Shown piece by piece: positions 1-55,559 of a stretch of 55,559 nucleotides of DNA. The stretch's first letter is position 1, and every line of letters begins with the position of its first letter. Under the pieces are notes generated by a model. That model worked only from the letters and a program-made list of their open reading frames with translations, searched no databases and was not told where the DNA came from. The stretch lies in assembly GCA_017472145.1 (NCBI GenBank), contig JAFUQX010000037.1, positions 1 to 55,559 on the forward strand, read 5' to 3'. The DNA comes from Ruminococcus sp. (GTDB lineage: Bacteria; Bacillota; Clostridia; Oscillospirales; Ruminococcaceae). The position numbers were made by a program, and so were the translations under genes.

Positions 1-53
1 ATCTCATCGGACAACTTCAGGGCTTCCTCTTTGAATTCTTTGCTGTAGTTCAT
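1..53 (-). CDS. IS3-family transposase OrfA, N-terminal fragment
   Basis: Only the first 17 codons lie in the window; they read MNYSKEFKEEALKLSDE on the minus strand. This is the usual opening of the helix-turn-helix OrfA protein of IS3-family elements, which binds the element ends and, as an OrfAB frameshift product, carries out transposition. The start ATG at 53-51 has a good GAGGTGGAG ribosome-binding site just upstream. The call rests on a short stretch, so the family is likely but the subgroup is not known. The rest of the element is outside the window to the left. Confidence 0.6.
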   Translation of the reverse strand, partial: MNYSKEFKEEALKLSDE

Positions 54-140
54 GTTCTCCACCTCATCTGATTTGTTTTCTTACTTCTATTCTATCAGAT
101 TTTTGGGTGGCTCGCAACTGTACTTTTATTATAACACTCC
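1..140 (-). mobile_element. Edge of an IS3-family insertion sequence (boundary approximate)
   Basis: The OrfA start at 53 implies that one end of the element lies a short way to its right. The neighbouring ORF (see 95-796) loses its protein-like character at about 100-140, where its minus-strand reading runs into a TATAAT-containing stretch that probably drives the transposase. The other terminal repeat is outside the window, so the exact boundary cannot be fixed. Confidence 0.4.
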
Positions 141-796
141 ACAAAATAGGCAACGTAATCAGAATTGTAGTACTCCCAGCTGTCAGCAGATGCCAGTCCT
201 GCTCCATAATCAACCTGATTATTTCTCACGGAAAAATCACGGTACCAACCATCCACTACATATATACGGCGGCTGGTGTCCGCCATGAATTTCCGGCAGG
301 CTCCGGATTCTGCCCTTAACCGTTCAATATCCTCTCAAAATTCCGGGGATTCAAACCAAGATACTGCATTAAGATTATTGAACATGACTTTTGATGAAGA
401 ATACATAATCTTCATTTCTATCGAATCAAACTGCGGATCAGAGCTAAAAACCCCATATAATGATAGCACAAATCCATTTTTATCCTTTTCTTCGTTAAAT
501 TCGAGAATTTCAAAATTTTTGATCTCTTTGTGCTCTGAGAGCATGATCGTCTTACTCTCATTTGATTTCCACTTATCCAAACTCCCATGATTAATAATAG
601 GACGAAAAAGAACAATTCTTCCGCATCCCGATTGATGGGCCTGATCGAATGGATTATCAGGATGCGCTGACAGCACCTCCATCCATTCCATTTCAAAAAT
701 CAGAGATGAGTCTTTATAAAATAAATTTGCGCATACACAATCATGTAATGATAGGTGTTGTATCGTGTTTTGACTGATATACTTGAAGTTTTCCAT
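95..796 (-). pseudogene. Decayed gene of unknown function: in-frame TGA and IS-truncated 3' end
   Basis: The ATG at 796-794 has a strong GGAGGATCA site and a consensus promoter upstream. The frame runs 153 codons to a TGA at 337-335, then stays open in the same frame to 95. The downstream part still reads as plausible protein, with WYRDFSVRNNQVDYGAG and SWEYYNSDYVAYFVECYN. The junction reads SPEF-stop-EDIERL, so the simplest explanation is a Trp codon TGG changed to TGA. The last dozen codons probably come from the adjoining insertion sequence. I do not recognise the family; acidic, aromatic-rich small proteins of this look often occur as immunity or DUF genes in accessory islands. Alternatively the 153-residue protein is complete and the remainder is a separate remnant. 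Confidence 0.5.
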
Positions 797-841
797 TGAT
801 CCTCCGTAAATTCCGATTTACCGACCTGTTCGGTTTCTCCT

Positions 842-870
842 ATTATACATCCTCTCCCCTAAAAAGTCAA
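842..870 (-). promoter_or_regulatory. Promoter for the 95-796 gene
   Basis: On the minus strand, TTGACT (870-865) and TATAAT (847-842) are separated by 17 bp. It sits about 46 bp before the start codon at 796. Confidence 0.8.
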
Positions 871-912
871 TTTACAAGAAAGCAGTTTTCCTGGAAAGGT
901 TAAGATGGTGAA

Positions 913-941
913 TTGACTTTTTTGAGGCGGAATGGTATAAT
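913..941 (+). promoter_or_regulatory. Promoter upstream of aroA
   Basis: TTGACT (913-918) and TATAAT (936-941) are separated by 17 bp. The -35 region forms an inverted repeat with the divergent promoter at 842-870. The leader to aroA is about 165 nt. It contains a weaker possible second promoter (TTGATG 1047-1052, TTATAC 1069-1074) and a 14-codon open frame from about 988 that cannot be judged. Confidence 0.8.
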
Positions 942-1110
942 GTAGGAAAGCAAAAATCGGGATTTATTCGTTCATATGAAATAGAAATGTTTGATGACAA
1001 TGATGAGTGTGCGATCATGTATTGTCGTTAAATTCTGATTCGTTATTTGATGCACGGAATCGTAAACTTTATACTGTAAATTCCAACTTTAAAAACACAG
1101 GAGGCACATT

Positions 1111-2457
1111 ATGAATAATGAAATCTACGAAGTAAGAGCCCCGAAAAAGATAAACAGAAGCAATCTGATAGAAGTCATCGTTCCCGGCTCTAAGTCCATC
1201 ACCAACAGAGCCTTGCTCCTGGCCGCTATGGCCAGCGGCACCAGTACTCTGAAAGGATGCCTTACCAGCGATGACGCCAGACATTTTCTCACATGCCTGA
1301 AAACGCTTGGTTTTCCCGTAAGCGAAAAACCGGACGGCGGCCTTGGAAGCGACATCACCATTACCGGCTTCGGCGGTGAGATTCCTGAAAAAAAGGCCGA
1401 AATTTATGTTGGCAGTGCCGGAACGGCTGCAAGATTCCTGGTAGCCATGCTGGCCTTTTCCGATGGGGAATATACGGTAAGCTCCTCTGAGCAGATGAAA
1501 AAGCGCCCCATGCAGCCCCTGATCGATGCCCTGAGAAATGCAGGGGCTTCTGTTGAATGTATGGAGGAGGAGGGCCACTTTCCCCTGCACATTATCGGGG
1601 CGAAGGATAAATCGTTGATTCCCAGCCGCTTTACAGTCAACATTGATAAAAGCTCCCAGTTTCTCAGCGCTCTGCTGATCGCGGTAGGAACGCTTGGGAA
1701 AAAGGCGGAAATCTGCGTTGCAGGCTCACACGGACTGAGCTATGTGGATCTCACCGCAGAAATGATGAAATCCTTTGGAATCTCCCCGGAAAAGCAGACC
1801 GCAGACGGACAGGTACAGTATCTGTTTTCCGGTGAAGACCGGTACAACGCCCTTACCTATGACATCGAACCGGATATGTCGGCGGCCGCTTACTTTTATG
1901 CACTGGCTGCGGTTCTTGGAGTAAAGGTATATGTGAAGGGTGTGAGCTGTCACATGCTTCAGGGTGATACGGAATTTCTGCGTGTCCTTGAAAAAATGGG
2001 CTGTCAGGTGCTGGGACTGAATTCAGCAGATGAGAAAATCTGCGTGATCGGCCCGGAAGACGGCAGACTGAAGGGCGGCTTCACAGTGGATATGTCCGCC
2101 TTCTCCGACCAGGCTCTGACGCTGGCGGCGATTGCGCCCTTTGCAGAGGCTCCCATCACCATCACCGGAATCGGACACATCCGTTTGCAGGAATGCGACA
2201 GGATCAAGGCCATCGTAAATAACCTCACGGCCCTGGGCATTCAGACGGACGAAAAACCTGACGCAGTAACCATATACCCCGGCACGCCTGTAGGATGCGA
2301 TATCGAGACCTATGAGGACCATCGGGTGGCCATGTCCTTTGCACTGACCGGCTTGCGCACAGAGGGTGTGCGCATTCTGAATCCCTCCTGCTGCAAAAAG
2401 ACCTTTGCGGAATATTTTCAGGTGCTGGAGAAGGCGCTCGGGGCGCTTGCTGAATAA
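1111..2457 (+). CDS. aroA: 3-phosphoshikimate 1-carboxyvinyltransferase (EPSP synthase)
   Basis: This cytoplasmic enzyme condenses shikimate 3-phosphate with phosphoenolpyruvate in the sixth step of the shikimate pathway to aromatic amino acids. At 448 residues it has the normal family length. Visible motifs are PGSKSITNRALLLAA near residue 25 (substrate-binding Lys and Ser), GSAGTAARFL near residue 102, SSQFLSALL near residue 180 and the C-terminal YEDHRVAMSF. The ATG at 1111 follows CAGGAGGCACATT, an excellent ribosome-binding site. The gene has its own promoter and is followed by a terminator and the next promoter, so it is probably transcribed alone. I cannot judge glyphosate-sensitivity class with confidence. 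Confidence 0.96.
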   Translation: MNNEIYEVRAPKKINRSNLIEVIVPGSKSITNRALLLAAMASGTSTLKGCLTSDDARHFLTCLKTLGFPVSEKPDGGLGSDITITGFGGEIPEKKAEIYVGSAGTAARFLVAMLAFSDGEYTVSSSEQMKKRPMQPLIDALRNAGASVECMEEEGHFPLHIIGAKDKSLIPSRFTVNIDKSSQFLSALLIAVGTLGKKAEICVAGSHGLSYVDLTAEMMKSFGISPEKQTADGQVQYLFSGEDRYNALTYDIEPDMSAAAYFYALAAVLGVKVYVKGVSCHMLQGDTEFLRVLEKMGCQVLGLNSADEKICVIGPEDGRLKGGFTVDMSAFSDQALTLAAIAPFAEAPITITGIGHIRLQECDRIKAIVNNLTALGIQTDEKPDAVTIYPGTPVGCDIETYEDHRVAMSFALTGLRTEGVRILNPSCCKKTFAEYFQVLEKALGALAE

Positions 2458-2470
2458 TCCGAAAAAATAT

Positions 2471-2504
2471 GCCTCCTGAAGCCCTGCGCTCCGGGAGGCT
2501 TTTC
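2471..2504 (+). terminator. Terminator after aroA
   Basis: GCCTCC (2471-2476) pairs with GGAGGC (2494-2499) and is followed by a short TTTT run. Confidence 0.6.
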
Positions 2505-2510
2505 CATACC

Positions 2511-2539
2511 TTGACAAGGCGCTCTTCATCTGGTACAAT
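2511..2539 (+). promoter_or_regulatory. Promoter for the cation diffusion facilitator gene
   Basis: TTGACA (2511-2516) and TACAAT (2534-2539) with a 17-bp spacer, about 30 bp before the gene. Confidence 0.85.
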
Positions 2540-2571
2540 GACTATGGTAAAATAAGCCTATGGAGGAACTT

Positions 2572-3747
2572 ATGCTGACACAATTACTCATCAAAAAATG
2601 CATACGGAATCATGCGGATACAAAGAATATACAGGTACGGAAGGCCTACGGCACACTGAGCAGCATTGTGGGGATCGTCTGCAATGTCCTGCTCTTTCTC
2701 CTGAAATATGCCATGGGTACGCTCTCCGGCTCGATTTCCATCATCTCTGACGCTTTCAACAATCTCTCCGACAGTGCAAGCTGTCTTGTTACTTTATTCG
2801 GCTACAAGCTGGCGGCCAAGCCGGCTGATAAGGATCATCCCTTCGGCCATGGCCGGGTTGAATACCTCACCTCCATGATCATTGCGGTTCTGATCATGCT
2901 CATGGGCTTTGAGCTGCTCCGGGATTCCGCAGAGAAAATCATGCATCCTCAACCCGTGGCCTTCCGGGCTATTGTACTCATCTCCCTGCTCTGCTCTATC
3001 GGGATGAAGCTGTGGATGTCTGTTTTCAACACCCACCTGGGGAAATGTGTAAATTCCTCGGTCATGCTGGCCACGGCTAAGGACAGCCGCAGCGATGTGA
3101 TCGCCACCTCTGTAGCAGCACTGGCACTGATTGCCTCCTGCTTCACCGATCTGCCCATAGATGGCTTTGCCGGAATTCTTGTGTCGCTTTTTATTCTCAA
3201 GGCCGGATTTGAGATCATCCGGGATACGCTGGACGATCTGCTGGGACGTCCGGCCGATGCAGAGACAGTTCATCAGATCGAAGCTCTGGTGAAGGCCCAT
3301 GACAAGATCATCGATATCCACGATCTGATGATCCACAACTACGGCCCGGGGCATATGCTGGGGAGCTGTCATGTAGAGGTACGCAGTGATGAGGACTTCT
3401 GTGCCATTCACGACCTGGTAGATCATATTGAAAAGCGCATCTGGGAGGAAATGCACATCAGCATGACCATCCATATGGACCCTATCGAAACGGATAATGA
3501 GCAGATCAACCGGTGTAAAAATATGATGCTGGGGATCATCCGCGGTCTTGACCCAAGGCTGAGTCTCCACGACTTCCGCATGGTGCCCGGCGAAACCCAC
3601 ACCAATGTGATTTTTGATCTGGTGGTTCCCTTTGAATGTACCTATAAAAATGCGCAGCTCAAGGCCATGATCGACACAGAGCTGCACAGGATTCATCCGA
3701 ACTATTATACAGTCATCACCTTTGACTGTCAGATGGTGGAACGCTGA
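2572..3747 (+). CDS. Cation diffusion facilitator family divalent-metal exporter
   Basis: A membrane antiporter expected to export Zn, Mn, Fe or a similar divalent cation using the proton gradient. The protein shows the CDF membrane region in residues 25-215, with SDAFNNLSDSAS in the second helix (metal-site Asp residues) and the HPFGHGRVEYL loop after it. A cytoplasmic domain of about 170 residues follows and is longer than the usual CDF tail, apparently with two copies of the small ferredoxin-like fold. I chose the ATG at 2572 over the in-frame ATG at 2560, because GGAGG at 2561-2565 is the ribosome-binding site for the later start and the earlier one has none. Its stop lies 1 bp from the convergent neighbour's stop. 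The metal cannot be told from sequence alone. Confidence 0.9.
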   Translation: MLTQLLIKKCIRNHADTKNIQVRKAYGTLSSIVGIVCNVLLFLLKYAMGTLSGSISIISDAFNNLSDSASCLVTLFGYKLAAKPADKDHPFGHGRVEYLTSMIIAVLIMLMGFELLRDSAEKIMHPQPVAFRAIVLISLLCSIGMKLWMSVFNTHLGKCVNSSVMLATAKDSRSDVIATSVAALALIASCFTDLPIDGFAGILVSLFILKAGFEIIRDTLDDLLGRPADAETVHQIEALVKAHDKIIDIHDLMIHNYGPGHMLGSCHVEVRSDEDFCAIHDLVDHIEKRIWEEMHISMTIHMDPIETDNEQINRCKNMMLGIIRGLDPRLSLHDFRMVPGETHTNVIFDLVVPFECTYKNAQLKAMIDTELHRIHPNYYTVITFDCQMVER

Positions 3748-3748
3748 T

Positions 3749-4834
3749 CTACCACTGGCGGAGCAGCGCAATGAGCTGCTCTATGGAGAAGCTCATATCG
3801 GTAAAGAAGGCCTCCTCCAGGATCTCCCGGTTCAGAGCATTGTGCTCCACCTCTTTGGAATAGAGCTGTACCAGCCGCACGCTTGCGGATTCGGGCAGCT
3901 CTTTTTCTTTTTGCATACAAGCCGCCTGCATCCGGCGGAGCATGAGAAAAGCGGTAACCATGAGCTTGATTCTGCCGATGGCATCGAAATCCGCCACTGT
4001 CTGAAGCCAGTACCGGGACAAATAGTAATGCAGCATCCGGCGATATCCTCCGTCAAATCCGGCCATGGCAATCCGAAGCTCCTCCGGAAGAGGCTCATCA
4101 TCCAGCACTTTAGCCGCCTGCAAAAGCGGCTTCCAGTCCTCTGTCAGGATCTCCATCTCCTCAAAGGCTGCGAAAAAGCCCTCTCTTGTACCAGCCTGCA
4201 AGCTCTCTTCCCACGGTTCGGGGATATAATCCGGAACTGTATCCCAATCCTCCTGGTCGATGCAGTCCTGAAGCTGCGCCGCATAGAGCAGGCAGTCAGA
4301 CAGCACATGGGCTATGGAATAAGCCGGATTCCAGACCAGGTCATAGAGATTCTCTCTGGCCTTCCGGAGAAATTTCATCAGATCCGGATCATAGCCGCAT
4401 TCCTCATCGGGGATCTCTGTGATCACGACCTCTTGACCGGGGCAGTATCCGCTCAGAATGAGTCTGGCCGCTTCCGGACAGGACAAAGAAAGATCATACT
4501 CTGCAAATGCACCATAATCCTGTACGGTTCTTGGAAATTCCCGGCAGGTTTTACAGAGATACGACTCCCCGATCTGCCGGTGAATGGCGCATAGTCCTGA
4601 CGTCTCCCAGAAAGGACAGTTGCCTTCCCTCAGCTGAAAAACACGATCTCCATCCTCATCGATACACTGAACCGAGCGGAGGGTCTCCCCGATTTCACCG
4701 GAAACCGTTTCATAGCGGCGTGCGGATTCATCATCCACCACGATCTGCCAGCCTGCACAGCAGCTGTCCTCGCATTTGTCCGCAATACAGCGGAATTCCT
4801 TATAATAATATGGGTAATACTGTTCCTGCTTCAT
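3749..4834 (-). CDS. FliB-like lysine N-methylase family protein
   Basis: The family is named after flagellin lysine N-methylase FliB. The 361-residue protein begins with the characteristic cysteine cluster FRCIADKCEDSCCAGW, followed by CPFW, GLCAIHRQIGESYLCKTCREFPR and LSCPEAARL. These cysteines are thought to bind a metal or Fe-S centre. No flagellar gene is near, and many clostridial members occur in non-motile species, so the substrate is unknown. The start has GGAGAAGCCTC upstream and lies 11 bp after the sirtuin stop, so the two genes are probably one transcript. The stop is almost back to back with the CDF gene. Confidence 0.82.
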   Translation of the reverse strand: MKQEQYYPYYYKEFRCIADKCEDSCCAGWQIVVDDESARRYETVSGEIGETLRSVQCIDEDGDRVFQLREGNCPFWETSGLCAIHRQIGESYLCKTCREFPRTVQDYGAFAEYDLSLSCPEAARLILSGYCPGQEVVITEIPDEECGYDPDLMKFLRKARENLYDLVWNPAYSIAHVLSDCLLYAAQLQDCIDQEDWDTVPDYIPEPWEESLQAGTREGFFAAFEEMEILTEDWKPLLQAAKVLDDEPLPEELRIAMAGFDGGYRRMLHYYLSRYWLQTVADFDAIGRIKLMVTAFLMLRRMQAACMQKEKELPESASVRLVQLYSKEVEHNALNREILEEAFFTDMSFSIEQLIALLRQW

Positions 4835-4845
4835 GAGGCTTCTCC

Positions 4846-5571
4846 TTACACATGAATCTGAGAAAGCACCTGACCGATGGGCTCGCGAAGGCAGAGAGAG
4901 GCCTGCTCGTCCATCTGGGTGGCGTCCCGGTTCAGAATGACCAGATATTTTCCCTGAAAATACCGCACCAGTCCAGCAGCCGGATAAACCGCAAGAGATG
5001 TACCGCCGATGATCATCATATCCGCACGGGCAATGGCTCGCACAGAGCGATCCAGCGTGCGGCTGTCCAGGGATTCCTCATAGAGCACCACATCCGGCTT
5101 CACACGACCGCCGCAGGTGCATACCGGAATATCCGTCTGCCGGAGCATCCACTCCGCATCATACAGCGCACCGCACTTCTGGCAGTAATTTCTGTGCACG
5201 CTTCCGTGAAGCTCCAGCACACAACGGCTTCCGGCCGCAGTATGCAGTCCGTCAATATTCTGAGTAATAACCGCCGAAAGCCGGCCCTTCTGCTCCAGCT
5301 CGGCCAGCTTCTTATGGGCGGCATTGGGTCTGGCCTCCAGACAAAGCATCTTCTCCCGATAGAACCGGAAAAACCAGTCCGGATGTTTTTCATAAAAAGT
5401 ACGGCTCAGGATCGTCTCCGGCGGATAAGGGTATTTCTGATTATACAGCCCGTCCTGACTGCGGAAATCCGGAATTCCGCTTTCTGTCGACACGCCGGCT
5501 CCGCCAAAGAAAACAATATTCTGTGACTGGTCCATCATCTGCTGAAGCTTCTTTACCTTTTCCATATCCAT
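4846..5571 (-). CDS. NAD-dependent protein deacylase, sirtuin family
   Basis: A Sir2-family enzyme that removes acyl groups from protein lysines using NAD. It has the NAD-binding GGAGVSTESGIPDFRS near residue 23, TQNIDGLH near residue 104, the catalytic His in LELHGSVH, and two zinc-binding Cys pairs (CQKCG and CTCGG). The IIGGTSLAVYPAAGL segment completes the Rossmann fold. At 241 residues it is a normal bacterial CobB/SrtN-type protein. It is the first gene of a two-gene unit with the FliB-like methylase and has a clear promoter. The start ATG at 5571 follows GGGGGAATCGATC. Confidence 0.93.
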   Translation of the reverse strand: MDMEKVKKLQQMMDQSQNIVFFGGAGVSTESGIPDFRSQDGLYNQKYPYPPETILSRTFYEKHPDWFFRFYREKMLCLEARPNAAHKKLAELEQKGRLSAVITQNIDGLHTAAGSRCVLELHGSVHRNYCQKCGALYDAEWMLRQTDIPVCTCGGRVKPDVVLYEESLDSRTLDRSVRAIARADMMIIGGTSLAVYPAAGLVRYFQGKYLVILNRDATQMDEQASLCLREPIGQVLSQIHV

Positions 5572-5636
5572 GATCGATTCCCCCTGAATTTTCCATATAT
5601 TTAAAGTTCCGGATGTGCATCCTCTTATTTTTCTTT

Positions 5637-5665
5637 ATTATAGCACATAAGATTGCTTTTTGCAA
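5637..5665 (-). promoter_or_regulatory. Promoter for sirtuin/FliB-like operon
   Basis: Minus strand TTGCAA (5665-5660), 17-bp spacer, TATAAT (5642-5637). It overlaps the T-tract of the preceding terminator. Confidence 0.75.
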
Positions 5666-5700
5666 CAAAAAGCACGATGCAGCCAATGCCGCATCGTGCT
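5666..5700 (-). terminator. Terminator after the lipoprotein gene
   Basis: A perfect 10-bp stem, AGCACGATGC (5700-5691) with GCATCGTGCT (5680-5671), followed on the minus strand by TTTTTG. Confidence 0.85.
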
Positions 5701-5724
5701 TTCTATCTGATTTCAGTCTGATTC

Positions 5725-6462
5725 TTATTCAATACCAGAAACAGTGAAGTCAACCTCAATGCTTGTCCAAGCCTCGATCAGGTTCTTGTCAATGATCTGA
5801 GCAGAGTAGGTTGTGTTGTCTGTTACAGGGCCGTTTGCATCGTGTGCGTCTTCCGGCAGCTCTGTTACCCACTCATTGTAGATGTTTGCACGCATTTCAA
5901 CGCCATCATCAGTAGAGGTGTAGTTCTTAGCAGTCATCGGAATCTCTTCACCGTTTACACGGATGCTTGTGATCTCGATTGCCATGTTCGGATACAGGGT
6001 TACGCCGTCCTTAACCATAACAGACATGAAGGAACAACCAGACGGTGTGTACTCGCCGTTTGCATCACCAGTAACATCAAACAGCATGCCCTTGGAAGCG
6101 CCGTTTACGCTGACTGTGTAGTCGCCGTTGCCTGTGATCGGAACAACACCAGCATCGTATGTCAGCAGATCTGCATTTGTGCCCCAGTACTGAACGTACC
6201 ACTCGCCGTCTACCATAGCCAGGTAAGCGTCACCGGACTCAGCAGCTACAGCTTCCTCAAACTCACCAGTCAGAACCTGCTCACCAGCAACAGAGGACTC
6301 TTCAGCAGCCTCCGTTGCAGCTTCGGTAGCTTCAGTAGCAGCCTCAGTTGTAGCAGCCTCTGTTGTGCTCTCAGAAGCTTCTTCACCGCCGCCGCAAGCA
6401 GTCAGTGTACCGCAAACCATCATAGAAGCCAGCAGAGCGGCCAGAATTCTTTTTGTCTTCAT
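5725..6462 (-). CDS. Secreted lipoprotein with Ala/Thr/Glu linker, function unknown
   Basis: The start is MKTKRILAALLAS at 6462, chosen because GAGGAAG lies just upstream; a longer frame to 6609 has no such site. A lipoprotein signal peptide ends in the lipobox LTAC, so the mature protein should be lipid-anchored on the outer face of the membrane. An about 30-residue linker made mostly of T, E and A follows, then a domain of about 170 residues. The domain has a beta-rich pattern (DYTVSVNGASKGMLFDVTG, IEITSIRVNGEEIPM) that may be a sandwich or carbohydrate-binding-like fold. I do not recognise the family. The gene has its own promoter and terminator. Confidence 0.8.
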   Translation of the reverse strand: MKTKRILAALLASMMVCGTLTACGGGEEASESTTEAATTEAATEATEAATEAAEESSVAGEQVLTGEFEEAVAAESGDAYLAMVDGEWYVQYWGTNADLLTYDAGVVPITGNGDYTVSVNGASKGMLFDVTGDANGEYTPSGCSFMSVMVKDGVTLYPNMAIEITSIRVNGEEIPMTAKNYTSTDDGVEMRANIYNEWVTELPEDAHDANGPVTDNTTYSAQIIDKNLIEAWTSIEVDFTVSGIE

Positions 6463-6531
6463 ATTAACTTCCTCATTTCTTATAAGAATTATCTTGTCTG
6501 ACGATGCACCATCAAACAGTACATCTACTTT

Positions 6532-6560
6532 ATAATACACAATTTTCGCCCAAAGTGCAA
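6532..6560 (-). promoter_or_regulatory. Promoter for the lipoprotein gene
   Basis: Minus strand TTGCAC (6560-6555), 17-bp spacer, TATTAT (6537-6532). Confidence 0.75.
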
Positions 6561-6619
6561 GATGTCTTTTACACAAACTTCGCTCCAATTTTTCGTGCAT
6601 TTTGTGCAAAATGAGGAGT

Positions 6620-8545
6620 TTACCCCTCCATCTCCTCCTCCAGGAGGATCAGCTCCTCCAGAGCATCCTCCATCTGCTGCCGGATCTCATCCATCCGATG
6701 GCATTTTTCCTGCATCAGAGCAAAGTCAGAATACACCTCCTCAGAGGCGATCTCCTCATTGAGCGCATCCAGCTCCTGCTGAAGGGTATCGGTCAGATTC
6801 TCAAGCTCCTTCTTCCGGCTGCGCTGCCTTGCTTCCAGCGCACGCTGCTGCTTGGAGCGATAGGCCGGCTTTTCTCCTCCGGCTTGCTTGGTCTGCGCCA
6901 CGGCCGTCGCCGCAGCCTTTGCTTCCTGGTTACGCTTCTGCTCCGCATCCAGCCAGCTCTGGAAGCCGCCCTGATAGGTTCGGATTCCATCTGCTGTAAT
7001 TTCCAGGATATGGTCAGCTACACGATCCAGCAGATAGCGGTCATGGGAGACAAACAGGAGCGTTCCGCCGAATTCTGCCATGGCCTCCTCAATAACCTCC
7101 TTCATGGAGATGTCCAGATGGTTGGTCGGCTCGTCCAGAATCAGCACATTGCCATGCTCCAGCATCATCACCGCAAAGCATACCTTGGCACGCTCCCCGC
7201 CGCTGAGCACACCCACCGGCTTGAACACATCCTCTCCCACAATGCGCACCTGTCCCAGGAGACTGCGCACCTGCAAATCCGTCCACGTGGGCACACGATC
7301 ATGAATTTCCTGCATAACCGTCTTTTCCGGATGGAGATTGGTGCTTTCCTGCTCGAAGTAGGAACGCTTCACATTGCTTGTCCAGCGGATCTTTCCCTTG
7401 TGGGGAAGCAGACCCTGAAGCACCTTCAGGAGCGTGGACTTGCCAATGCCATTGTCCCCGATGATGCCCCACTTGTCCCCCCGGCGCACCTCGAAGGACA
7501 AGGAGTCCACCAGCGTTTTTTTCTGTGCGCCCTCCCCTACAGAAATGTCAATATCCTGAACAGACAAAAGCTGCTGGGGTGGATCGATCTCATAGGTAAA
7601 CCGGACTCTTGCCTGCTTGGAATAGGTAATGGGCTTGTCGATACGCTCCATCTTCTCCAGCTGCTTCATACGGCTCTGAGCGCTCTTTGCGGTAGATGCA
7701 CGAGTCTGATTCCGGGCTACATAATCCTCCAGCTTGGCAATTTCCTTCTGCTGAAGCTCATACTCCTTCATCTGACGGGCCACCGCCGCTTCCTTAAGCG
7801 CAGTAAAGGTGGTATAATTTCCCTTGTACCGTGTCAGCTTCCCATGTTCGATCTCGCAGATGGAGGTACACAGCCTGTCCAGAAAATACCGGTCGTGGGA
7901 TACGATCAGCAGTGCACCCTTATAATCCTTCAGATACTCCTCCAGCCACATAACCGTTTTAAAGTCCAGATGGTTGGTCGGCTCATCCAGAATCAGCAGG
8001 TTCGGCTCCTCCAGAAGGAGCTTGGCAATGGCCAGTCGAGTCTTTTCACCGCCGCTGAATCCGGAGATGATCCGGCTGTATGTATCCTCCTCAAAGCCCA
8101 TACCGCCCAGCACAGTCTTGATTTTCACATCGATCTGATAGCCCTCGTTGCTCTCGAACCAGGTCTGAAGCCGGTGGTATTCCTCTGCTTCGGCGGTGCT
8201 TCCGGCCTGCATTTTCTCCTCCAGCCGGCGCATTTTCGCCTGAGCCTCCAGCAGCTCATGGAATACACCCCGCATTTCCTCCCAGACCGTGCTTTCTCTG
8301 TCCAGTCCGCTCATCTGCTCCAGATATCCCACAGAGGTCTTGCCGGAATAGGCGATGTCACCGTCTCCCTCCACGAGATGATCCGGGAGGATCTGACCGG
8401 TGATCAGACGGAGAAGGGTGGACTTTCCGCAGCCATTGACGCCGATCAGGCCGATGCGGTCTCTGTCCTCAATGGTCAGATCGATATGCTGCAAAACAGG
8501 ATTTCCATTGTAGATCTTATTCACGTCATTCAGACGGATCAGCAT
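6620..8545 (-). CDS. ABC-F family ATPase (translation-associated)
   Basis: A soluble protein of two ABC ATPase halves without membrane segments. ABC-F proteins bind the ribosomal E site and relieve stalled translation or confer ribosome-targeted antibiotic resistance. Half one has GVNGCGKST (near residue 36), FSGGEKTRLAIAKLL and ILDEPTNHLD. Half two has GDNGIGKST, LSGGERAKVCFAVM and ILDEPTNHLD. A Q- and K-rich linker of about 80 residues lies between the halves, and the last 80 residues form a charged coiled coil as in Uup or YfmR-type members. The 641-residue length fits. GAGAGGGAAAAACT precedes the ATG. I see no antibiotic-resistance-specific feature, so a housekeeping role is more likely. 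Confidence 0.93.
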   Translation of the reverse strand: MLIRLNDVNKIYNGNPVLQHIDLTIEDRDRIGLIGVNGCGKSTLLRLITGQILPDHLVEGDGDIAYSGKTSVGYLEQMSGLDRESTVWEEMRGVFHELLEAQAKMRRLEEKMQAGSTAEAEEYHRLQTWFESNEGYQIDVKIKTVLGGMGFEEDTYSRIISGFSGGEKTRLAIAKLLLEEPNLLILDEPTNHLDFKTVMWLEEYLKDYKGALLIVSHDRYFLDRLCTSICEIEHGKLTRYKGNYTTFTALKEAAVARQMKEYELQQKEIAKLEDYVARNQTRASTAKSAQSRMKQLEKMERIDKPITYSKQARVRFTYEIDPPQQLLSVQDIDISVGEGAQKKTLVDSLSFEVRRGDKWGIIGDNGIGKSTLLKVLQGLLPHKGKIRWTSNVKRSYFEQESTNLHPEKTVMQEIHDRVPTWTDLQVRSLLGQVRIVGEDVFKPVGVLSGGERAKVCFAVMMLEHGNVLILDEPTNHLDISMKEVIEEAMAEFGGTLLFVSHDRYLLDRVADHILEITADGIRTYQGGFQSWLDAEQKRNQEAKAAATAVAQTKQAGGEKPAYRSKQQRALEARQRSRKKELENLTDTLQQELDALNEEIASEEVYSDFALMQEKCHRMDEIRQQMEDALEELILLEEEMEG

Positions 8546-8564
8546 AGTTTTTCCCTCTCTTCAC

Positions 8565-8596
8565 GAAAACAGCCGGCACACGGATGCACCGGCTGT
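8565..8596 (-). terminator. Terminator after the CobW-like gene
   Basis: ACAGCCGGTGCA (8596-8585) pairs with the complementary arm 8580-8569 with a short loop; TTTTC follows on the minus strand. Confidence 0.7.
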
Positions 8597-8608
8597 CTCC
8601 TGGATGTA

Positions 8609-9571
8609 TCAATAGAATGTCGCAACCTCCTGCTCCGGAGCAGAGGTCATCACAACCTCCTGCACCTTGAGCACAGGGCCTTTTCCACGGTAGAGCTTGT
8701 GCTTCTCCACCTGGATCACAGCGGTGACATTCACCCACTGACGGCTCTGGAGTGCAGCAGACTTATCCCACTCCGCCACAACGCAGCAATAGGTAATATC
8801 ATCTGCGCAGCAGGTCATCACGTGACGTCCCACGGCAAACATACCCTTGGGGAACTTCTTGTCCACAGCTACAAGGCCGCGGAACTGAATGGTCTTTCCG
8901 TGATATTTCTGCGGTTCTTCCATAATATCCCGATACCACAGAGCATAGTCCGTATCCTTCAGCACGATCTTCGGCGCTTCAATATCAAAAGGAAGCGGAT
9001 CCTGGATATCGTCATACTCCACCTGGCCGTTTTCATATTCATAGGCAATATCTGCACGGCGGCTGGTGGTTCGCACGATCTTGTGCAGCTCCATCTTGTC
9101 CATATCACTGCGGAAGCGATTGAACACCACCAGATCAGTTGTATTCAGCTTATCCACAACCAGGCTGCGCATATTTGCATTATAATTCAGGAAGGTGGAG
9201 GCGTCCACGAACATCATTTCCTGGCAAACCGCCCAGTTGTCCGGCATACCGTTGAAAAGGCTGTTTAGCTGCCACATGCCGTTATATTCCACAACCACAC
9301 GCTCAGCACCCGTTTCCTTCATCAATGCGCTGAGGTTTTCAGGATTAAGCTCCTCCGGCGCCTCGATGGTGCGCAGATATACATCCTTATACGGATAGGA
9401 GGAGAGATCATATTCCTCCTCACCCTCCTCACAGAGCAGCAGCAGAGTCTTTTCCCCGTTGTTGAAGCGCTTGTCCTCCAATGTGCCCTGAATGAATTTG
9501 GTCTTGCCGGACTCCAGAAATCCGGTGAACAGATATACCGGAACATCCGGCTGATTCTGATTGCCTGCCAT
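8609..9571 (-). CDS. CobW-like P-loop protein with DUF1980/YcgQ-like C-terminal domain
   Basis: Residues 1-190 are a CobW/COG0523-like nucleotide-binding domain, with the P-loop variant FTGFLESGKTKF near residue 14 and NRFRSD as a possible base-recognition motif. The usual CxCC metal motif of metallochaperones is missing. The C-terminal 100 residues (HGKTIQFRGLVAV, VGRHVMTCCADDITYCCVVAEW) resemble the C-terminal domain of the YcgQ/TIGR03943 family, which is linked to zinc homeostasis in Bacillus. It starts 11 bp after the stop of the His-rich CobW gene and shares its promoter, so a joint metal-related role is likely. GGAGGGACAGT precedes the ATG. The domain match is from memory and should be treated as probable. 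Confidence 0.78.
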   Translation of the reverse strand: MAGNQNQPDVPVYLFTGFLESGKTKFIQGTLEDKRFNNGEKTLLLLCEEGEEEYDLSSYPYKDVYLRTIEAPEELNPENLSALMKETGAERVVVEYNGMWQLNSLFNGMPDNWAVCQEMMFVDASTFLNYNANMRSLVVDKLNTTDLVVFNRFRSDMDKMELHKIVRTTSRRADIAYEYENGQVEYDDIQDPLPFDIEAPKIVLKDTDYALWYRDIMEEPQKYHGKTIQFRGLVAVDKKFPKGMFAVGRHVMTCCADDITYCCVVAEWDKSAALQSRQWVNVTAVIQVEKHKLYRGKGPVLKVQEVVMTSAPEQEVATFY

Positions 9572-9582
9572 ACTGTCCCTCC

Positions 9583-10788
9583 TTATTCTGCGCAGAACAG
9601 CTTAGCAATGGCATCCTCGTGGATCTTAGAGCCAATGACACACAGCCGTCCGATCGTACCAGCGCTGCCGCTTCTTACATCCGGTGTGCCCGGAACATAA
9701 TCAAAGTGGATCCAGCTTCCGTCTGCACCTGCAACAATGCCCTTGGCCCGGAGAATCATGCCATAAGTCTCCTCATTCTCCAGAGCCTCCAGCGCAGCGG
9801 TGATCTCTTCCTTTGTATAGGTACGGGTCGTTTCCTTGCCCCAGCTTGTGAACACATCGTCCGCATGATGGTGACCATGATCGTGATGATGATGACCACA
9901 GCTGCATTCCTCGCCGTCCTCATGGTGATGGTGATGCTCGTGCTCATGGTCGTGATCATGATGATGACCGCAGCAGCACTCCTCGCCGTCCTCATGATGA
10001 TGGTGATGCTCGTGCTCATGGTCATGATCATGATGATGACCGCAGCAGCACTCCTCGCCGTCCTCATGATGATGGTGATGCTCGTGTTCATGGTCATGAT
10101 GATGACCGCAGCTGCATTCCTCGCCGTCCTCATGATGATGGTGATGGTGATGGTGCGCCTCCTCCTTCATCTGCTCCAGCTCATCCTGAAGGGTCGCACT
10201 GCGATTGATAGCAGCCAGAATCTGCTTGCCGGTCAGAGCATCCCAGTCCGTAGTAACCAGTGTCGCAGTCGGGTTTTCCTTGCGTACACGCTCAACTGCA
10301 TCGCCCAGCTTCTCCGGAGACAAGCCCGCTGTATGGCTGAGAATGATGCAGCTTGCATGCTGGATCTGGTTGTTGAAGAATTCACCGAAATTCTTCTGAT
10401 ACATCTTACATTTCTTCGCATCGACTACTGTAACATAGCCCTCCAGCTCTACATCCTCTGCATCAATACTCTGTACAGCCCGGATCACATCGCTGAGCTT
10501 GCCTACGCCGGACGGCTCAATGAGGATCCGATCCGGCGCATAGGTCTCCAGCACCTTCTTCAGCGCCTCGCCGAAATCGCCTACCAGACTACAGCAGATA
10601 CAGCCGCTGTTCATTTCCGTTACTGCAATGCCTGCATCCTGCAAAAATCCGCCGTCAATGCCGATTTCGCCGAATTCATTTTCAATCAGGACCAGCTTTT
10701 CGCCGGCATAGGCCTCGGCGATCAGCTTCTTGATCAGAGTGGTCTTTCCAGCTCCCAGAAAGCCGGAGAAAATATGAATCTTTGTCAT
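9583..10788 (-). CDS. CobW/COG0523 GTPase with His/Cys-rich metal-binding repeats
   Basis: A GTPase of the family that inserts or allocates zinc, cobalt or similar metals. Walker A is FSGFLGAGKTTLIKK at residue 7, CICCS near residue 63 is the metal motif, and LSHTAGLS is near the expected NKxD position. Between the GTPase domain and the C-terminal domain (YGMILRAKGIVAGADGSWIHFDYV) lies an insert of about 95 residues. It is made of near-identical units with His runs, EDGEEC, CCG or SCG and HDHEHEH. This points to high-capacity binding of zinc or nickel. I chose MTKIHIF at 10788 because it aligns with family starts; a TTG at 10812 is the only longer option. The ribosome-binding site is weak (AGAAAGAAG). 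Confidence 0.9.
   Translation of the reverse strand: MTKIHIFSGFLGAGKTTLIKKLIAEAYAGEKLVLIENEFGEIGIDGGFLQDAGIAVTEMNSGCICCSLVGDFGEALKKVLETYAPDRILIEPSGVGKLSDVIRAVQSIDAEDVELEGYVTVVDAKKCKMYQKNFGEFFNNQIQHASCIILSHTAGLSPEKLGDAVERVRKENPTATLVTTDWDALTGKQILAAINRSATLQDELEQMKEEAHHHHHHHHEDGEECSCGHHHDHEHEHHHHHEDGEECCCGHHHDHDHEHEHHHHHEDGEECCCGHHHDHDHEHEHHHHHEDGEECSCGHHHHDHGHHHADDVFTSWGKETTRTYTKEEITAALEALENEETYGMILRAKGIVAGADGSWIHFDYVPGTPDVRSGSAGTIGRLCVIGSKIHEDAIAKLFCAE
9866..10155 (-). repeat. In-frame tandem repeats encoding His/Cys-rich metal-binding units
   Basis: Four units of about 24 codons (about 72 bp), the last one degenerate, encode HHHHHEDGEECxCGHHH-type segments. Copies two and three are almost identical at nucleotide level, which suggests recent expansion by slippage or recombination. 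Confidence 0.9.
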
Positions 10789-10845
10789 TTTACAACGCTT
10801 CTTTCTCATCAATAGTCAAGGTTTACATGCTTATACACATAAAAT

Positions 10846-10874
10846 AGTATATCACATTTGCTCCATAGATGCAA
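10846..10874 (-). promoter_or_regulatory. Promoter for the two CobW-family genes
   Basis: Minus strand TTGCAT (10874-10869), 17-bp spacer, TATACT (10851-10846). The -10 region and downstream 15 bases match those of the promoter at 24398-24426. I saw no clear Zur-type palindrome. Confidence 0.75.
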
Positions 10875-10905
10875 GCAGTTTTCCACAGCCTTTTATGAAT
10901 ATTTT

Positions 10906-12504
10906 TCACTTCCAGCCGCCTGCTGCCATATTCGTGATCACTTCCCTGAAAACCGGAGCGGCGGCATCGTTGCCATAGCCGCCGTCCTCGGCCAGAACGG
11001 TAACCACATATTTCGGGTCATGTGCCGGATAGAAACCTGTAATCCAGCCATGGCAGTATTCCTCTCCATCCTCATCAAAGCGTCCGGTCTGGGCGGTGGA
11101 GGTCTTTGCGCCTACAGCGGTATTCTCCGGCCGCCCCTGAAAGCTGCTGTTACCGTAGGCCGCAGCGATCATCATCCGGCGAAGGCGCTCGGCCGTTTCC
11201 GGCTCGATGACCTGCTCGCCCTTGTTTTTTTCCTCATGCTCCACCGTTTTTCCGTCATCCGATGTTCCGCGGACAAGACGCACCTCCGGAAGCACACCGC
11301 CATTGGCAATGGCACAGGTCATACGGGCGATCTGGAGGGGCGAAGCCGTAAGCCGTCCCTGCCCGAAGCAGAAATTGGCCTTCTCAGCCGGAAGCTGAAG
11401 CTCCGGAATGGTGGGCATGGTTCCGGCGGATGCCACTATGCTTTCCGAGAGAGAGATCTCCCGGCCAAAGCCCCATTCAGCGGCTGTTTCAAACAGCTCC
11501 CGCACAGAGAGCTTCTGGCTCATAGCGATAAAATAGGGGTTACAGGAGTGAATCAGGGCCGTTTCCAGATTCTCCATTCCATGCCCGGCCTGATCGTGAC
11601 AGCGGAAAAGCTGTGTACCGATTCGGATGCTTCCGGTACAATCATACAACAGGTCATCCTCGCCAGATTCCAACGCGGCCGCCGCAGGGATCAGCTTAAA
11701 AATCGAACCAACCGGATAGGCATACAGTGCACGATTGATAAAGGGGCTGTCCTCGGAGGAAAGAGCCTTCTCCATTTCCGAGAGCTGATAGGAGGGCACG
11801 CTTTCCATTCCCAGAATATCACCGCTCCGGGCCTCCAGCACAAGGACACACCCCTTTTCCAGCTTGGATGCAGCTTCCTCGCAGATCTGCTGAATTCCGA
11901 TATCCAGCGTAGTCACAACGCCCTCTACCACCTGAGGAGCATTGCGGATGAGAGCCGTTTCCCCGGAGAGCACGCCGCCCGTTCCGTCCACCTCAAAGGT
12001 CACAGAGGATTGCTCCCTTGTACTGCGCAGGAAAGCATCATAATCCACTTCCAGCCCGGCTACCCCTGCGCCATCCTGGGTATATCCCACAATATGCTGA
12101 GCGATCTGATATTCCTCATTGCGAACCGGCACATCAAATACAAACACATCCTCCGATGGAATATCATCCGTATCCACCGGACAGGTAAAGGGCGTGCCGT
12201 ACACCAGCCGCTCATAGAAGGCCTCTGTATCTGTCAGATGAGGAAGCAGAGCGGAGACGGCCTCACTGGTGGGATTCACCACAGCCACATGCTCTGCGCT
12301 CCGATTGATGAGCGGCTCAAAATTCCGGTCATAAATCGTACCATTGGTTACCGGCAATGTAACGGTATACCGCCCCTGCTGCTGAGCGGCTTCCTTATAT
12401 TCAGCAGTGGTGCTGTGCCGGGCCAGCTGAATGAGGATCGCACAGCAGAAAATCGTCATCACCAGCCGGAGAAGTGCAAGTCTTGGATTTCGTTTCTGAT
12501 TCAT
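10906..12504 (-). CDS. Class B penicillin-binding protein (transpeptidase)
   Basis: A membrane-anchored D,D-transpeptidase that cross-links peptidoglycan outside the cell. One N-terminal membrane segment (residues 8-28) is followed by the dimerisation region typical of FtsI/SpoVD-type proteins and the transpeptidase domain. The active-site tetrad is SIFK at 267-270, the SxN motif is SCN at 320-322, and the third motif reads KTS at 467-469 instead of the usual KTG. The start MNQKRNPR at 12504 is preceded by GGGAGGGATTTTT; the open frame extends 12 codons further without a site. At 532 residues it is shorter than most SpoVD proteins and has no PASTA domain. Its exact role (division, elongation or sporulation) is unclear. 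Confidence 0.9.
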   Translation of the reverse strand: MNQKRNPRLALLRLVMTIFCCAILIQLARHSTTAEYKEAAQQQGRYTVTLPVTNGTIYDRNFEPLINRSAEHVAVVNPTSEAVSALLPHLTDTEAFYERLVYGTPFTCPVDTDDIPSEDVFVFDVPVRNEEYQIAQHIVGYTQDGAGVAGLEVDYDAFLRSTREQSSVTFEVDGTGGVLSGETALIRNAPQVVEGVVTTLDIGIQQICEEAASKLEKGCVLVLEARSGDILGMESVPSYQLSEMEKALSSEDSPFINRALYAYPVGSIFKLIPAAAALESGEDDLLYDCTGSIRIGTQLFRCHDQAGHGMENLETALIHSCNPYFIAMSQKLSVRELFETAAEWGFGREISLSESIVASAGTMPTIPELQLPAEKANFCFGQGRLTASPLQIARMTCAIANGGVLPEVRLVRGTSDDGKTVEHEEKNKGEQVIEPETAERLRRMMIAAAYGNSSFQGRPENTAVGAKTSTAQTGRFDEDGEEYCHGWITGFYPAHDPKYVVTVLAEDGGYGNDAAAPVFREVITNMAAGGWK

Positions 12505-12592
12505 AAAAATCCCTCCCTTGGGTAGTATGAACCAGATCACGCTGGAATAAACAGAAACGCCCGGAGCATACCAAGCTCCGGACGAATATATG

Positions 12593-13045
12593 TCACTTTA
12601 TGATCTCTGCGGAATCCAGTACGATGGTAAACGGGCCATCGTTGCACAGCTCCACCTTCATGTCTGCACCGAACACACCGCCCTCTACAACAGGGATGGT
12701 TCTGCGGCAGTATTCCATGAAATACTCATACAGAGCATTGGCCTGGTCCGGCTTCCCCGCATGGATGAAGCTGGGCCGATTGCCTTTGCGGCAGTCTGCA
12801 TACAGGGTAAACTGGGACACCACCAGAAGCTGGCCGCCCACATCCTGTAAGGACAGATTTGTTTTGTCATTTTCATCCGCAAAGATACGCATGCGGATCA
12901 TTTTATCTGCCATTTTCTCGGCAATTTCCTTTGTATCCTCCATGCCCACTCCCAACAGAACGAGAAAGCCCTGCCCGATCTGTCCGGTGATCGCTCCGTC
13001 CACTGTTACCTTTGCGTGCTGCACACGCTGAATGACCATTCTCAT
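12593..13045 (-). CDS. dtd: D-aminoacyl-tRNA deacylase
   Basis: A cytoplasmic proofreading enzyme that hydrolyses D-amino acids wrongly attached to tRNA. The 150-residue protein has the family motifs SQFTLYAD near residue 78, KGNRPSF, and the cross-subunit Gly-cisPro motif in NDGPFT near the C-terminus. GGVFGADM is also typical. The start ATG at 13045 follows AAGGAGAGGAAACGT; a second in-frame ATG is two codons later. It lies 13 bp after the DUF5662-like gene and is probably cotranscribed with it. Confidence 0.95.
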
Positions 13046-13058
13046 ACGTTTCCTCTCC

Positions 13059-13595
13059 TTAATATCCCTCTTTGACCAGCTTCCGCACAGCGGCGAAGGC
13101 CGCCTTCTCTCCCTGTTCCGCAAGGATCGTCAGCAGCTCCATGAGCTTCTGCTCGGTTTCCGGATGAAGCAGGCCGTTCTTCCGGGCGTTTGAATTCTGA
13201 AAGTAAATCAGGGCGCTGTCCGCTTTGTAGTCCTTGCCCTGATAAATTTTGCTGGCAGCCACACGGTCGCAGAACATCTCGGCCACAAAGCGAGCCGGCA
13301 TTTTTACAGGCTCAATGCGTTTGGTGACACGGCTGTAATCCTGCCAATATTCAAAATGATGGCGGTTTCTGCCTTTATGGTGCATCCATGCAAGGGAATA
13401 GCCCAGATCATCCCGTTCTGCTTCGTTGGGGCTGCGTGTACCGAGATAATACCGTGCACCGGGAATAAATTCAGTAGGCGTATATTTGGATAGATCATGC
13501 CGCAGGCCCTGCCACAGAATGCCGCATTTTGCGCAGTGGACGATGACCTTGTGACGATGTCGGGTGATGGTTCTGAAATGCTGCCAGGCCTTCAC
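13059..13595 (-). CDS. DUF5662-like protein
   Basis: A 178-residue soluble protein with the look of the DUF5662 family that is common in Firmicutes and phages. Recognisable parts are [20 protein letters not shown] near residue 20, [24 protein letters not shown] near residue 73 and [16 protein letters not shown]. The conserved His and Asp residues suggest a metal-binding helical fold, but no biochemical role is known to me. It starts with GTG at 13595 behind GGAGGCATTCCT. It is the first gene of a unit with dtd. Confidence 0.82.
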
Positions 13596-13624
13596 AGGAA
13601 TGCCTCCTTTTCCGTTTTTCTCTT

Positions 13625-13653
13625 ATTATAGCATATTCCCCGGCATTTGAAAA
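13625..13653 (-). promoter_or_regulatory. Probable promoter for DUF5662-like gene and dtd
   Basis: TATAAT at 13630-13625 is perfect; the -35 at 17 bp is the weak TTTTCA (13653-13648). Confidence 0.55.
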
Positions 13654-13730
13654 GACCCTGACAGAAAAAGGAATGAAAATCAACCGCCGTCCGGCGCAGA
13701 AAGAAAAGCTCAGCAATACAGCTTTGTTCC

Positions 13731-14042
13731 TTACACAAGCCGATTATAAATCGTATGCAAAAGCCCGAACACAGCAATTGTGCCGACAAAACAAATTGCA
13801 ACTTTTAAAACCAGCCAGCCAGCAGACCCCTTGAAGCGCTTATCACGAAACAGATGCACAAGAAGCGGAAGGAGCGGAATCCACGGCAGATAAAACAGCA
13901 GCGAATACGCAAAAGAAAAGGTCTCGCTCACCGTAAGAAGCCCTTGACTTTCCGAGGCCTTGATGAATGTCCATGACACATTCAGAATGACGTACAAAGC
14001 GGCACTGATTATAATATTTCTGATGACGGATCTTTTCGTCAA
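13731..14042 (-). CDS. Small membrane protein, function unknown
   Basis: About 103 residues with three hydrophobic stretches: IIISAALYVILNVSWTFI, FAYSLLFYLPWIPLLPLLVHL and VLKVAICFVGTIAVFGLL. The short loop between the last two is basic (RDKRFKG). I choose the TTG start at 14042 because GGGAGGTATCCGTT lies in front of it. The longer frame from ATG 14084 begins inside the glgA terminator hairpin and has no ribosome-binding site. No family recognised. It may depend on read-through from glgA or on a promoter I cannot see. Confidence 0.6.
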   Translation of the reverse strand: MTKRSVIRNIIISAALYVILNVSWTFIKASESQGLLTVSETFSFAYSLLFYLPWIPLLPLLVHLFRDKRFKGSAGWLVLKVAICFVGTIAVFGLLHTIYNRLV

Positions 14043-14058
14043 AACGGATACCTCCCTC

Positions 14059-14092
14059 AAAAAAGGCTGCATTGTATGAAACATGCAGCCTT
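14059..14092 (-). terminator. Terminator after glgA
   Basis: GGCTGCAT (14090-14083) pairs with ATGCAGCC (14072-14065), extended by A-T pairs, with TTTTTT following on the minus strand. Confidence 0.85.
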
Positions 14093-14104
14093 TCTGTTCA
14101 ATCT

Positions 14105-15568
14105 TTAACCCTGCATACCACGCAGAATCCAGTCATACATACCCTGATACTGGAGAGCGGAGCTGCCCCAGGAGAAGTCCTTCTCCATGCCGCGGGTGAT
14201 GATATCATTCCAATCCTGGCGGTACTCAAAGTAGATCTTCTTTGCATAATTGATGGTGTACAGCAAATCCTCCGCATTGTAATGCTGGAAGGTAAAGCCT
14301 GTACCGCACTTTTCGTACTCATTGTACGACTCAACAGTATCCTTCAGACCGCCGGTTTCACGCACGATCGGCACTGTACCATAGCGCAGGGAGATCAGCT
14401 GTGTCAGGCCGCACGGCTCAAACCGGGACGGCACCAGCATGGCATCCGCAGCAGCATACAGCTTGTGTGCCAGTGCATCAGAATAGAAAATATTCGCAGA
14501 AACACGATCCGGATGCTTGCCCTGATAGTAGCGGAACATATCCTCATACTTGGATTCACCTGTACCAATGACAACCAGCTGTGTAAACTCATCAGTGATC
14601 CGGTCTGCAATCCAGTCTACCAGATCCAGACCCTTCTGGTCGGTCAGACGGGAGATAATGGCGATCATGAACTTATTCTCATCCACCGGCAGGCCCAGCT
14701 CCTCCTGAAGCGCCTTCTTTGCCAGCTTCTTCTGCTCCACCGCATTCTGCACATTGTAATGCACAGAGATCTTCGGGTCGGTCTCCGGGTTGTATACATC
14801 ATAGTCAATGCCGTTGAGGATACCTCTCAGAGAACGTGCTCTTGCACAGAGCAGACCATCCAGCTGCTCACCATAGTACGGGGTCTTGATCTCCTCCGCA
14901 TAGGTCTCACTAACCGTTGTGATATAGTCCGCATAGACCAGGCCGCCCTTGAGCATGTTGGCATCCTTCTTGAACTCCAGCTTATCCGGCGTGAACATAT
15001 AGTCCGGAAGAGCCGTATTATACAGGAAGTGACGGATATCCCACACACCCTGGAACTTCAGGTTATGTATGGTCATAATGGTCTTTGTGCCCCAGTAGAA
15101 GCTGTGAGACGCAAAGGTGCTGCGCAGAAATACCGGAATCATGCCAGCCTGCCAGTCGTGACAGTGGATGATATCCGGGCGGAAGCCAATGACCGGCATA
15201 ACAGCCAGCACCGCCTTGGAATAGAAGATAAAGCGCTCGATATCCCACATCGTAGAGCTGGTGTAGGGTGTGTCGCACTTGAAGTAGTACTCATTATCAA
15301 TAAAGTAGAACTTGATGCCCTCGTATTCATACTCCATGATACCCACGAACATCTTATCGTGGCGCTGACCGTAGTCCATATAGAAGCTGGTCACATGGCG
15401 GAACTGTCCTCTGTACTCCCACGGAATACAGGTGTAGTTCGGCAGAATTACACGTACATCATACTCCCCTTTATAGAGGCTCTTGGGCAGAGCGCCCACA
15501 ACATCGGCCAGACCGCCGGTTTTTACAAAAGGAACACATTCGGATGCTGCAAATAAAATATTTTTCAT
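14105..15568 (-). CDS. glgA: Glycogen synthase (ADP-glucose type, GT5)
   Basis: Transfers glucose from ADP-glucose to the growing alpha-1,4-glucan of glycogen. The 487-residue length is typical. The N-terminus SECVPFVKTGGLADVVGALP carries the KTGGL ADP-glucose motif, and RFEPCGLTQLISLRYGT near residue 370 is the nucleotide-binding loop with the catalytic Glu. The ATG at 15568 has no good ribosome-binding site directly upstream. A GGAGAG lies about 45 bases earlier, before a nine-codon GTG leader frame (see Findings). It has its own promoter and terminator. Together with glgB 5 kb away it completes chain building; glgC is not in the window. Confidence 0.95.
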   Translation of the reverse strand: MKNILFAASECVPFVKTGGLADVVGALPKSLYKGEYDVRVILPNYTCIPWEYRGQFRHVTSFYMDYGQRHDKMFVGIMEYEYEGIKFYFIDNEYYFKCDTPYTSSTMWDIERFIFYSKAVLAVMPVIGFRPDIIHCHDWQAGMIPVFLRSTFASHSFYWGTKTIMTIHNLKFQGVWDIRHFLYNTALPDYMFTPDKLEFKKDANMLKGGLVYADYITTVSETYAEEIKTPYYGEQLDGLLCARARSLRGILNGIDYDVYNPETDPKISVHYNVQNAVEQKKLAKKALQEELGLPVDENKFMIAIISRLTDQKGLDLVDWIADRITDEFTQLVVIGTGESKYEDMFRYYQGKHPDRVSANIFYSDALAHKLYAAADAMLVPSRFEPCGLTQLISLRYGTVPIVRETGGLKDTVESYNEYEKCGTGFTFQHYNAEDLLYTINYAKKIYFEYRQDWNDIITRGMEKDFSWGSSALQYQGMYDWILRGMQG

Positions 15569-15659
15569 AACACTATATTCATATGCAAAATCTCAGGATT
15601 TCGCACACAAACTCTCCTTTCGCCGTATTCTCACGGAAGCGCACATGCCCCGCTCCTTT

Positions 15660-15688
15660 ATTATACAACTTTTCTCACCAATCGTCAA
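15660..15688 (-). promoter_or_regulatory. Promoter for glgA
   Basis: Minus strand TTGACG (15688-15683), 17-bp spacer, TATAAT (15665-15660). Confidence 0.8.
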
Positions 15689-15763
15689 GGGCTTTTGGAA
15701 AATATTTTCGGTGAAAATGTACAAAATTCAACACATATCCTGCTGAATTTCATATCCCGGAAA

Positions 15764-15798
15764 AAGATAAAGAGACGATCGCTTCTGCAATCGTCTCT
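15764..15798 (-). terminator. Terminator after the 15807-16667 dockerin gene
   Basis: AGAGACGAT (15798-15790) pairs with ATCGTCTCT (15779-15771), followed by TTATCTTTTT on the minus strand. Confidence 0.8.
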
Positions 15799-15806
15799 TG
15801 TGATAT

Positions 15807-16667
15807 TTATTCAGGGGTTACCGGCAGAGTCTCCACCTTTTCCAGAATGTACTCCAGAAGGGCCGTAGCATCCGATGCATTGATCAGACCATCTGCACAG
15901 CAGTCCGCCAATGCATTCTGCTCATCAGAAGCCTGCATCGTACCGGCAGTGATTTTCTTGATGGCTACAACGTCCCTGAGGGATATCTGACCGTCCAGAT
16001 TTACATCCCCAATGCCAATTACAACGGTTTCTGCAATTGCTTCAGTAGTTGTAGCGGGCAGAAGACATCCTGGCAGCAACGCACCATCCGCTTCCTCTGG
16101 CAAATCCGTCCAGTACGGGTCAGAATAGGCGATCTCACCGAATACCAGGTCCGTTTCGCCTTGTTCTATCCCAACCGCACCGGTATAGCTGTACATCGTT
16201 CCGTCAACATAAACCAATCCGCACGGGAATCTATCCACCCATGCACGGCCAAACAGAATTTTTCCATTGTTGTCCAGCCCTTCTTCTACATACGCCAGAT
16301 CATATTCACTATAGCCAGCAAAGCATGTTTCTACGCCGTCCTCAAACTGCTTGGTGCTCAGTCCCACGACTTCACCATTCAAGGATACGATTCGTATATA
16401 CACACCTTCATCCACGGCCATATCATAGAAATTGTAGTAATAATACGGCTCACTGAGCGTCAGCGTAGTCAGCTCGGCTTCTGTTTTGTCATAGAAGTGA
16501 TAATAAACCACTTCATCATACCACTCCTGAAGCTGATCTGCGTCAAGGTCAGCACTGACAGAAGGATATTCATTTGCATCCTGCACGGCAAAAGCATGCA
16601 TACCCAGACAAGACATGCTCATTACACCTGCAAGAAGGACGGATAGTACCTTTGTTCCTTTCATCAT
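15807..16667 (-). CDS. Secreted dockerin protein, propeptide-like N-terminal domain
   Basis: A signal peptide (MMKGTKVLSVLLAGVMSMSC to AFA) leads a 286-residue protein. The last 70 residues are a type I-like dockerin with two calcium-binding segments, GDVNLDGQISLRDVVAIKK and ADCCADGLINASDATALLEY, so it should attach to a scaffoldin. The middle 170 residues (LTLSEPYYYYNFYD, VSLNGEVVGLSTKQFEDG) are not a known enzyme. They resemble in outline the N-terminal part of the papain-fold peptidase encoded immediately upstream. A role as a docked propeptide-like inhibitor or partner is inference. The start at 16667 follows GAAAGGATGATTTTT. It is about 20 bp from the preceding gene, so the two share a transcript. 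Confidence 0.85.
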   Translation of the reverse strand: MMKGTKVLSVLLAGVMSMSCLGMHAFAVQDANEYPSVSADLDADQLQEWYDEVVYYHFYDKTEAELTTLTLSEPYYYYNFYDMAVDEGVYIRIVSLNGEVVGLSTKQFEDGVETCFAGYSEYDLAYVEEGLDNNGKILFGRAWVDRFPCGLVYVDGTMYSYTGAVGIEQGETDLVFGEIAYSDPYWTDLPEEADGALLPGCLLPATTTEAIAETVVIGIGDVNLDGQISLRDVVAIKKITAGTMQASDEQNALADCCADGLINASDATALLEYILEKVETLPVTPE

Positions 16668-16687
16668 AAAAATCATCCTTTCTCTAA

Positions 16688-17799
16688 TCAGGAATTAATG
16701 TGCGTATTTTCGGATCTGAACGAATATGTTTGATACCAATTAGTAAAAACAAATCCATATCCTTCCGGACCATATTTAAAATCCTCTGAACTCAAATCAG
16801 CATTTGAATCTACGTACGCTTCCATCAATTCAGGAAAATTCGAATCCGCCACGGTATAAACGGCGGTATTATCATCATAATACCTCATACCACCAATAAC
16901 AAGACTGTGTGCTCCTCCTGTTCCAGAAACATCAATAATTACGGCATTATCATGAGATAATTCAGTATAAACTGCTGTTCCCGATATAGAATCTGCGTAA
17001 CATGTATCAAGCAATCCATACATAGATAATCCTATTTTATAATAATGCGCAGTTCCAACAGGAGTGCTTCCCGTTGCAACGCTTATAGCCGTATATACAT
17101 CCATTGCGTCCTTATATCCGCTATCGCCTTCTAAATAACCATTTTCGTAGTTATACTTCGTCGCAATTGATGCAGCCCAGCATATACCGCCATTAATCGA
17201 CTGATTCTCAACTCGATGAAAATAATAACTATCCAGTTCAGCGTTCATGACTACAGATACTCTTGCATTGCTGGATACATAAGGCTGAAATTGGCCATAT
17301 TCAGCATCCAGTGAATTCAGTTGCATGGATAGTTCATTCTCAAAGCTATAATCGGTTACCTCATCTGTCTGCGTGTCATAAAAATTCACGCCATCAAAAA
17401 TCAAGGATTCCCCATTATTACAACAAAATGCGATATCCATCTCAGAATCATAAGCATTCTGAATACACACAGGAGATTGTTGACGAAATGTTGAATAATA
17501 ACCGCCATCCACCGAACTTACACACATGATACCAATAACAGTATCTTCATAATATGCAACAAAAACATCCTTATTGCATGTCTCCATGGTTTCAAGGTCA
17601 TACAATTCAAATGCATCACTGAGCGTGACGCCGCTAAGGGATGCGTAATCTGTATCACTCAGATACTTACCCAGAGCTTCTTCAACATACATCATTTCCG
17701 CACTTTCCAGTGCCATTACGCTGCCAGCGCAGGGAGCAAGGACACTGCCGTCACAGACGCAGCCAGCATCCCGGAAAGCAAGCGTTTCATATTTGCCAT
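16688..17799 (-). pseudogene. Secreted papain-fold cysteine peptidase, frameshifted after the signal peptide
   Basis: The ATG at 17799 has a perfect GGAGGAATTCCA site and encodes a 27-residue signal peptide (MANMKRLLSGMLAASVTAVS, then LLPALAA) ending at TAA 17718-17716. The rest of the protein continues in another frame from an ATG at 17716 that overlaps this stop (TAATG). One inserted base would join ALAA to VMALESAE. The remaining 342 codons encode a propeptide-like region (residues 1-150) and a papain-like domain: GGICWAASIATKYNY with Cys179, GGAHSLVIGG with His270, and VADSNFP. Family is C39/C1-like. Either this is a recent frameshift (or sequencing error), or translation restarts at the overlap and yields an unexported protein. 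It carries no dockerin, unlike its neighbour. Confidence 0.75.
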
Positions 17800-17829
17800 T
17801 GGAATTCCTCCTAATATTTTTGTAATTAT

Positions 17830-17858
17830 ATTATACTATATTTTCTATCAAAAGTCAA
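17830..17858 (-). promoter_or_regulatory. Promoter for peptidase/dockerin unit
   Basis: Minus strand TTGACT (17858-17853), 17-bp spacer, TATAAT (17835-17830). Confidence 0.8.
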
Positions 17859-17925
17859 TCCTATTCACTAAAAAAATGATTGTTATTTTACACAAATTTA
17901 CATTCACATTCTTTGTGCAAAATGC

Positions 17926-17955
17926 AAAAAACCGCCGTAAGTTTCCTTACGGCGG
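17926..17955 (-). terminator. Terminator after fba
   Basis: A perfect stem, CCGCCGTAAG (17955-17946) with CTTACGGCGG (17941-17932), followed by TTTTTT on the minus strand. Confidence 0.9.
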
Positions 17956-18000
17956 CCTTTTCACATAATTTCAGAGACCGATTCGGTACGCCGGCTCCGC

Positions 18001-18864
18001 TTACGCCTTGCCTACAGAACCAAACAGGTTCATCTTCTCCTCAACCTTTGCCATGATTGCTTCATAGCCCGGCAGGAGCAGCTTTCTCGGATCAAAGCCC
18101 TTCTTCTGCAGATCCTTGCCTTCTTCAATATACTTTCTGGTAGCCTCAGCAAATACCAGCTGGCACTCGGTGTTTACATTGATCTTTGCAACACCCAGAG
18201 AGATAGCCTTCAGGATCTGATCATCCGGAATGCCTGTACCGCCGTGCAGTACCAGCGGAACCTCACCAACAGTAGCCTTGATCTGCTCCAGTGTCTCGAA
18301 GCTCAGGCCTTCCCAGTTGTCCGGATATACACCGTGGATGTTGCCAATACCAGCAGCCAGGATATCTACGCCCAGATCAGCAATGGTCTTGCACTCCTGC
18401 GGATCTGCACACTCGCCCTTACCAACAACGCCGTCTTCCTCGCCGCCGATGGAACCTACCTCAGCCTCGATGGACAGACCCAGATTGTGAGAAACTGCTA
18501 CCAGCTCCTTGGTCTTTGCGATGTTCTCCTCGATCGGGAAGTGAGAACCGTCGAACATTACAGATGTGAAGCCAGCCTTGATGCAGTCATAGCACTGATC
18601 ATAGGTACCGTGATCCAGATGCAGAGCAACCGGAACGGTGATGCCCAGTGTCTCATCCATAGCCTTTACCATAGCTGCAACGGTCTTGAAACCAGTCATG
18701 TACTTGCCTGCGCCGGCCGATACACCCAGGATTACCGGAGACTGAAGCTTCTGAGCGGTGTTCAGAATTGCCTTTGTCCATTCCAGATTGTTGATGTTGA
18801 ACTGGCCGACAGCATACTTGCCCTCCATAGCCTTCTGCATCATATCCTTTGCTGATACTAACAT
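18001..18864 (-). CDS. fba: Class II fructose-bisphosphate aldolase
   Basis: A zinc-dependent glycolytic and gluconeogenic enzyme that splits fructose 1,6-bisphosphate into glyceraldehyde 3-phosphate and dihydroxyacetone phosphate. The 287-residue protein has the metal-binding His residues in ALHLDHG (near residue 82), GNIHGVYP and VLHGGTGIP, plus EAEVGSIGG. It is of the short FbaA form found in Firmicutes. AGGAGGAAAAGCAA precedes the ATG. It is a single-gene unit with its own promoter and a strong terminator. A tagatose-bisphosphate aldolase would look similar, but the sequence fits FbaA better. Confidence 0.93.
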   Translation of the reverse strand: MLVSAKDMMQKAMEGKYAVGQFNINNLEWTKAILNTAQKLQSPVILGVSAGAGKYMTGFKTVAAMVKAMDETLGITVPVALHLDHGTYDQCYDCIKAGFTSVMFDGSHFPIEENIAKTKELVAVSHNLGLSIEAEVGSIGGEEDGVVGKGECADPQECKTIADLGVDILAAGIGNIHGVYPDNWEGLSFETLEQIKATVGEVPLVLHGGTGIPDDQILKAISLGVAKINVNTECQLVFAEATRKYIEEGKDLQKKGFDPRKLLLPGYEAIMAKVEEKMNLFGSVGKA

Positions 18865-18931
18865 TTGCTTTTCCTCCTAAAGAAAAAAATAGAATATACA
18901 TAAATCGATGCCCAAATGCATCTCTTTTTCT

Positions 18932-18960
18932 ATTATACCTCATTCCACCGGAAATTGCAA
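18932..18960 (-). promoter_or_regulatory. Promoter for fba
   Basis: Minus strand TTGCAA (18960-18955), 17-bp spacer, TATAAT (18937-18932). Confidence 0.8.
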
Positions 18961-18997
18961 GAGGTTACAGGAAATTTATCGATTATACATCTTCCGG

Positions 18998-20596
18998 TCA
19001 GTCTGTGCTGTTGCATACGACCACATCGCCGACCTCGATCACCACATGTCCCTGGGGTATGATCGTCTGCTCTCCCCGGCGTATCAGAATCAGCAGCTTA
19101 TCCTTCTTCAGGGCCAGGCTGCGGATCTCCTTGCCGCACCACTCGTGCTTTTCTGTGATGGCGATCTCCGCCAGACGGATCCGCTCATCATCCTGATAAG
19201 CATCTGCTGTAAGTACTGCAGTGTCTCCCTCTGCGAGAACCGTGTCTCCCTTTGGAATAACAGTCTCTGCGCCCCGAATCAGCATTACCAGCAGCGTTTC
19301 CGGCGGCAGGGACAGCTCCTTCACCTGCTTGCCAGCCCACTGGCTTCCCTCCGAAATCGGAACCTGTATCAGCTGAAGCTCCTGCTCCTCTGTGTAGTCT
19401 GTAAAGGTCTTGAGGACATTTCCGCTTTCATCGATCATGGAAAGCTTCCTGGCCACAGCCGGAAGCAGCGTTCCCTGAATGGCGATAGACAGAAGGATCA
19501 CACAGAATATGATATGGAAAAGGTCATTCTCCAGCACTGCACCGCCGGCTATGGCGGATACGATGAACACCGCCGAGGTTGCACCTCTCAGACCCGACCA
19601 TGAGATCAGAAGCTGCTGAGAGAGCTTGGCCCGGAAGGGCGTCATCAGCAGAGCCACCGCTATAGGACGAGCCAGCACCGTCAGGAACAGGGCGATTCCC
19701 AGGGCCGGAAGAATCACCTCCGGAAGCCTGGACGGCGTAGACAGAAGACCGATAATAAAGAACAGCGTTACCTGCATCAGGTTGGTGATACCATCAAAGA
19801 AGCCAACCTGCTTCTTCTTGTTGGGAATATTAGAGTTACCCAGAATAATGCCGCAGATATAGGCACTCAGATAACCATTGCCCTGAATCAGGGTCGGCAG
19901 CACATAGGACAAAATGGCAACCGCTACCAGCAGAATGGTATCAAAGCCATTTCCGGCCAGCTTTACACGGCACAGGAACCATTTTGTGATCAGAGCCAAT
20001 AAAACACCGGCGCCCACTCCGAACACCAGCTGCGTGAAAAGCAGATCGGCGATACTTCCGGCGGTGACATTGCCTGTCATCATAGAAAGAACCACCGTTG
20101 TCATCATATAAGCAATGGGATCGTTACTGCCGCTCTCCACCTCAAGAAGGGAGGCTGTGCCGTACTTCAGGCTCAGCTGCTTGGAACGGAGGATGGAGAA
20201 TACAGACGCTGCATCTGTCGAGCCAAGCACCGCACCAGTCAGCATCGCCTCCAGCCAGCCAAAGCCCAGCACAAAATGACAGAACACGCCCACAAACAAG
20301 GCCGTCAGAAAAACGCCGGCTGTGGAAAGCAGAACCGATCGTCCGGCCACCGGACGGGCCTCACTCCATTTGGTACTGAATCCGCCGTAGAAAATGATAA
20401 AAATCAGGGCGCAGGTACAGAGATTCTCCGTACTTTTGTAATTGTCAAAACTGATCCCCAGAAGGCCATCCACACCGCACAGCATACCGACTCCGATAAA
20501 GGCCAGGAGCATGGGAACTCCGATCCGGTTGGTCAGCTGATTGCACAGCACACAGGCCACCACAACCAGCGAGAACAGCAAAAGCATCTGCATCAT
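18998..20596 (-). CDS. K+/H+ antiporter, CPA family with C-terminal RCK_C domains
   Basis: A 532-residue monovalent cation/proton antiporter of the NhaP2/CvrA type. About 12 to 13 hydrophobic helices fill residues 1-390. They include GSTDAASVFSILRS and VESGSNDPIAYM, where the Asp pair forms the ion site, and SWSGLRGATSAVFI. The last 140 residues hold two TrkA-C (RCK_C) modules (LIQVPISEGSQWAGKQVKEL and LAEIAITEKHEWCGKEIRSL), which probably sense a nucleotide or ligand. The start ATG at 20596 follows GGAGAGATGCATT; the open frame extends ten codons upstream without a site. It is likely involved in potassium and pH control. Confidence 0.9.
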   Translation of the reverse strand: MMQMLLLFSLVVVACVLCNQLTNRIGVPMLLAFIGVGMLCGVDGLLGISFDNYKSTENLCTCALIFIIFYGGFSTKWSEARPVAGRSVLLSTAGVFLTALFVGVFCHFVLGFGWLEAMLTGAVLGSTDAASVFSILRSKQLSLKYGTASLLEVESGSNDPIAYMMTTVVLSMMTGNVTAGSIADLLFTQLVFGVGAGVLLALITKWFLCRVKLAGNGFDTILLVAVAILSYVLPTLIQGNGYLSAYICGIILGNSNIPNKKKQVGFFDGITNLMQVTLFFIIGLLSTPSRLPEVILPALGIALFLTVLARPIAVALLMTPFRAKLSQQLLISWSGLRGATSAVFIVSAIAGGAVLENDLFHIIFCVILLSIAIQGTLLPAVARKLSMIDESGNVLKTFTDYTEEQELQLIQVPISEGSQWAGKQVKELSLPPETLLVMLIRGAETVIPKGDTVLAEGDTAVLTADAYQDDERIRLAEIAITEKHEWCGKEIRSLALKKDKLLILIRRGEQTIIPQGHVVIEVGDVVVCNSTD

Positions 20597-20659
20597 AATG
20601 CATCTCTCCTTTCTCAACACTTTCATTGAATCTGTTCATTGAAATTTATGCCTGTATCT

Positions 20660-20688
20660 ATTATAATAGATATATCAGAAAATTGCAA
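20660..20688 (-). promoter_or_regulatory. Promoter for the antiporter; near-palindromic -10 region
   Basis: Minus strand TTGCAA (20688-20683), 17-bp spacer, TATAAT (20665-20660). ATTATAAT also gives a TATAAT on the plus strand at 20662-20667, which may serve glgB, although its -35 (ATGAAA) is weak. Confidence 0.7.
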
Positions 20689-20729
20689 GACTGAATCTTG
20701 TTCAATCGTAAAAGGAGCGAATTTACAGA

Positions 20730-22565
20730 ATGGATCTTCATCAGTTTTATCTGGGGACGGCTCTGGAGGCCTACACCTATTTTGGCGCACATGTTCAGCC
20801 GGAGGGCGGTGTACTGTTCCGCACCCTGGCGCCCAATGCAGAGCGCGTTTCTCTCATCTGCGAATCCAGCGGCTGGAATGAAATTCCCATGGAGCGGGAA
20901 ACCGACGGCGGTATCTATCGCTGCTGGCTGGCCGATGCAGAGCCGGGGCAGATGTATAAGTACCGCATCTATATCAAAAATGCAGATGTGCCCTATATTG
21001 ACCACTGCGACCCCTATGGCTTCGGAATGGAGCTGCGCCCGAAAAATGCATCGATCATCCGTGATCTCAAAGCCTATACCTTCCACGATGAAGCATGGAT
21101 GCAGCAGCGGGGAAATCATCATGAAAAGCCTGTCAACATCTATGAGGTGCATCTTGGCTCATGGATGACGAATCCGGATGACGAAAACGGATACTACCGA
21201 TATGAGGAAATCGCTCCCAAGCTGGTGGAATATGTAAAGGAGCAGGGATACAACTACATCGAATTCATGCCCCTCAGTGAGCATCCGGCGGACTGCTCCT
21301 GGGGCTATCAGAACACAGGCTTTTTCAGCCCCACCTCCCGGTATGGCGATGCAAGGGGGCTGATGGAGCTGGTCGATCTGTGCCACCAAAGCGGCATTGG
21401 CGTGATCATGGACTATGTGCCGGTACATTTTGCGGTGGACGGCTATGGTCTGGCGAATTATGACGGCACATTCCTGTATGAGTACCCAGAGAAGGAAATC
21501 ACACGCAGCGAATGGGGCAGCTGCAATTTCAATCACTCCCGCGGGGAGGTGTGCAGCTTCCTGGCCTCCTGCGCAAACTACTGGCTGACCGAATTCCACT
21601 TTGATGGGATCCGCATGGATGCCGTATCCCGTCTCATCTACTGGTACGGCGACCCAAATTCCGGCGTGAATCCCAACAGTCTCAACTTTCTCAAATCTAT
21701 GAACAGCCACCTGCGCCGGCTTCATCCGGATGTGATGCTCATTGCAGAAGACTCCACCAACTACGACGGCGTGACCCGTCCTGTAGAATTCGGCGGTCTG
21801 GGCTTTGACTACAAATGGGATATGGGCTGGATGAACGATACGCTGGACTATTTCCGTGCTCATCCGTGGTCGAGAAAAGACATTTACCACATGCTGACCT
21901 TCTCTATGATGTACTATTATAATGAGCGCTATCTGCTGCCCCTGTCTCACGATGAAACGGTACATGGAAAAGCCACCATCGTACAGAAGATGTTCGGTGA
22001 CTATGAGCAGAAGTTTCCTCAGGCTCGTGCATTATATATGTATATGTATCTTCACCCGGGCAAGAAGCTGAATTTCATGGGCAACGAAATCGGTCAGCTC
22101 CGGGAATGGACAGAGGAGCAGGAGCAGGACTGGAGTGTGCTCAGATATCCCATGCACGACTCCTTCCATCAGTATATGAAGCAGCTCTGCCAGCTTTATA
22201 TGTCCGAACCGGCCCTGTCAGCCGGGGACTATCGACCGGATGGTTTCCGGTGGATCGACTGCCATCAGGAAGAAAAGTGCATTTATGCCTTTGAGCGGCG
22301 TGCAGGCGAGGAACGAATCCTTGCGCTGTTCCACTTTGATGACGCACGAACAGAGGATTTCACCTTTACCCTGGAGCAGGGCGAAATCATCACACCCCTG
22401 CTGAACTCCCAGTGGGAGAAATTCAGCGGTACACTGAAAAAGGACACAGCCGATATTTCCGGTGAAGCATCCGAAAACGGCTATACTTACCATGTGCAGC
22501 TTCCGCCCTTCTGCGGTGCAGTCTATAAAGTAAAAGTGAAAAACAGAAATACAAATTCCAGATAA
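20730..22565 (+). CDS. glgB: 1,4-alpha-glucan branching enzyme (GH13)
   Basis: Forms alpha-1,6 branches in glycogen. The 611-residue protein has an N-terminal CBM48 region (residues 15-110) and a GH13 barrel with the expected catalytic motifs: FDGIRMDAVSRL (nucleophile Asp), LIAEDS (acid Glu) and LPLSHDETVHGK (third Asp). GYNYIEFMPLSEHPADCSWGY is the family signature at the barrel start. A C-terminal all-beta domain closes the protein. GGAG at 20713-20716 is a somewhat distant ribosome-binding site for the ATG at 20730. It lies divergent to the antiporter and ends at a strong hairpin. Confidence 0.95.
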   Translation: MDLHQFYLGTALEAYTYFGAHVQPEGGVLFRTLAPNAERVSLICESSGWNEIPMERETDGGIYRCWLADAEPGQMYKYRIYIKNADVPYIDHCDPYGFGMELRPKNASIIRDLKAYTFHDEAWMQQRGNHHEKPVNIYEVHLGSWMTNPDDENGYYRYEEIAPKLVEYVKEQGYNYIEFMPLSEHPADCSWGYQNTGFFSPTSRYGDARGLMELVDLCHQSGIGVIMDYVPVHFAVDGYGLANYDGTFLYEYPEKEITRSEWGSCNFNHSRGEVCSFLASCANYWLTEFHFDGIRMDAVSRLIYWYGDPNSGVNPNSLNFLKSMNSHLRRLHPDVMLIAEDSTNYDGVTRPVEFGGLGFDYKWDMGWMNDTLDYFRAHPWSRKDIYHMLTFSMMYYYNERYLLPLSHDETVHGKATIVQKMFGDYEQKFPQARALYMYMYLHPGKKLNFMGNEIGQLREWTEEQEQDWSVLRYPMHDSFHQYMKQLCQLYMSEPALSAGDYRPDGFRWIDCHQEEKCIYAFERRAGEERILALFHFDDARTEDFTFTLEQGEIITPLLNSQWEKFSGTLKKDTADISGEASENGYTYHVQLPPFCGAVYKVKVKNRNTNSR

Positions 22566-22574
22566 AGCATAAAG

Positions 22575-22618
22575 AGCGGCTGTACCGGTATAAAAACCTG
22601 TACAGCCGCTGTTTTTCT
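22575..22618 (+). terminator. Terminator after glgB
   Basis: AGCGGCTGTAC (22575-22585) pairs perfectly with GTACAGCCGCT (22600-22610), followed by GTTTTTC. It may also stop the convergent dockerin gene. Confidence 0.9.
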
Positions 22619-22678
22619 TATTGATCCATCTTATTAAGCTTGTGAAACACTGCTTACGTTCGTCCTATCCTCGGGAAA

Positions 22679-24310
22679 TCAGTCTGTATACGGAAGGGAT
22701 TCTACAAGCATAACCAGATATTCCAGCAGTGTAACCGAATCCAAGGTATTGATCTGACCATCATCATAGCAGTCTGCATTGCTCAGGGAGGCCTCGTTCA
22801 GAGACAGCGCGCCCGCCAGATACTTATTGAGCAGTACCGCATCAATCAAAGAAACATCCTCATCCAGATTTATATCGCCGCACAGGCCCTCTACAACGGT
22901 AACATTACAGAAAAGAATCTTGCCCCGGACAATGGTATATACCCGGCATGAACCGGTGGCTTTGGCCGTAATTGTGCCGTTTTCTGAAATGGTCGCTATC
23001 GATTCATCCGTAGTTTTCCATGTCTCTGTACCGTCTGCATTATAGACCTTCAGCTTAAAATTCATTCCCTCATACAGCTCTACGCTGGTATGAGAAAGAT
23101 ATGGGGTTTCATACACGGTGACAACCTCGCTTGAAACAACTGTTGTAGTGGTAGTGGACGTAGTTGTTGTCGTTGTGGTCTCTGTTGTAGTAGTGGTTGT
23201 TGTTGTCTCCTCTGTAGTTGTCGTGGTTGTCGTGGTTGTCGTTGTGGGTTCAGGCGTGGTCGTAGTGGTCGTTGCCGCAGTCGTCTCGGAGGTCGTGGTA
23301 GTCGTCGTTGTGGTAGTCTCAGGGGTCGTTGTTGTAGTAGTAGAAGTCGTCGTTTCCGGCTCATCCTCTGTTACAACGATCGTCAGTCCGCGTGCAACAT
23401 CCGGCAGACAGTCCTCATTCATAAAGGTCTTTCCATCCTCCTGGAAGGAAATGGTATATGTGCCGCTGGGCGTACCCTGCTGTACAACTGCTTCAAAGGA
23501 GGTAGCTGCAAACTCATCCGATTCACCCAGGAAAGAGGTCGTGCCGGATCCGTTATACTGCCAGATGGTAACATTACACAAGCCCGGGATCAAGGAGCCG
23601 ACCGGAAGCGTCGGATCATAGAATGGAATCGTTCCTGTTTCTGTATCCAGCTCAAAATTATCCTGTCTTACATATTCATATGTAAAGGTCGCTGAACCAT
23701 CCTCCTGCGGTTCAACATCAACATAGAAGCGCTTTTCCTCCTTCAGCTGAATGTCCTTGTTCTCCTGACTTGTAAAATAGGATGCATCAAAATAAATCTG
23801 ATTGTTCTCACCCATATATATAAGCTCACCAAAGGTCGGCTCGTTTACATACTTTGTAGAATAATACATACACTCCACATTGGAATATACTGTGCCCGTT
23901 CTTTTTGTAATTACCCTGGCCAGCATATAGGGAGTAAGCTCACTGGTAAATGTACCGCCGCTGTAGGTATATTCCTTATTCTCACCCAGAGCACCGTAGT
24001 CCATGGGATTCTGGAACCGGATCGCATCCCAGCTGCTCGGCTCCCAGGCATAGCACATATATTTGATATGCGGATCTACCCACTCCTCTGAATCCATATA
24101 GATCGAAACCGGAATGACAACATCCCCCTCAGCCAGCTCAGACTCGGAGATATATACGGTATCGGCCCGGTCCTCTCCGGTAGCCATATATAGCTCAAAA
24201 TAAGGATGTGTATGCTCTGTTGCCGCAAAAACATTCCCCACGGACATTCCCGTAACACCAAGCACGGCCGCTGTGCAAACCGCTGCCCACTTTGTAAACT
24301 TCATTTTCAT
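22679..24310 (-). CDS. Secreted dockerin protein with Thr-rich linker and Ig-like (BIG2) domain
   Basis: A 543-residue exported protein with four parts. The signal peptide ends at VFAATEHTH. Residues 32-320 form an unassigned, probably beta-rich region (GGTFTSELTPYMLARVITK, TSFEAVVQQGTPSGTYTISF) that resembles cohesin-like or adhesion folds, without a firm match. Residues about 322-400 are almost pure Thr with scattered E, P, S and V, a long spacer. Then comes an Ig-like segment (TPYLSHTSVELYEGMNFKLK, TTDESIATISENGTITAKAT) and a C-terminal dockerin (CGDINLDEDVSLIDAVLLNK, ADCYDDGQINTLDSVTLLEY). The start follows AAGGAG at a long spacing. It likely attaches to the cellulosome; no catalytic motif is visible. 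Confidence 0.85.
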   Translation of the reverse strand: MKMKFTKWAAVCTAAVLGVTGMSVGNVFAATEHTHPYFELYMATGEDRADTVYISESELAEGDVVIPVSIYMDSEEWVDPHIKYMCYAWEPSSWDAIRFQNPMDYGALGENKEYTYSGGTFTSELTPYMLARVITKRTGTVYSNVECMYYSTKYVNEPTFGELIYMGENNQIYFDASYFTSQENKDIQLKEEKRFYVDVEPQEDGSATFTYEYVRQDNFELDTETGTIPFYDPTLPVGSLIPGLCNVTIWQYNGSGTTSFLGESDEFAATSFEAVVQQGTPSGTYTISFQEDGKTFMNEDCLPDVARGLTIVVTEDEPETTTSTTTTTTPETTTTTTTTTSETTAATTTTTTPEPTTTTTTTTTTTEETTTTTTTTETTTTTTTSTTTTTVVSSEVVTVYETPYLSHTSVELYEGMNFKLKVYNADGTETWKTTDESIATISENGTITAKATGSCRVYTIVRGKILFCNVTVVEGLCGDINLDEDVSLIDAVLLNKYLAGALSLNEASLSNADCYDDGQINTLDSVTLLEYLVMLVESLPYTD

Positions 24311-24397
24311 TATAAATACAGCTCCTTCTTTTTCCTCAGAATTTCCCGCTTCCTTTTTTACCGAAAGCCTTCCTTAGCCTTCCTTTACACATAAAAT

Positions 24398-24426
24398 AGT
24401 ATATCACTTCTTTCTCCCTTTGTCAA
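24398..24426 (-). promoter_or_regulatory. Promoter for the Thr-rich dockerin gene
   Basis: Minus strand TTGACA (24426-24421), 17-bp spacer, TATACT (24403-24398). The region is shared with the promoter at 10846-10874. Confidence 0.85.
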
Positions 24427-24572
24427 GGAAATCACCATAAATTCCGATTCTTTTTTCTACTATCCAAAGCTGTTGTTGTGCAGATTGCATAACTTGAGAC
24501 ATGGGAACGTCTCTTTCCGGATCGATCTGGAAAATTCATCTCCATGCTCTTTTTATTTCCGCTGGAGTGTGC

Positions 24573-24578
24573 TATAAT
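24573..24578 (+). promoter_or_regulatory. Extended -10 promoter for the ABC exporter operon
   Basis: TGC-TATAAT with TATAAT at 24573-24578, 35 bp before the first gene. The -35 region is poor, so it is probably an extended -10 promoter. The 24427-24560 stretch shows no gene; a small GAGAC/GTCTC hairpin lies near 24500. Confidence 0.55.
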
Positions 24579-24613
24579 ATTTTTGGTATCATATCAAAAT
24601 ACAGGAGGATTCT

Positions 24614-26356
24614 ATGAAAAAGCTTCTTCGCTATCTGGCCGGCTACAAAAAGGAATGTATTCTCGGCCCTCTCTTTAAAATGCTGGAGGCCATCTTTGAG
24701 CTGTTTGTTCCGCTGGTTGTAGCCTCTGTCATCGATACAGGTATAGGCGGCGGCGACAAATCCTATATCATAAAAATGTGCCTGCTCATGGCCGCCCTGG
24801 GAGCAATCGGCCTGACCAACACCCTTTTTGCACAGTATTTTGCTGCAAAGGCTGCTGTTGGGTTTTCTGCAAAAATCCGTCATGCGGTCCTCTCCCATAT
24901 TCAGAAGCTGTCCTACGCCGATATGGACAGGCTGGGTGCATCCACGCTGATCACACGAATGACCAGTGATATCAACCAGATTCAGACGGGGACGAATCTG
25001 GCCATTCGCCTGCTGCTTCGCTCCCCTTTTATTGTATTCGGCGCTATGATCATGGCCTTTACCGTGGATGTAAAAAGTGCGCTGATTTTCGCTGCGGTCA
25101 TTCCGGTGCTGTCAGTGATCGTATTCGGCATCATGCTCCTGAGCATGCCTCTTTACAAGAAAGTACAGGGCCGTCTGGATCGTGTGATGAACACAGCCAG
25201 AGAGAATCTCAGCGGTGCACGTGTACTCCGGGCCTTCCGGAAAGAGAACGACGAAACAGAAAAATTCGAGGATAACAGCCAGGCCCTGACCGCTATGCAG
25301 AAAACTGTAGGACGGATCTCTGCGCTGATGAATCCCCTCACCTATATCGTTATAAACCTGGCCGTCATTACCCTCATCTGGACAGGAGCCATTCAGGTAG
25401 AAGCCGGACTTCTGACACAGGGCGCAGTGGTTGCACTGTATAATTATATGTCCCAGATTCTGGTGGAGCTGATCAAGCTGGCCAACCTGATCATTACACT
25501 GACCAAGACTGCTGCCTGCGGGAACCGGATTCAGAGTGTTCTGGACACAGAGCCGTCTCAGGTATTTGCACCGGAGACAGAGCCTGTCACTGTTTCCCAG
25601 CCGGGCTGTGTAAGCTTTGAAAATGTATCCCTCACCTATGAAAAGGCCGGCGCACCGTCCCTGCACAATATCTCCTTCACGGCCAAAAAGGGGGATATCA
25701 TCGGCATTATCGGCGGTACAGGCTCAGGCAAGAGCAGCCTTATAAATCTTATTCCCCGATTCTATGATGCTACAGAGGGAAGCATCTCCATCGGCGGAGC
25801 GGATATTATGACCTATCCCAAGGAGCAGCTCCGCAGCCGGATCGGCATCGTTCCCCAAAAGGCCACGCTTTTTAAGGGCAGCATCCGGAAGAATCTCCTC
25901 TGGGGCCAGGGCAATGCAACAGACGAGGAGCTGTACGACGCCCTGAAAACCGCACAGGCTCTGGATGTGGTATCCTCCAAGGAGAAGGGGCTGGATGAAA
26001 TTATCACCGAGGGCGGACGGAATCTCTCCGGCGGCCAGCGGCAGAGACTGACCATCGCACGTGCGTTGGTAAGAAAGCCGGAGATCCTCATTCTGGACGA
26101 CAGCGCATCCGCTCTGGACTTTGCTACGGATGCGGCCCTGCGGAAGGCGCTCCGTGCGCTTCCCTATCAGCCAACGGTATTCATCGTCTCCCAAAGAACC
26201 GCTTCCATCCGGTTTGCTGATACCATACTTGTACTGGAGGATGGTCATCTGGCCGGAATCGGTACCCATGAGGAGCTGCTCCGGAGATGTACGGTATATC
26301 AGGAGATTCACGATTCGCAATTTTCAAAGGAGGCGGCGACCCATGAAGCAGAATAA
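24614..26356 (+). CDS. ABC exporter half-transporter A (degenerate Walker B)
   Basis: A 580-residue type IV ABC half-exporter with six membrane helices in residues 15-310 and a C-terminal ATPase domain. Walker A is GGTGSGKSS, the signature is LSGGQRQRL, and Walker B reads ILILDDSASALD, with Asp in place of the catalytic Glu. This is the usual mark of the inactive site in heterodimeric exporters such as TM287/288 or LmrCD. The ATG at 24614 follows ACAGGAGGATTCT. The 3' end overlaps the next gene by 14 bp, which fits a strict pair. Substrates are typically drugs, peptides or lipids; none can be named here. Confidence 0.93.
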   Translation: MKKLLRYLAGYKKECILGPLFKMLEAIFELFVPLVVASVIDTGIGGGDKSYIIKMCLLMAALGAIGLTNTLFAQYFAAKAAVGFSAKIRHAVLSHIQKLSYADMDRLGASTLITRMTSDINQIQTGTNLAIRLLLRSPFIVFGAMIMAFTVDVKSALIFAAVIPVLSVIVFGIMLLSMPLYKKVQGRLDRVMNTARENLSGARVLRAFRKENDETEKFEDNSQALTAMQKTVGRISALMNPLTYIVINLAVITLIWTGAIQVEAGLLTQGAVVALYNYMSQILVELIKLANLIITLTKTAACGNRIQSVLDTEPSQVFAPETEPVTVSQPGCVSFENVSLTYEKAGAPSLHNISFTAKKGDIIGIIGGTGSGKSSLINLIPRFYDATEGSISIGGADIMTYPKEQLRSRIGIVPQKATLFKGSIRKNLLWGQGNATDEELYDALKTAQALDVVSSKEKGLDEIITEGGRNLSGGQRQRLTIARALVRKPEILILDDSASALDFATDAALRKALRALPYQPTVFIVSQRTASIRFADTILVLEDGHLAGIGTHEELLRRCTVYQEIHDSQFSKEAATHEAE

Positions 26357-28094
26357 AAAATCTCAGATGCAGACGCTGAAAAAGGTTCTGCACTACATTG
26401 CGCGCCGGAAGATCTGGCTGGCTCTGAATCTTCTGCTGTCCCTGGTGACCGTGGCGCTGACCCTGTATGTACCCATTCTGGTGGGTCAGGCCATCGATCA
26501 GATCGTGGAGCCGGGAAAGGTGGCCTTTGACGCCATCACACAGATCCTCCTGACGGTAGGGATCTCTGTGGGAATCACTGCGCTGGCTCAGTGGATCATG
26601 AATATGCTGGGCAACAAAATCGCCTATGAGGTGGTGCAGGATGTACGCAGCCAGGCCTTTGCCAAGGTGCAGAAGCTGCCTCTCTCCTATCTGGACAGCC
26701 ATCCGGCCGGTGAGACTGTGAGCCGTATCATTGCCGACGCCGATCAGTTTGCAGAAGGCCTGCTCATGGGCTTTACCCAGCTGTTTACAGGTGTGATCAC
26801 CATTCTGGGCACACTGCTGTTCATGCTGCGCATCAATGTATGGATCACGCTGGTAGTTGTGGTTATGACACCGCTCTCCCTGGTGGCGGCCAGCTTTATT
26901 GCCAAGCGTACCTATCTTATGTTCCGCCAGCAGTCCGAGACCCGTGCGGAGCAGACCTCTCTCATCAATGAGATCATCGGCGGTCAGAAGGTGGTGCAGG
27001 CCTTTGGCCATGAGGATGAAACTCTGGAGGAATTCGATGAGATCAACGATCGGCTGGAGAAATGCTCCCTGAAGGCGGCCTTCTTCTCCTCCCTGACCAA
27101 TCCGGTGACCCGCTTTGTCAACGCCCTTGTCTATGCGGCCGTATGCCTGACTGGTGCACTGACAGCCGTGAGCGGCGGCATTACCATCGGCGGTCTGTCC
27201 TGCTTCCTCAGCTATGCCAATCAGTACACCAAGCCCTTCAATGAAATTTCCGGCGTTGTGGCAGAGCTTCAGAACGCCCTTGCCTGTGCAGAGCGGATTT
27301 TTGAGCTGATCGAAGAAACACCCGAAACTCCCGACAAGGCAGACGCTCGCATATTGACAGAAGCCGAGGGCCGTGTGGAGCTGAAAAATGTTTCCTTCTC
27401 CTATGTGCCGGAACGCCCTCTGATCGAAGGGTGCAGCCTGAACATCCGTCCCGGCCAGAGAGTCGCCATTGTCGGTCCGACAGGCTGCGGCAAGACCACG
27501 CTCATCAACCTGCTCATGCGGTTCTATGATGTGTGCGGCGGAGGTGTTTTTGTGGATGGGACAGATATCCGCGAAATCACAAGAGAAAGCCTGCGGAGCA
27601 GCATCGGTATGGTACTCCAGGAAACATGGCTTCAGAATGCCACCATCCGGGAGAATATTCTCATGGGTAAGCCGGAGGCCACGGAGGAGGAGGTCATTGC
27701 AGCAGCCAAGGCGGCTTATGCGGACAGCTTCATCCGGAGACTGCCCAAGGGATATGACACGATCATCGGAGACGGGGACGGCAATCTCTCCCAGGGGCAG
27801 CGTCAGCTGCTCTGTATCGCACGGCTGATGCTCTGTCCGCCGCCGATTCTTATTCTCGACGAGGCGACCTCCTCCATCGACACCAGAACGGAGCTGAAGA
27901 TCCAGTCAGCCTTTGCAAAGCTCATGGAGGGACGAACCAGCTTCATTGTTGCCCACCGCCTTTCCACTATTCAGGAGGCCGATGTAATTCTGGTTATGAA
28001 GGATGGCCATATCATTGAACAGGGCCGTCACAAAGAGCTGCTCAGTCAGGGCGGCTTCTATGCAAAGCTCTATCAAAGCCAGTTTGCGATATAA
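26343..28094 (+). CDS. ABC exporter half-transporter B
   Basis: The 583-residue partner of the preceding half-exporter. It has six membrane helices in residues 20-330 and an ATPase domain with Walker A GPTGCGKTT, a canonical Walker B ILILDEATSSID and a deviating signature LSQGQRQLL in place of LSGGQ. The altered signature would face the degenerate Walker B site of partner A, leaving one full ATP site in the heterodimer. The start ATG at 26343 sits behind GGAGGCGGCGACCC; the frame is open further upstream only because it overlaps gene A. A hairpin terminator follows. Confidence 0.93.
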   Translation: MKQNKKSQMQTLKKVLHYIARRKIWLALNLLLSLVTVALTLYVPILVGQAIDQIVEPGKVAFDAITQILLTVGISVGITALAQWIMNMLGNKIAYEVVQDVRSQAFAKVQKLPLSYLDSHPAGETVSRIIADADQFAEGLLMGFTQLFTGVITILGTLLFMLRINVWITLVVVVMTPLSLVAASFIAKRTYLMFRQQSETRAEQTSLINEIIGGQKVVQAFGHEDETLEEFDEINDRLEKCSLKAAFFSSLTNPVTRFVNALVYAAVCLTGALTAVSGGITIGGLSCFLSYANQYTKPFNEISGVVAELQNALACAERIFELIEETPETPDKADARILTEAEGRVELKNVSFSYVPERPLIEGCSLNIRPGQRVAIVGPTGCGKTTLINLLMRFYDVCGGGVFVDGTDIREITRESLRSSIGMVLQETWLQNATIRENILMGKPEATEEEVIAAAKAAYADSFIRRLPKGYDTIIGDGDGNLSQGQRQLLCIARLMLCPPPILILDEATSSIDTRTELKIQSAFAKLMEGRTSFIVAHRLSTIQEADVILVMKDGHIIEQGRHKELLSQGGFYAKLYQSQFAI

Positions 28095-28100
28095 ATTCAT

Positions 28101-28142
28101 GGGGCTGGACTTTCCTTTCCAGGAAGTCCGCCCCTTTCTTTT
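28101..28142 (+). terminator. Terminator after the ABC exporter operon
   Basis: GGGG and GGACTT pair with AAGTCC and CCCC across 28101-28134 with small bulges; TTTCTTTTTC follows. Confidence 0.8.
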
Positions 28143-28330
28143 TCCATGAAAATCTGTCACATTTTTCGCAGAAGAAGCGTTATTATACACAGAGGGTCCT
28201 GTTTTATCGGAGCAGTAAAACATTTTTCTGTTTTTCCGGCTCTGACAGGCAGCTCTGTCTGTTCCGACGCATTTTTGTCTTTTACAGCGTGTATTTATCT
28301 TTTTTTCATGAGATCAACACCTGTTTTACA
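28143..28330. other. Intergenic stretch without recognised gene
   Basis: Part of the roughly 300-bp gap before the C39-like lipoprotein gene. It is AT-rich with an imperfect GACAGGCAG/CTGTCTGTT inverted repeat near 28246. No open frame with a ribosome-binding site was found before the promoter at 28331. Confidence 0.5.
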
Positions 28331-28359
28331 TTGACCTCCAGCGAAAAAAAGAGTATAAT
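28331..28359 (+). promoter_or_regulatory. Promoter for the C39-like lipoprotein gene
   Basis: TTGACC (28331-28336), 17-bp spacer, TATAAT (28354-28359). Confidence 0.85.
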
Positions 28360-28393
28360 AAATTTGACCTATATAGAAATGGAGAAGCTTGCA

Positions 28394-29191
28394 ATGAGAA
28401 ATAAGAGAAGATTCTGCGCCGCTCTGCTGTGTGCAGCCCTGTTGACCGGATGCGGCCAGACCGCTACAGTAACGGAAAATTCTGATGAAAGCACAACAAC
28501 TACATCTGCACAGGCCGGGGAAGCCTATATGGAGGAAAATGTCATAACCGAAGCTGTAACAGAAGTACCTACTGAACCACCTTTGATCACGGTAACAGAG
28601 CTGCCAAGACAACATCAGATCGATGTACCAGCCCTTCTCCAGAATCCGGAGCTTCCGGCTGGCTGTGAGATCACCTCTCTGACCTGCCTTCTGAACTATC
28701 TGGGATATCCAGTAGATAAGGTAGTCATGGCAGATACATACCTGGACTATGTCACAGAAAACGGTACGAACTACACCTTCTTTGAAAAATATATCGGCAG
28801 CCCTCATTCGAATGGATATGGATGCTACTCTCCTGTTATCATGAAGGCTGCAACAGAATTTCTGGCTGACCAGAACAGCAGCCTGAAACCGGTGAATCTC
28901 TCCGGCAGCACCCAGGAGGAGCTTCTCATGGCGGTAGCCAGCGGACATCCTATCGTGATCTGGAACACCATGGGCAGCAGCTCCGTATATGAAGACCTGG
29001 TATGGACCACTCCGGACGGCGAGGATGTCTATTGGTGCATTCTGGAGCACTGCATGCTCCTGACCGGATATGACCTGGAGGCGAATACTGTCACTGTATG
29101 CGATCCTCTCAATGGCGTTATGGCCTATGACCTGACACAGTTCTTCGCTGTATACGATGACATGTACCAACAGGCTATGACCATCTATTAA
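28394..29191 (+). CDS. C39-like family cysteine peptidase lipoprotein
   Basis: The start ATG at 28394 follows GGAGAAGCTTGCA; the open frame upstream has no site. The 265-residue protein has a lipoprotein signal with lipobox LTGC (Cys20), a Thr/Glu/Ala spacer, and a domain of the Peptidase_C39_2 type. Conserved parts are NPELPAGCEITSLTCLLNYL with candidate nucleophile Cys91, LEHCMLLTGYD with His219, and VTVCDPLNG with Asp237. Such proteins are common in Firmicutes, and their substrates are mostly unknown. It has its own promoter and terminator. Confidence 0.88.
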   Translation: MRNKRRFCAALLCAALLTGCGQTATVTENSDESTTTTSAQAGEAYMEENVITEAVTEVPTEPPLITVTELPRQHQIDVPALLQNPELPAGCEITSLTCLLNYLGYPVDKVVMADTYLDYVTENGTNYTFFEKYIGSPHSNGYGCYSPVIMKAATEFLADQNSSLKPVNLSGSTQEELLMAVASGHPIVIWNTMGSSSVYEDLVWTTPDGEDVYWCILEHCMLLTGYDLEANTVTVCDPLNGVMAYDLTQFFAVYDDMYQQAMTIY

Positions 29192-29199
29192 GAAAAATA

Positions 29200-29232
29200 A
29201 GAGACAGTCTCCGGGCTGTCTCTTTTATTCTT
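29200..29232 (+). terminator. Terminator after the C39-like lipoprotein gene
   Basis: AGAGACAG (29200-29207) pairs with CTGTCTCT (29216-29223); TTTATTC follows. Confidence 0.8.
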
Positions 29233-29259
29233 TATTTACGAAGCGGAAAGCTCCTGCTC

Positions 29260-29288
29260 TTGACCTTTTCACAAAAAAAGGGTATAAT
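29260..29288 (+). promoter_or_regulatory. Promoter for the zinc-ribbon membrane protein
   Basis: TTGACC (29260-29265), 17-bp spacer, TATAAT (29283-29288). Confidence 0.85.
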
Positions 29289-29359
29289 AAGAAAAGAGTA
29301 TTATCGCTTGTGACAACCGGACATGGATTGGCACAGGTTCATATACACAGGAGGATGTT

Positions 29360-31168
29360 ATGGCGAAATTCTGGTGTAAAGTGTGCGATGAGCCGCTGGG
29401 CGCAGCGGAGGGCGCAGTTGTAGCCACCTGCACAGTCTGCGGAGCAAGGCAGGCTCTGCCTCATTCCATTGATGATGAATATCTGGCTCATGTCGGCGAA
29501 CTGAAAAGATTCCGCCAAAACGGGGAATTTGAAAAGGCCCTGGCTCTGGCCGATGGTCTGCTCAAGCGCTCCGAAAAGGATGCAGCACTGTACTGGCAGC
29601 GCGCTCTGATTCAATATCAGGCTGTTTATCGCCGAAGCGAGAGTACATATGGCTATGAGCTGGTTTGTCAAAAGGAAGAACATACGCCCGTTTCGGAAAA
29701 TGAAGATTTCCAGAAGGCTCTCCAATATGCAAGTGCGGCTCAGCGGGGTATTTACGAGGAAGATGCCAAGCTGCTGGAGCGTGCAAGACGGACCCTCTGC
29801 GGTGAATCCTATGTTCCGGAAGATTCTGTTTCTCCCCTGAACAGCGGCTTTCTTTGTCTGGAGGACGGAGAATGGGAAGCGGCTGTACAGCGGTTTGATC
29901 ATGTTCTCACAGAAAATTCCCAGGAGGCTCTTGCCTATTTCGGAAAGATGATGGCCGAGCTTCAGGTGCATCGTGAAAGTGAACTGTCCCATCCGGAGCT
30001 GCATCCGGAAGAAACAGAAAACTTCAGACTGGCCATGGAATACGGAAACGAAACGCTCCGTGAAAAGCTCAGCCGTATTCGTGAAACGGGGATCCTGACC
30101 CGTGCAGCCGAAGAATATGAAAAGGCCTCCACCGTAGATGATTGGAAGCGTGTAAAAAAGCTGCTTTCCCAGATTCCGGAAAATGAAAAGGCCAGAGAGC
30201 GTATTATTTTATGTGAGAAAAAAATCCGTGAGATCATGATGCGGGAAGCACAGGTGCTTGTGGGCTGCCGGGAAGCCGCCAATCTGGGCCTGACCACGGA
30301 TACACTCGGCACACGCATGGTCAATGCAAGCTATTACTATGATTTTGATATGCCCGGTGAACCGGATAAGACAAAGAAACGAGGAAATTCCGGGAGCACA
30401 CATAAAAAGAAGGATAAAGTCCTGCTTCCGGTTGTGGCCGCAGCAGCTCTGCTGGGATTGGCAGGAATTGTCATTTACCTCCTGATCACAGGCGGTAAAC
30501 ATACTGAATCCGACAATCCGGATTCCAGCCAGACAAAAGCAGCTGCTGAAAACTCAATGGAGACAAGTGTCATTGGAACAGGCGATATAAATTCCCCCAC
30601 AGAAGCAGCCACAGAAAGCAGTAAGTCTGAATATGTACCCAGCCTGTGTGCAGTGGGTGAGCGTGTGTTCATCCTGCGGGAAAACGGCTCGGTGCAGTGT
30701 CTCTTTGATCTGCCGATGGAAAATGCAGTGACATCAGCCGCCAGCGGGGCCAGCTTCTCAGGGAATGTTGCACCCTATGCATCCGATTGGTCAGACTGGG
30801 AGGATGTCCGTGCCCTTTACAGTGATCCTTCTGGAGACATGCTGTTTGCTGTTATGGAAAATGGTACGGTAGCCTATGATATTTTCTCTTCCTCGGAGAT
30901 GAAATATGAGCAGCAGTACAAGGTGGTTTCCGCATGGCTGAATGTACAGGAAATTCAGTGGGATTCCGCTGATCCGGATGAGGCCTGTCTCTTTGCGCTG
31001 ACAAAGGATGGCAGGATCTATGCCTCTGACCTGGAAACAGAGGAAACGATCAATGATACACTAGAGCTGCTCCTGGACGGCGGCCTCGCCATCGAATCCA
31101 TGACGGCTCAAAATGGTCGTCTCCATATCCTTTTCGACACCGGCAGCTATTTCGCTGTCGATTACTAA
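29360..31168 (+). CDS. Zinc-ribbon / TPR-like / single-TM protein, function unknown
   Basis: A 602-residue protein with an unusual layout. Residues 6-28 hold two CxxC pairs (WCKVCDE and CTVCGA), a zinc ribbon. Residues 40-330 are helical and charged, with TPR-like segments (FRQNGEFEKALALADGLL, GEWEAAVQRFDHVLTE). A single membrane helix (VLLPVVAAAALLGLAGIVIY) follows at about 354-376. The outer 220 residues start with a Ser/Thr-rich spacer and then show repeating beta-strand patterns that could be a partial propeller (GERVFILRENGSVQCLFDL, LFALTKDGRIYASDL). It looks like a membrane sensor or scaffold with a cytoplasmic zinc ribbon. No family recognised. The start follows CAGGAGGATGTT. Confidence 0.75.
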   Translation: MAKFWCKVCDEPLGAAEGAVVATCTVCGARQALPHSIDDEYLAHVGELKRFRQNGEFEKALALADGLLKRSEKDAALYWQRALIQYQAVYRRSESTYGYELVCQKEEHTPVSENEDFQKALQYASAAQRGIYEEDAKLLERARRTLCGESYVPEDSVSPLNSGFLCLEDGEWEAAVQRFDHVLTENSQEALAYFGKMMAELQVHRESELSHPELHPEETENFRLAMEYGNETLREKLSRIRETGILTRAAEEYEKASTVDDWKRVKKLLSQIPENEKARERIILCEKKIREIMMREAQVLVGCREAANLGLTTDTLGTRMVNASYYYDFDMPGEPDKTKKRGNSGSTHKKKDKVLLPVVAAAALLGLAGIVIYLLITGGKHTESDNPDSSQTKAAAENSMETSVIGTGDINSPTEAATESSKSEYVPSLCAVGERVFILRENGSVQCLFDLPMENAVTSAASGASFSGNVAPYASDWSDWEDVRALYSDPSGDMLFAVMENGTVAYDIFSSSEMKYEQQYKVVSAWLNVQEIQWDSADPDEACLFALTKDGRIYASDLETEETINDTLELLLDGGLAIESMTAQNGRLHILFDTGSYFAVDY

Positions 31169-31177
31169 TATACGAAA

Positions 31178-31206
31178 ATGCCCCTGTATGAACCATACAG
31201 GGGCTG
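31178..31206. terminator. Bidirectional terminator
   Basis: A perfect stem, GCCCCTGTATG (31180-31190) with CATACAGGGGC (31194-31204), lies between two convergent genes. Confidence 0.85.
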
Positions 31207-31218
31207 TTCTTATTCTAT

Positions 31219-33468
31219 TTATCCCAGAGGAATCAGCTCTGATACAGAGGAATTGCCCTGAGAATCTGTAACAATAAACATGCAGTAGTAATTCTCCGGA
31301 TTCTGGATGGGCTGTACCACCAGCTCATAGCCCGTGGTCAGATCCTGCTCAAAGCCCATAAGCCAGCCGGATTCCTCCCAGTCAAAGAAGGGCAGCAGCC
31401 TGCCGTTTTCATCCCGTGTGAGGTAGCTGCACCGGCCGGTAACAGACATATAGGTATAGTCCCTCAGGTCGAGAAGCTGCTTGCTGGCCCGCTCGATTTC
31501 CTCGTCCGAGGTAACCGGAACAGCACTTCTGATCTCACCGTTGGGATGATTCTTGTCCACAACGACCTGAAGATTGGCCGCTGCTATATTCCAGTCGCTG
31601 ATATCCTCTGCAATCCTGGTCAGCACCACAGAGGTGAAATAGCGCTTCTCCTCAGAAGAAGAATCATTATCAATGAGTACCATGGGTGTGCTGGAAATTT
31701 CACCAGTTTCCAGATCCTTCATGTATACCACATTGTTGCTGTAGTAGGCGTGGAGCGTACCGGTTTCATCCATCTCCACGTTCTTGCCGCCGTGGATGAA
31801 TACATACATATCATCATACCGCTCATCATCAGCAGCTGTAACAAATCCGCCGTCCGAAGCCTTGCAGAGGATATAGTAAGCTGCGCTGCCGAAGTTGACC
31901 TTCTGCTCCTCGGTCAGCTTCAGGCTGATATCGCTTGCTGTACTGGAGAAGGAGGACTCCTCCTGTTCCTCCGGCTCACTGCTGTCCTCGGAAGACTCCA
32001 GCTCGTTCTTGCTCTCGCTTTCACTTTCACTTTCAGATTCCGACTCGGATTCTGATTCAGATTCCTGTGTTACCGGGACAGCCACTGTGTGAACCTCACC
32101 ATGAGCCTCGGCGACATCCCACTCCTCTGCGATGGTCTCACCATTCTGAATGGCATAGAAATCCCGGAGAAAATCTGTATAGGACGGGGCAAAGCCGATA
32201 TTTTCCTGAAGGGCCAGACAATATTCTGTATAATCCTCCTCTGCGCCAAAGGGATAGCAAAGAGACACGCCGCTTGCATTTTCCACATTGGTACGCATAT
32301 AGACGGTCATATCGTTCAGGGCGGCCAGAGCCAGCTCCTCCTTGCGGGAGTCACTTCCGGCCAGCGTCTCGATCAGATCCGCAGCGTCTACCAGGCTGTA
32401 ATTATAGCTTGCGGAAAAGCTGCCGAATTCCTTTACACGGTCACGGTCACGGACAGTCTGAGGGAAGGTGGACATAGACAGAGCCTCATGGGTCTCCTTG
32501 AAGAATTCGTCAAAAGCATCCTCTGCCGCCTGATATTTCTGTAAATCCAGACAGGAAAGAGTCAGGTCGGCATAGTACCGGGAATCCTCCTCAAATACAG
32601 CCTCGCCGTATTCCATGTATGTATCAATAATCTCACGGCCCAGATGCGCCCCATCCATATCCGGATCAGAAAGCGCTGACAGGAATTCATAGTTCCAGCC
32701 CCAGCCCGGCTCTGTCTCCTGAGAAGCGATCAGGTAGTTTGCATAAGGCGCAAAGGCATCCGCCAGCTCCAGAGAGCTCATCAGGCAGGCATCAAAGCCG
32801 ATCCACTCCAGCTTTTTTCCGCTCTCACCAACGGAATTTTCCAGGGCAGCCTGCATCTCCGCCAGATTCAGGATATCCATATAATTTTCATCCACACCAA
32901 AGCCCAGCACCGGGCCAGCGCCGTGATTCCAGAGGATCAGGCTGTACATGTCGGTTTCATACTGCGCCATGCACTGCTTTACAAAGCTGCCCAGATTTTC
33001 CGCAGCGCCCATATTCTTGGATTCCAGGGTATCCACTACGGAGAATCCGCCCTCCTTCAGCTCCAGAAGCGTCTGATTCTCAGCGGAAATATTGCTGTTC
33101 TGCCACTCGGCTGCACCGCCGGCGCAGACAACAATGTGATTTTCCCCGGGATCAGGAAGGGCCTCCTCCATTTCCAGGAGATCGGCTGTCGCTGCGCCAT
33201 AGCCCGATTCCAGGTCCGAGCCTACCATATAAACCATGATGGTCTGTGTGTAAACAGTTCCTGTTTCCGTACTTGCATCCACATTGTCAATTTCATTCTC
33301 AGCGGCTGCACCGGAAATTTCCTCTCCGGAATCAGAGACCAATCCACCCGCCTGGCTTTCGCCGTCCTTGTTGGGCTGTACGGTATTTTCATCCGCACAT
33401 CCGGCTGCCATCGTACCCATCATCACACAGGCAAGCAGAGCAGCCATAAGCTTTTTTCTTGATTTCAT
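31219..33468 (-). CDS. Clostripain-family (C11) cysteine peptidase lipoprotein
   Basis: A 749-residue surface lipoprotein. The start MKSRKKLMAALL at 33468 follows GGGAGGAATGTT, and the lipobox is MAAGC (Cys24). The peptidase domain begins near residue 75 (QTIMVYMVGSDLESGYGAAT). It shows the C11 dyad: His182 in ILWNHGAGPVLG and Cys228 in IGFDACLMSSLE. Clostripain relatives cleave after Arg or Lys and are often self-activated. After residue 480 comes a Ser-Glu repeat tract (about 495-515), then about 220 residues of unassigned beta-rich sequence. It is expressed from the promoter at 33607-33635, with a miniature element inserted in its leader. Confidence 0.88.
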   Translation of the reverse strand: MKSRKKLMAALLACVMMGTMAAGCADENTVQPNKDGESQAGGLVSDSGEEISGAAAENEIDNVDASTETGTVYTQTIMVYMVGSDLESGYGAATADLLEMEEALPDPGENHIVVCAGGAAEWQNSNISAENQTLLELKEGGFSVVDTLESKNMGAAENLGSFVKQCMAQYETDMYSLILWNHGAGPVLGFGVDENYMDILNLAEMQAALENSVGESGKKLEWIGFDACLMSSLELADAFAPYANYLIASQETEPGWGWNYEFLSALSDPDMDGAHLGREIIDTYMEYGEAVFEEDSRYYADLTLSCLDLQKYQAAEDAFDEFFKETHEALSMSTFPQTVRDRDRVKEFGSFSASYNYSLVDAADLIETLAGSDSRKEELALAALNDMTVYMRTNVENASGVSLCYPFGAEEDYTEYCLALQENIGFAPSYTDFLRDFYAIQNGETIAEEWDVAEAHGEVHTVAVPVTQESESESESESESESESESKNELESSEDSSEPEEQEESSFSSTASDISLKLTEEQKVNFGSAAYYILCKASDGGFVTAADDERYDDMYVFIHGGKNVEMDETGTLHAYYSNNVVYMKDLETGEISSTPMVLIDNDSSSEEKRYFTSVVLTRIAEDISDWNIAAANLQVVVDKNHPNGEIRSAVPVTSDEEIERASKQLLDLRDYTYMSVTGRCSYLTRDENGRLLPFFDWEESGWLMGFEQDLTTGYELVVQPIQNPENYYCMFIVTDSQGNSSVSELIPLG

Positions 33469-33510
33469 AACATTCCTCCCATAGTATATTCTAAAAACAA
33501 CAATATCTAT

Positions 33511-33599
33511 CAGCTTGTCGAAAAACCTCTGAAAGCCTCCCCTTAGTAAGGGGGGCCTTAAGTGGAAAATTCCTAAAAACAGACTTTTTCGACAGACTG
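33511..33599. mobile_element. 89-bp miniature inverted-repeat element (MITE) in a 5' leader
   Basis: Imperfect terminal inverted repeats bound the element. The left end is CAGCTTGTCGAAAAA and the right end, read inward, is CAGTCTGTCGAAAAA (13 of 15 match). The right-end sequence is identical to 55420-55434 at the edge of the IS1182-family element. The centre holds an 8-bp-scale CCCCTTA/TAAGGGG palindrome and no open frame. The flanks AATATCTAT (33502-33510) and AATATTTAT (33600-33608) may be a target duplication with one change. Confidence 0.7.
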
Positions 33600-33606
33600 A
33601 ATATTT

Positions 33607-33635
33607 ATTATACCTCTTTTTCATCATGAGGTCAA
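33607..33635 (-). promoter_or_regulatory. Promoter for the clostripain-family gene
   Basis: Minus strand TTGACC (33635-33630), 17-bp spacer, TATAAT (33612-33607). Transcription would start at the edge of the miniature element, which would then form most of the leader. Confidence 0.8.
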
Positions 33636-33654
33636 GTAGATCTGCCATTTTCTC

Positions 33655-35016
33655 TTACATCATGAAGTACCGTGCTGCGATTTCCGCTGCATCACCCACC
33701 AGCTCCTTGCAGGGGCGCTTTTTGTAATAGCTTTCCGTTCTCTTTTCCGGCTCGTGATGGCTGGCTCCGGTCTGATCGAGCCCCAGAAGCTCCCGGCAGA
33801 TCATGCTGCCATTTTTCTCACGGAATTCCGACGCCAGCTCCTGAATCCGCTTGTAATGCGCCGTTTTTTCCGCATGATCCTTCGGATCATCATAGCCGCA
33901 GAGCAGGCCGGCCATCATAAACATACCGCTGACCGCACCGCATACCTCTCTCAGACGACCCATACCGCCGCCAAAGGAGGAGGCCATTCTGGCTGCCATG
34001 GAAAGAGACATCCCCAGCTCCTCCGCAAAGGCCATCAGCACGGCCTGGCTGCAATTATACCCTTCAGTAAAAAATGCTTTGGCCCGATCGGCATATTCCG
34101 CCGGTGTTTGTCTGAGTACCGGACTTGTCCATTTTCGGAAAAATCCGCACTCTGCATCATTGCAGGCCCTGGCCGCATCTGAGCGGATGTTGCAGTGGAA
34201 TACATGCCAGAGCGTTTCCGTCTCGTCTCCATATTCGTGGAATTCATAGGGTACGCCGTTTCTTTCCAGCGCATCGATCATAATATGCTGCTGATTCCGC
34301 AGGAAATCTCCATTGGAGGTCATTACGAAGGCCGGTGGAAACGCCGCAGTTACAAAATCCGCAGGCTGTCCAAGACAAAGCGCCTGCTCTCCATAGCCTT
34401 CTCCCAGAACGGTACGCACCAGCTCCTCTCCCTCCTCGGGGGAAGCACTGCCGTCCACACGACACAAGCCATCTCTCATCTCATAAACCCCGCAGTTCAG
34501 GGCAATGGCACGAATCCGTACCTCCGGCACATCCAGAGAAAGCTGCTCCCGAACGTCCGGATTTGTCAGCGCACAGGCATACATTGCAGCCATCTGCGCT
34601 CCGGCCGAATCGCCGACCATACAGAGACGGGAAAGGTCGCCGCCATACTCCGGAATGTGCGCCTTTACCCAGTGCATGGCTGCGTTTATATCCTGAAGAT
34701 GCTCCGGATAGAGCACCTCCGGCGACAGACGATAGCTGAAATTCACCACTGCAAAGCCATGCTGCGCAAGGCTCATGCAATAATGCTGATATACGTCCTT
34801 ATCTCCATAAACCCAGCCGCCGCCATGAACGCTGACGATCACCGGAAGGGGCCGTGCTGCGCCTTCAGGACGATATACGTCCAGCAGATTCCACTCTCCA
34901 TGCACCCCATAGGAGATATTATCAAATCGCTCTACATCCTCCGGCGTTACAAGTCCGGCGTCTCTGGCCGAATCGCCGTCCTCAAACATTTTTCTCAGCT
35001 TCTGATAAACCTGCAT
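33655..35016 (-). CDS. Alpha/beta-hydrolase esterase fused to a C_GCAxxG_C_C domain
   Basis: A 453-residue fusion. Residues 30-295 are a hormone-sensitive-lipase-type esterase with oxyanion motif HGGGW (64-68), nucleophile Ser137 in GDSAG, a likely Asp in SNGDF and His271 or His274 in LWHVFH. Residues 305-450 match the C_GCAxxG_C_C redox-type family: GYNCSQAVLMAF (Cys322), FGGGMGRLREVCGAVSG (Cys359), ICRELLG (Cys407) and RPCKELVGDAAEI (Cys436). Both halves are full length with no break, so the fusion looks real. The start overlaps the end of the upstream GTPase-nuclease gene by 35 bp and has its own GGAGGAATGAAGC. The substrate is unknown. Confidence 0.85.
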   Translation of the reverse strand: MQVYQKLRKMFEDGDSARDAGLVTPEDVERFDNISYGVHGEWNLLDVYRPEGAARPLPVIVSVHGGGWVYGDKDVYQHYCMSLAQHGFAVVNFSYRLSPEVLYPEHLQDINAAMHWVKAHIPEYGGDLSRLCMVGDSAGAQMAAMYACALTNPDVREQLSLDVPEVRIRAIALNCGVYEMRDGLCRVDGSASPEEGEELVRTVLGEGYGEQALCLGQPADFVTAAFPPAFVMTSNGDFLRNQQHIMIDALERNGVPYEFHEYGDETETLWHVFHCNIRSDAARACNDAECGFFRKWTSPVLRQTPAEYADRAKAFFTEGYNCSQAVLMAFAEELGMSLSMAARMASSFGGGMGRLREVCGAVSGMFMMAGLLCGYDDPKDHAEKTAHYKRIQELASEFREKNGSMICRELLGLDQTGASHHEPEKRTESYYKKRPCKELVGDAAEIAARYFMM

Positions 35017-37624
35017 GCTTCATTCCTCCTGCTCCGATATGGGCCCCTCGCAGGGCCTCTGTCTCTATATATTCCTGTATTTCACGGTTGGTCTGCCGGA
35101 TTTCCTCATAAAATTCTGAAGCTGACATGCGATATGCGCCGTTTCCCAGAATAATGATCTGCTCCAGCCGGTCGGAGGTAGCTACACGCACACGATAGTC
35201 CTTCCCCAGCTCATGAGTCGCCCGCTCAATATAGGTATCTGCTGTTTCCGCTTCCTTGGTGTAGACCACATGGATCTTTCCGATCTGCTCCGAAGAGCCG
35301 GGATTTCCCTTTACACGATAGGCATCAAATACGATGATCAGCTCACACCGACGCACACCCTGATAGTTCTGCATCATCTCAATAAGCCGATGACGGGCCG
35401 ACTCCAGATTTTCCTCCGACAGCTTTTTCAGCTCATCCCATGCAAAAATGATATTGTAGCCGTCTACGAGAAGATATTCCTTCCCCAGCTTCTGGGGAGA
35501 GACCGGAACCGAAGCCGGCGTACGCTCCTTCTGCGTATGAAGCGCACTCCGCTCGTCCCGGCGGATCTTCCCGTAGGTGCGCTCAAAAATCGCCATCAGC
35601 TCCTTGTCCTCTGCAAGGCTTCCTCCATATCCGGAATAGCCCCGTGAAACCGGAGCAGACACCGCCTCCGGCTCAGTCTTTATGTCCTTCTGATAAGGCA
35701 GGTGCATGTGAAGGGGCACTTCATCCCACCTTACAAGATACCCTGCACCATGGGCACAGAATACAGAATCAGCCGGATTTTCCGTATCACGATCACAGTT
35801 ATAGCCGATTTCCGCCAGAACCGTCTCTGTATGATGACAGCGGTCATAGCCATCCGGCATGCAGCTGAGACGTCCCCGTCCCTGGGTATAGGCTGTCACC
35901 TCGGCGGCATATTCCTGCATCTCCGATACCGCAGCCTGTCCGGTGAGAACAGACATCGTACCCTGAAGCTCCGGCGGCGAAAACTGCGCATCCATCCGCT
36001 GGAGATCGGACATCGCCCGTCCCACCTGCTCGGAGGGGACCTCCAGCCGGAAGGCATACCACGGCTCAAGAAGGATACTCTCGGCCATGCGCAGTCCTTG
36101 ACGCACCGCACGGTACGTAGCCTGGCGGAAATCACCGCCCTCTGTATGCTTCAGATGGGCCTTTCCCGACACCACTGTCAGCCGCATATCTGTAATGGGT
36201 GCACCGCAAAGTACGCCCGGATGCACCTTTTCCTGCAAATGAGTCAGCACCAGCCGCTGCCAGTTCTTGTCAAGAATCTCCTCCCGGCAGTCTGTGCAGA
36301 ATTGCAGTCCGCTTCCTCTGGGGAGCGGCTCCATGAGGATATGCACCTCCGCATAATGCCGCAGGGGTTCATAATGCCCCACGCCCTCCACCGGAGCAGC
36401 AATGGTCTCCTTATAAGCGATACTGCCCTTATCGAACTGCACCTCCATCTGAAACCGCTCTGCAATAAGCCGGGACAGAATTTCCAGCTGCACCGCACCC
36501 ATAAGCTGGATGTGGATTTCGCTCAAGCGGCTGTTCCAGATCACATGGAGCTGAGGATCCTCCTCCTCCAGAAAGCGGAGCTTTTCCAGAGCGGTAGCTG
36601 CATCCACATCCGGCGGCGGTATGAGCCGATAGGTCATCACCGGTTCAAGCACAGGCTGCACCGCACCGCCGGCCATACCGATTCCCAGGCCGCATTGAGT
36701 CTGACTGAGACCTGTCACAGCGCAGACACATCCAGCCTCGGCTGTATCAATTGCCTGAAACTTATGACCTGAATAAATCCGGATCTGGCTGACCTTTTCC
36801 GTGACCGTCTCTCCATCCGGATTCTGATAGTTCAGCTGAGAGCGCACCCTGAGCTTTCCCCCGGTGATCTTCAGATAGGTCAGACGGCTGCCCTGCTCAT
36901 CAGTAGCAATCTTAAAAATACGTGCACCAAATTCCTCAGGATACTGCGGATTTTCCGTATAGTGCCCGATTCCGGAGAGGAATTCGTCCACGCCTTCCAG
37001 CTTCCGTGCTGAGCCAAAGTAACAGGGAAAGATTTTCCGATCTGCTACAGCACGGCGAATTCCATCCTCGGCGATCTCTCCGGTTTCCAGGAACTCCTCC
37101 AGGAGGGCTTCCTCACACAAGGCCGCCTGCTCATAGAACAGATCATTTGTATCATCACTGAAATCTACACAATCCCTGCTGAGGCGCTCCTTCAGCTCAA
37201 GAAGCAGTGCGTCCCGGTCTGTACCAGACAAATCCATCTTATTGATAAAAAGAAATGTGGGAATGTGGTACCGCTCCAGGAGTTTCCACAAAGTTTCGGT
37301 GTGACTCTGAACGCCGTCCGTACCGCTGATCACGAGAATGGCGTAATCCAGCACCTGAAGGGTTCGCTCCATTTCGGCAGAAAAGTCCACGTGTCCCGGC
37401 GTATCCAGCAGGGTAATCTCCAGCTCCGGGAGACGGAGCATGGCTTGCTTCGAGAAAATAGTAATGCCCCTCTGACGCTCCAGCGCATGCGTGTCTAAAA
37501 AAGTATCTCCATGATCCACACGGCCTAGGCGGCGGATTTCACCGCTGCGATAGAGCATTCCCTCGGAGAGTGTTGTCTTGCCGGAGTCTACATGGGCCAG
37601 TATGCCTGCAACCAATCGTTTCAT
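34982..37624 (-). CDS. TetM/EF-G-like ribosomal GTPase fused to a YacP/Rae1-type NYN nuclease
   Basis: An 880-residue fusion. Residues 1-640 follow the TetM/TetO layout of EF-G-like proteins. Seen are G1 AHVDSGKTT (10-18), the RGITI switch, G3 DTPGHVDF, G4 NKMD, domain II, and the ribosome-facing domain IV with C-terminal LQRMDAQFSPPEL. The tip loop reads HLKHTEGGDF and lacks the longer TetM loop that displaces tetracycline, so drug resistance is doubtful. After a linker, about residues 715-850 are a NYN/PIN domain: LVDGYNIIFAWDELK, IVFDAY, KEAETADTYIE and VATSDRLEQ. These carry the acidic residues of YacP/Rae1, a ribosome-dependent A-site mRNA endonuclease. I start at 37624, which aligns with TetM; an ATG three codons earlier is possible. 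Confidence 0.88.
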   Translation of the reverse strand: MKRLVAGILAHVDSGKTTLSEGMLYRSGEIRRLGRVDHGDTFLDTHALERQRGITIFSKQAMLRLPELEITLLDTPGHVDFSAEMERTLQVLDYAILVISGTDGVQSHTETLWKLLERYHIPTFLFINKMDLSGTDRDALLLELKERLSRDCVDFSDDTNDLFYEQAALCEEALLEEFLETGEIAEDGIRRAVADRKIFPCYFGSARKLEGVDEFLSGIGHYTENPQYPEEFGARIFKIATDEQGSRLTYLKITGGKLRVRSQLNYQNPDGETVTEKVSQIRIYSGHKFQAIDTAEAGCVCAVTGLSQTQCGLGIGMAGGAVQPVLEPVMTYRLIPPPDVDAATALEKLRFLEEEDPQLHVIWNSRLSEIHIQLMGAVQLEILSRLIAERFQMEVQFDKGSIAYKETIAAPVEGVGHYEPLRHYAEVHILMEPLPRGSGLQFCTDCREEILDKNWQRLVLTHLQEKVHPGVLCGAPITDMRLTVVSGKAHLKHTEGGDFRQATYRAVRQGLRMAESILLEPWYAFRLEVPSEQVGRAMSDLQRMDAQFSPPELQGTMSVLTGQAAVSEMQEYAAEVTAYTQGRGRLSCMPDGYDRCHHTETVLAEIGYNCDRDTENPADSVFCAHGAGYLVRWDEVPLHMHLPYQKDIKTEPEAVSAPVSRGYSGYGGSLAEDKELMAIFERTYGKIRRDERSALHTQKERTPASVPVSPQKLGKEYLLVDGYNIIFAWDELKKLSEENLESARHRLIEMMQNYQGVRRCELIIVFDAYRVKGNPGSSEQIGKIHVVYTKEAETADTYIERATHELGKDYRVRVATSDRLEQIIILGNGAYRMSASEFYEEIRQTNREIQEYIETEALRGAHIGAGGMKHAGLSEAEKNV

Positions 37625-37662
37625 ATGCTTCATCCTACTCTGATAGATGTATATTTCTTTTT

Positions 37663-37691
37663 ATTATAGCATACTCCAGCTGGAAATACAA
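37663..37691 (-). promoter_or_regulatory. Promoter for the GTPase-nuclease / esterase operon
   Basis: Minus strand TTGTAT (37691-37686), 17-bp spacer, TATAAT (37668-37663). Confidence 0.7.
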
Positions 37692-37713
37692 TTCCCTTTC
37701 CGGAAAAATCCTG

Positions 37714-37745
37714 CAAAAAAGCACCCTGCGGCTGCAAGGTGCTTT
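37714..37745 (-). terminator. Terminator after the 37754-38815 dockerin gene
   Basis: AGCACC (37743-37738) pairs with GGTGCT (37725-37720), extended by a TTGC/GCAG segment; TTTTTTGC follows on the minus strand. Confidence 0.75.
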
Positions 37746-37753
37746 CCTGTTTG

Positions 37754-38815
37754 CTATTCAATTGTAACCGGGAGCGCATCCACCTTATCCGTGAGGTAGC
37801 AGAGCAGCGCAGTCACATCGGCCGAGTCGATGAGTCCATCGCCGTTGCAATCCGCTGCGGCCGTCTGGCTTTCATTCAGCATGATCGCCTGGATGTTGGC
37901 TTTACTCAGGGTGATTGCGTCCAGTACCGTAACCTTTCCGTCCTGGTTCAGGTCGCCATGAGTCGTGGCTGACTTTTCCAGCTCGGCGAGAATGTCAACT
38001 GTATCAAATTCCACCTCATTGCTATCTGAAGCAAGAAACATCCCCATACGACCCCATGCACTCGGATAAATCTCCTTGATCGCATACATCAGATCAACAG
38101 CATGATCAGCCTCAATGATGATGTTATAAATTGCATATCCATCCTCTCCGCTTGAAGAGAATGATACTGTACTATCCTCTGAAAATTCAGATGCAATTGT
38201 TTGCAGAGTCTCCCTTCCGCTTTCTTCTGTTTCAGGCTCAACAAAAACATACATTCCATTTGAATAACTGCCCTGTGCGTAGTTTGCACGGCACGGCGTA
38301 TAATAAGCCTCTGTAATACATCCGGCATCGTACAGTTCTTTACACATTTCCTGAATTGCTTCGGACTTATCCTCCACTGTTGTTGGATCTTTCGTCTCCA
38401 CACCCTCTGTATTGTATCTGTCATACATCGTTACACGATGAAATTCGCCTTCCTGATACAGGCCTGTATACCAATCGAAAGAGAGACGATCCCGATACTG
38501 TTCATAGATCGCCTTATATGCAGTCACATCGCTGACCAGAATCGATACATAGTTATATGTGAAATTATGATAAACCCGATAGAGAATGTCATAAGGAGTT
38601 GCACACATATAAGGTGCATAGCAGTAATCCTCCTCATTGGAGACATTTCCTACCCACGACAGGAGACCCGCATCATCAAATTCCTCATATCCCTCCGGCG
38701 TTGTGACGGGATCTTCTGTAAAATAAAGGATCGCATCTGCTGTGATACATGGCATAGCACTGATCGTCATTGCAGCCCCTATTAGCAGGGCTATGGCCTT
38801 CTTCCACTTTTTCAT
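37754..38815 (-). CDS. Secreted dockerin protein, function unknown
   Basis: A 353-residue exported protein. The start MKKWKKAIALLIG at 38815 follows GGGAGATGGGTTT, and the signal peptide likely ends near ITADA. The last 65 residues are a dockerin with clear calcium loops, GDLNQDGKVTVLDAITLSK and ADCNGDGLIDSADVTALLCY. The central 240 residues (VSILVSDVTAYKAIYEQYR, IQEMCKELYDAGCITEAYY, YAIYNIIIEADHAVDLMYAI) contain no enzyme motif I recognise and four to five Cys residues that could form disulfides. Its own promoter and terminator make it a single-gene unit. It is probably delivered to the cellulosome as a non-catalytic or novel component. Confidence 0.83.
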   Translation of the reverse strand: MKKWKKAIALLIGAAMTISAMPCITADAILYFTEDPVTTPEGYEEFDDAGLLSWVGNVSNEEDYCYAPYMCATPYDILYRVYHNFTYNYVSILVSDVTAYKAIYEQYRDRLSFDWYTGLYQEGEFHRVTMYDRYNTEGVETKDPTTVEDKSEAIQEMCKELYDAGCITEAYYTPCRANYAQGSYSNGMYVFVEPETEESGRETLQTIASEFSEDSTVSFSSSGEDGYAIYNIIIEADHAVDLMYAIKEIYPSAWGRMGMFLASDSNEVEFDTVDILAELEKSATTHGDLNQDGKVTVLDAITLSKANIQAIMLNESQTAAADCNGDGLIDSADVTALLCYLTDKVDALPVTIE

Positions 38816-38899
38816 AAACCCATCTCCCTCTCTTCGTGAAATTTGGAAAATACCACAACAGAAATCTGTCCATTTCCATTTATTGCATCTCTTGTTTAT

Positions 38900-38928
38900 A
38901 GTATACACCTTTTTGTTTATGAAGTCAA
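38900..38928 (-). promoter_or_regulatory. Promoter for the 37754-38815 dockerin gene
   Basis: Minus strand TTGACT (38928-38923), 17-bp spacer, TATACT (38905-38900). Confidence 0.8.
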
Positions 38929-38974
38929 TATAACAACTATACAAAAAACGAGCAAATCGTTTGTACCAATTACA

Positions 38975-39008
38975 CAAAAAAGACTGCCGGAATGGATACC
39001 GACAGTCT
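38975..39008 (-). terminator. Terminator after the SPFH gene
   Basis: AGACTGTCGG (39008-38999) pairs with CCGGCAGTCT (38990-38981) with one mismatch, followed by TTTTTTG. Confidence 0.85.
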
Positions 39009-39025
39009 CTTTTATATGTTTGAAT

Positions 39026-39892
39026 TTATTCAGCCGGAGTCTGAGTGGATGCGGATGTATTTTCGTCAACAGGAACATCGATCAGAACAGAGGAATCAGA
39101 GGATACCACATTCGGATATTCACCATTCCATTTCTGAATCTGCTGGTAGGTCAGGATGTTGCCGTTGAGAGAGGCATTGATCTTCTCGTTGGCCTCTGCT
39201 TCCGCCTCAGCCTTCTTCAGCTTGGCCTCGGCTTCTGCTTCTGCTGCAATGAGCTGCTTCTTGGCATCTGCTTCAGCTTCCATGATCTGCTGTTCCTTCT
39301 CTGTCTGTGCCTTCAGATAGTTCTGCTCTGCAACCTGCTTCTGCTCGATGGCAATGTTGAATTCCTCAGAAAACTCGAAGTTCACGATATTGAACTTATC
39401 AATGATAATGCCATACTCCGAAACCTTCTCTGTCAGGGCCGATGCAATTTCATCGCCTACAGCCGTACGCTTGGTGATCAGCTCCTCTGCGGTATACTGA
39501 GCCGAAACAGACTTTACGGCTTCCTGAATAGCCGGCTGAAGCACAGTATCCTGATACTGTACACCGATGGTGCGATAAATTTCAGATGCGGAATCACTGG
39601 TGATGTGGAAATTCACCGCAACAGAGCTGGATACCGTCTGGAGATCCTTGGAAACACTGTTGGATTCCACTTCACACTTCTGAATCTTGTTGTTCATCAT
39701 CACAACAGACTGCACGAAGGGCACCTTAAAATGCAGGCCACTGTCCAGTGCACGATCCTCCACCTTGCCCAATGTCACGATAACACCAGAATTACCCGCC
39801 GGCACAATCGTGACTGCGCTGAAACCGACAATTGCTGCTATCATCACAATTGCCAGTACGATAACCAGCGTTCTCACTTTTCCTTTTTTCAT
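39026..39892 (-). CDS. SPFH/band 7 family membrane protein (prohibitin/stomatin-like)
   Basis: A 288-residue protein with one N-terminal membrane helix (VRTLVIVLAIVMIAAIVGFS) and an SPFH domain (VPAGNSGVIVTLGKVEDRAL, LQPAIQEAVKSVSAQYTAEE). A long Ala/Glu/Lys coiled coil follows at about 185-250. Such proteins assemble large rings in membrane microdomains and often regulate membrane proteases such as FtsH. The start at 39892 follows TAGGAGTGTTGATC. The gene lies 62 bp after trxA with only a weak hairpin and no clear promoter between, so it is probably part of the same transcript. Confidence 0.88.
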   Translation of the reverse strand: MKKGKVRTLVIVLAIVMIAAIVGFSAVTIVPAGNSGVIVTLGKVEDRALDSGLHFKVPFVQSVVMMNNKIQKCEVESNSVSKDLQTVSSSVAVNFHITSDSASEIYRTIGVQYQDTVLQPAIQEAVKSVSAQYTAEELITKRTAVGDEIASALTEKVSEYGIIIDKFNIVNFEFSEEFNIAIEQKQVAEQNYLKAQTEKEQQIMEAEADAKKQLIAAEAEAEAKLKKAEAEAEANEKINASLNGNILTYQQIQKWNGEYPNVVSSDSSVLIDVPVDENTSASTQTPAE

Positions 39893-39953
39893 GATCAACA
39901 CTCCTATTATAATAGTATATGGAAAGCGCACCATACGGCACGCTTTTTCCCGA

Positions 39954-40262
39954 TTATTTCAGCAGCTCCAGAACCTGAGCCTTACTGATAAAGCCGACAG
40001 ACTGCCGGATGGCTTGGCCGCCCTTTACCACCACCAGCATGGGAATGCTGCTGGCCCGGAATGCCGCTGCAAGCTGCGGAGATTCATCCACATCGATCTT
40101 GCACACCTTCACATCCGGATTTTCCTCTGCAATCTCTGCCAGAATCGGAGACAGCATCTTGCACGGCGCACACCACTCAGCAAACAGATCCACCAGAACA
40201 AGGCCGTCTGCCTTCATGACCTCCGCTTCAAAATTCCCCGTATTCACATGAACAATTGCCAT
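39954..40262 (-). CDS. trxA: Thioredoxin
   Basis: A 102-residue thioredoxin with active site AEWCAPCKML (WCAPC; the commonest form is WCGPC), the conserved buried Asp, and cis-Pro in SSIPMLVV. It reduces protein disulfides in the cytoplasm. The start ATG at 40262 is my choice; a GTG three codons earlier lies closer to AGGAAGCGT and is also possible. It is 21 bp downstream of the ferredoxin-thioredoxin-reductase-like gene, which suggests that this thioredoxin is the reductase's partner. Confidence 0.93.
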   Translation of the reverse strand: MAIVHVNTGNFEAEVMKADGLVLVDLFAEWCAPCKMLSPILAEIAEENPDVKVCKIDVDESPQLAAAFRASSIPMLVVVKGGQAIRQSVGFISKAQVLELLK

Positions 40263-40283
40263 ATTACACACGCTTCCTTTCCA

Positions 40284-40484
40284 TCAATCTTTCTGCTTAT
40301 AATACAATCGGCAGTGGCAATAGCCCTCAAACTCCGGATCGGCCATCTGCTGGCGGAATTCCTCGCAGATACACTTGTTCTCCGGTGTTTTCTCCAGCCG
40401 GCACGGACAATAGCCGTCCTTCTGCCTGAGTCCATCCCGGATTATTTTTACGATTTCCGCATCCTCATTCAGACGAATGCTCAT
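40284..40484 (-). CDS. Ferredoxin-thioredoxin reductase catalytic-chain-like protein
   Basis: A 66-residue protein starting MSIRLNEDAEIVK at 40484, behind CAGGTGATTGAA. It carries three paired Cys motifs with ferredoxin-thioredoxin reductase spacing: GYCPCRLEK, KCICEEF and GYCHCRLYY. In the known enzyme these hold a 4Fe-4S cluster next to the redox disulfide and pass electrons from ferredoxin to thioredoxin. It is shorter than plant and cyanobacterial chains, which have about 110 residues, as in other anaerobes. The variable chain is not visible nearby. Directly followed by trxA. Confidence 0.85.
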   Translation of the reverse strand: MSIRLNEDAEIVKIIRDGLRQKDGYCPCRLEKTPENKCICEEFRQQMADPEFEGYCHCRLYYKQKD

Positions 40485-40506
40485 TTCAATCACCTGCCTT
40501 TTCTTT

Positions 40507-40535
40507 ATTATACCACATATTTCCCCAAATAGCAA
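40507..40535 (-). promoter_or_regulatory. Promoter for the FTR-like/trxA(/SPFH) operon
   Basis: Minus strand TTGCTA (40535-40530), 17-bp spacer, TATAAT (40512-40507). Confidence 0.75.
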
Positions 40536-40536
40536 C

Positions 40537-40565
40537 AAAAAACCGCACGATTTTTCATCATGCGG
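40537..40565 (-). terminator. Terminator after clpX
   Basis: CCGCATGAT (40565-40557) pairs with ATCGTGCGG (40551-40543) with one wobble; TTTTTTG follows. Confidence 0.85.
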
Positions 40566-40576
40566 TTTTACATTTT

Positions 40577-41848
40577 TTATGCAGTTGCAATATTTCCCTC
40601 GGAATCATAAATCACAGGGGCTGTACCATTTACAACGCAGTCCTTTGTCACAACGACCTTTCTTGCATTTTCCACAGAAGGTGCATGATACATGGTCTCC
40701 ATAAGGATCCCCTCGATGATCCCTCGCAGACCACGGGCTCCGGTCTTTCGCTGAATGGCCTGAGCTGCAATCTCCGTCAATGCATCCGGCTCGATTTCCA
40801 GCTCCAGATCGTCATAGCCGAACAGCTTCTGATACTGCTTCACCAGCGCATTCTTCGGTTCGGTCAAAATTCGCACCAATGCATCCTCATCCAGATCATC
40901 CAGTGTGGTAATTACTGGCAGACGACCTACCAGCTCCGGCACAAGACCGAATTTCACCAGATCCTGTGAGGTTACCTGCCGGAAAATATTGGTAAGCTCC
41001 GTCTTTTTCTGAGCGATCTGCGCACCGAAGCCCACAGAGGACGGGGTCATACGCTTCTGAATCAGCTTTTCCAGACCGTCAAATGCACCGCCGCAGATAA
41101 AGAGGATATTCTTGGTATTCACATGAATAAACTCCTGATTGGGGTGCTTTCGTCCGCCCTGAGGAGGTACATTGGAAACCGTACCCTCGATGATCTTCAG
41201 CAAAGCCTGCTGCACACCCTCTCCGCTTACATCACGGGTCAGGGAGGTATTCTCCGATTTACGGGAGATCTTGTCAATTTCATCGATGTAGATAATGCCT
41301 CTCTCAGCAGCGGCCACATCAAAGTCCGCAGCCTGAAGCAGACGCACCAGAACATTTTCTACATCATCGCCTACATAGCCGGCTTCGGTGATCGTTGTTG
41401 CATCTGCAATGGCAAAGGGGACATCCAAGGTTCTGGCCAGGGTCTGTGCCAGGAAGGTTTTACCTACACCAGTCGGGCCCAGCAGCAGCACATTGCTCTT
41501 TTGCAGCTCCACATCCTCACCATCATCCTGGCTGAGAATCCGCTTATAATGATTATATACGGCAACAGACAGAGACATCTTTGCAGCATCCTGCCCGATG
41601 ACATACTCATCCAGAACCTTCTTGATCTCCGAAGGCTTCAGCAGCTTGATTTCCTTTACATCGTCCTTCTTGCCGAAGGACTTCTTCTTTTCAGACGGCT
41701 TGCTTACCAGGCCGTTTCCATAGAGCATTTCGTAGCAATAGCACACGCATTGATCGCAGATATTTACATCTCCGGAGGAAAACATGCTTGTTACGATATC
41801 CTCGCCTTTTCCGCAAAAATTGCAGTGTTTTACATAATGATCCGCCAT
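40577..41848 (-). CDS. clpX: ATP-dependent Clp protease ATP-binding subunit ClpX
   Basis: The AAA+ unfoldase that feeds substrates to ClpP. The 423-residue protein has the N-terminal zinc-binding domain ([15 protein letters not shown] and [13 protein letters not shown]), Walker [15 protein letters not shown] near residue 122, Walker [11 protein letters not shown] and sensor/arginine-finger regions ([34 protein letters not shown]). All family landmarks are present. It lies 9 bp downstream of clpP, and a strong terminator follows. Part of the tig-clpP-clpX cluster that is conserved in many bacteria. Confidence 0.97.
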
Positions 41849-41857
41849 ACCTGCTCC

Positions 41858-42451
41858 TTATCTGCTGGTAATAACCTTATCGATCAGACCGTATTCCTTG
41901 GCCTCGTCCGCATACATATAGTTGTCACGCTCTGTATCCCGTGCAATTTCTTCCACTGTACGTCCGGTATTTGCAGCGAGAATCTCATTCATACGCTGAC
42001 GGGTACGGATCAGATGGTCAGAGTGGATCTTGATATCTGTACACTGACCGGACAGTCCGCCGGAAATCAGGGGCTGATGAATCATGATCTCACTGTGGGG
42101 CAGCGCAATTCTCTTGCCCTTTGCACCAGAAGAAAGCAGAAATGCACCCATAGAGGCCGCCATACCAATACAGATCGTAGAAACATCACACTTGATATAC
42201 TGCATGGTATCATAAATGGCCATGCCTGCTGTGATAGAGCCGCCCGGACTGTTGATATACAGACAGATATCCTTCTCCATATCCTGACTTTCCAGATACA
42301 GCAGCTGTGCAACAACGACACTGGCCGTCGCATCATTCACCTGATCGCACAGCATAATAATACGATCGTTCAGCAGGCGGGAATAGATGTCATAGGAGCG
42401 CTCACCGCGGCTGGTCTGTTCAACAACGTACGGCACTAAAGTATTCATCAT
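41858..42451 (-). CDS. clpP: ATP-dependent Clp protease proteolytic subunit
   Basis: The serine protease of the ClpXP complex, which forms a double seven-membered ring. The 197-residue protein has nucleophile Ser in [15 protein letters not shown], catalytic His in [14 protein letters not shown], and Asp in DRDNY-like context near residue 170. [20 protein letters not shown] is also typical. The ATG at 42451 follows AAAGGATGATAACC, and a second in-frame ATG directly follows it. The gap to tig holds a GGGCGAAC/GTTCGCCC hairpin that may attenuate transcription. Confidence 0.97.
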
Positions 42452-42571
42452 GGTTATCATCCTTTCTTCGACACAATTTCACCGGATTCTCCGGTTTTTT
42501 CAGATATTCGATAATACCACAGCGGGCGAACTGTCGTTCGCCCTGCTGCCGTATTTTCATTTACAGAAAAA

Positions 42572-43894
42572 TTATTCCTCTGTCTTTTCTTCCTCAGCAA
42601 CCTCTGCCTTGGAATTGTCAACAACAGCGGTCTCCTTAACCAGATCCATAGCCTTATTCGCCAGCATATCAGCCTTGAAATCATCCATCGGAATGCGAGC
42701 TTTCACATCCTCCAGTGTCATGTTGTTTTCTTCAGCCAGCTTGGTCAGCTCTGCATCGATCTCCTCGTCAGAAACAGTCAGGCCCTCCAGCTCAGCGATC
42801 TTTTCCAGAGCCAGGTGCAGCTTCACATCGTTCTCTGCACGCTCCAGATAAGTAGCCTTCAGCGCATCTGCATCCATACCTGTGTACTGGAGATACAGAT
42901 CCATATCAATGCCGTTCTGCTTCAGCTGCGCTGCAAAGTTGTTCATCAGCGTATCTGCACGGTGCTCATACATGCAGTGCGGAATCGGATCCTGAACCTT
43001 TGCGATCAGTTCCATGAAGATGGCATTCTCAAATGCATTCTGAGCTGCATTCTCAGCGCTTTCCTCCATCTTCTTTCTGATGTCAGCCTTCAGCTCATCA
43101 ACTGTCTCAAACTCAGAAGCATCCTTTACGAATTCATCATCCAGCTCCGGCAGCTCCTCGCAGGAAATAGCATTGATCCTGCACTTGAAGGTAGCTTCCC
43201 GGCCTGCGTAGTCGGTCATCTGATAATCCTCCGGGAAGGATACAACAACGTCGAAATCCTCGCCGATATTGTGACCTGCAACCTGCTCCTCAAAGCCCGG
43301 AATGAACTGACCGCTGCCCAGCTTCAGCTGGAAGTCCTCGCCCTTGCCGCCTTCAAAAGCCTCCTCACCGAAGAAGCCCTCGAAGTCCAGCTTTACTTCA
43401 TCGCCCATAGCAGCTGCTCTGTCATCAACAGATACAATTCTTGCATTTCTCTGAAGCATATTCTGAATCTGAGCGTCTACATCCTCATCGGTTACTTCCT
43501 TTACAACCTTCGGAGCAGACATACCCTTGTAGTCCGCAATGTGGATCTCCGGCTTGGTAACGCAGCTCATCTTCAGAGTAACGCCGGTTTCCTTATCAAT
43601 CGCTGTAACCTCAACCTTCGGTGCATCCACCAGCTCCAGACCGGACTCAGCAATCACGCCGCCCATTTCCACGTTCAGAACCAGGTTGATCGCCTGCTCA
43701 TAGAATACATTCTCACCGAATGTGCGCTCGCAGAGCTTTCTCGGCACCTTACCCTTACGGAAGCCCGGCAGAGTAATGTTCTTCTTTTCCTGCTGGTATA
43801 CAGCCTCGATGGCCTTTTCAAAGGTAGCCGGATCGATTTCCACGATCAGCTCAGACATATTGATATCCGTTTTTTCAGTTGACTTCAGAATCAT
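42572..43894 (-). CDS. tig: Trigger factor
   Basis: The ribosome-bound chaperone and peptidyl-prolyl isomerase. The 440-residue length is standard. The N-terminal ribosome-docking signature is GFRKGKVPRKL near residue 44. A central FKBP-type domain (GDEVKLDFEGFFGEEAFEGG, LGSGQFIPGFEEQVAGHNIG) precedes a long helical C-terminal domain. The start has ATGGAGGAAAATCAATC upstream. It is the first gene before clpP-clpX and is transcribed from an extended -10 promoter at about 43980. Confidence 0.97.
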   Translation of the reverse strand: MILKSTEKTDINMSELIVEIDPATFEKAIEAVYQQEKKNITLPGFRKGKVPRKLCERTFGENVFYEQAINLVLNVEMGGVIAESGLELVDAPKVEVTAIDKETGVTLKMSCVTKPEIHIADYKGMSAPKVVKEVTDEDVDAQIQNMLQRNARIVSVDDRAAAMGDEVKLDFEGFFGEEAFEGGKGEDFQLKLGSGQFIPGFEEQVAGHNIGEDFDVVVSFPEDYQMTDYAGREATFKCRINAISCEELPELDDEFVKDASEFETVDELKADIRKKMEESAENAAQNAFENAIFMELIAKVQDPIPHCMYEHRADTLMNNFAAQLKQNGIDMDLYLQYTGMDADALKATYLERAENDVKLHLALEKIAELEGLTVSDEEIDAELTKLAEENNMTLEDVKARIPMDDFKADMLANKAMDLVKETAVVDNSKAEVAEEEKTEE

Positions 43895-43979
43895 GATTGA
43901 TTTTCCTCCATTATTTTAAACTTGCATTCTGCCAGCGTTACGGTTCGCTGCGCAAGATACATTCAATGCACGCCTCTTT

Positions 43980-43985
43980 ATTATA
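43980..43985 (-). promoter_or_regulatory. Extended -10 promoter for tig-clpP-clpX
   Basis: Minus strand TGT-TATAAT (TATAAT 43985-43980); the -35 is weak. Confidence 0.55.
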
Positions 43986-44041
43986 ACATACCCCGTGATC
44001 TTTTACCAGAGAATTTTTACACTTCTCCATTTAGCACAAAA

Positions 44042-44731
44042 TCAGAGTATCTTTTTTGGTGAAAAATGTAAATAATCACTGCTGATCATTTCCATTCTTG
44101 TCTCCTCATAGAGACCCTGGAAGGCGTGAGCGTGTCCCTTTCCATGAACATGCCCATAATAGCAGCTGCGGATCTCATATTTATGCAGCACCTCAAGGAT
44201 ATCGTAATTGTACGAATTCCCGTAAATAGGCGGATAGTGCAGAAATACGATGGGAGTCAGACCCTCCTTCACCGCCGACTGAATAGAGACCTCCAGCCGC
44301 TGAACCTCTCTGGCCAGCACCTTAGCCTCAGCGGCCTCGCCAGGCATATTCACCCAGCCCCGTGTGCCGCAGATCCCATAGCCTTCATAGACATAATGAT
44401 TGTTATGCAGAATATGCAGGGTATCATAGCCCTTCTCCTGAAAGAAGCCCTCCATTTTCTTGAGGGAATTCCACCAGTAGTCGTGATTGCCCTTGAGCAG
44501 AATCTTCTGTCCGGGGAGCTTGTGCACAAAGGCAAAGTCCGCATCGGACTGCTGAAGGGTCATCCCCCAGGACAGATCCCCGGCCAGAACCACTGTATCC
44601 TCTGCCTTCACATTTTCCAGCCACTTCTCCTCCAGCAGCTGCTGGTAATCCTTCCAGCCGCCGAAAATATCCATGGGTTTGTTGGGAACACCCAGCGACA
44701 AGTGCAGATCCCCGATTACAAATAAGCTCAT
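44042..44731 (-). CDS. Calcineurin-like metallophosphoesterase
   Basis: A 229-residue cytoplasmic phosphoesterase with the two-metal motif set: GDLHLS at residue 7, GDLSWG near residue 51, GNHDYWW near residue 81, LHYPP near residue 165 and YGHVHGKGH near residue 193. The Trp-rich GNHDYWWNSL and NMPGEA variants are typical of a Firmicutes family annotated only as phosphohydrolase. Substrate not known. It lies 6 bp downstream of thrC and probably ends that operon. Confidence 0.9.
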   Translation of the reverse strand: MSLFVIGDLHLSLGVPNKPMDIFGGWKDYQQLLEEKWLENVKAEDTVVLAGDLSWGMTLQQSDADFAFVHKLPGQKILLKGNHDYWWNSLKKMEGFFQEKGYDTLHILHNNHYVYEGYGICGTRGWVNMPGEAAEAKVLAREVQRLEVSIQSAVKEGLTPIVFLHYPPIYGNSYNYDILEVLHKYEIRSCYYGHVHGKGHAHAFQGLYEETRMEMISSDYLHFSPKKIL

Positions 44732-44737
44732 CTCGAC

Positions 44738-46234
44738 TTACTTCAGGCCCAGCTCACCCAGAACGAACTGCTTCATCTCTGTCTTGTCAATGCTGCCATT
44801 GAAGCGGCGCTCCTTAGTCTTCAGCTCAGACAGGGCCGCCGGAACGGGAATACCGGACATTTCAGCCAGCTCGTCTACCATTGCATATTCATCCTCGGAT
44901 ACACGTCCGCTGTCCAGTGCGCTCAGAACGCTGCTGCTGAACTTGTACGGACTTGCGGTGGATGCGATCAGCGTCTTGGTGGTATCGCCCGTCTCGGCCT
45001 TGTAGTCCTGATATACCTTTACAGCTACTGCGGTATGGGTATCGCAGGTATAGCCATAGGTCTTATAAATGCGGCTGATGGTCTCCTTGGTAGCCTCGTC
45101 ATCACAGTAGCCGCCGTAGAACAGCTCGCTCATGGAAGCCTTGATCGCATCGGAAACCTCGTAGCGGCCCTCAGAAGCCAGAGCCCCGAACCACTCACGG
45201 ATCTGTGCATCATCCTCGCCGGACAGCAGATACAGCAGACGCTCCAGATTGCTGGAGATCAAGATATCCATAGACGGAGAGCATGTGGCATAGAAGTCAC
45301 GGTTTCTGTCATAAACACCTGTACGGATGAAGTCCGTCAGAACCTTATTTACATTGGAAGCGCAGATCAGCTTGCCGATCGGCACACCCATCATCTTTGC
45401 ATAATAAGCAGCCAGAATATTGCCGAAATTACCTGTGGGAACAACCACATTGATCTTTTCGCCCCACTCGATCTCTCCCTGAGAAGCCATCGTTACATAG
45501 GAGGATACATAGTATACCACCTGCGGAACCAGACGGCCCCAGTTGATGGAGTTTGCACTGGAGAAGCGCATGCCGCCCTTTTCCAGCGTATCGATTACCT
45601 CATTATCCGTGAAGATGGCCTTTACCCCGCTCTGGCAGTCATCAAAGTTGCCCTTTACAGCGCATACGGTCACATTCTGGCCTTCCTGTGTTACCATCTG
45701 GCGCTTCTGCATATCGCTGACGCCTTCCTCCGGATAGAATACCATGATCTGTGTACCCGGAACATCCTTGAAGCCCTCCAGAGCGGCCTTGCCGGTATCA
45801 CCGGAGGTTGCAACCAGAATAACGATCTTGGAATCAAGGCTCAGCTTCTTGACAGAAGTTGTCAGGAAATACGGCAGAATCTGCAGCGCCATATCCTTGA
45901 AGGCACAGGTCGGACCGTGCCACAGCTCCAGCATATAGGTACCATCAAAGAGATGTGCGATTTCTGCAATATTGGCAGTTTCAAAGCTCTTTTCGGAGTA
46001 TGCATTCTCTGTGCAGTACACCAGCTCGGCCTCTGTAAAGTCTGTCAGATACTTTGCAAAAACGGCTGCTGCACGCTGTGCATAGCTCATTTCGGAGAGA
46101 GCCTTCAGCTCCTCCATGGATATCTGCGGAATGGATTCCGGTACGAACAGGCCGCCGTCCTCGGAAATACCTCTGGAGATTGCTGCTGCACTCTCAATGC
46201 GCAGACTGCTGTCCCGTGTACTTTTGTAAAACAT
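44738..46234 (-). CDS. thrC: Threonine synthase
   Basis: A PLP-dependent enzyme that converts O-phosphohomoserine to threonine. The 498-residue protein is the long, YALI/yeast-like form common in Clostridia. The PLP lysine is in GPTCAFKDMALQ near residue 110, with the phosphate-binding ATSGDTGKAALEGF and PTGNFGNILAAYYAK motifs. The start MFYKSTRDSS at 46234 follows GGGTGGTAATT. It is 36 bp after yraN with no visible promoter between, so likely cotranscribed with the rnhB block. Confidence 0.95.
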   Translation of the reverse strand: MFYKSTRDSSLRIESAAAISRGISEDGGLFVPESIPQISMEELKALSEMSYAQRAAAVFAKYLTDFTEAELVYCTENAYSEKSFETANIAEIAHLFDGTYMLELWHGPTCAFKDMALQILPYFLTTSVKKLSLDSKIVILVATSGDTGKAALEGFKDVPGTQIMVFYPEEGVSDMQKRQMVTQEGQNVTVCAVKGNFDDCQSGVKAIFTDNEVIDTLEKGGMRFSSANSINWGRLVPQVVYYVSSYVTMASQGEIEWGEKINVVVPTGNFGNILAAYYAKMMGVPIGKLICASNVNKVLTDFIRTGVYDRNRDFYATCSPSMDILISSNLERLLYLLSGEDDAQIREWFGALASEGRYEVSDAIKASMSELFYGGYCDDEATKETISRIYKTYGYTCDTHTAVAVKVYQDYKAETGDTTKTLIASTASPYKFSSSVLSALDSGRVSEDEYAMVDELAEMSGIPVPAALSELKTKERRFNGSIDKTEMKQFVLGELGLK

Positions 46235-46270
46235 AATTACCACCCTTTTTTTCTTTGATTGACCCTTGGG

Positions 46271-46651
46271 TCAGAAAAATATATCATAGCCTGATAGATC
46301 AAAGGCATTTTCCAGATAGTCAATATCCAGGACCTGCCCCTCTGATATACATACCGCCGCCGCATCAAAACGGGGCTGTAAATCGATCACATGCTCGGTG
46401 CAGTACCGCATGGCTGCACGAGCCAGAAACTGCTGCTTTCGCCGGGTTATCGCCTCATAGCCGGAAACCATAGCACCCGCCCGGCGGGCCTTTACCTCCA
46501 CAAACAGGATCTCGTCACCCTCCACAGCAATGAGATCGATCTCTCCGCCGGGAACACGATAATTCTGAGCAAGGATCCGGCATCCCTTCTGCTCCAGAAA
46601 GCGTCTCACTGCCGCTTCCCCGATCCTTCCGATATCCGATGATCTACTCAT
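46271..46651 (-). CDS. YraN family putative nuclease (UPF0102)
   Basis: A 126-residue protein with the Holliday-junction-resolvase-like core [21 protein letters not shown]. The Asp, Glu and Lys there form a PD-(D/E)XK active site. [20 protein letters not shown] is the usual N-terminus. Its biochemical role is not settled. It overlaps the rnhB stop by 8 bp, a common neighbour pair in Firmicutes, and so is translationally coupled. Confidence 0.93.
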
Positions 46652-47279
46652 GAGGATACAGCTTCTTCAGAAAAGACATCCGGTGCACCGGACTGGGTCC
46701 GTACTCCAGAAGCGCTTCGTAATGCGCCTTTGTGCCATACCCCTTATGCTTGGAAAAGCCGTACTGGGGATACATTTCATCCAGCTCCCGGAGATTCCGG
46801 TCTCTGGCCACCTTGGCCAGAATCGAAGCCGCTGCAATGCTTGCGGAATTGGCATCGCCCTTGACAACCGTCTGCGCCGATACATTCAGCTTCGGCTTGC
46901 GGTTGCCATCCACCAGAACATAGTCCGGCGTTTCAGAAAGCCCTGCCACTGCACGCTGCATAGCCAGCATGGTCGCTCCCAGAATGTTGAGCGTCTCAAT
47001 TTCCTCCAGCGTTCCCACAGCAATACAAAAGGCCCTGGCCTTCTGACAGATCTCCTCAAACAGAAGCTCCCGCTTCTGCTCCGTGAGCTTTTTGCTGTCA
47101 TTGATCCCTTCGATGGGCTGCATAGGATCAAGGATAACCGCTGCCGCATAGACATCTCCTGCAAGAGGGCCGCGTCCGGCCTCATCTACACCGCACAAAA
47201 GCGGATACGCCTGCCGCAGCTGTGCATCATAGGCGTATAATTCCTCGGTGCTCTTTTTCACCGCTGCTTTCTTAGCCAT
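46644..47279 (-). CDS. rnhB: Ribonuclease HII
   Basis: Removes ribonucleotides from DNA and RNA primers from RNA:DNA hybrids. The 211-residue protein has the catalytic motif [20 protein letters not shown] near residue 32, LVDGNRKP and the Asp in [24 protein letters not shown] is the usual C-terminal signature. The start overlaps the end of rbgA by 8 bp, with GGAGGAGCAGGCTG as ribosome-binding site. Confidence 0.96.
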
Positions 47280-48153
47280 CAGCCTGCTCCTCCGGAGATT
47301 CCAGCGTCATCCGGCCCAGCTTGCCGCTGCGATATTCATCCAGCAGCGTAATAGCCGCACGCTCGATGTTTACCTCACCGCCGGAAATCAGCATTCCCCT
47401 CTTACGGCCCATGGTTTCCAGCAGCTCAAGACCGCCCATCTCCGTAAACTCAGTCATCTTATACCGCTCAGTCAGGGCCTTCGGATAGGTCTTTGCCAGA
47501 TATTCCAGCAGCATCATAGCCAGCATTTCAATATCAACAACATCATCATTGATCGCACCCGTAAAAGCCAGCCGCTTGGCCACCTCCTGGTCATCAAACT
47601 TCGGCCAGAGCACACCGGGCATATCCAGCAGCTCCATATTGCTGCCGATCTTCACCCACTGCTTGGTCCGGGTCACACCCGGGCGATCCTCTACCTTGGC
47701 CCGTCTGGACTGAGCCATACGATTGATAAAAGAGGATTTGCCCACATTGGGAATTCCCACGATCATCAGGCGGATGGGCGTGCCCACCATACCTGCATTC
47801 TTTCTTTTTTCCAGAAGAGGCTGAAGCAGCTGCTCGATCGCACCTGTAAAATTCTTCACGCCCTTGCCGCTCTTGCAGTCCACCGGAATCGCAGGAATTC
47901 CCGTTTTGCGGAAATGTGCAATCCACCGGTCGGTCATCACCGGGTCGGCCATATCAGCCTTATTCATGAGAAACAGACGGGGCTTTGTGCCTACCATCTG
48001 ATTCATTTCCGGGTTGCGGCTGCTCTGGGGAATACGTGCGTCCAGGATCTCCACAACCGCATCCACCAGAGAAAGATTGGCTGCGATCATACGCCGTGTC
48101 TTGGTCATATGTCCCGGAAACCACTGTATATTCCGTATTGTAAGTTCAGACAT
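47272..48153 (-). CDS. rbgA: Ribosome biogenesis GTPase A (YlqF)
   Basis: A circularly permuted GTPase needed for late 50S assembly. The motif order is G4 LMNKADM near residue 60, then G1 [12 protein letters not shown] near residue 128, then G3 [10 protein letters not shown], as expected for the YlqF group. [13 protein letters not shown] near the N-terminus is diagnostic. The 293-residue length is typical. It lies between lepB and rnhB in the order seen in Bacillus. Confidence 0.96.
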
Positions 48154-48186
48154 CCCGTCTCTCCTTTCAAATGGACAGAGACTCCT

Positions 48187-48813
48187 TTAGTCGTAGATCC
48201 CTCCGAAATCGGAAATCGGAGAGAACCGGAACAAAGCCTTGCCCAGCACCTGATCCTCCGCAACAAATCCCACTGCACCTGCACGGCTGTCTGTGGAATT
48301 CTGGCGGTTATCACCCATCACAAATAAATAGCCCTCCGGCACGATGACCGGATAAGTAAATGCGCCATAATTCGTAGTAGTGGAATTCTTGATGTACGGC
48401 TCATCGATCAGCTCGCCATTGATGTACACCTCACCGGTAGTGAAGTGGATATCTACCTCATCGCCGCCCATGGCAATTATGCGCTTGATCAGACGCTTAT
48501 CCTCTGCAATGCCGTCGCCCTCAACCAGATTTCCCTCGGCGTCATAAGTCCATGAAGCGCTGTTGTCGCAGACGATAATATCGCCGCGTTCCGGTGAGTA
48601 GAAGAAATCCGACATAAACAAGCGATCCTGATCGTGCAGGGTAGACTCCATGGAACGGCCCTCGACCGTCACGGGTCTGGCCACATATGCAAAAAACAGA
48701 ACCACTGCAAAAACAGAGATAAACACGGCCTCCATCACATCAAGCAGATCTCCGATGAATGAGCCTTTTTTCTGTTCAGTACCTGTTTCGGCTGTTTGAT
48801 TATTCTTATTCAT
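48187..48813 (-). CDS. lepB: Signal peptidase I
   Basis: A membrane-bound serine/lysine peptidase that removes signal peptides of exported proteins, including the dockerin proteins here. One N-terminal membrane helix (FISVFAVVLFFAYVA) precedes the active-site Ser in EGRSMESTL and Lys in EDKRLIKRIIAMGGDEV; GDNRQNSTDSR is the C-terminal signature. I start at 48813 behind GAGGGCAAT. It follows the rplS terminator, and no clear promoter of its own is visible. Confidence 0.95.
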   Translation of the reverse strand: MNKNNQTAETGTEQKKGSFIGDLLDVMEAVFISVFAVVLFFAYVARPVTVEGRSMESTLHDQDRLFMSDFFYSPERGDIIVCDNSASWTYDAEGNLVEGDGIAEDKRLIKRIIAMGGDEVDIHFTTGEVYINGELIDEPYIKNSTTTNYGAFTYPVIVPEGYLFVMGDNRQNSTDSRAGAVGFVAEDQVLGKALFRFSPISDFGGIYD

Positions 48814-48865
48814 ATTGCCCTCTTTTCTCACAGCTTTCTGCGGAAGCTTTTTTCACCATATAATA

Positions 48866-48890
48866 AAAAAAGGACATAATGTCCCCTTTT
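48866..48890 (-). terminator. Terminator after rplS
   Basis: GGACAT (48884-48879) pairs with ATGTCC (48877-48872), extended by AAAAGG/CCTTTT, then seven T on the minus strand. Confidence 0.8.
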
Positions 48891-48957
48891 TACTCATGAT
48901 GTCAGGATGATCGGAAGCGCTGACCGAACCGCACCGCCTCCGCCTGACCTTGCGAAC

Positions 48958-49302
48958 TTAGCGAATCTGCTCCTTAACCTTGGCAGCCTTACCAACACGA
49001 TCACGCAGATAGTACAGCTTCGCTCTGCGAACCTTACCGTTGCGGATCACGTCAACCTTCTCAACTACCGGAGAGTGCAGCGGGAATACACGCTCTACGC
49101 CGCAGCCGTGGGACAGACGACGTACTGTGAAAGTCTCGCTGATGCCGCCGTGCTTCTTAGCGATAACAGTACCCTCAAAAACCTGGATACGGCTCTTATC
49201 GCCTTCCTTGATTCTAACGTGTACCTTTACGGTATCACCGATAGAAATTACCGGGGCTTCCTGCTTCATGCTGGACTCGCTGATTGTTCTTAATGCATCC
49301 AT
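48958..49302 (-). CDS. rplS: 50S ribosomal protein L19
   Basis: A 114-residue ribosomal protein at the 30S/50S interface. Clear family features are [40 protein letters not shown] and [15 protein letters not shown], and [19 protein letters not shown] near the C-terminus. Start context CAGGAGGAAAGAAAA is strong. A leader of about 160 nt precedes it and may hold a regulatory RNA. Confidence 0.98.
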
Positions 49303-49316
49303 TTTTCTTTCCTCCT

Positions 49317-49462
49317 GATTTTCAGACCTTCATTCACGTGCAGGGAGGTCTTACCCTGCGTGCAGCATCGTCGTGCTGTCCGCCAGCGGATTGTCTGATT
49401 TAATGTCGTAATGGCATTACACTCACCTATGCAGCCTTTCTGCACAGGCGGATTTCAAATGC
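49317..49462 (-). ncRNA. Candidate L19 leader (autoregulatory RNA)
   Basis: The rplS transcript has a leader of about 150 nt with several stems, including a 6-bp GCAGGG/CCCTGC hairpin extended by GTG/CAC pairs around 49340-49366. L19 leaders are known in Firmicutes. Whether this one fits the known model has not been checked. Confidence 0.4.
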
Positions 49463-49468
49463 TTTTAT

Positions 49469-49497
49469 ATCATACCACATCCCGCAGAAAAATGCAA
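49469..49497 (-). promoter_or_regulatory. Promoter for rplS
   Basis: Minus strand TTGCAT (49497-49492), 17-bp spacer, TATGAT (49474-49469). Confidence 0.75.
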
Positions 49498-49565
49498 GTG
49501 TTTTTTCAAAAAAATTCAGATTTTTCATCAGAATACCGCTTCAGACGCCCGTCAGCCGGGAATCC

Positions 49566-49608
49566 AGAGCAAAACGCTCCCTTTTTCCGCTGAAAAGGAG
49601 CGCTTGCG
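49566..49608 (-). terminator. Terminator after the toxin-like/immunity-like ORF
   Basis: GCGCTCCTTTT (near 49600) pairs with AAAGGGAGCGTTTT across a short loop. The gap 49609-49709 is AT-rich and holds no gene I can support. Confidence 0.55.
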
Positions 49609-49709
49609 CACTGTTCATAGTAAACCTTCTTCCTCCTTATGTATGCTCGGCAATCATTATATTATATAGTATCCGCACTGAAACTGAGCGGGAACACTTT
49701 CATCATATA

Positions 49710-50003
49710 TCAGGAGCAAAGTCTTTCAATGATCGTTGCGGTAAGGATCAGATCCCGCAGCTTTACACCGTCAAACTCATAATCAAGAGTTTCTTCAAGT
49801 GTGAGACCATTGGCTATATCGCCTTCATCATAGATCCAGATATCGAAGCTGTTGTTATGCCCTTCAATGCCGTAATATTCACCGTTGTACTCAAAGCCAA
49901 CGTTCCACCCTCTTGCAAGATAGAACTTAAATTCGCCCAGTGTTTCAAATTTGTAGTCCTCCGGATTGTAGTCCGGATTGATCGGCCGATCTTTGTATTT
50001 CAT
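49710..50003 (-). CDS. Small immunity-like protein
   Basis: The ATG at 50003 has a strong GGAGGAGCAACAAAA site, although the frame is also open upstream. The 97-residue acidic product (FKFYLARGWNVGFEYNGEYY, YDEGDIANGLTLEETLDYEF, DGVKLRDLILTATIIERL) resembles small proteins placed after polymorphic toxins in Clostridia. The pattern ends in the typical DFDGVKLRDLI-type tail. If that is right, it would bind and neutralise the toxin-like product encoded just upstream in the same frame. The functional call is inference from appearance and position. Confidence 0.5.
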   Translation of the reverse strand: MKYKDRPINPDYNPEDYKFETLGEFKFYLARGWNVGFEYNGEYYGIEGHNNSFDIWIYDEGDIANGLTLEETLDYEFDGVKLRDLILTATIIERLCS

Positions 50004-50590
50004 TTTTGTTGCTCCTCCTTCGATTTCACGATAGCCTTTAAATTCAGGAACAGCTCCGTCCCAATAGTTAATCGGTGACTGCGGATCAGGATATCCCTTA
50101 CTCCAATCAATAGGATGATCATGAGGATTCGAGTGCCTATTCGGCATACTATGATCTGTTTCATGCCGTTCCATTTCCGCTCTCCCATCCTTTCCGTATC
50201 GTATGAGTGTTTTGTAACCGCCCATTCTGGTTTTTTTGAACCATTCCTTTATGGTATCGGGCTTCCCGAGAAATCTTTCATCATTGGGTTTCTTGGGTTT
50301 CCACGCTCCGCCGAACGCACTGCCGCCGCCCTTACAGACATATCCTGTTTTTGTAATGATATCATGAACAGACGGCTTTGTCAACACACCATATGTATGT
50401 TTGATGGATTCCTCTGAGACAATGTCATCTTCCAGCGGAATGTATTGTACAATAATAAATGCAGGAGTCCGGCCTTCCTCCCTTGGAATGAAAATCAGAT
50501 CCGCAAAGCCTTTTCCTCCTGCCGGTTCCCGGTACGTAACACAGCACGTCTTTGCTGAACAGTATGACAGCGCCACAACGGTACGGCCTT
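50004..50590 (-). pseudogene. Chimeric remnant: ATPase C-terminal scrap joined to a toxin-like C-terminal domain
   Basis: The first 40 codons (SYCSAKTCCVTY, GGKGFADLIFIPREEGRTPA) are a diverged copy of residues near 455-490 of the AAA-ATPase at 53108-54679. The sequence then changes abruptly to an unrelated module (GGGSAFGGAWKPKKPNDERF, ETDHSMPNRHSNPHDHPIDW). This module looks like the C-terminal domain of a polymorphic toxin, with a His-rich core and no signal or repeat region. No stop separates it from the immunity-like gene. It has no proper start or ribosome-binding site and its upstream region is taken up by the GH9 promoter, so it is probably a non-functional junction product. Confidence 0.55.
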
Positions 50591-50622
50591 ATGTCCTGCT
50601 GCGCAAATGCGTGAAAAACCGC

Positions 50623-50651
50623 TTGACTATTTCCCTGCTGCGTGATATAAT
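50623..50651 (+). promoter_or_regulatory. Promoter for the GH9 cellulase gene
   Basis: TTGACT (50623-50628), 17-bp spacer, TATAAT (50646-50651). Confidence 0.85.
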
Positions 50652-50696
50652 TATGGTGAATATGGATGAAAAAAACATCTGAAAGGATAATTTGAC

Positions 50697-52877
50697 ATGA
50701 AAAAAATATTAAGTGTTATTTGTGCTGCCGCGGTATTTACTTCCTCAGCTATTACAGCAATGAGGACGGAAACACCTGAAACTGTTTCAGCAGAGACATC
50801 TGTAAATTATGCGGAAGCACTACAGAAATCCTTGTATTTCTATGAATGCCAGCAGGCAGGCCCTCTTCCCGCATGGAACAGAGTTGAATGGCGAGGTGAT
50901 TCAACTGTAACCGACTTTATAACAGGGGGCTGGTACGATGCGGGTGACCATGTTAAGTTCAATCTTCCCATGGCCTATTCCGCCGCTATGATGGCATGGG
51001 GTCTTTATCAGTATCCCGATGGTATCGAAGAATGCGGCGAAATGACAAACTATGTGAATAACCTGACATTTGTTATGGATTATCTTGCCGCCTGCGATCT
51101 CGGTGACGAAATCGTCTATCAAGTAGGCAACGGTCAGGAGGACCATACATGGTGGGGAGCTGTTGAGCTTTATGAATATGGTCAGGCCGAAAACGGCAAT
51201 GACTATTCCGCCGGCAGACCCTATTACACAGCCAAAGCAGGAGAAGGCTATAGCGCTGTTCTCGGTGAAATGGCAGCGGCTCTTGCGGCCGGTGCAGCCG
51301 CTCTTGATGGCAGATCAGACAAAACAGACGAGTATATTTCTCATGCGGTGAATATGTTTGAAATGGCTGACACCGCAAAGAGCGATACCGATTATAACGG
51401 CAGTGACGCTTCTGGCTTTTACCGTTCCTCTCATTTTTATGACGAGCTTTTCTGGGCAGCAAACTGGCTTTACATTGCAACAGGGGAACAAACTTATCTT
51501 GATAAAGCGACAAGCTACATCCCGAATCTTGGAAAGGAACTTGGTTCGGATGAATTGAAGTATTCATGGGCACACTGCTGGGATGATGTACAGCAGGGCG
51601 GTATGATTCTTTACGCACAGAATACTGGTACGTATACCGATAGAGTAAAGCGTCATCTTGATTATCTTGTAAATGAAGTTACAAGGGTCGACGGAGCTAT
51701 CGTTTACATCCAGAACTGGGGCTGCTTGAGATATGCTACAACATGCGGATTTTTAGCAGCTGTGGCCTGTGATACGCTTTCGCTTGGTGATACGGCCGCT
51801 TATGAAGAATTCTACAAAACCCAGATCGACTATGCGCTCGGTGACAATCCTCTTGGTCAGAGCTATGTTGTAGGCTATGGCGAAAATTATCCTAAGAATC
51901 CTCACCACAGAACCGCTCATGCCTCATGGAACAATTCTGTTTATGAACCTGAAGAAAACAGACATATCCTCTATGGTGCATTGGTCGGCGGACCGAATCA
52001 GGACGGTACATATGAGGACGACCGCAATAACTATATCAACAACGAGGTTGCATGCGATTACAATGCAGGCTTTACAGGACTGCTTTGTAAAATGGTTGAT
52101 GAATACGGCGGAGAAACAGATCCATCTTTCCCGGAGCCTGAAACAAGAGACGCTGAGTTCTTCGTCGAAGCAATGCTCAAGCAGTCAAGCTCCAGCGGTG
52201 TTTCTCTCAGCCTTAAATTTACAAATCATACAGCATGGCCTGCAAGAGTTGTTGACAACATGTCCTACAGATATTATTTCGATGCTTCCGAGGTCATTTC
52301 CGCAGGATACAGTGCGTCGGATATTGTAGTACGTGTGGACAGAGATCAGGCAACAATGTACGGTCAGGAATATGCAGCTGAAATATCTCCTATAACACAG
52401 TATAAAGATAATATCTACTACATCGAGATAAAATATCCCAATGGTGCGGCTATACTTCCGATTTCCGAGGGCAGACATCAGTGTGAGACAATGCTCGCTC
52501 TTGTATTCCCGAATTACGGAAATGGTTGGGATGCTTCAAATGACTATTCAAACACAGATCTGATGGATACAATCGGTGCTGAGGAAGGAGTTGTTACCGA
52601 TAAGATAACGGTTTACAACAATGGCGTACTTGTTTATGGCATTGAGCCTGATGGTACTAAGCCTGATGTGTCAACACCTACAGAGCCGGACGAATATCTC
52701 AAGGGTGATGTAAATCTTAACGGTAACGTAGAGCTTTCAGATGTGGTTCTTCTTGTAAAATATACGCTGGCAATAAAGTCATTAAAATCAGAGCAGCTTG
52801 ATGCCGCTGATATGACAGAGGATAATAAGGTGAATATTTTTGATGTTTCTGCATTGAAAGGGGCGTTAACCGAATAA
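50697..52877 (+). CDS. GH9 endoglucanase with CBM3-like module and dockerin
   Basis: A 726-residue secreted cellulase that cleaves beta-1,4-glucan. The signal peptide (MKKILSVICAAAVFTSSAIT) leads the GH9 domain (36-475). Catalytic residues are Asp81 and Asp84 in GGWYDAGDHVKF and Glu450 in DDRNNYINNEVACDYN; the conserved NPHHRTAH is at 401-408. Residues about 484-640 form a CBM3c-like module (EAMLKQSSSSGVSLSLKFTN), the common partner of processive GH9 enzymes. A short Pro/Thr linker and a dockerin (GDVNLNGNVELSDVVLLVKY, ADMTEDNKVNIFDVSALKGA) follow. Third codon positions are visibly more AT-rich than in neighbouring housekeeping genes, which suggests transfer from a lower-GC relative. No other cellulosome enzyme is adjacent. 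Confidence 0.95.
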   Translation: MKKILSVICAAAVFTSSAITAMRTETPETVSAETSVNYAEALQKSLYFYECQQAGPLPAWNRVEWRGDSTVTDFITGGWYDAGDHVKFNLPMAYSAAMMAWGLYQYPDGIEECGEMTNYVNNLTFVMDYLAACDLGDEIVYQVGNGQEDHTWWGAVELYEYGQAENGNDYSAGRPYYTAKAGEGYSAVLGEMAAALAAGAAALDGRSDKTDEYISHAVNMFEMADTAKSDTDYNGSDASGFYRSSHFYDELFWAANWLYIATGEQTYLDKATSYIPNLGKELGSDELKYSWAHCWDDVQQGGMILYAQNTGTYTDRVKRHLDYLVNEVTRVDGAIVYIQNWGCLRYATTCGFLAAVACDTLSLGDTAAYEEFYKTQIDYALGDNPLGQSYVVGYGENYPKNPHHRTAHASWNNSVYEPEENRHILYGALVGGPNQDGTYEDDRNNYINNEVACDYNAGFTGLLCKMVDEYGGETDPSFPEPETRDAEFFVEAMLKQSSSSGVSLSLKFTNHTAWPARVVDNMSYRYYFDASEVISAGYSASDIVVRVDRDQATMYGQEYAAEISPITQYKDNIYYIEIKYPNGAAILPISEGRHQCETMLALVFPNYGNGWDASNDYSNTDLMDTIGAEEGVVTDKITVYNNGVLVYGIEPDGTKPDVSTPTEPDEYLKGDVNLNGNVELSDVVLLVKYTLAIKSLKSEQLDAADMTEDNKVNIFDVSALKGALTE

Positions 52878-52965
52878 TACGGCATTTGAGAATGCTGATA
52901 ACGGACGTCGCAGCCGCCATCCCCTGCAGATTTCCCAACATTTGAAACAGGATCTAAAATTTGAA

Positions 52966-52997
52966 CCCCGATTCTCATTGCAGAATCGGGGTTTTTT
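52966..52997 (+). terminator. Terminator after the GH9 gene
   Basis: CCCCGATTCT (52966-52975) pairs with AGAATCGGGG (52982-52991), followed by TTTTTT. Confidence 0.92.
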
Positions 52998-53008
52998 GAC
53001 AAGCTGAA

Positions 53009-53035
53009 ACCCACGGAACATTCCGTGGGTTCTTT
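53009..53035. repeat. Short perfect inverted repeat
   Basis: ACCCACGG (53009-53016) pairs with CCGTGGGT (53023-53030); a TCTTTT run follows. It acts as a second terminator or is the remains of an element end. Confidence 0.6.
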
Positions 53036-53080
53036 TAAATGGCAAGGGAATACAAAATAGATGACATGGGTTTTGAGGTT

Positions 53081-53107
53081 AAATCGCCCCGTCTACAGGA
53101 CGATTTT
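53081..53107 (-). terminator. Terminator after the AAA-ATPase gene
   Basis: AAATCGTCC pairs with GGGCGATTT on the minus strand with one wobble; the T-run is weak. Confidence 0.5.
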
Positions 53108-54679
53108 TCATTTTGTGATTCTTTCGATCACGCAAGTATGCTTCTTTTCTGCATCCTTATCATAACTCAATCCCACCAGCAGAATCTCACCGGAATAGTC
53201 CTTGAGAGATTCCGTATATTTCTTCTGCCTGATCTGATCAATGGCAGCTTCAGCGGACTTGTTCCATTTCAGTTCTACGATAAACGCAGGTGTCCGACAT
53301 TCCTTTCTCGGGATGAAAACCAGATCTGCAAAGCCTTTTCCTCCAGCCAGTTCACGATACATAACATAGCTTTTCTTGGCTGAGTAGTATGCAAGGGACA
53401 GAATGCAGGAAAGTGAGTTTTCGTTGTTGTACTGCAGGATGGAGGTGTTCTCATCATGCACCTGTTCTACAATTTCAGCCACCTTTTCAGCATCGCCGTT
53501 AAGCGTTGCATCAAGCAGCTTATCGGAAAGCTGAATGGACTTTATAACATCATCCCAACCCAATACTCGTACCGTGCTGATGAACTGCTCACGGATCTCA
53601 TAATTGGGAATGAAGATTTCCTTTGTATCGAAATCATATGCGAGATAACCCAAGTGGATCAGCAGCGTCAGAACATCGTCCTGAATCTGAAATGTTACCA
53701 TGTCATTGGTAAATGTGGTTGTGTCGATCTTCTTTCGCTCACCAGCAATCATCTGAGCAATCGTATCACGCAGTCCGTCATAGTTCATCACGATGTAGGT
53801 TTTGATAGATTCGTAGGTTTCTGTCTTTGTCCAGTAATTATCAAATTTTCTCCGCATCATAGCTTCAACCACAGATTTCGGATTATAGATAGAACACTGA
53901 TTTAAGCAATATCCATCATACCACTTCTTTGTTTCATCAAAATCCATATCATAGGTCTGGCAAAGTTCTCTGACTTCATCCTCAGTAAAACCTGTGAATT
54001 CCTCGATAGGCTCTGCGTTGGTCATGGAAAACTCATCAAACATATTCAGTGCAGAGTGCTTGCCATATTTCTTGATCGGAAGAATACCAGTCATGTATGC
54101 AAGAGACATATATGATTTATCCTTAAGCCAGAAACGCAAAAAATCCAAATAATCTTTTTGTGCCTGCTTATCATTCTGTTTTTCTCGGAATAAGCAGTCC
54201 CATTCATCAATAATCACAATGAATGAGTGACCTGTTTCTGCAAAGATCGTCTCCATCACGGTCACAAGATCATTCCAGTCAAAACAATTGATATCGCTAT
54301 ACTCTTGCTTAAGTTCCCATATGAGCCGTTTCTGAAGGTGTGATATCATATCCTGCAGTGGCTCGAAACGATTCAGAATATCCAGCATATTGACATGAAT
54401 CACGTTATACTTATTCAGATGCTCCTCGAAATCCGGATGCTGTGCAATTTTCAGATTCTTGAAAAGCTCTCTGGAATCACATCCACGACTGTAATATGCG
54501 ACCAGCATATTGGCTGCCATAGACTTACCAAAGCGTCTCGGACGGCTTACGCAGATTTCTTCATGCTCTGAATTCAGATTCTCATTTGTATACGCAATCA
54601 GCATGCTCTTATCCACGTAAATCTTCGAATTGATTGCCTTGCGAAAAGCTACATTATTCGGATTCAGATAAATGCCCAT
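53108..54679 (-). CDS. AAA-ATPase-like protein with PD-(D/E)XK nuclease domain
   Basis: A 523-residue protein of the family that pairs an AAA-ATPase_like domain with a PDDEXK_9-type C-terminus. MGIYLNPNNVAFRKAINSKI is the usual N-terminus, VSRPRRFGKSMAANML near residue 46 is the P-loop variant, and IVIIDEWDCLFRE near residue 158 is Walker B. The C-terminal GGKGFADLVFIPRKECRTPA and IVELKWNK hold the nuclease-like core (Asp, Glu, Lys). Such genes occur in many copies in gut Firmicutes and Bacteroides; their job is unknown, and mobile or defence roles have been suggested. The start at 54679 follows GAGGTGACGAGT. A decayed second copy lies at about 50467-50590. Confidence 0.88.
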   Translation of the reverse strand: MGIYLNPNNVAFRKAINSKIYVDKSMLIAYTNENLNSEHEEICVSRPRRFGKSMAANMLVAYYSRGCDSRELFKNLKIAQHPDFEEHLNKYNVIHVNMLDILNRFEPLQDMISHLQKRLIWELKQEYSDINCFDWNDLVTVMETIFAETGHSFIVIIDEWDCLFREKQNDKQAQKDYLDFLRFWLKDKSYMSLAYMTGILPIKKYGKHSALNMFDEFSMTNAEPIEEFTGFTEDEVRELCQTYDMDFDETKKWYDGYCLNQCSIYNPKSVVEAMMRRKFDNYWTKTETYESIKTYIVMNYDGLRDTIAQMIAGERKKIDTTTFTNDMVTFQIQDDVLTLLIHLGYLAYDFDTKEIFIPNYEIREQFISTVRVLGWDDVIKSIQLSDKLLDATLNGDAEKVAEIVEQVHDENTSILQYNNENSLSCILSLAYYSAKKSYVMYRELAGGKGFADLVFIPRKECRTPAFIVELKWNKSAEAAIDQIRQKKYTESLKDYSGEILLVGLSYDKDAEKKHTCVIERITK

Positions 54680-54727
54680 ACTCGTCACCTCATTTCGTGC
54701 TTATGGTCGTTTCATGTGTATATAAAT

Positions 54728-54756
54728 AGTATATCATCTTCCAGCGCAAAAATCAA
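54728..54756 (-). promoter_or_regulatory. Promoter for the AAA-ATPase-like gene
   Basis: Minus strand TTGATT (54756-54751), 17-bp spacer, TATACT (54733-54728). Confidence 0.7.
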
Positions 54757-54770
54757 GTATGAATGAAGCT

Positions 54771-55376
54771 TTATTCCATTTCCTTCAAAACCTCCCAATA
54801 CCGTTTCTCCTCCGCCTCCACCACATCCTTCATAAACTGCACCGCCTGATCCATACTATTCTCCACCATCTCAAACCCCACCGCACCGCCGAACACGTCC
54901 AGCGGAATGGTCATCTGTTCATCCACGAACACCTCAAACCAATAACCCTTGCAAATCACCTCACGCCTTGCATCATCTGTCCGCTTCAGAGGACAGGACG
55001 TGATTCTGATATGAATGCCGCAGCCGTACTTCGCATCGGTTATGCCGCCAGCCTTTCTCAGCGCACGCACAACCTCCTGAAGCTGCTGTATATCATCGTA
55101 TTCCAGAATTGGCGAGACTCCCTCTACGGCGTAATGCGAATTGGAAGTGGGGTGTCGGTGGTGATCCGCCTTGTGAATGCTGCTGTCGTAAACGATTTTC
55201 TACGTGCAATTCTTGGCATCTGATACATCGTAACGGTCATAGTTGCCGCCATAGTGGTCGTAATCCGTGTCAAACAGGCTCGCAATTGATTCTGCCGCCT
55301 CGTCTCGGGTGATTCCGGTCAGCTTGATTTTTATGCCGAATCGCTGCTTTTTTATGCCGTCAAAATTTCCTGCCAC
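54771..55376 (-). pseudogene. Amidoligase-like gene with amber codon and foreign 3' part
   Basis: GTG at 55376 follows a perfect GGAGGTGAGCTT. The frame reads FGIKIKLTGITRDEAAESIA, the N-terminal hallmark of the putative amidoligase family, then meets TAG at 55202-55200. It continues in frame with KIVYDSSI, where the family usually has a Trp before Lys, so TGG to TAG is the likely change. After KYGCGIHI the amidoligase pattern ends. The remaining 78 codons (TSCPLKRTDDARREVICKGY, FVDEQMTIPLDVFGGAVGFE) look like a different small protein. The gene is therefore a decayed deletion fusion; its last 99 codons could still be expressed from an internal start. Confidence 0.65.
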
Positions 55377-55447
55377 AAGCTCACCTCCAAAAGAAAACAG
55401 CCTGCAAATTGCAAGCTGTCAGTCTGTCGAAAAAGCCAAGCAAGAGC

Positions 55448-55476
55448 TTGGCTTTTTCGCATAGATATGGTATAAT
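55448..55476 (+). promoter_or_regulatory. Promoter for the IS1182-family transposase
   Basis: TTGGCT (55448-55453), 17-bp spacer, TATAAT (55471-55476). The -35 lies in the right arm of the hairpin. Confidence 0.7.
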
Positions 55477-55499
55477 AGAAAAAAAGGCGGGTGGCAGAA

Positions 55500-55559
55500 A
55501 TGTTAGCAACGAAAAGAGACGAACGAGGCCAGTATGAAATGATCTGCATAGAGGAATTA
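55500..55559 (+). CDS. IS1182-family transposase, N-terminal fragment
   Basis: The 20 codons visible read MLATKRDERGQYEMICIEEL and the frame runs off the window. An N-terminus ending in xIEELVP is typical of IS1182-family DDE transposases. GGCGGGTGGCAGAA precedes the ATG. The call rests on a short stretch but agrees with the terminal repeat and promoter upstream. Confidence 0.65.
   Translation, partial: MLATKRDERGQYEMICIEEL

What the first reader, a model, noticed from the sequence alone, without database searches (positions are those of the whole stretch)
34982..37624. EF-G/TetM-like ribosomal GTPase fused to a Rae1/YacP-type A-site nuclease
Seen: one uninterrupted 880-codon frame with all GTPase motifs, EF-G-like domains II-V and a complete NYN domain with four acidic residues. 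Known: TetM-type proteins bind the ribosome next to the A site, and Rae1 (YacP) cuts mRNA in the ribosomal A site. Inference: the fusion may be a GTP-driven delivery system that places a nuclease in the A site, for stalled-ribosome rescue or stress-regulated mRNA cutting. The tip loop lacks the TetM drug-displacing insert, so tetracycline resistance annotations of such proteins are probably wrong.
Basis: partly seen in the sequence, partly recalled or inferred. Interest (0 to 1): 0.78.

Follow-up and report, generated by a model that had tools for sequence, protein, structure and literature searches.

The report
Ribosome GTPase fused to mRNA nuclease
Many gut Clostridia carry one long protein that joins a ribosome-binding GTPase to a nuclease of the Rae1 type, which cuts messenger RNA inside ribosomes; it is sometimes labelled a tetracycline-resistance protein, but its sequence fits a ribosome-targeted RNA cutter better.

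Summary
On the minus strand, 34982-37624, one open frame encodes an EF-G/TetM-type translational GTPase (domains I-V), a clade-specific C-terminal extension, a linker, and a complete YacP/Rae1 NYN domain with its catalytic acids. Both halves are under purifying selection in related pairs. The fusion occurs in 53 of 148 evenly drawn Clostridia genomes, none of which also holds a stand-alone YacP; 45 others hold only the stand-alone form. In a larger sample one genome has both. The GTPase tree fits one fusion origin, in a clade outside TetM. Its domain IV tip loops are near-invariant and unlike TetM and EF-G; members scanned miss the NCBI tetracycline-protection cut-off. The basic C-terminal tail of stand-alone YacP is degenerate in most fusions. 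Best reading: a ribosome-targeted mRNA endonuclease that took the place of Rae1. The architecture is already in print (PMC4342817), there read as a Tet protein with an added RNase.

The parts
34982..37624 (-). trGTPase-NYN fusion gene, 880 aa from ATG at 37624 (883 aa from ATG at 37633)
36959..37609 (-). G domain (GTP_EFTU), residues 9-225 of P0001
36431..36931 (-). EF-G-like domains II (235-312) and III (330-401)
36083..36427 (-). EF-G-like domain IV (403-517)
36341..36388 (-). domain IV tip loop I, EGVGHYEPLRHYAEVH (416-431), near-invariant and clade-specific
36125..36166 (-). domain IV tip loop III, GKAHLKHTEGGDFR (490-503), clade-specific, unlike TetM and EF-G
35834..36073 (-). EF-G-like domain V (521-600)
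35696..35833 (-). C-terminal extension with SVFCxHGAG (601-646), shared by NYN-less members of the clade; its pattern is in 0 of 10 Tet-type rows
35480..35695 (-). variable linker with a conserved E...I...TY segment (647-718)
35057..35473 (-). NYN_YacP (Rae1-type) nuclease domain; D724, D770, D799, D821
34985..35056 (-). C-terminal tail, without the basic charge of the tail of stand-alone YacP (38 residues after I845, net charge -1, counted by hand)
37663..37691 (-). promoter-like TTGTAT-17-TATAAT with TG before the -10; short leader of about 30 nt
   Evidence: read by eye; the scan did not report it (first hexamer matches only 3 of 6)
37714..37749 (-). terminator-like hairpin after the upstream dockerin gene, so the fusion gene probably has its own promoter
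   Evidence: 2 such sites found in the stretch, 1.9 expected by chance; this one has 16 pairs

Best explanation
This is a translational GTPase of a subfamily distinct from TetM, fused once, early in Clostridia, to a Rae1-type mRNA endonuclease. The GTPase half most likely docks on the factor-binding side of the 70S ribosome, with its clade-specific domain IV tip in or near the decoding centre. It recognises a ribosome state (stalled, or with a vacant or blocked A site), and the tethered NYN domain cuts mRNA in or next to the A site, leaving a truncated message for decay and rescue. In these genomes the fusion takes the place of stand-alone Rae1. Shown: architecture, intact catalytic residues, purifying selection, trees that fit a single origin, near-complete exclusion between fused and stand-alone YacP, distinct tip loops, relaxed C-terminal tail. 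Inferred: ribosome binding and GTP hydrolysis (from the family), A-site mRNA cleavage (from Rae1), and the rescue or decay role.
For: Domains and Rae1 match. Catalytic residues 122 of 122. dN/dS 0.03-0.11 in both halves, 23 of 28 values, 14 of 68 pairs. One fused clade, SH-aLRT 99, with two NYN-less rows inside; a single NYN clade not rejected, p-AU 0.588. Fused 53, stand-alone 45, both 0 of 148 genomes, Fisher p 1.6e-11 without phylogenetic correction; families f46, f47 and f51 hold both forms in different genomes. Tip I 119 of 122 and tip III 115 of 122; 0 of 10 Tet-type and 0 of 9 EF-G-like rows. Tail net charge +3 or more in 22 of 26 stand-alone YacP, 12 of 122 fusions. Rae1 can attack mRNA in the A site, and such cutting frees the A site for tmRNA rescue (review PMC12320835, passage read).
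Against: No assay and no structural model. NYN-less clade GTPases exist in 14 of 61 genomes with stand-alone YacP and in 7 of 66 genomes without YacP, with no association between the two (3 of 8, p 0.72), so the GTPase does not need the nuclease. Domain IV and a Rae1-like domain might clash if both sat in the A site at once, so the action would have to be sequential or at the mRNA entry. One genome, G611, holds both forms, and for two more (G489, G528) the second match was not shown. Patchy distribution: 101 of 295 genomes of the order hold a YacP match at all. Seven of 122 fused rows miss the tip III pattern and three the tip I pattern.
Confidence: 0.55

Rival explanations
1. A tetracycline (or other ribosome-drug) protection protein that gained an RNase as an extra resistance mechanism, as proposed by Atkinson and colleagues in 2015.
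For: Same domain plan as TetM/TetO; TetO and TetM are among the best profile hits to solved structures; deposited annotations call some relatives TetM/TetW/TetO/TetS; proposal in PMC4342817.
Against: The TetM tip loop III is found in 0 of 122 fused and 0 of 24 NYN-less rows; nine clade members scanned score 393-472 bits against a cut-off of 775 for the general tet_protect model, while the TetM control scores 877; the clade is separate from TetM with full support; widespread across Clostridia; the short leader of about 30 nt leaves little room for an attenuator (inference).
Confidence: 0.13
2. A ribosome-tethered Rae1 in which the GTPase serves only as an anchor: the nuclease acts like ordinary Rae1 on specific codons, and GTP hydrolysis merely cycles the protein on and off, without sensing stalls. 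(Overlaps with the best explanation.)
For: Replacement of stand-alone YacP; loss of the basic tail in most fusions; long variable spacer of 104-191 aa from domain V to NYN.
Against: The tip loops are among the most conserved segments of the protein, more than an anchor needs; the GTPase is also kept without NYN.
Confidence: 0.2
3. A ribosome-bound RNase that processes or cuts rRNA or tRNA rather than mRNA (maturation or A-site tRNA cleavage).
For: Older proposal of rRNA/tRNA maturation for YacP-like NYN domains, as cited in PMC4342817 (passage read).
Against: The characterised YacP/Rae1 cuts mRNA on ribosomes (PMC12320835, passage); no YacP match in many genomes rated 99-100% complete, so no essential maturation.
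Confidence: 0.1
4. A defence or toxin-like protein that halts translation on phage infection by cutting mRNA on ribosomes.
For: A ribosome-directed nuclease with patchy distribution; relatives on a few plasmid and phage-labelled records.
Against: No PADLOC match; no neighbour gene shared by most of 118 fused loci; trees fit a single old origin.
Confidence: 0.05

Closest known systems
Rae1/YacP (B. subtilis, PDB 5mq8/5mq9)
   Same: NYN fold and catalytic residues; alignable over about 137 residues
   Different: Rae1 is a small stand-alone protein; stand-alone relatives in Clostridia carry a conserved basic C-terminal tail that is degenerate in most fusions
Tet-type proteins with a YacP-like NYN domain in ten Clostridiales species (Atkinson et al. 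2015, PMC4342817)
   Same: same architecture, most likely the same family (passage read; its Additional file 8 not seen)
   Different: there grouped as Tet resistance proteins; here the clade falls outside TetM and is widespread in Clostridia
TetM/TetO ribosomal protection proteins
   Same: G domain and domains II-V
   Different: tip loops I and III and the C-terminal extension differ; members scanned fall below the Tet cut-offs
EF-G
   Same: domain order; similar score in the structure search
   Different: tip loops differ; C-terminal extension and NYN are extra
NYN-less 'translation factor GTPase family protein' (e.g. Ligilactobacillus salivarius megaplasmids, about 50% identity)
   Same: the L. 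salivarius match spans residues 1-647, i.e. through the C-terminal extension; in 24 other NYN-less rows the same tip loops (22 and 24 of 24) and extension (23 of 24) are seen
   Different: no nuclease domain

Membership tests
YacP/Rae1 NYN nuclease | NYN_YacP domain above the Pfam cut-off | tested here: met
   177.5 bits against 24.6
YacP/Rae1 NYN nuclease | catalytic acids (D7 and D81 of Rae1, roles recalled) | tested here: met
   D724 and D799 align with them (counted by hand); 122 of 122
YacP/Rae1 NYN nuclease | basic C-terminal tail of stand-alone members (seen here, not a published criterion) | tested here: not met
   degenerate in most fusions; window's tail net -1 (hand count)
YacP/Rae1 NYN nuclease | ribosome-dependent mRNA cleavage | not testable with these tools
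   needs an assay
TetM-type ribosomal protection protein | score above the NCBIfam tet_protect cut-off | tested here: not met
   419.7 bits against 775; control L183 877.3
TetM-type ribosomal protection protein | TetM-type tip loop III (its residues' role in drug release is recalled; tip loops named in PMC4342817) | tested here: not met
   0 of 122; 7 of 10 Tet-type rows have it
TetM-type ribosomal protection protein | confers tetracycline resistance | not testable with these tools
   needs MIC assays
translational GTPase of the EF-G/Tet superfamily | G1-G4 motifs plus domains II-V | tested here: met
   (window protein passes)

The most novel reading that the evidence does not exclude
A single-protein no-go decay machine: a distinct translational GTPase subfamily senses a stalled or vacant-A-site ribosome with its near-invariant tip loops, uses GTP hydrolysis to vacate the A site, and hands the exposed codon to its own tethered nuclease. 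NYN-less members would be the sensor alone, recruiting other factors.
Probability: 0.3. Interest if true: 0.82.

Novelty: new variant of a known kind. Interest (0 to 1): 0.55.

Why it matters
If right, a protein family common in Clostridia, and in part filed as antibiotic resistance, is a ribosome-directed mRNA-cutting factor. That would correct resistance annotations and give a covalent GTPase-nuclease pair with which to study how Rae1-type cutting is targeted to ribosomes and timed by GTP hydrolysis.

Tried and rejected
Conserved operon partner: none shared by most of 118 fused loci. The largest cluster of neighbours is in 25 loci, at distances from -7.4 to +7.4 kb, and looks like generic signalling proteins; two small clusters of 4-5 loci sit directly beside the gene. 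Regulatory RNA: no Rfam family in the window. Defence library: no match. Association of NYN-less GTPase with stand-alone YacP: not found.

Stand-alone YacP in the order: 95 of 101 genomes have the domain in open frames of 833-1334 aa; 19 of those were fetched and checked for the GTPase half, besides the window. Of the other six, G107 lies at a contig end, G150, G193 and G205 lie within about 1 kb of a contig end or start, G215 is a fragment and G275 is split in two frames; none is a clear stand-alone gene. Assembly artefact: rejected, because fusions occur in single-contig genomes (G319, G427) and in complete plasmid records.

Papers. Rae1 papers PMC5412759, PMC6152456 (on Rae1 distribution), PMC10351889 and PMC12067863 and the TetO paper PMC3576927 are not held and were not read; PMC6152456 may mention the fusion, I cannot tell. 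Passages only were read of PMC4342817, PMC3814617, PMC11780869, PMC10632193, PMC12320835 and PMC1780047 (it counts Tet genes in 20 genomes, two copies in Clostridium acetobutylicum). Searches for the fusion in print. The only mention I saw is in PMC4342817; other listed papers were not opened.
Full report
WHAT IS THERE. The frame at 34982-37633 on the minus strand is real and uninterrupted. It encodes an EF-G/TetM-type GTPase with domains I-V and, after a spacer, a complete YacP-type NYN domain. The gene follows a terminator-like hairpin after the upstream dockerin gene; by eye there is a TTGTAT-17-TATAAT promoter and a leader of about 30 nt (the scan did not report this promoter). Its last codons overlap the start of the next gene, an esterase fused to a C_GCAxxG_C_C domain, by 35 nt.

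IT IS A GENUINE, SELECTED FUSION. Of the best 80 kept, 79 hold one open frame of more than 780 aa with both halves; they come from Oscillospiraceae, Lachnospiraceae, Ruminococcus flavefaciens FD-1, Intestinimonas, Anaerovorax, Fusibacter and others. For dN/dS I took the 14 most similar of 68 pairs (some are the same gene fetched twice; the window's gene is in none): 23 of 28 values were obtained, 0.03-0.11 for both halves, the other five being saturated. The six catalytic-site residues checked are present in 122 of 122 fused rows, of which 117 are distinct by their last 600 residues.

ONE ORIGIN. A tree of 85 GTPases puts 52 fused and 24 NYN-less members in one clade (support 100). Fused members form one group (support 99) with two NYN-less rows inside (L255 and L181), most simply losses. 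Three TetM-type proteins and three further Tet-like proteins lie outside (quick method, and long branches meet at the root, so the deep order is unsure). A tree of 71 NYN domains does not show the fused rows as one clade outright (one stand-alone row, L053, falls among them), but a single fused clade is not rejected (p-AU 0.588). For both trees only part of the fused set was used, drawn at random: 50 of 118 rows plus the window's and a contig-cut one in the first, 44 of 118 plus the window's in the second.

THE FUSION REPLACES STAND-ALONE YACP. The window's own genome (94.3% complete) has one YacP match, the fused one. In 148 evenly drawn Clostridia genomes, 53 have the fusion, 45 a stand-alone YacP, none both, 8 a GTPase without NYN (one, G422, is cut by a contig end), 45 nothing. 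'Fused' here means GTPase and NYN matches within 1.5 kb on one strand; in one of the 53 (G344) they lie in two frames, and in G374 the NYN match is partial. Fisher p is 1.6e-11 without correction for relatedness. Families f46, f47 and f51 contain both forms, in different genomes. In the larger sample of 391, 5 of 249 genomes with a match list two matches: G611 truly has both forms, G424 has two fused copies, the second match of G427 is below the cut-off, and those of G489 and G528 were not shown. The match list was capped.

THE GTPASE IS NOT A TETM. The two tip segments of domain IV, G.GH[FYW]EP[LMI][RK]HYAE and H.KHT.GGDF, are present in 119 and 115 of 122 fused rows and in 22 and 24 of 24 NYN-less rows, and in none of 10 Tet-type or 9 EF-G-like rows (group labels are mine); the TetM loop is in none of the fused or NYN-less rows and in 7 of the 10 Tet-type rows. 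A C-terminal extension with SxFCxxG is in 122 of 122 fused rows and 23 of 24 NYN-less rows; the loose pattern also hits 2 of 9 EF-G-like rows, by chance I think. Of the clade, nine proteins were scanned (the window's, L061 and seven NYN-less ones); none reaches the NCBI tet_protect cut-off, while a TetM control does. This makes drug displacement by the TetM route unlikely; it does not exclude some other drug effect.

THE NUCLEASE HALF LOST ITS OWN TAIL. Stand-alone YacP ends in a basic tail of 40-44 residues: 22 of 26 have net charge +3 or more and 20 of 26 an LExLR-type motif. In fusions only 12 and 2 of 122 do; 41 of 122 still have 38 or more residues there, and some Lachnospiraceae keep drifted remnants. 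I infer that the tail helps Rae1 to find ribosomes or RNA, and that the GTPase made it unnecessary. The role of the tail is a guess, and the rows are related, so the p-values are too strong.

HOW IT MOST LIKELY WORKS. By analogy with the family, the GTPase half binds the ribosome from the factor side with its tip near the decoding centre. Rae1 is reported to attack mRNA in the A site, and endonuclease cutting there frees the A site for tmRNA rescue (PMC12320835, passage read). The spacer between domain V and NYN is 104-191 aa, so reach is no obstacle in principle; whether tip and nuclease could occupy the A site together is open. I therefore favour sequential action: docking, state recognition or A-site clearance, then cleavage. 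Only the sequence facts above are shown.

WHAT SPEAKS AGAINST. GTPases of this clade live without the nuclease in 14 of 61 genomes with stand-alone YacP and in 7 of 66 without a YacP match. These two sets were picked by me from the listed part; for some of the 66 the lack of YacP was read from their absence in the match lists. The two are not associated in the even sample. So the GTPase has its own role, and the nuclease is an addition. The gene is dispensable on evolutionary scales: 101 of 295 genomes of the order hold a YacP match.

NOVELTY. The domain architecture was reported in 2015 for ten Clostridiales species as Tet proteins with an added RNase domain (PMC4342817). What I did not find in print, in the searches, is the link to Rae1, the replacement pattern, the separate clade with its own tip signature, or the loss of the tail. 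The library lacks four Rae1 papers that I asked for, so prior notice cannot be excluded.

Noticed in passing
33655-35016 (-): Esterase (BD-FAE/Abhydrolase_3) fused to a C_GCAxxG_C_C putative redox domain; its start overlaps the end of the fusion gene by 35 nt.
   Followed up: no
22679-24310 (-), 37754-38812 (-), 50697-52877 (+): Cellulosome-type dockerin proteins, one a GH9-CBM3-dockerin; the host looks like a cellulose-degrading member of Clostridia.
   Followed up: no
6620-8545 (-): ABC-F type protein (two ABC domains, linker extension, C-terminal domain), a second factor of a ribosome-associated kind.
   Followed up: no
MT835563.1 5421-8060 (L272) and MT835514.1 15276-17801: Near full-length matches to the fusion (98% and 97% of the query) on unannotated 'Bacteriophage sp.' faecal records; may be bacterial flanks or true phage cargo. 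Only the first was fetched.
   Followed up: partly
L181 and L182: NYN-less member of the fused clade at the start of two viral contigs (L181 in the tree).
   Followed up: partly
NZ_CP117984.1 (L269): NYN-less clade GTPase beside a divergently read rpsN copy (S14) on a Ligilactobacillus salivarius megaplasmid.
   Followed up: no
L249, L263, L267: Further Tet-like GTPases of Clostridia that fall near TetM in the tree but miss the TetM tip pattern; L249 also misses the NCBIfam cut-off (606 of 775 bits), the other two were not scanned.
   Followed up: no
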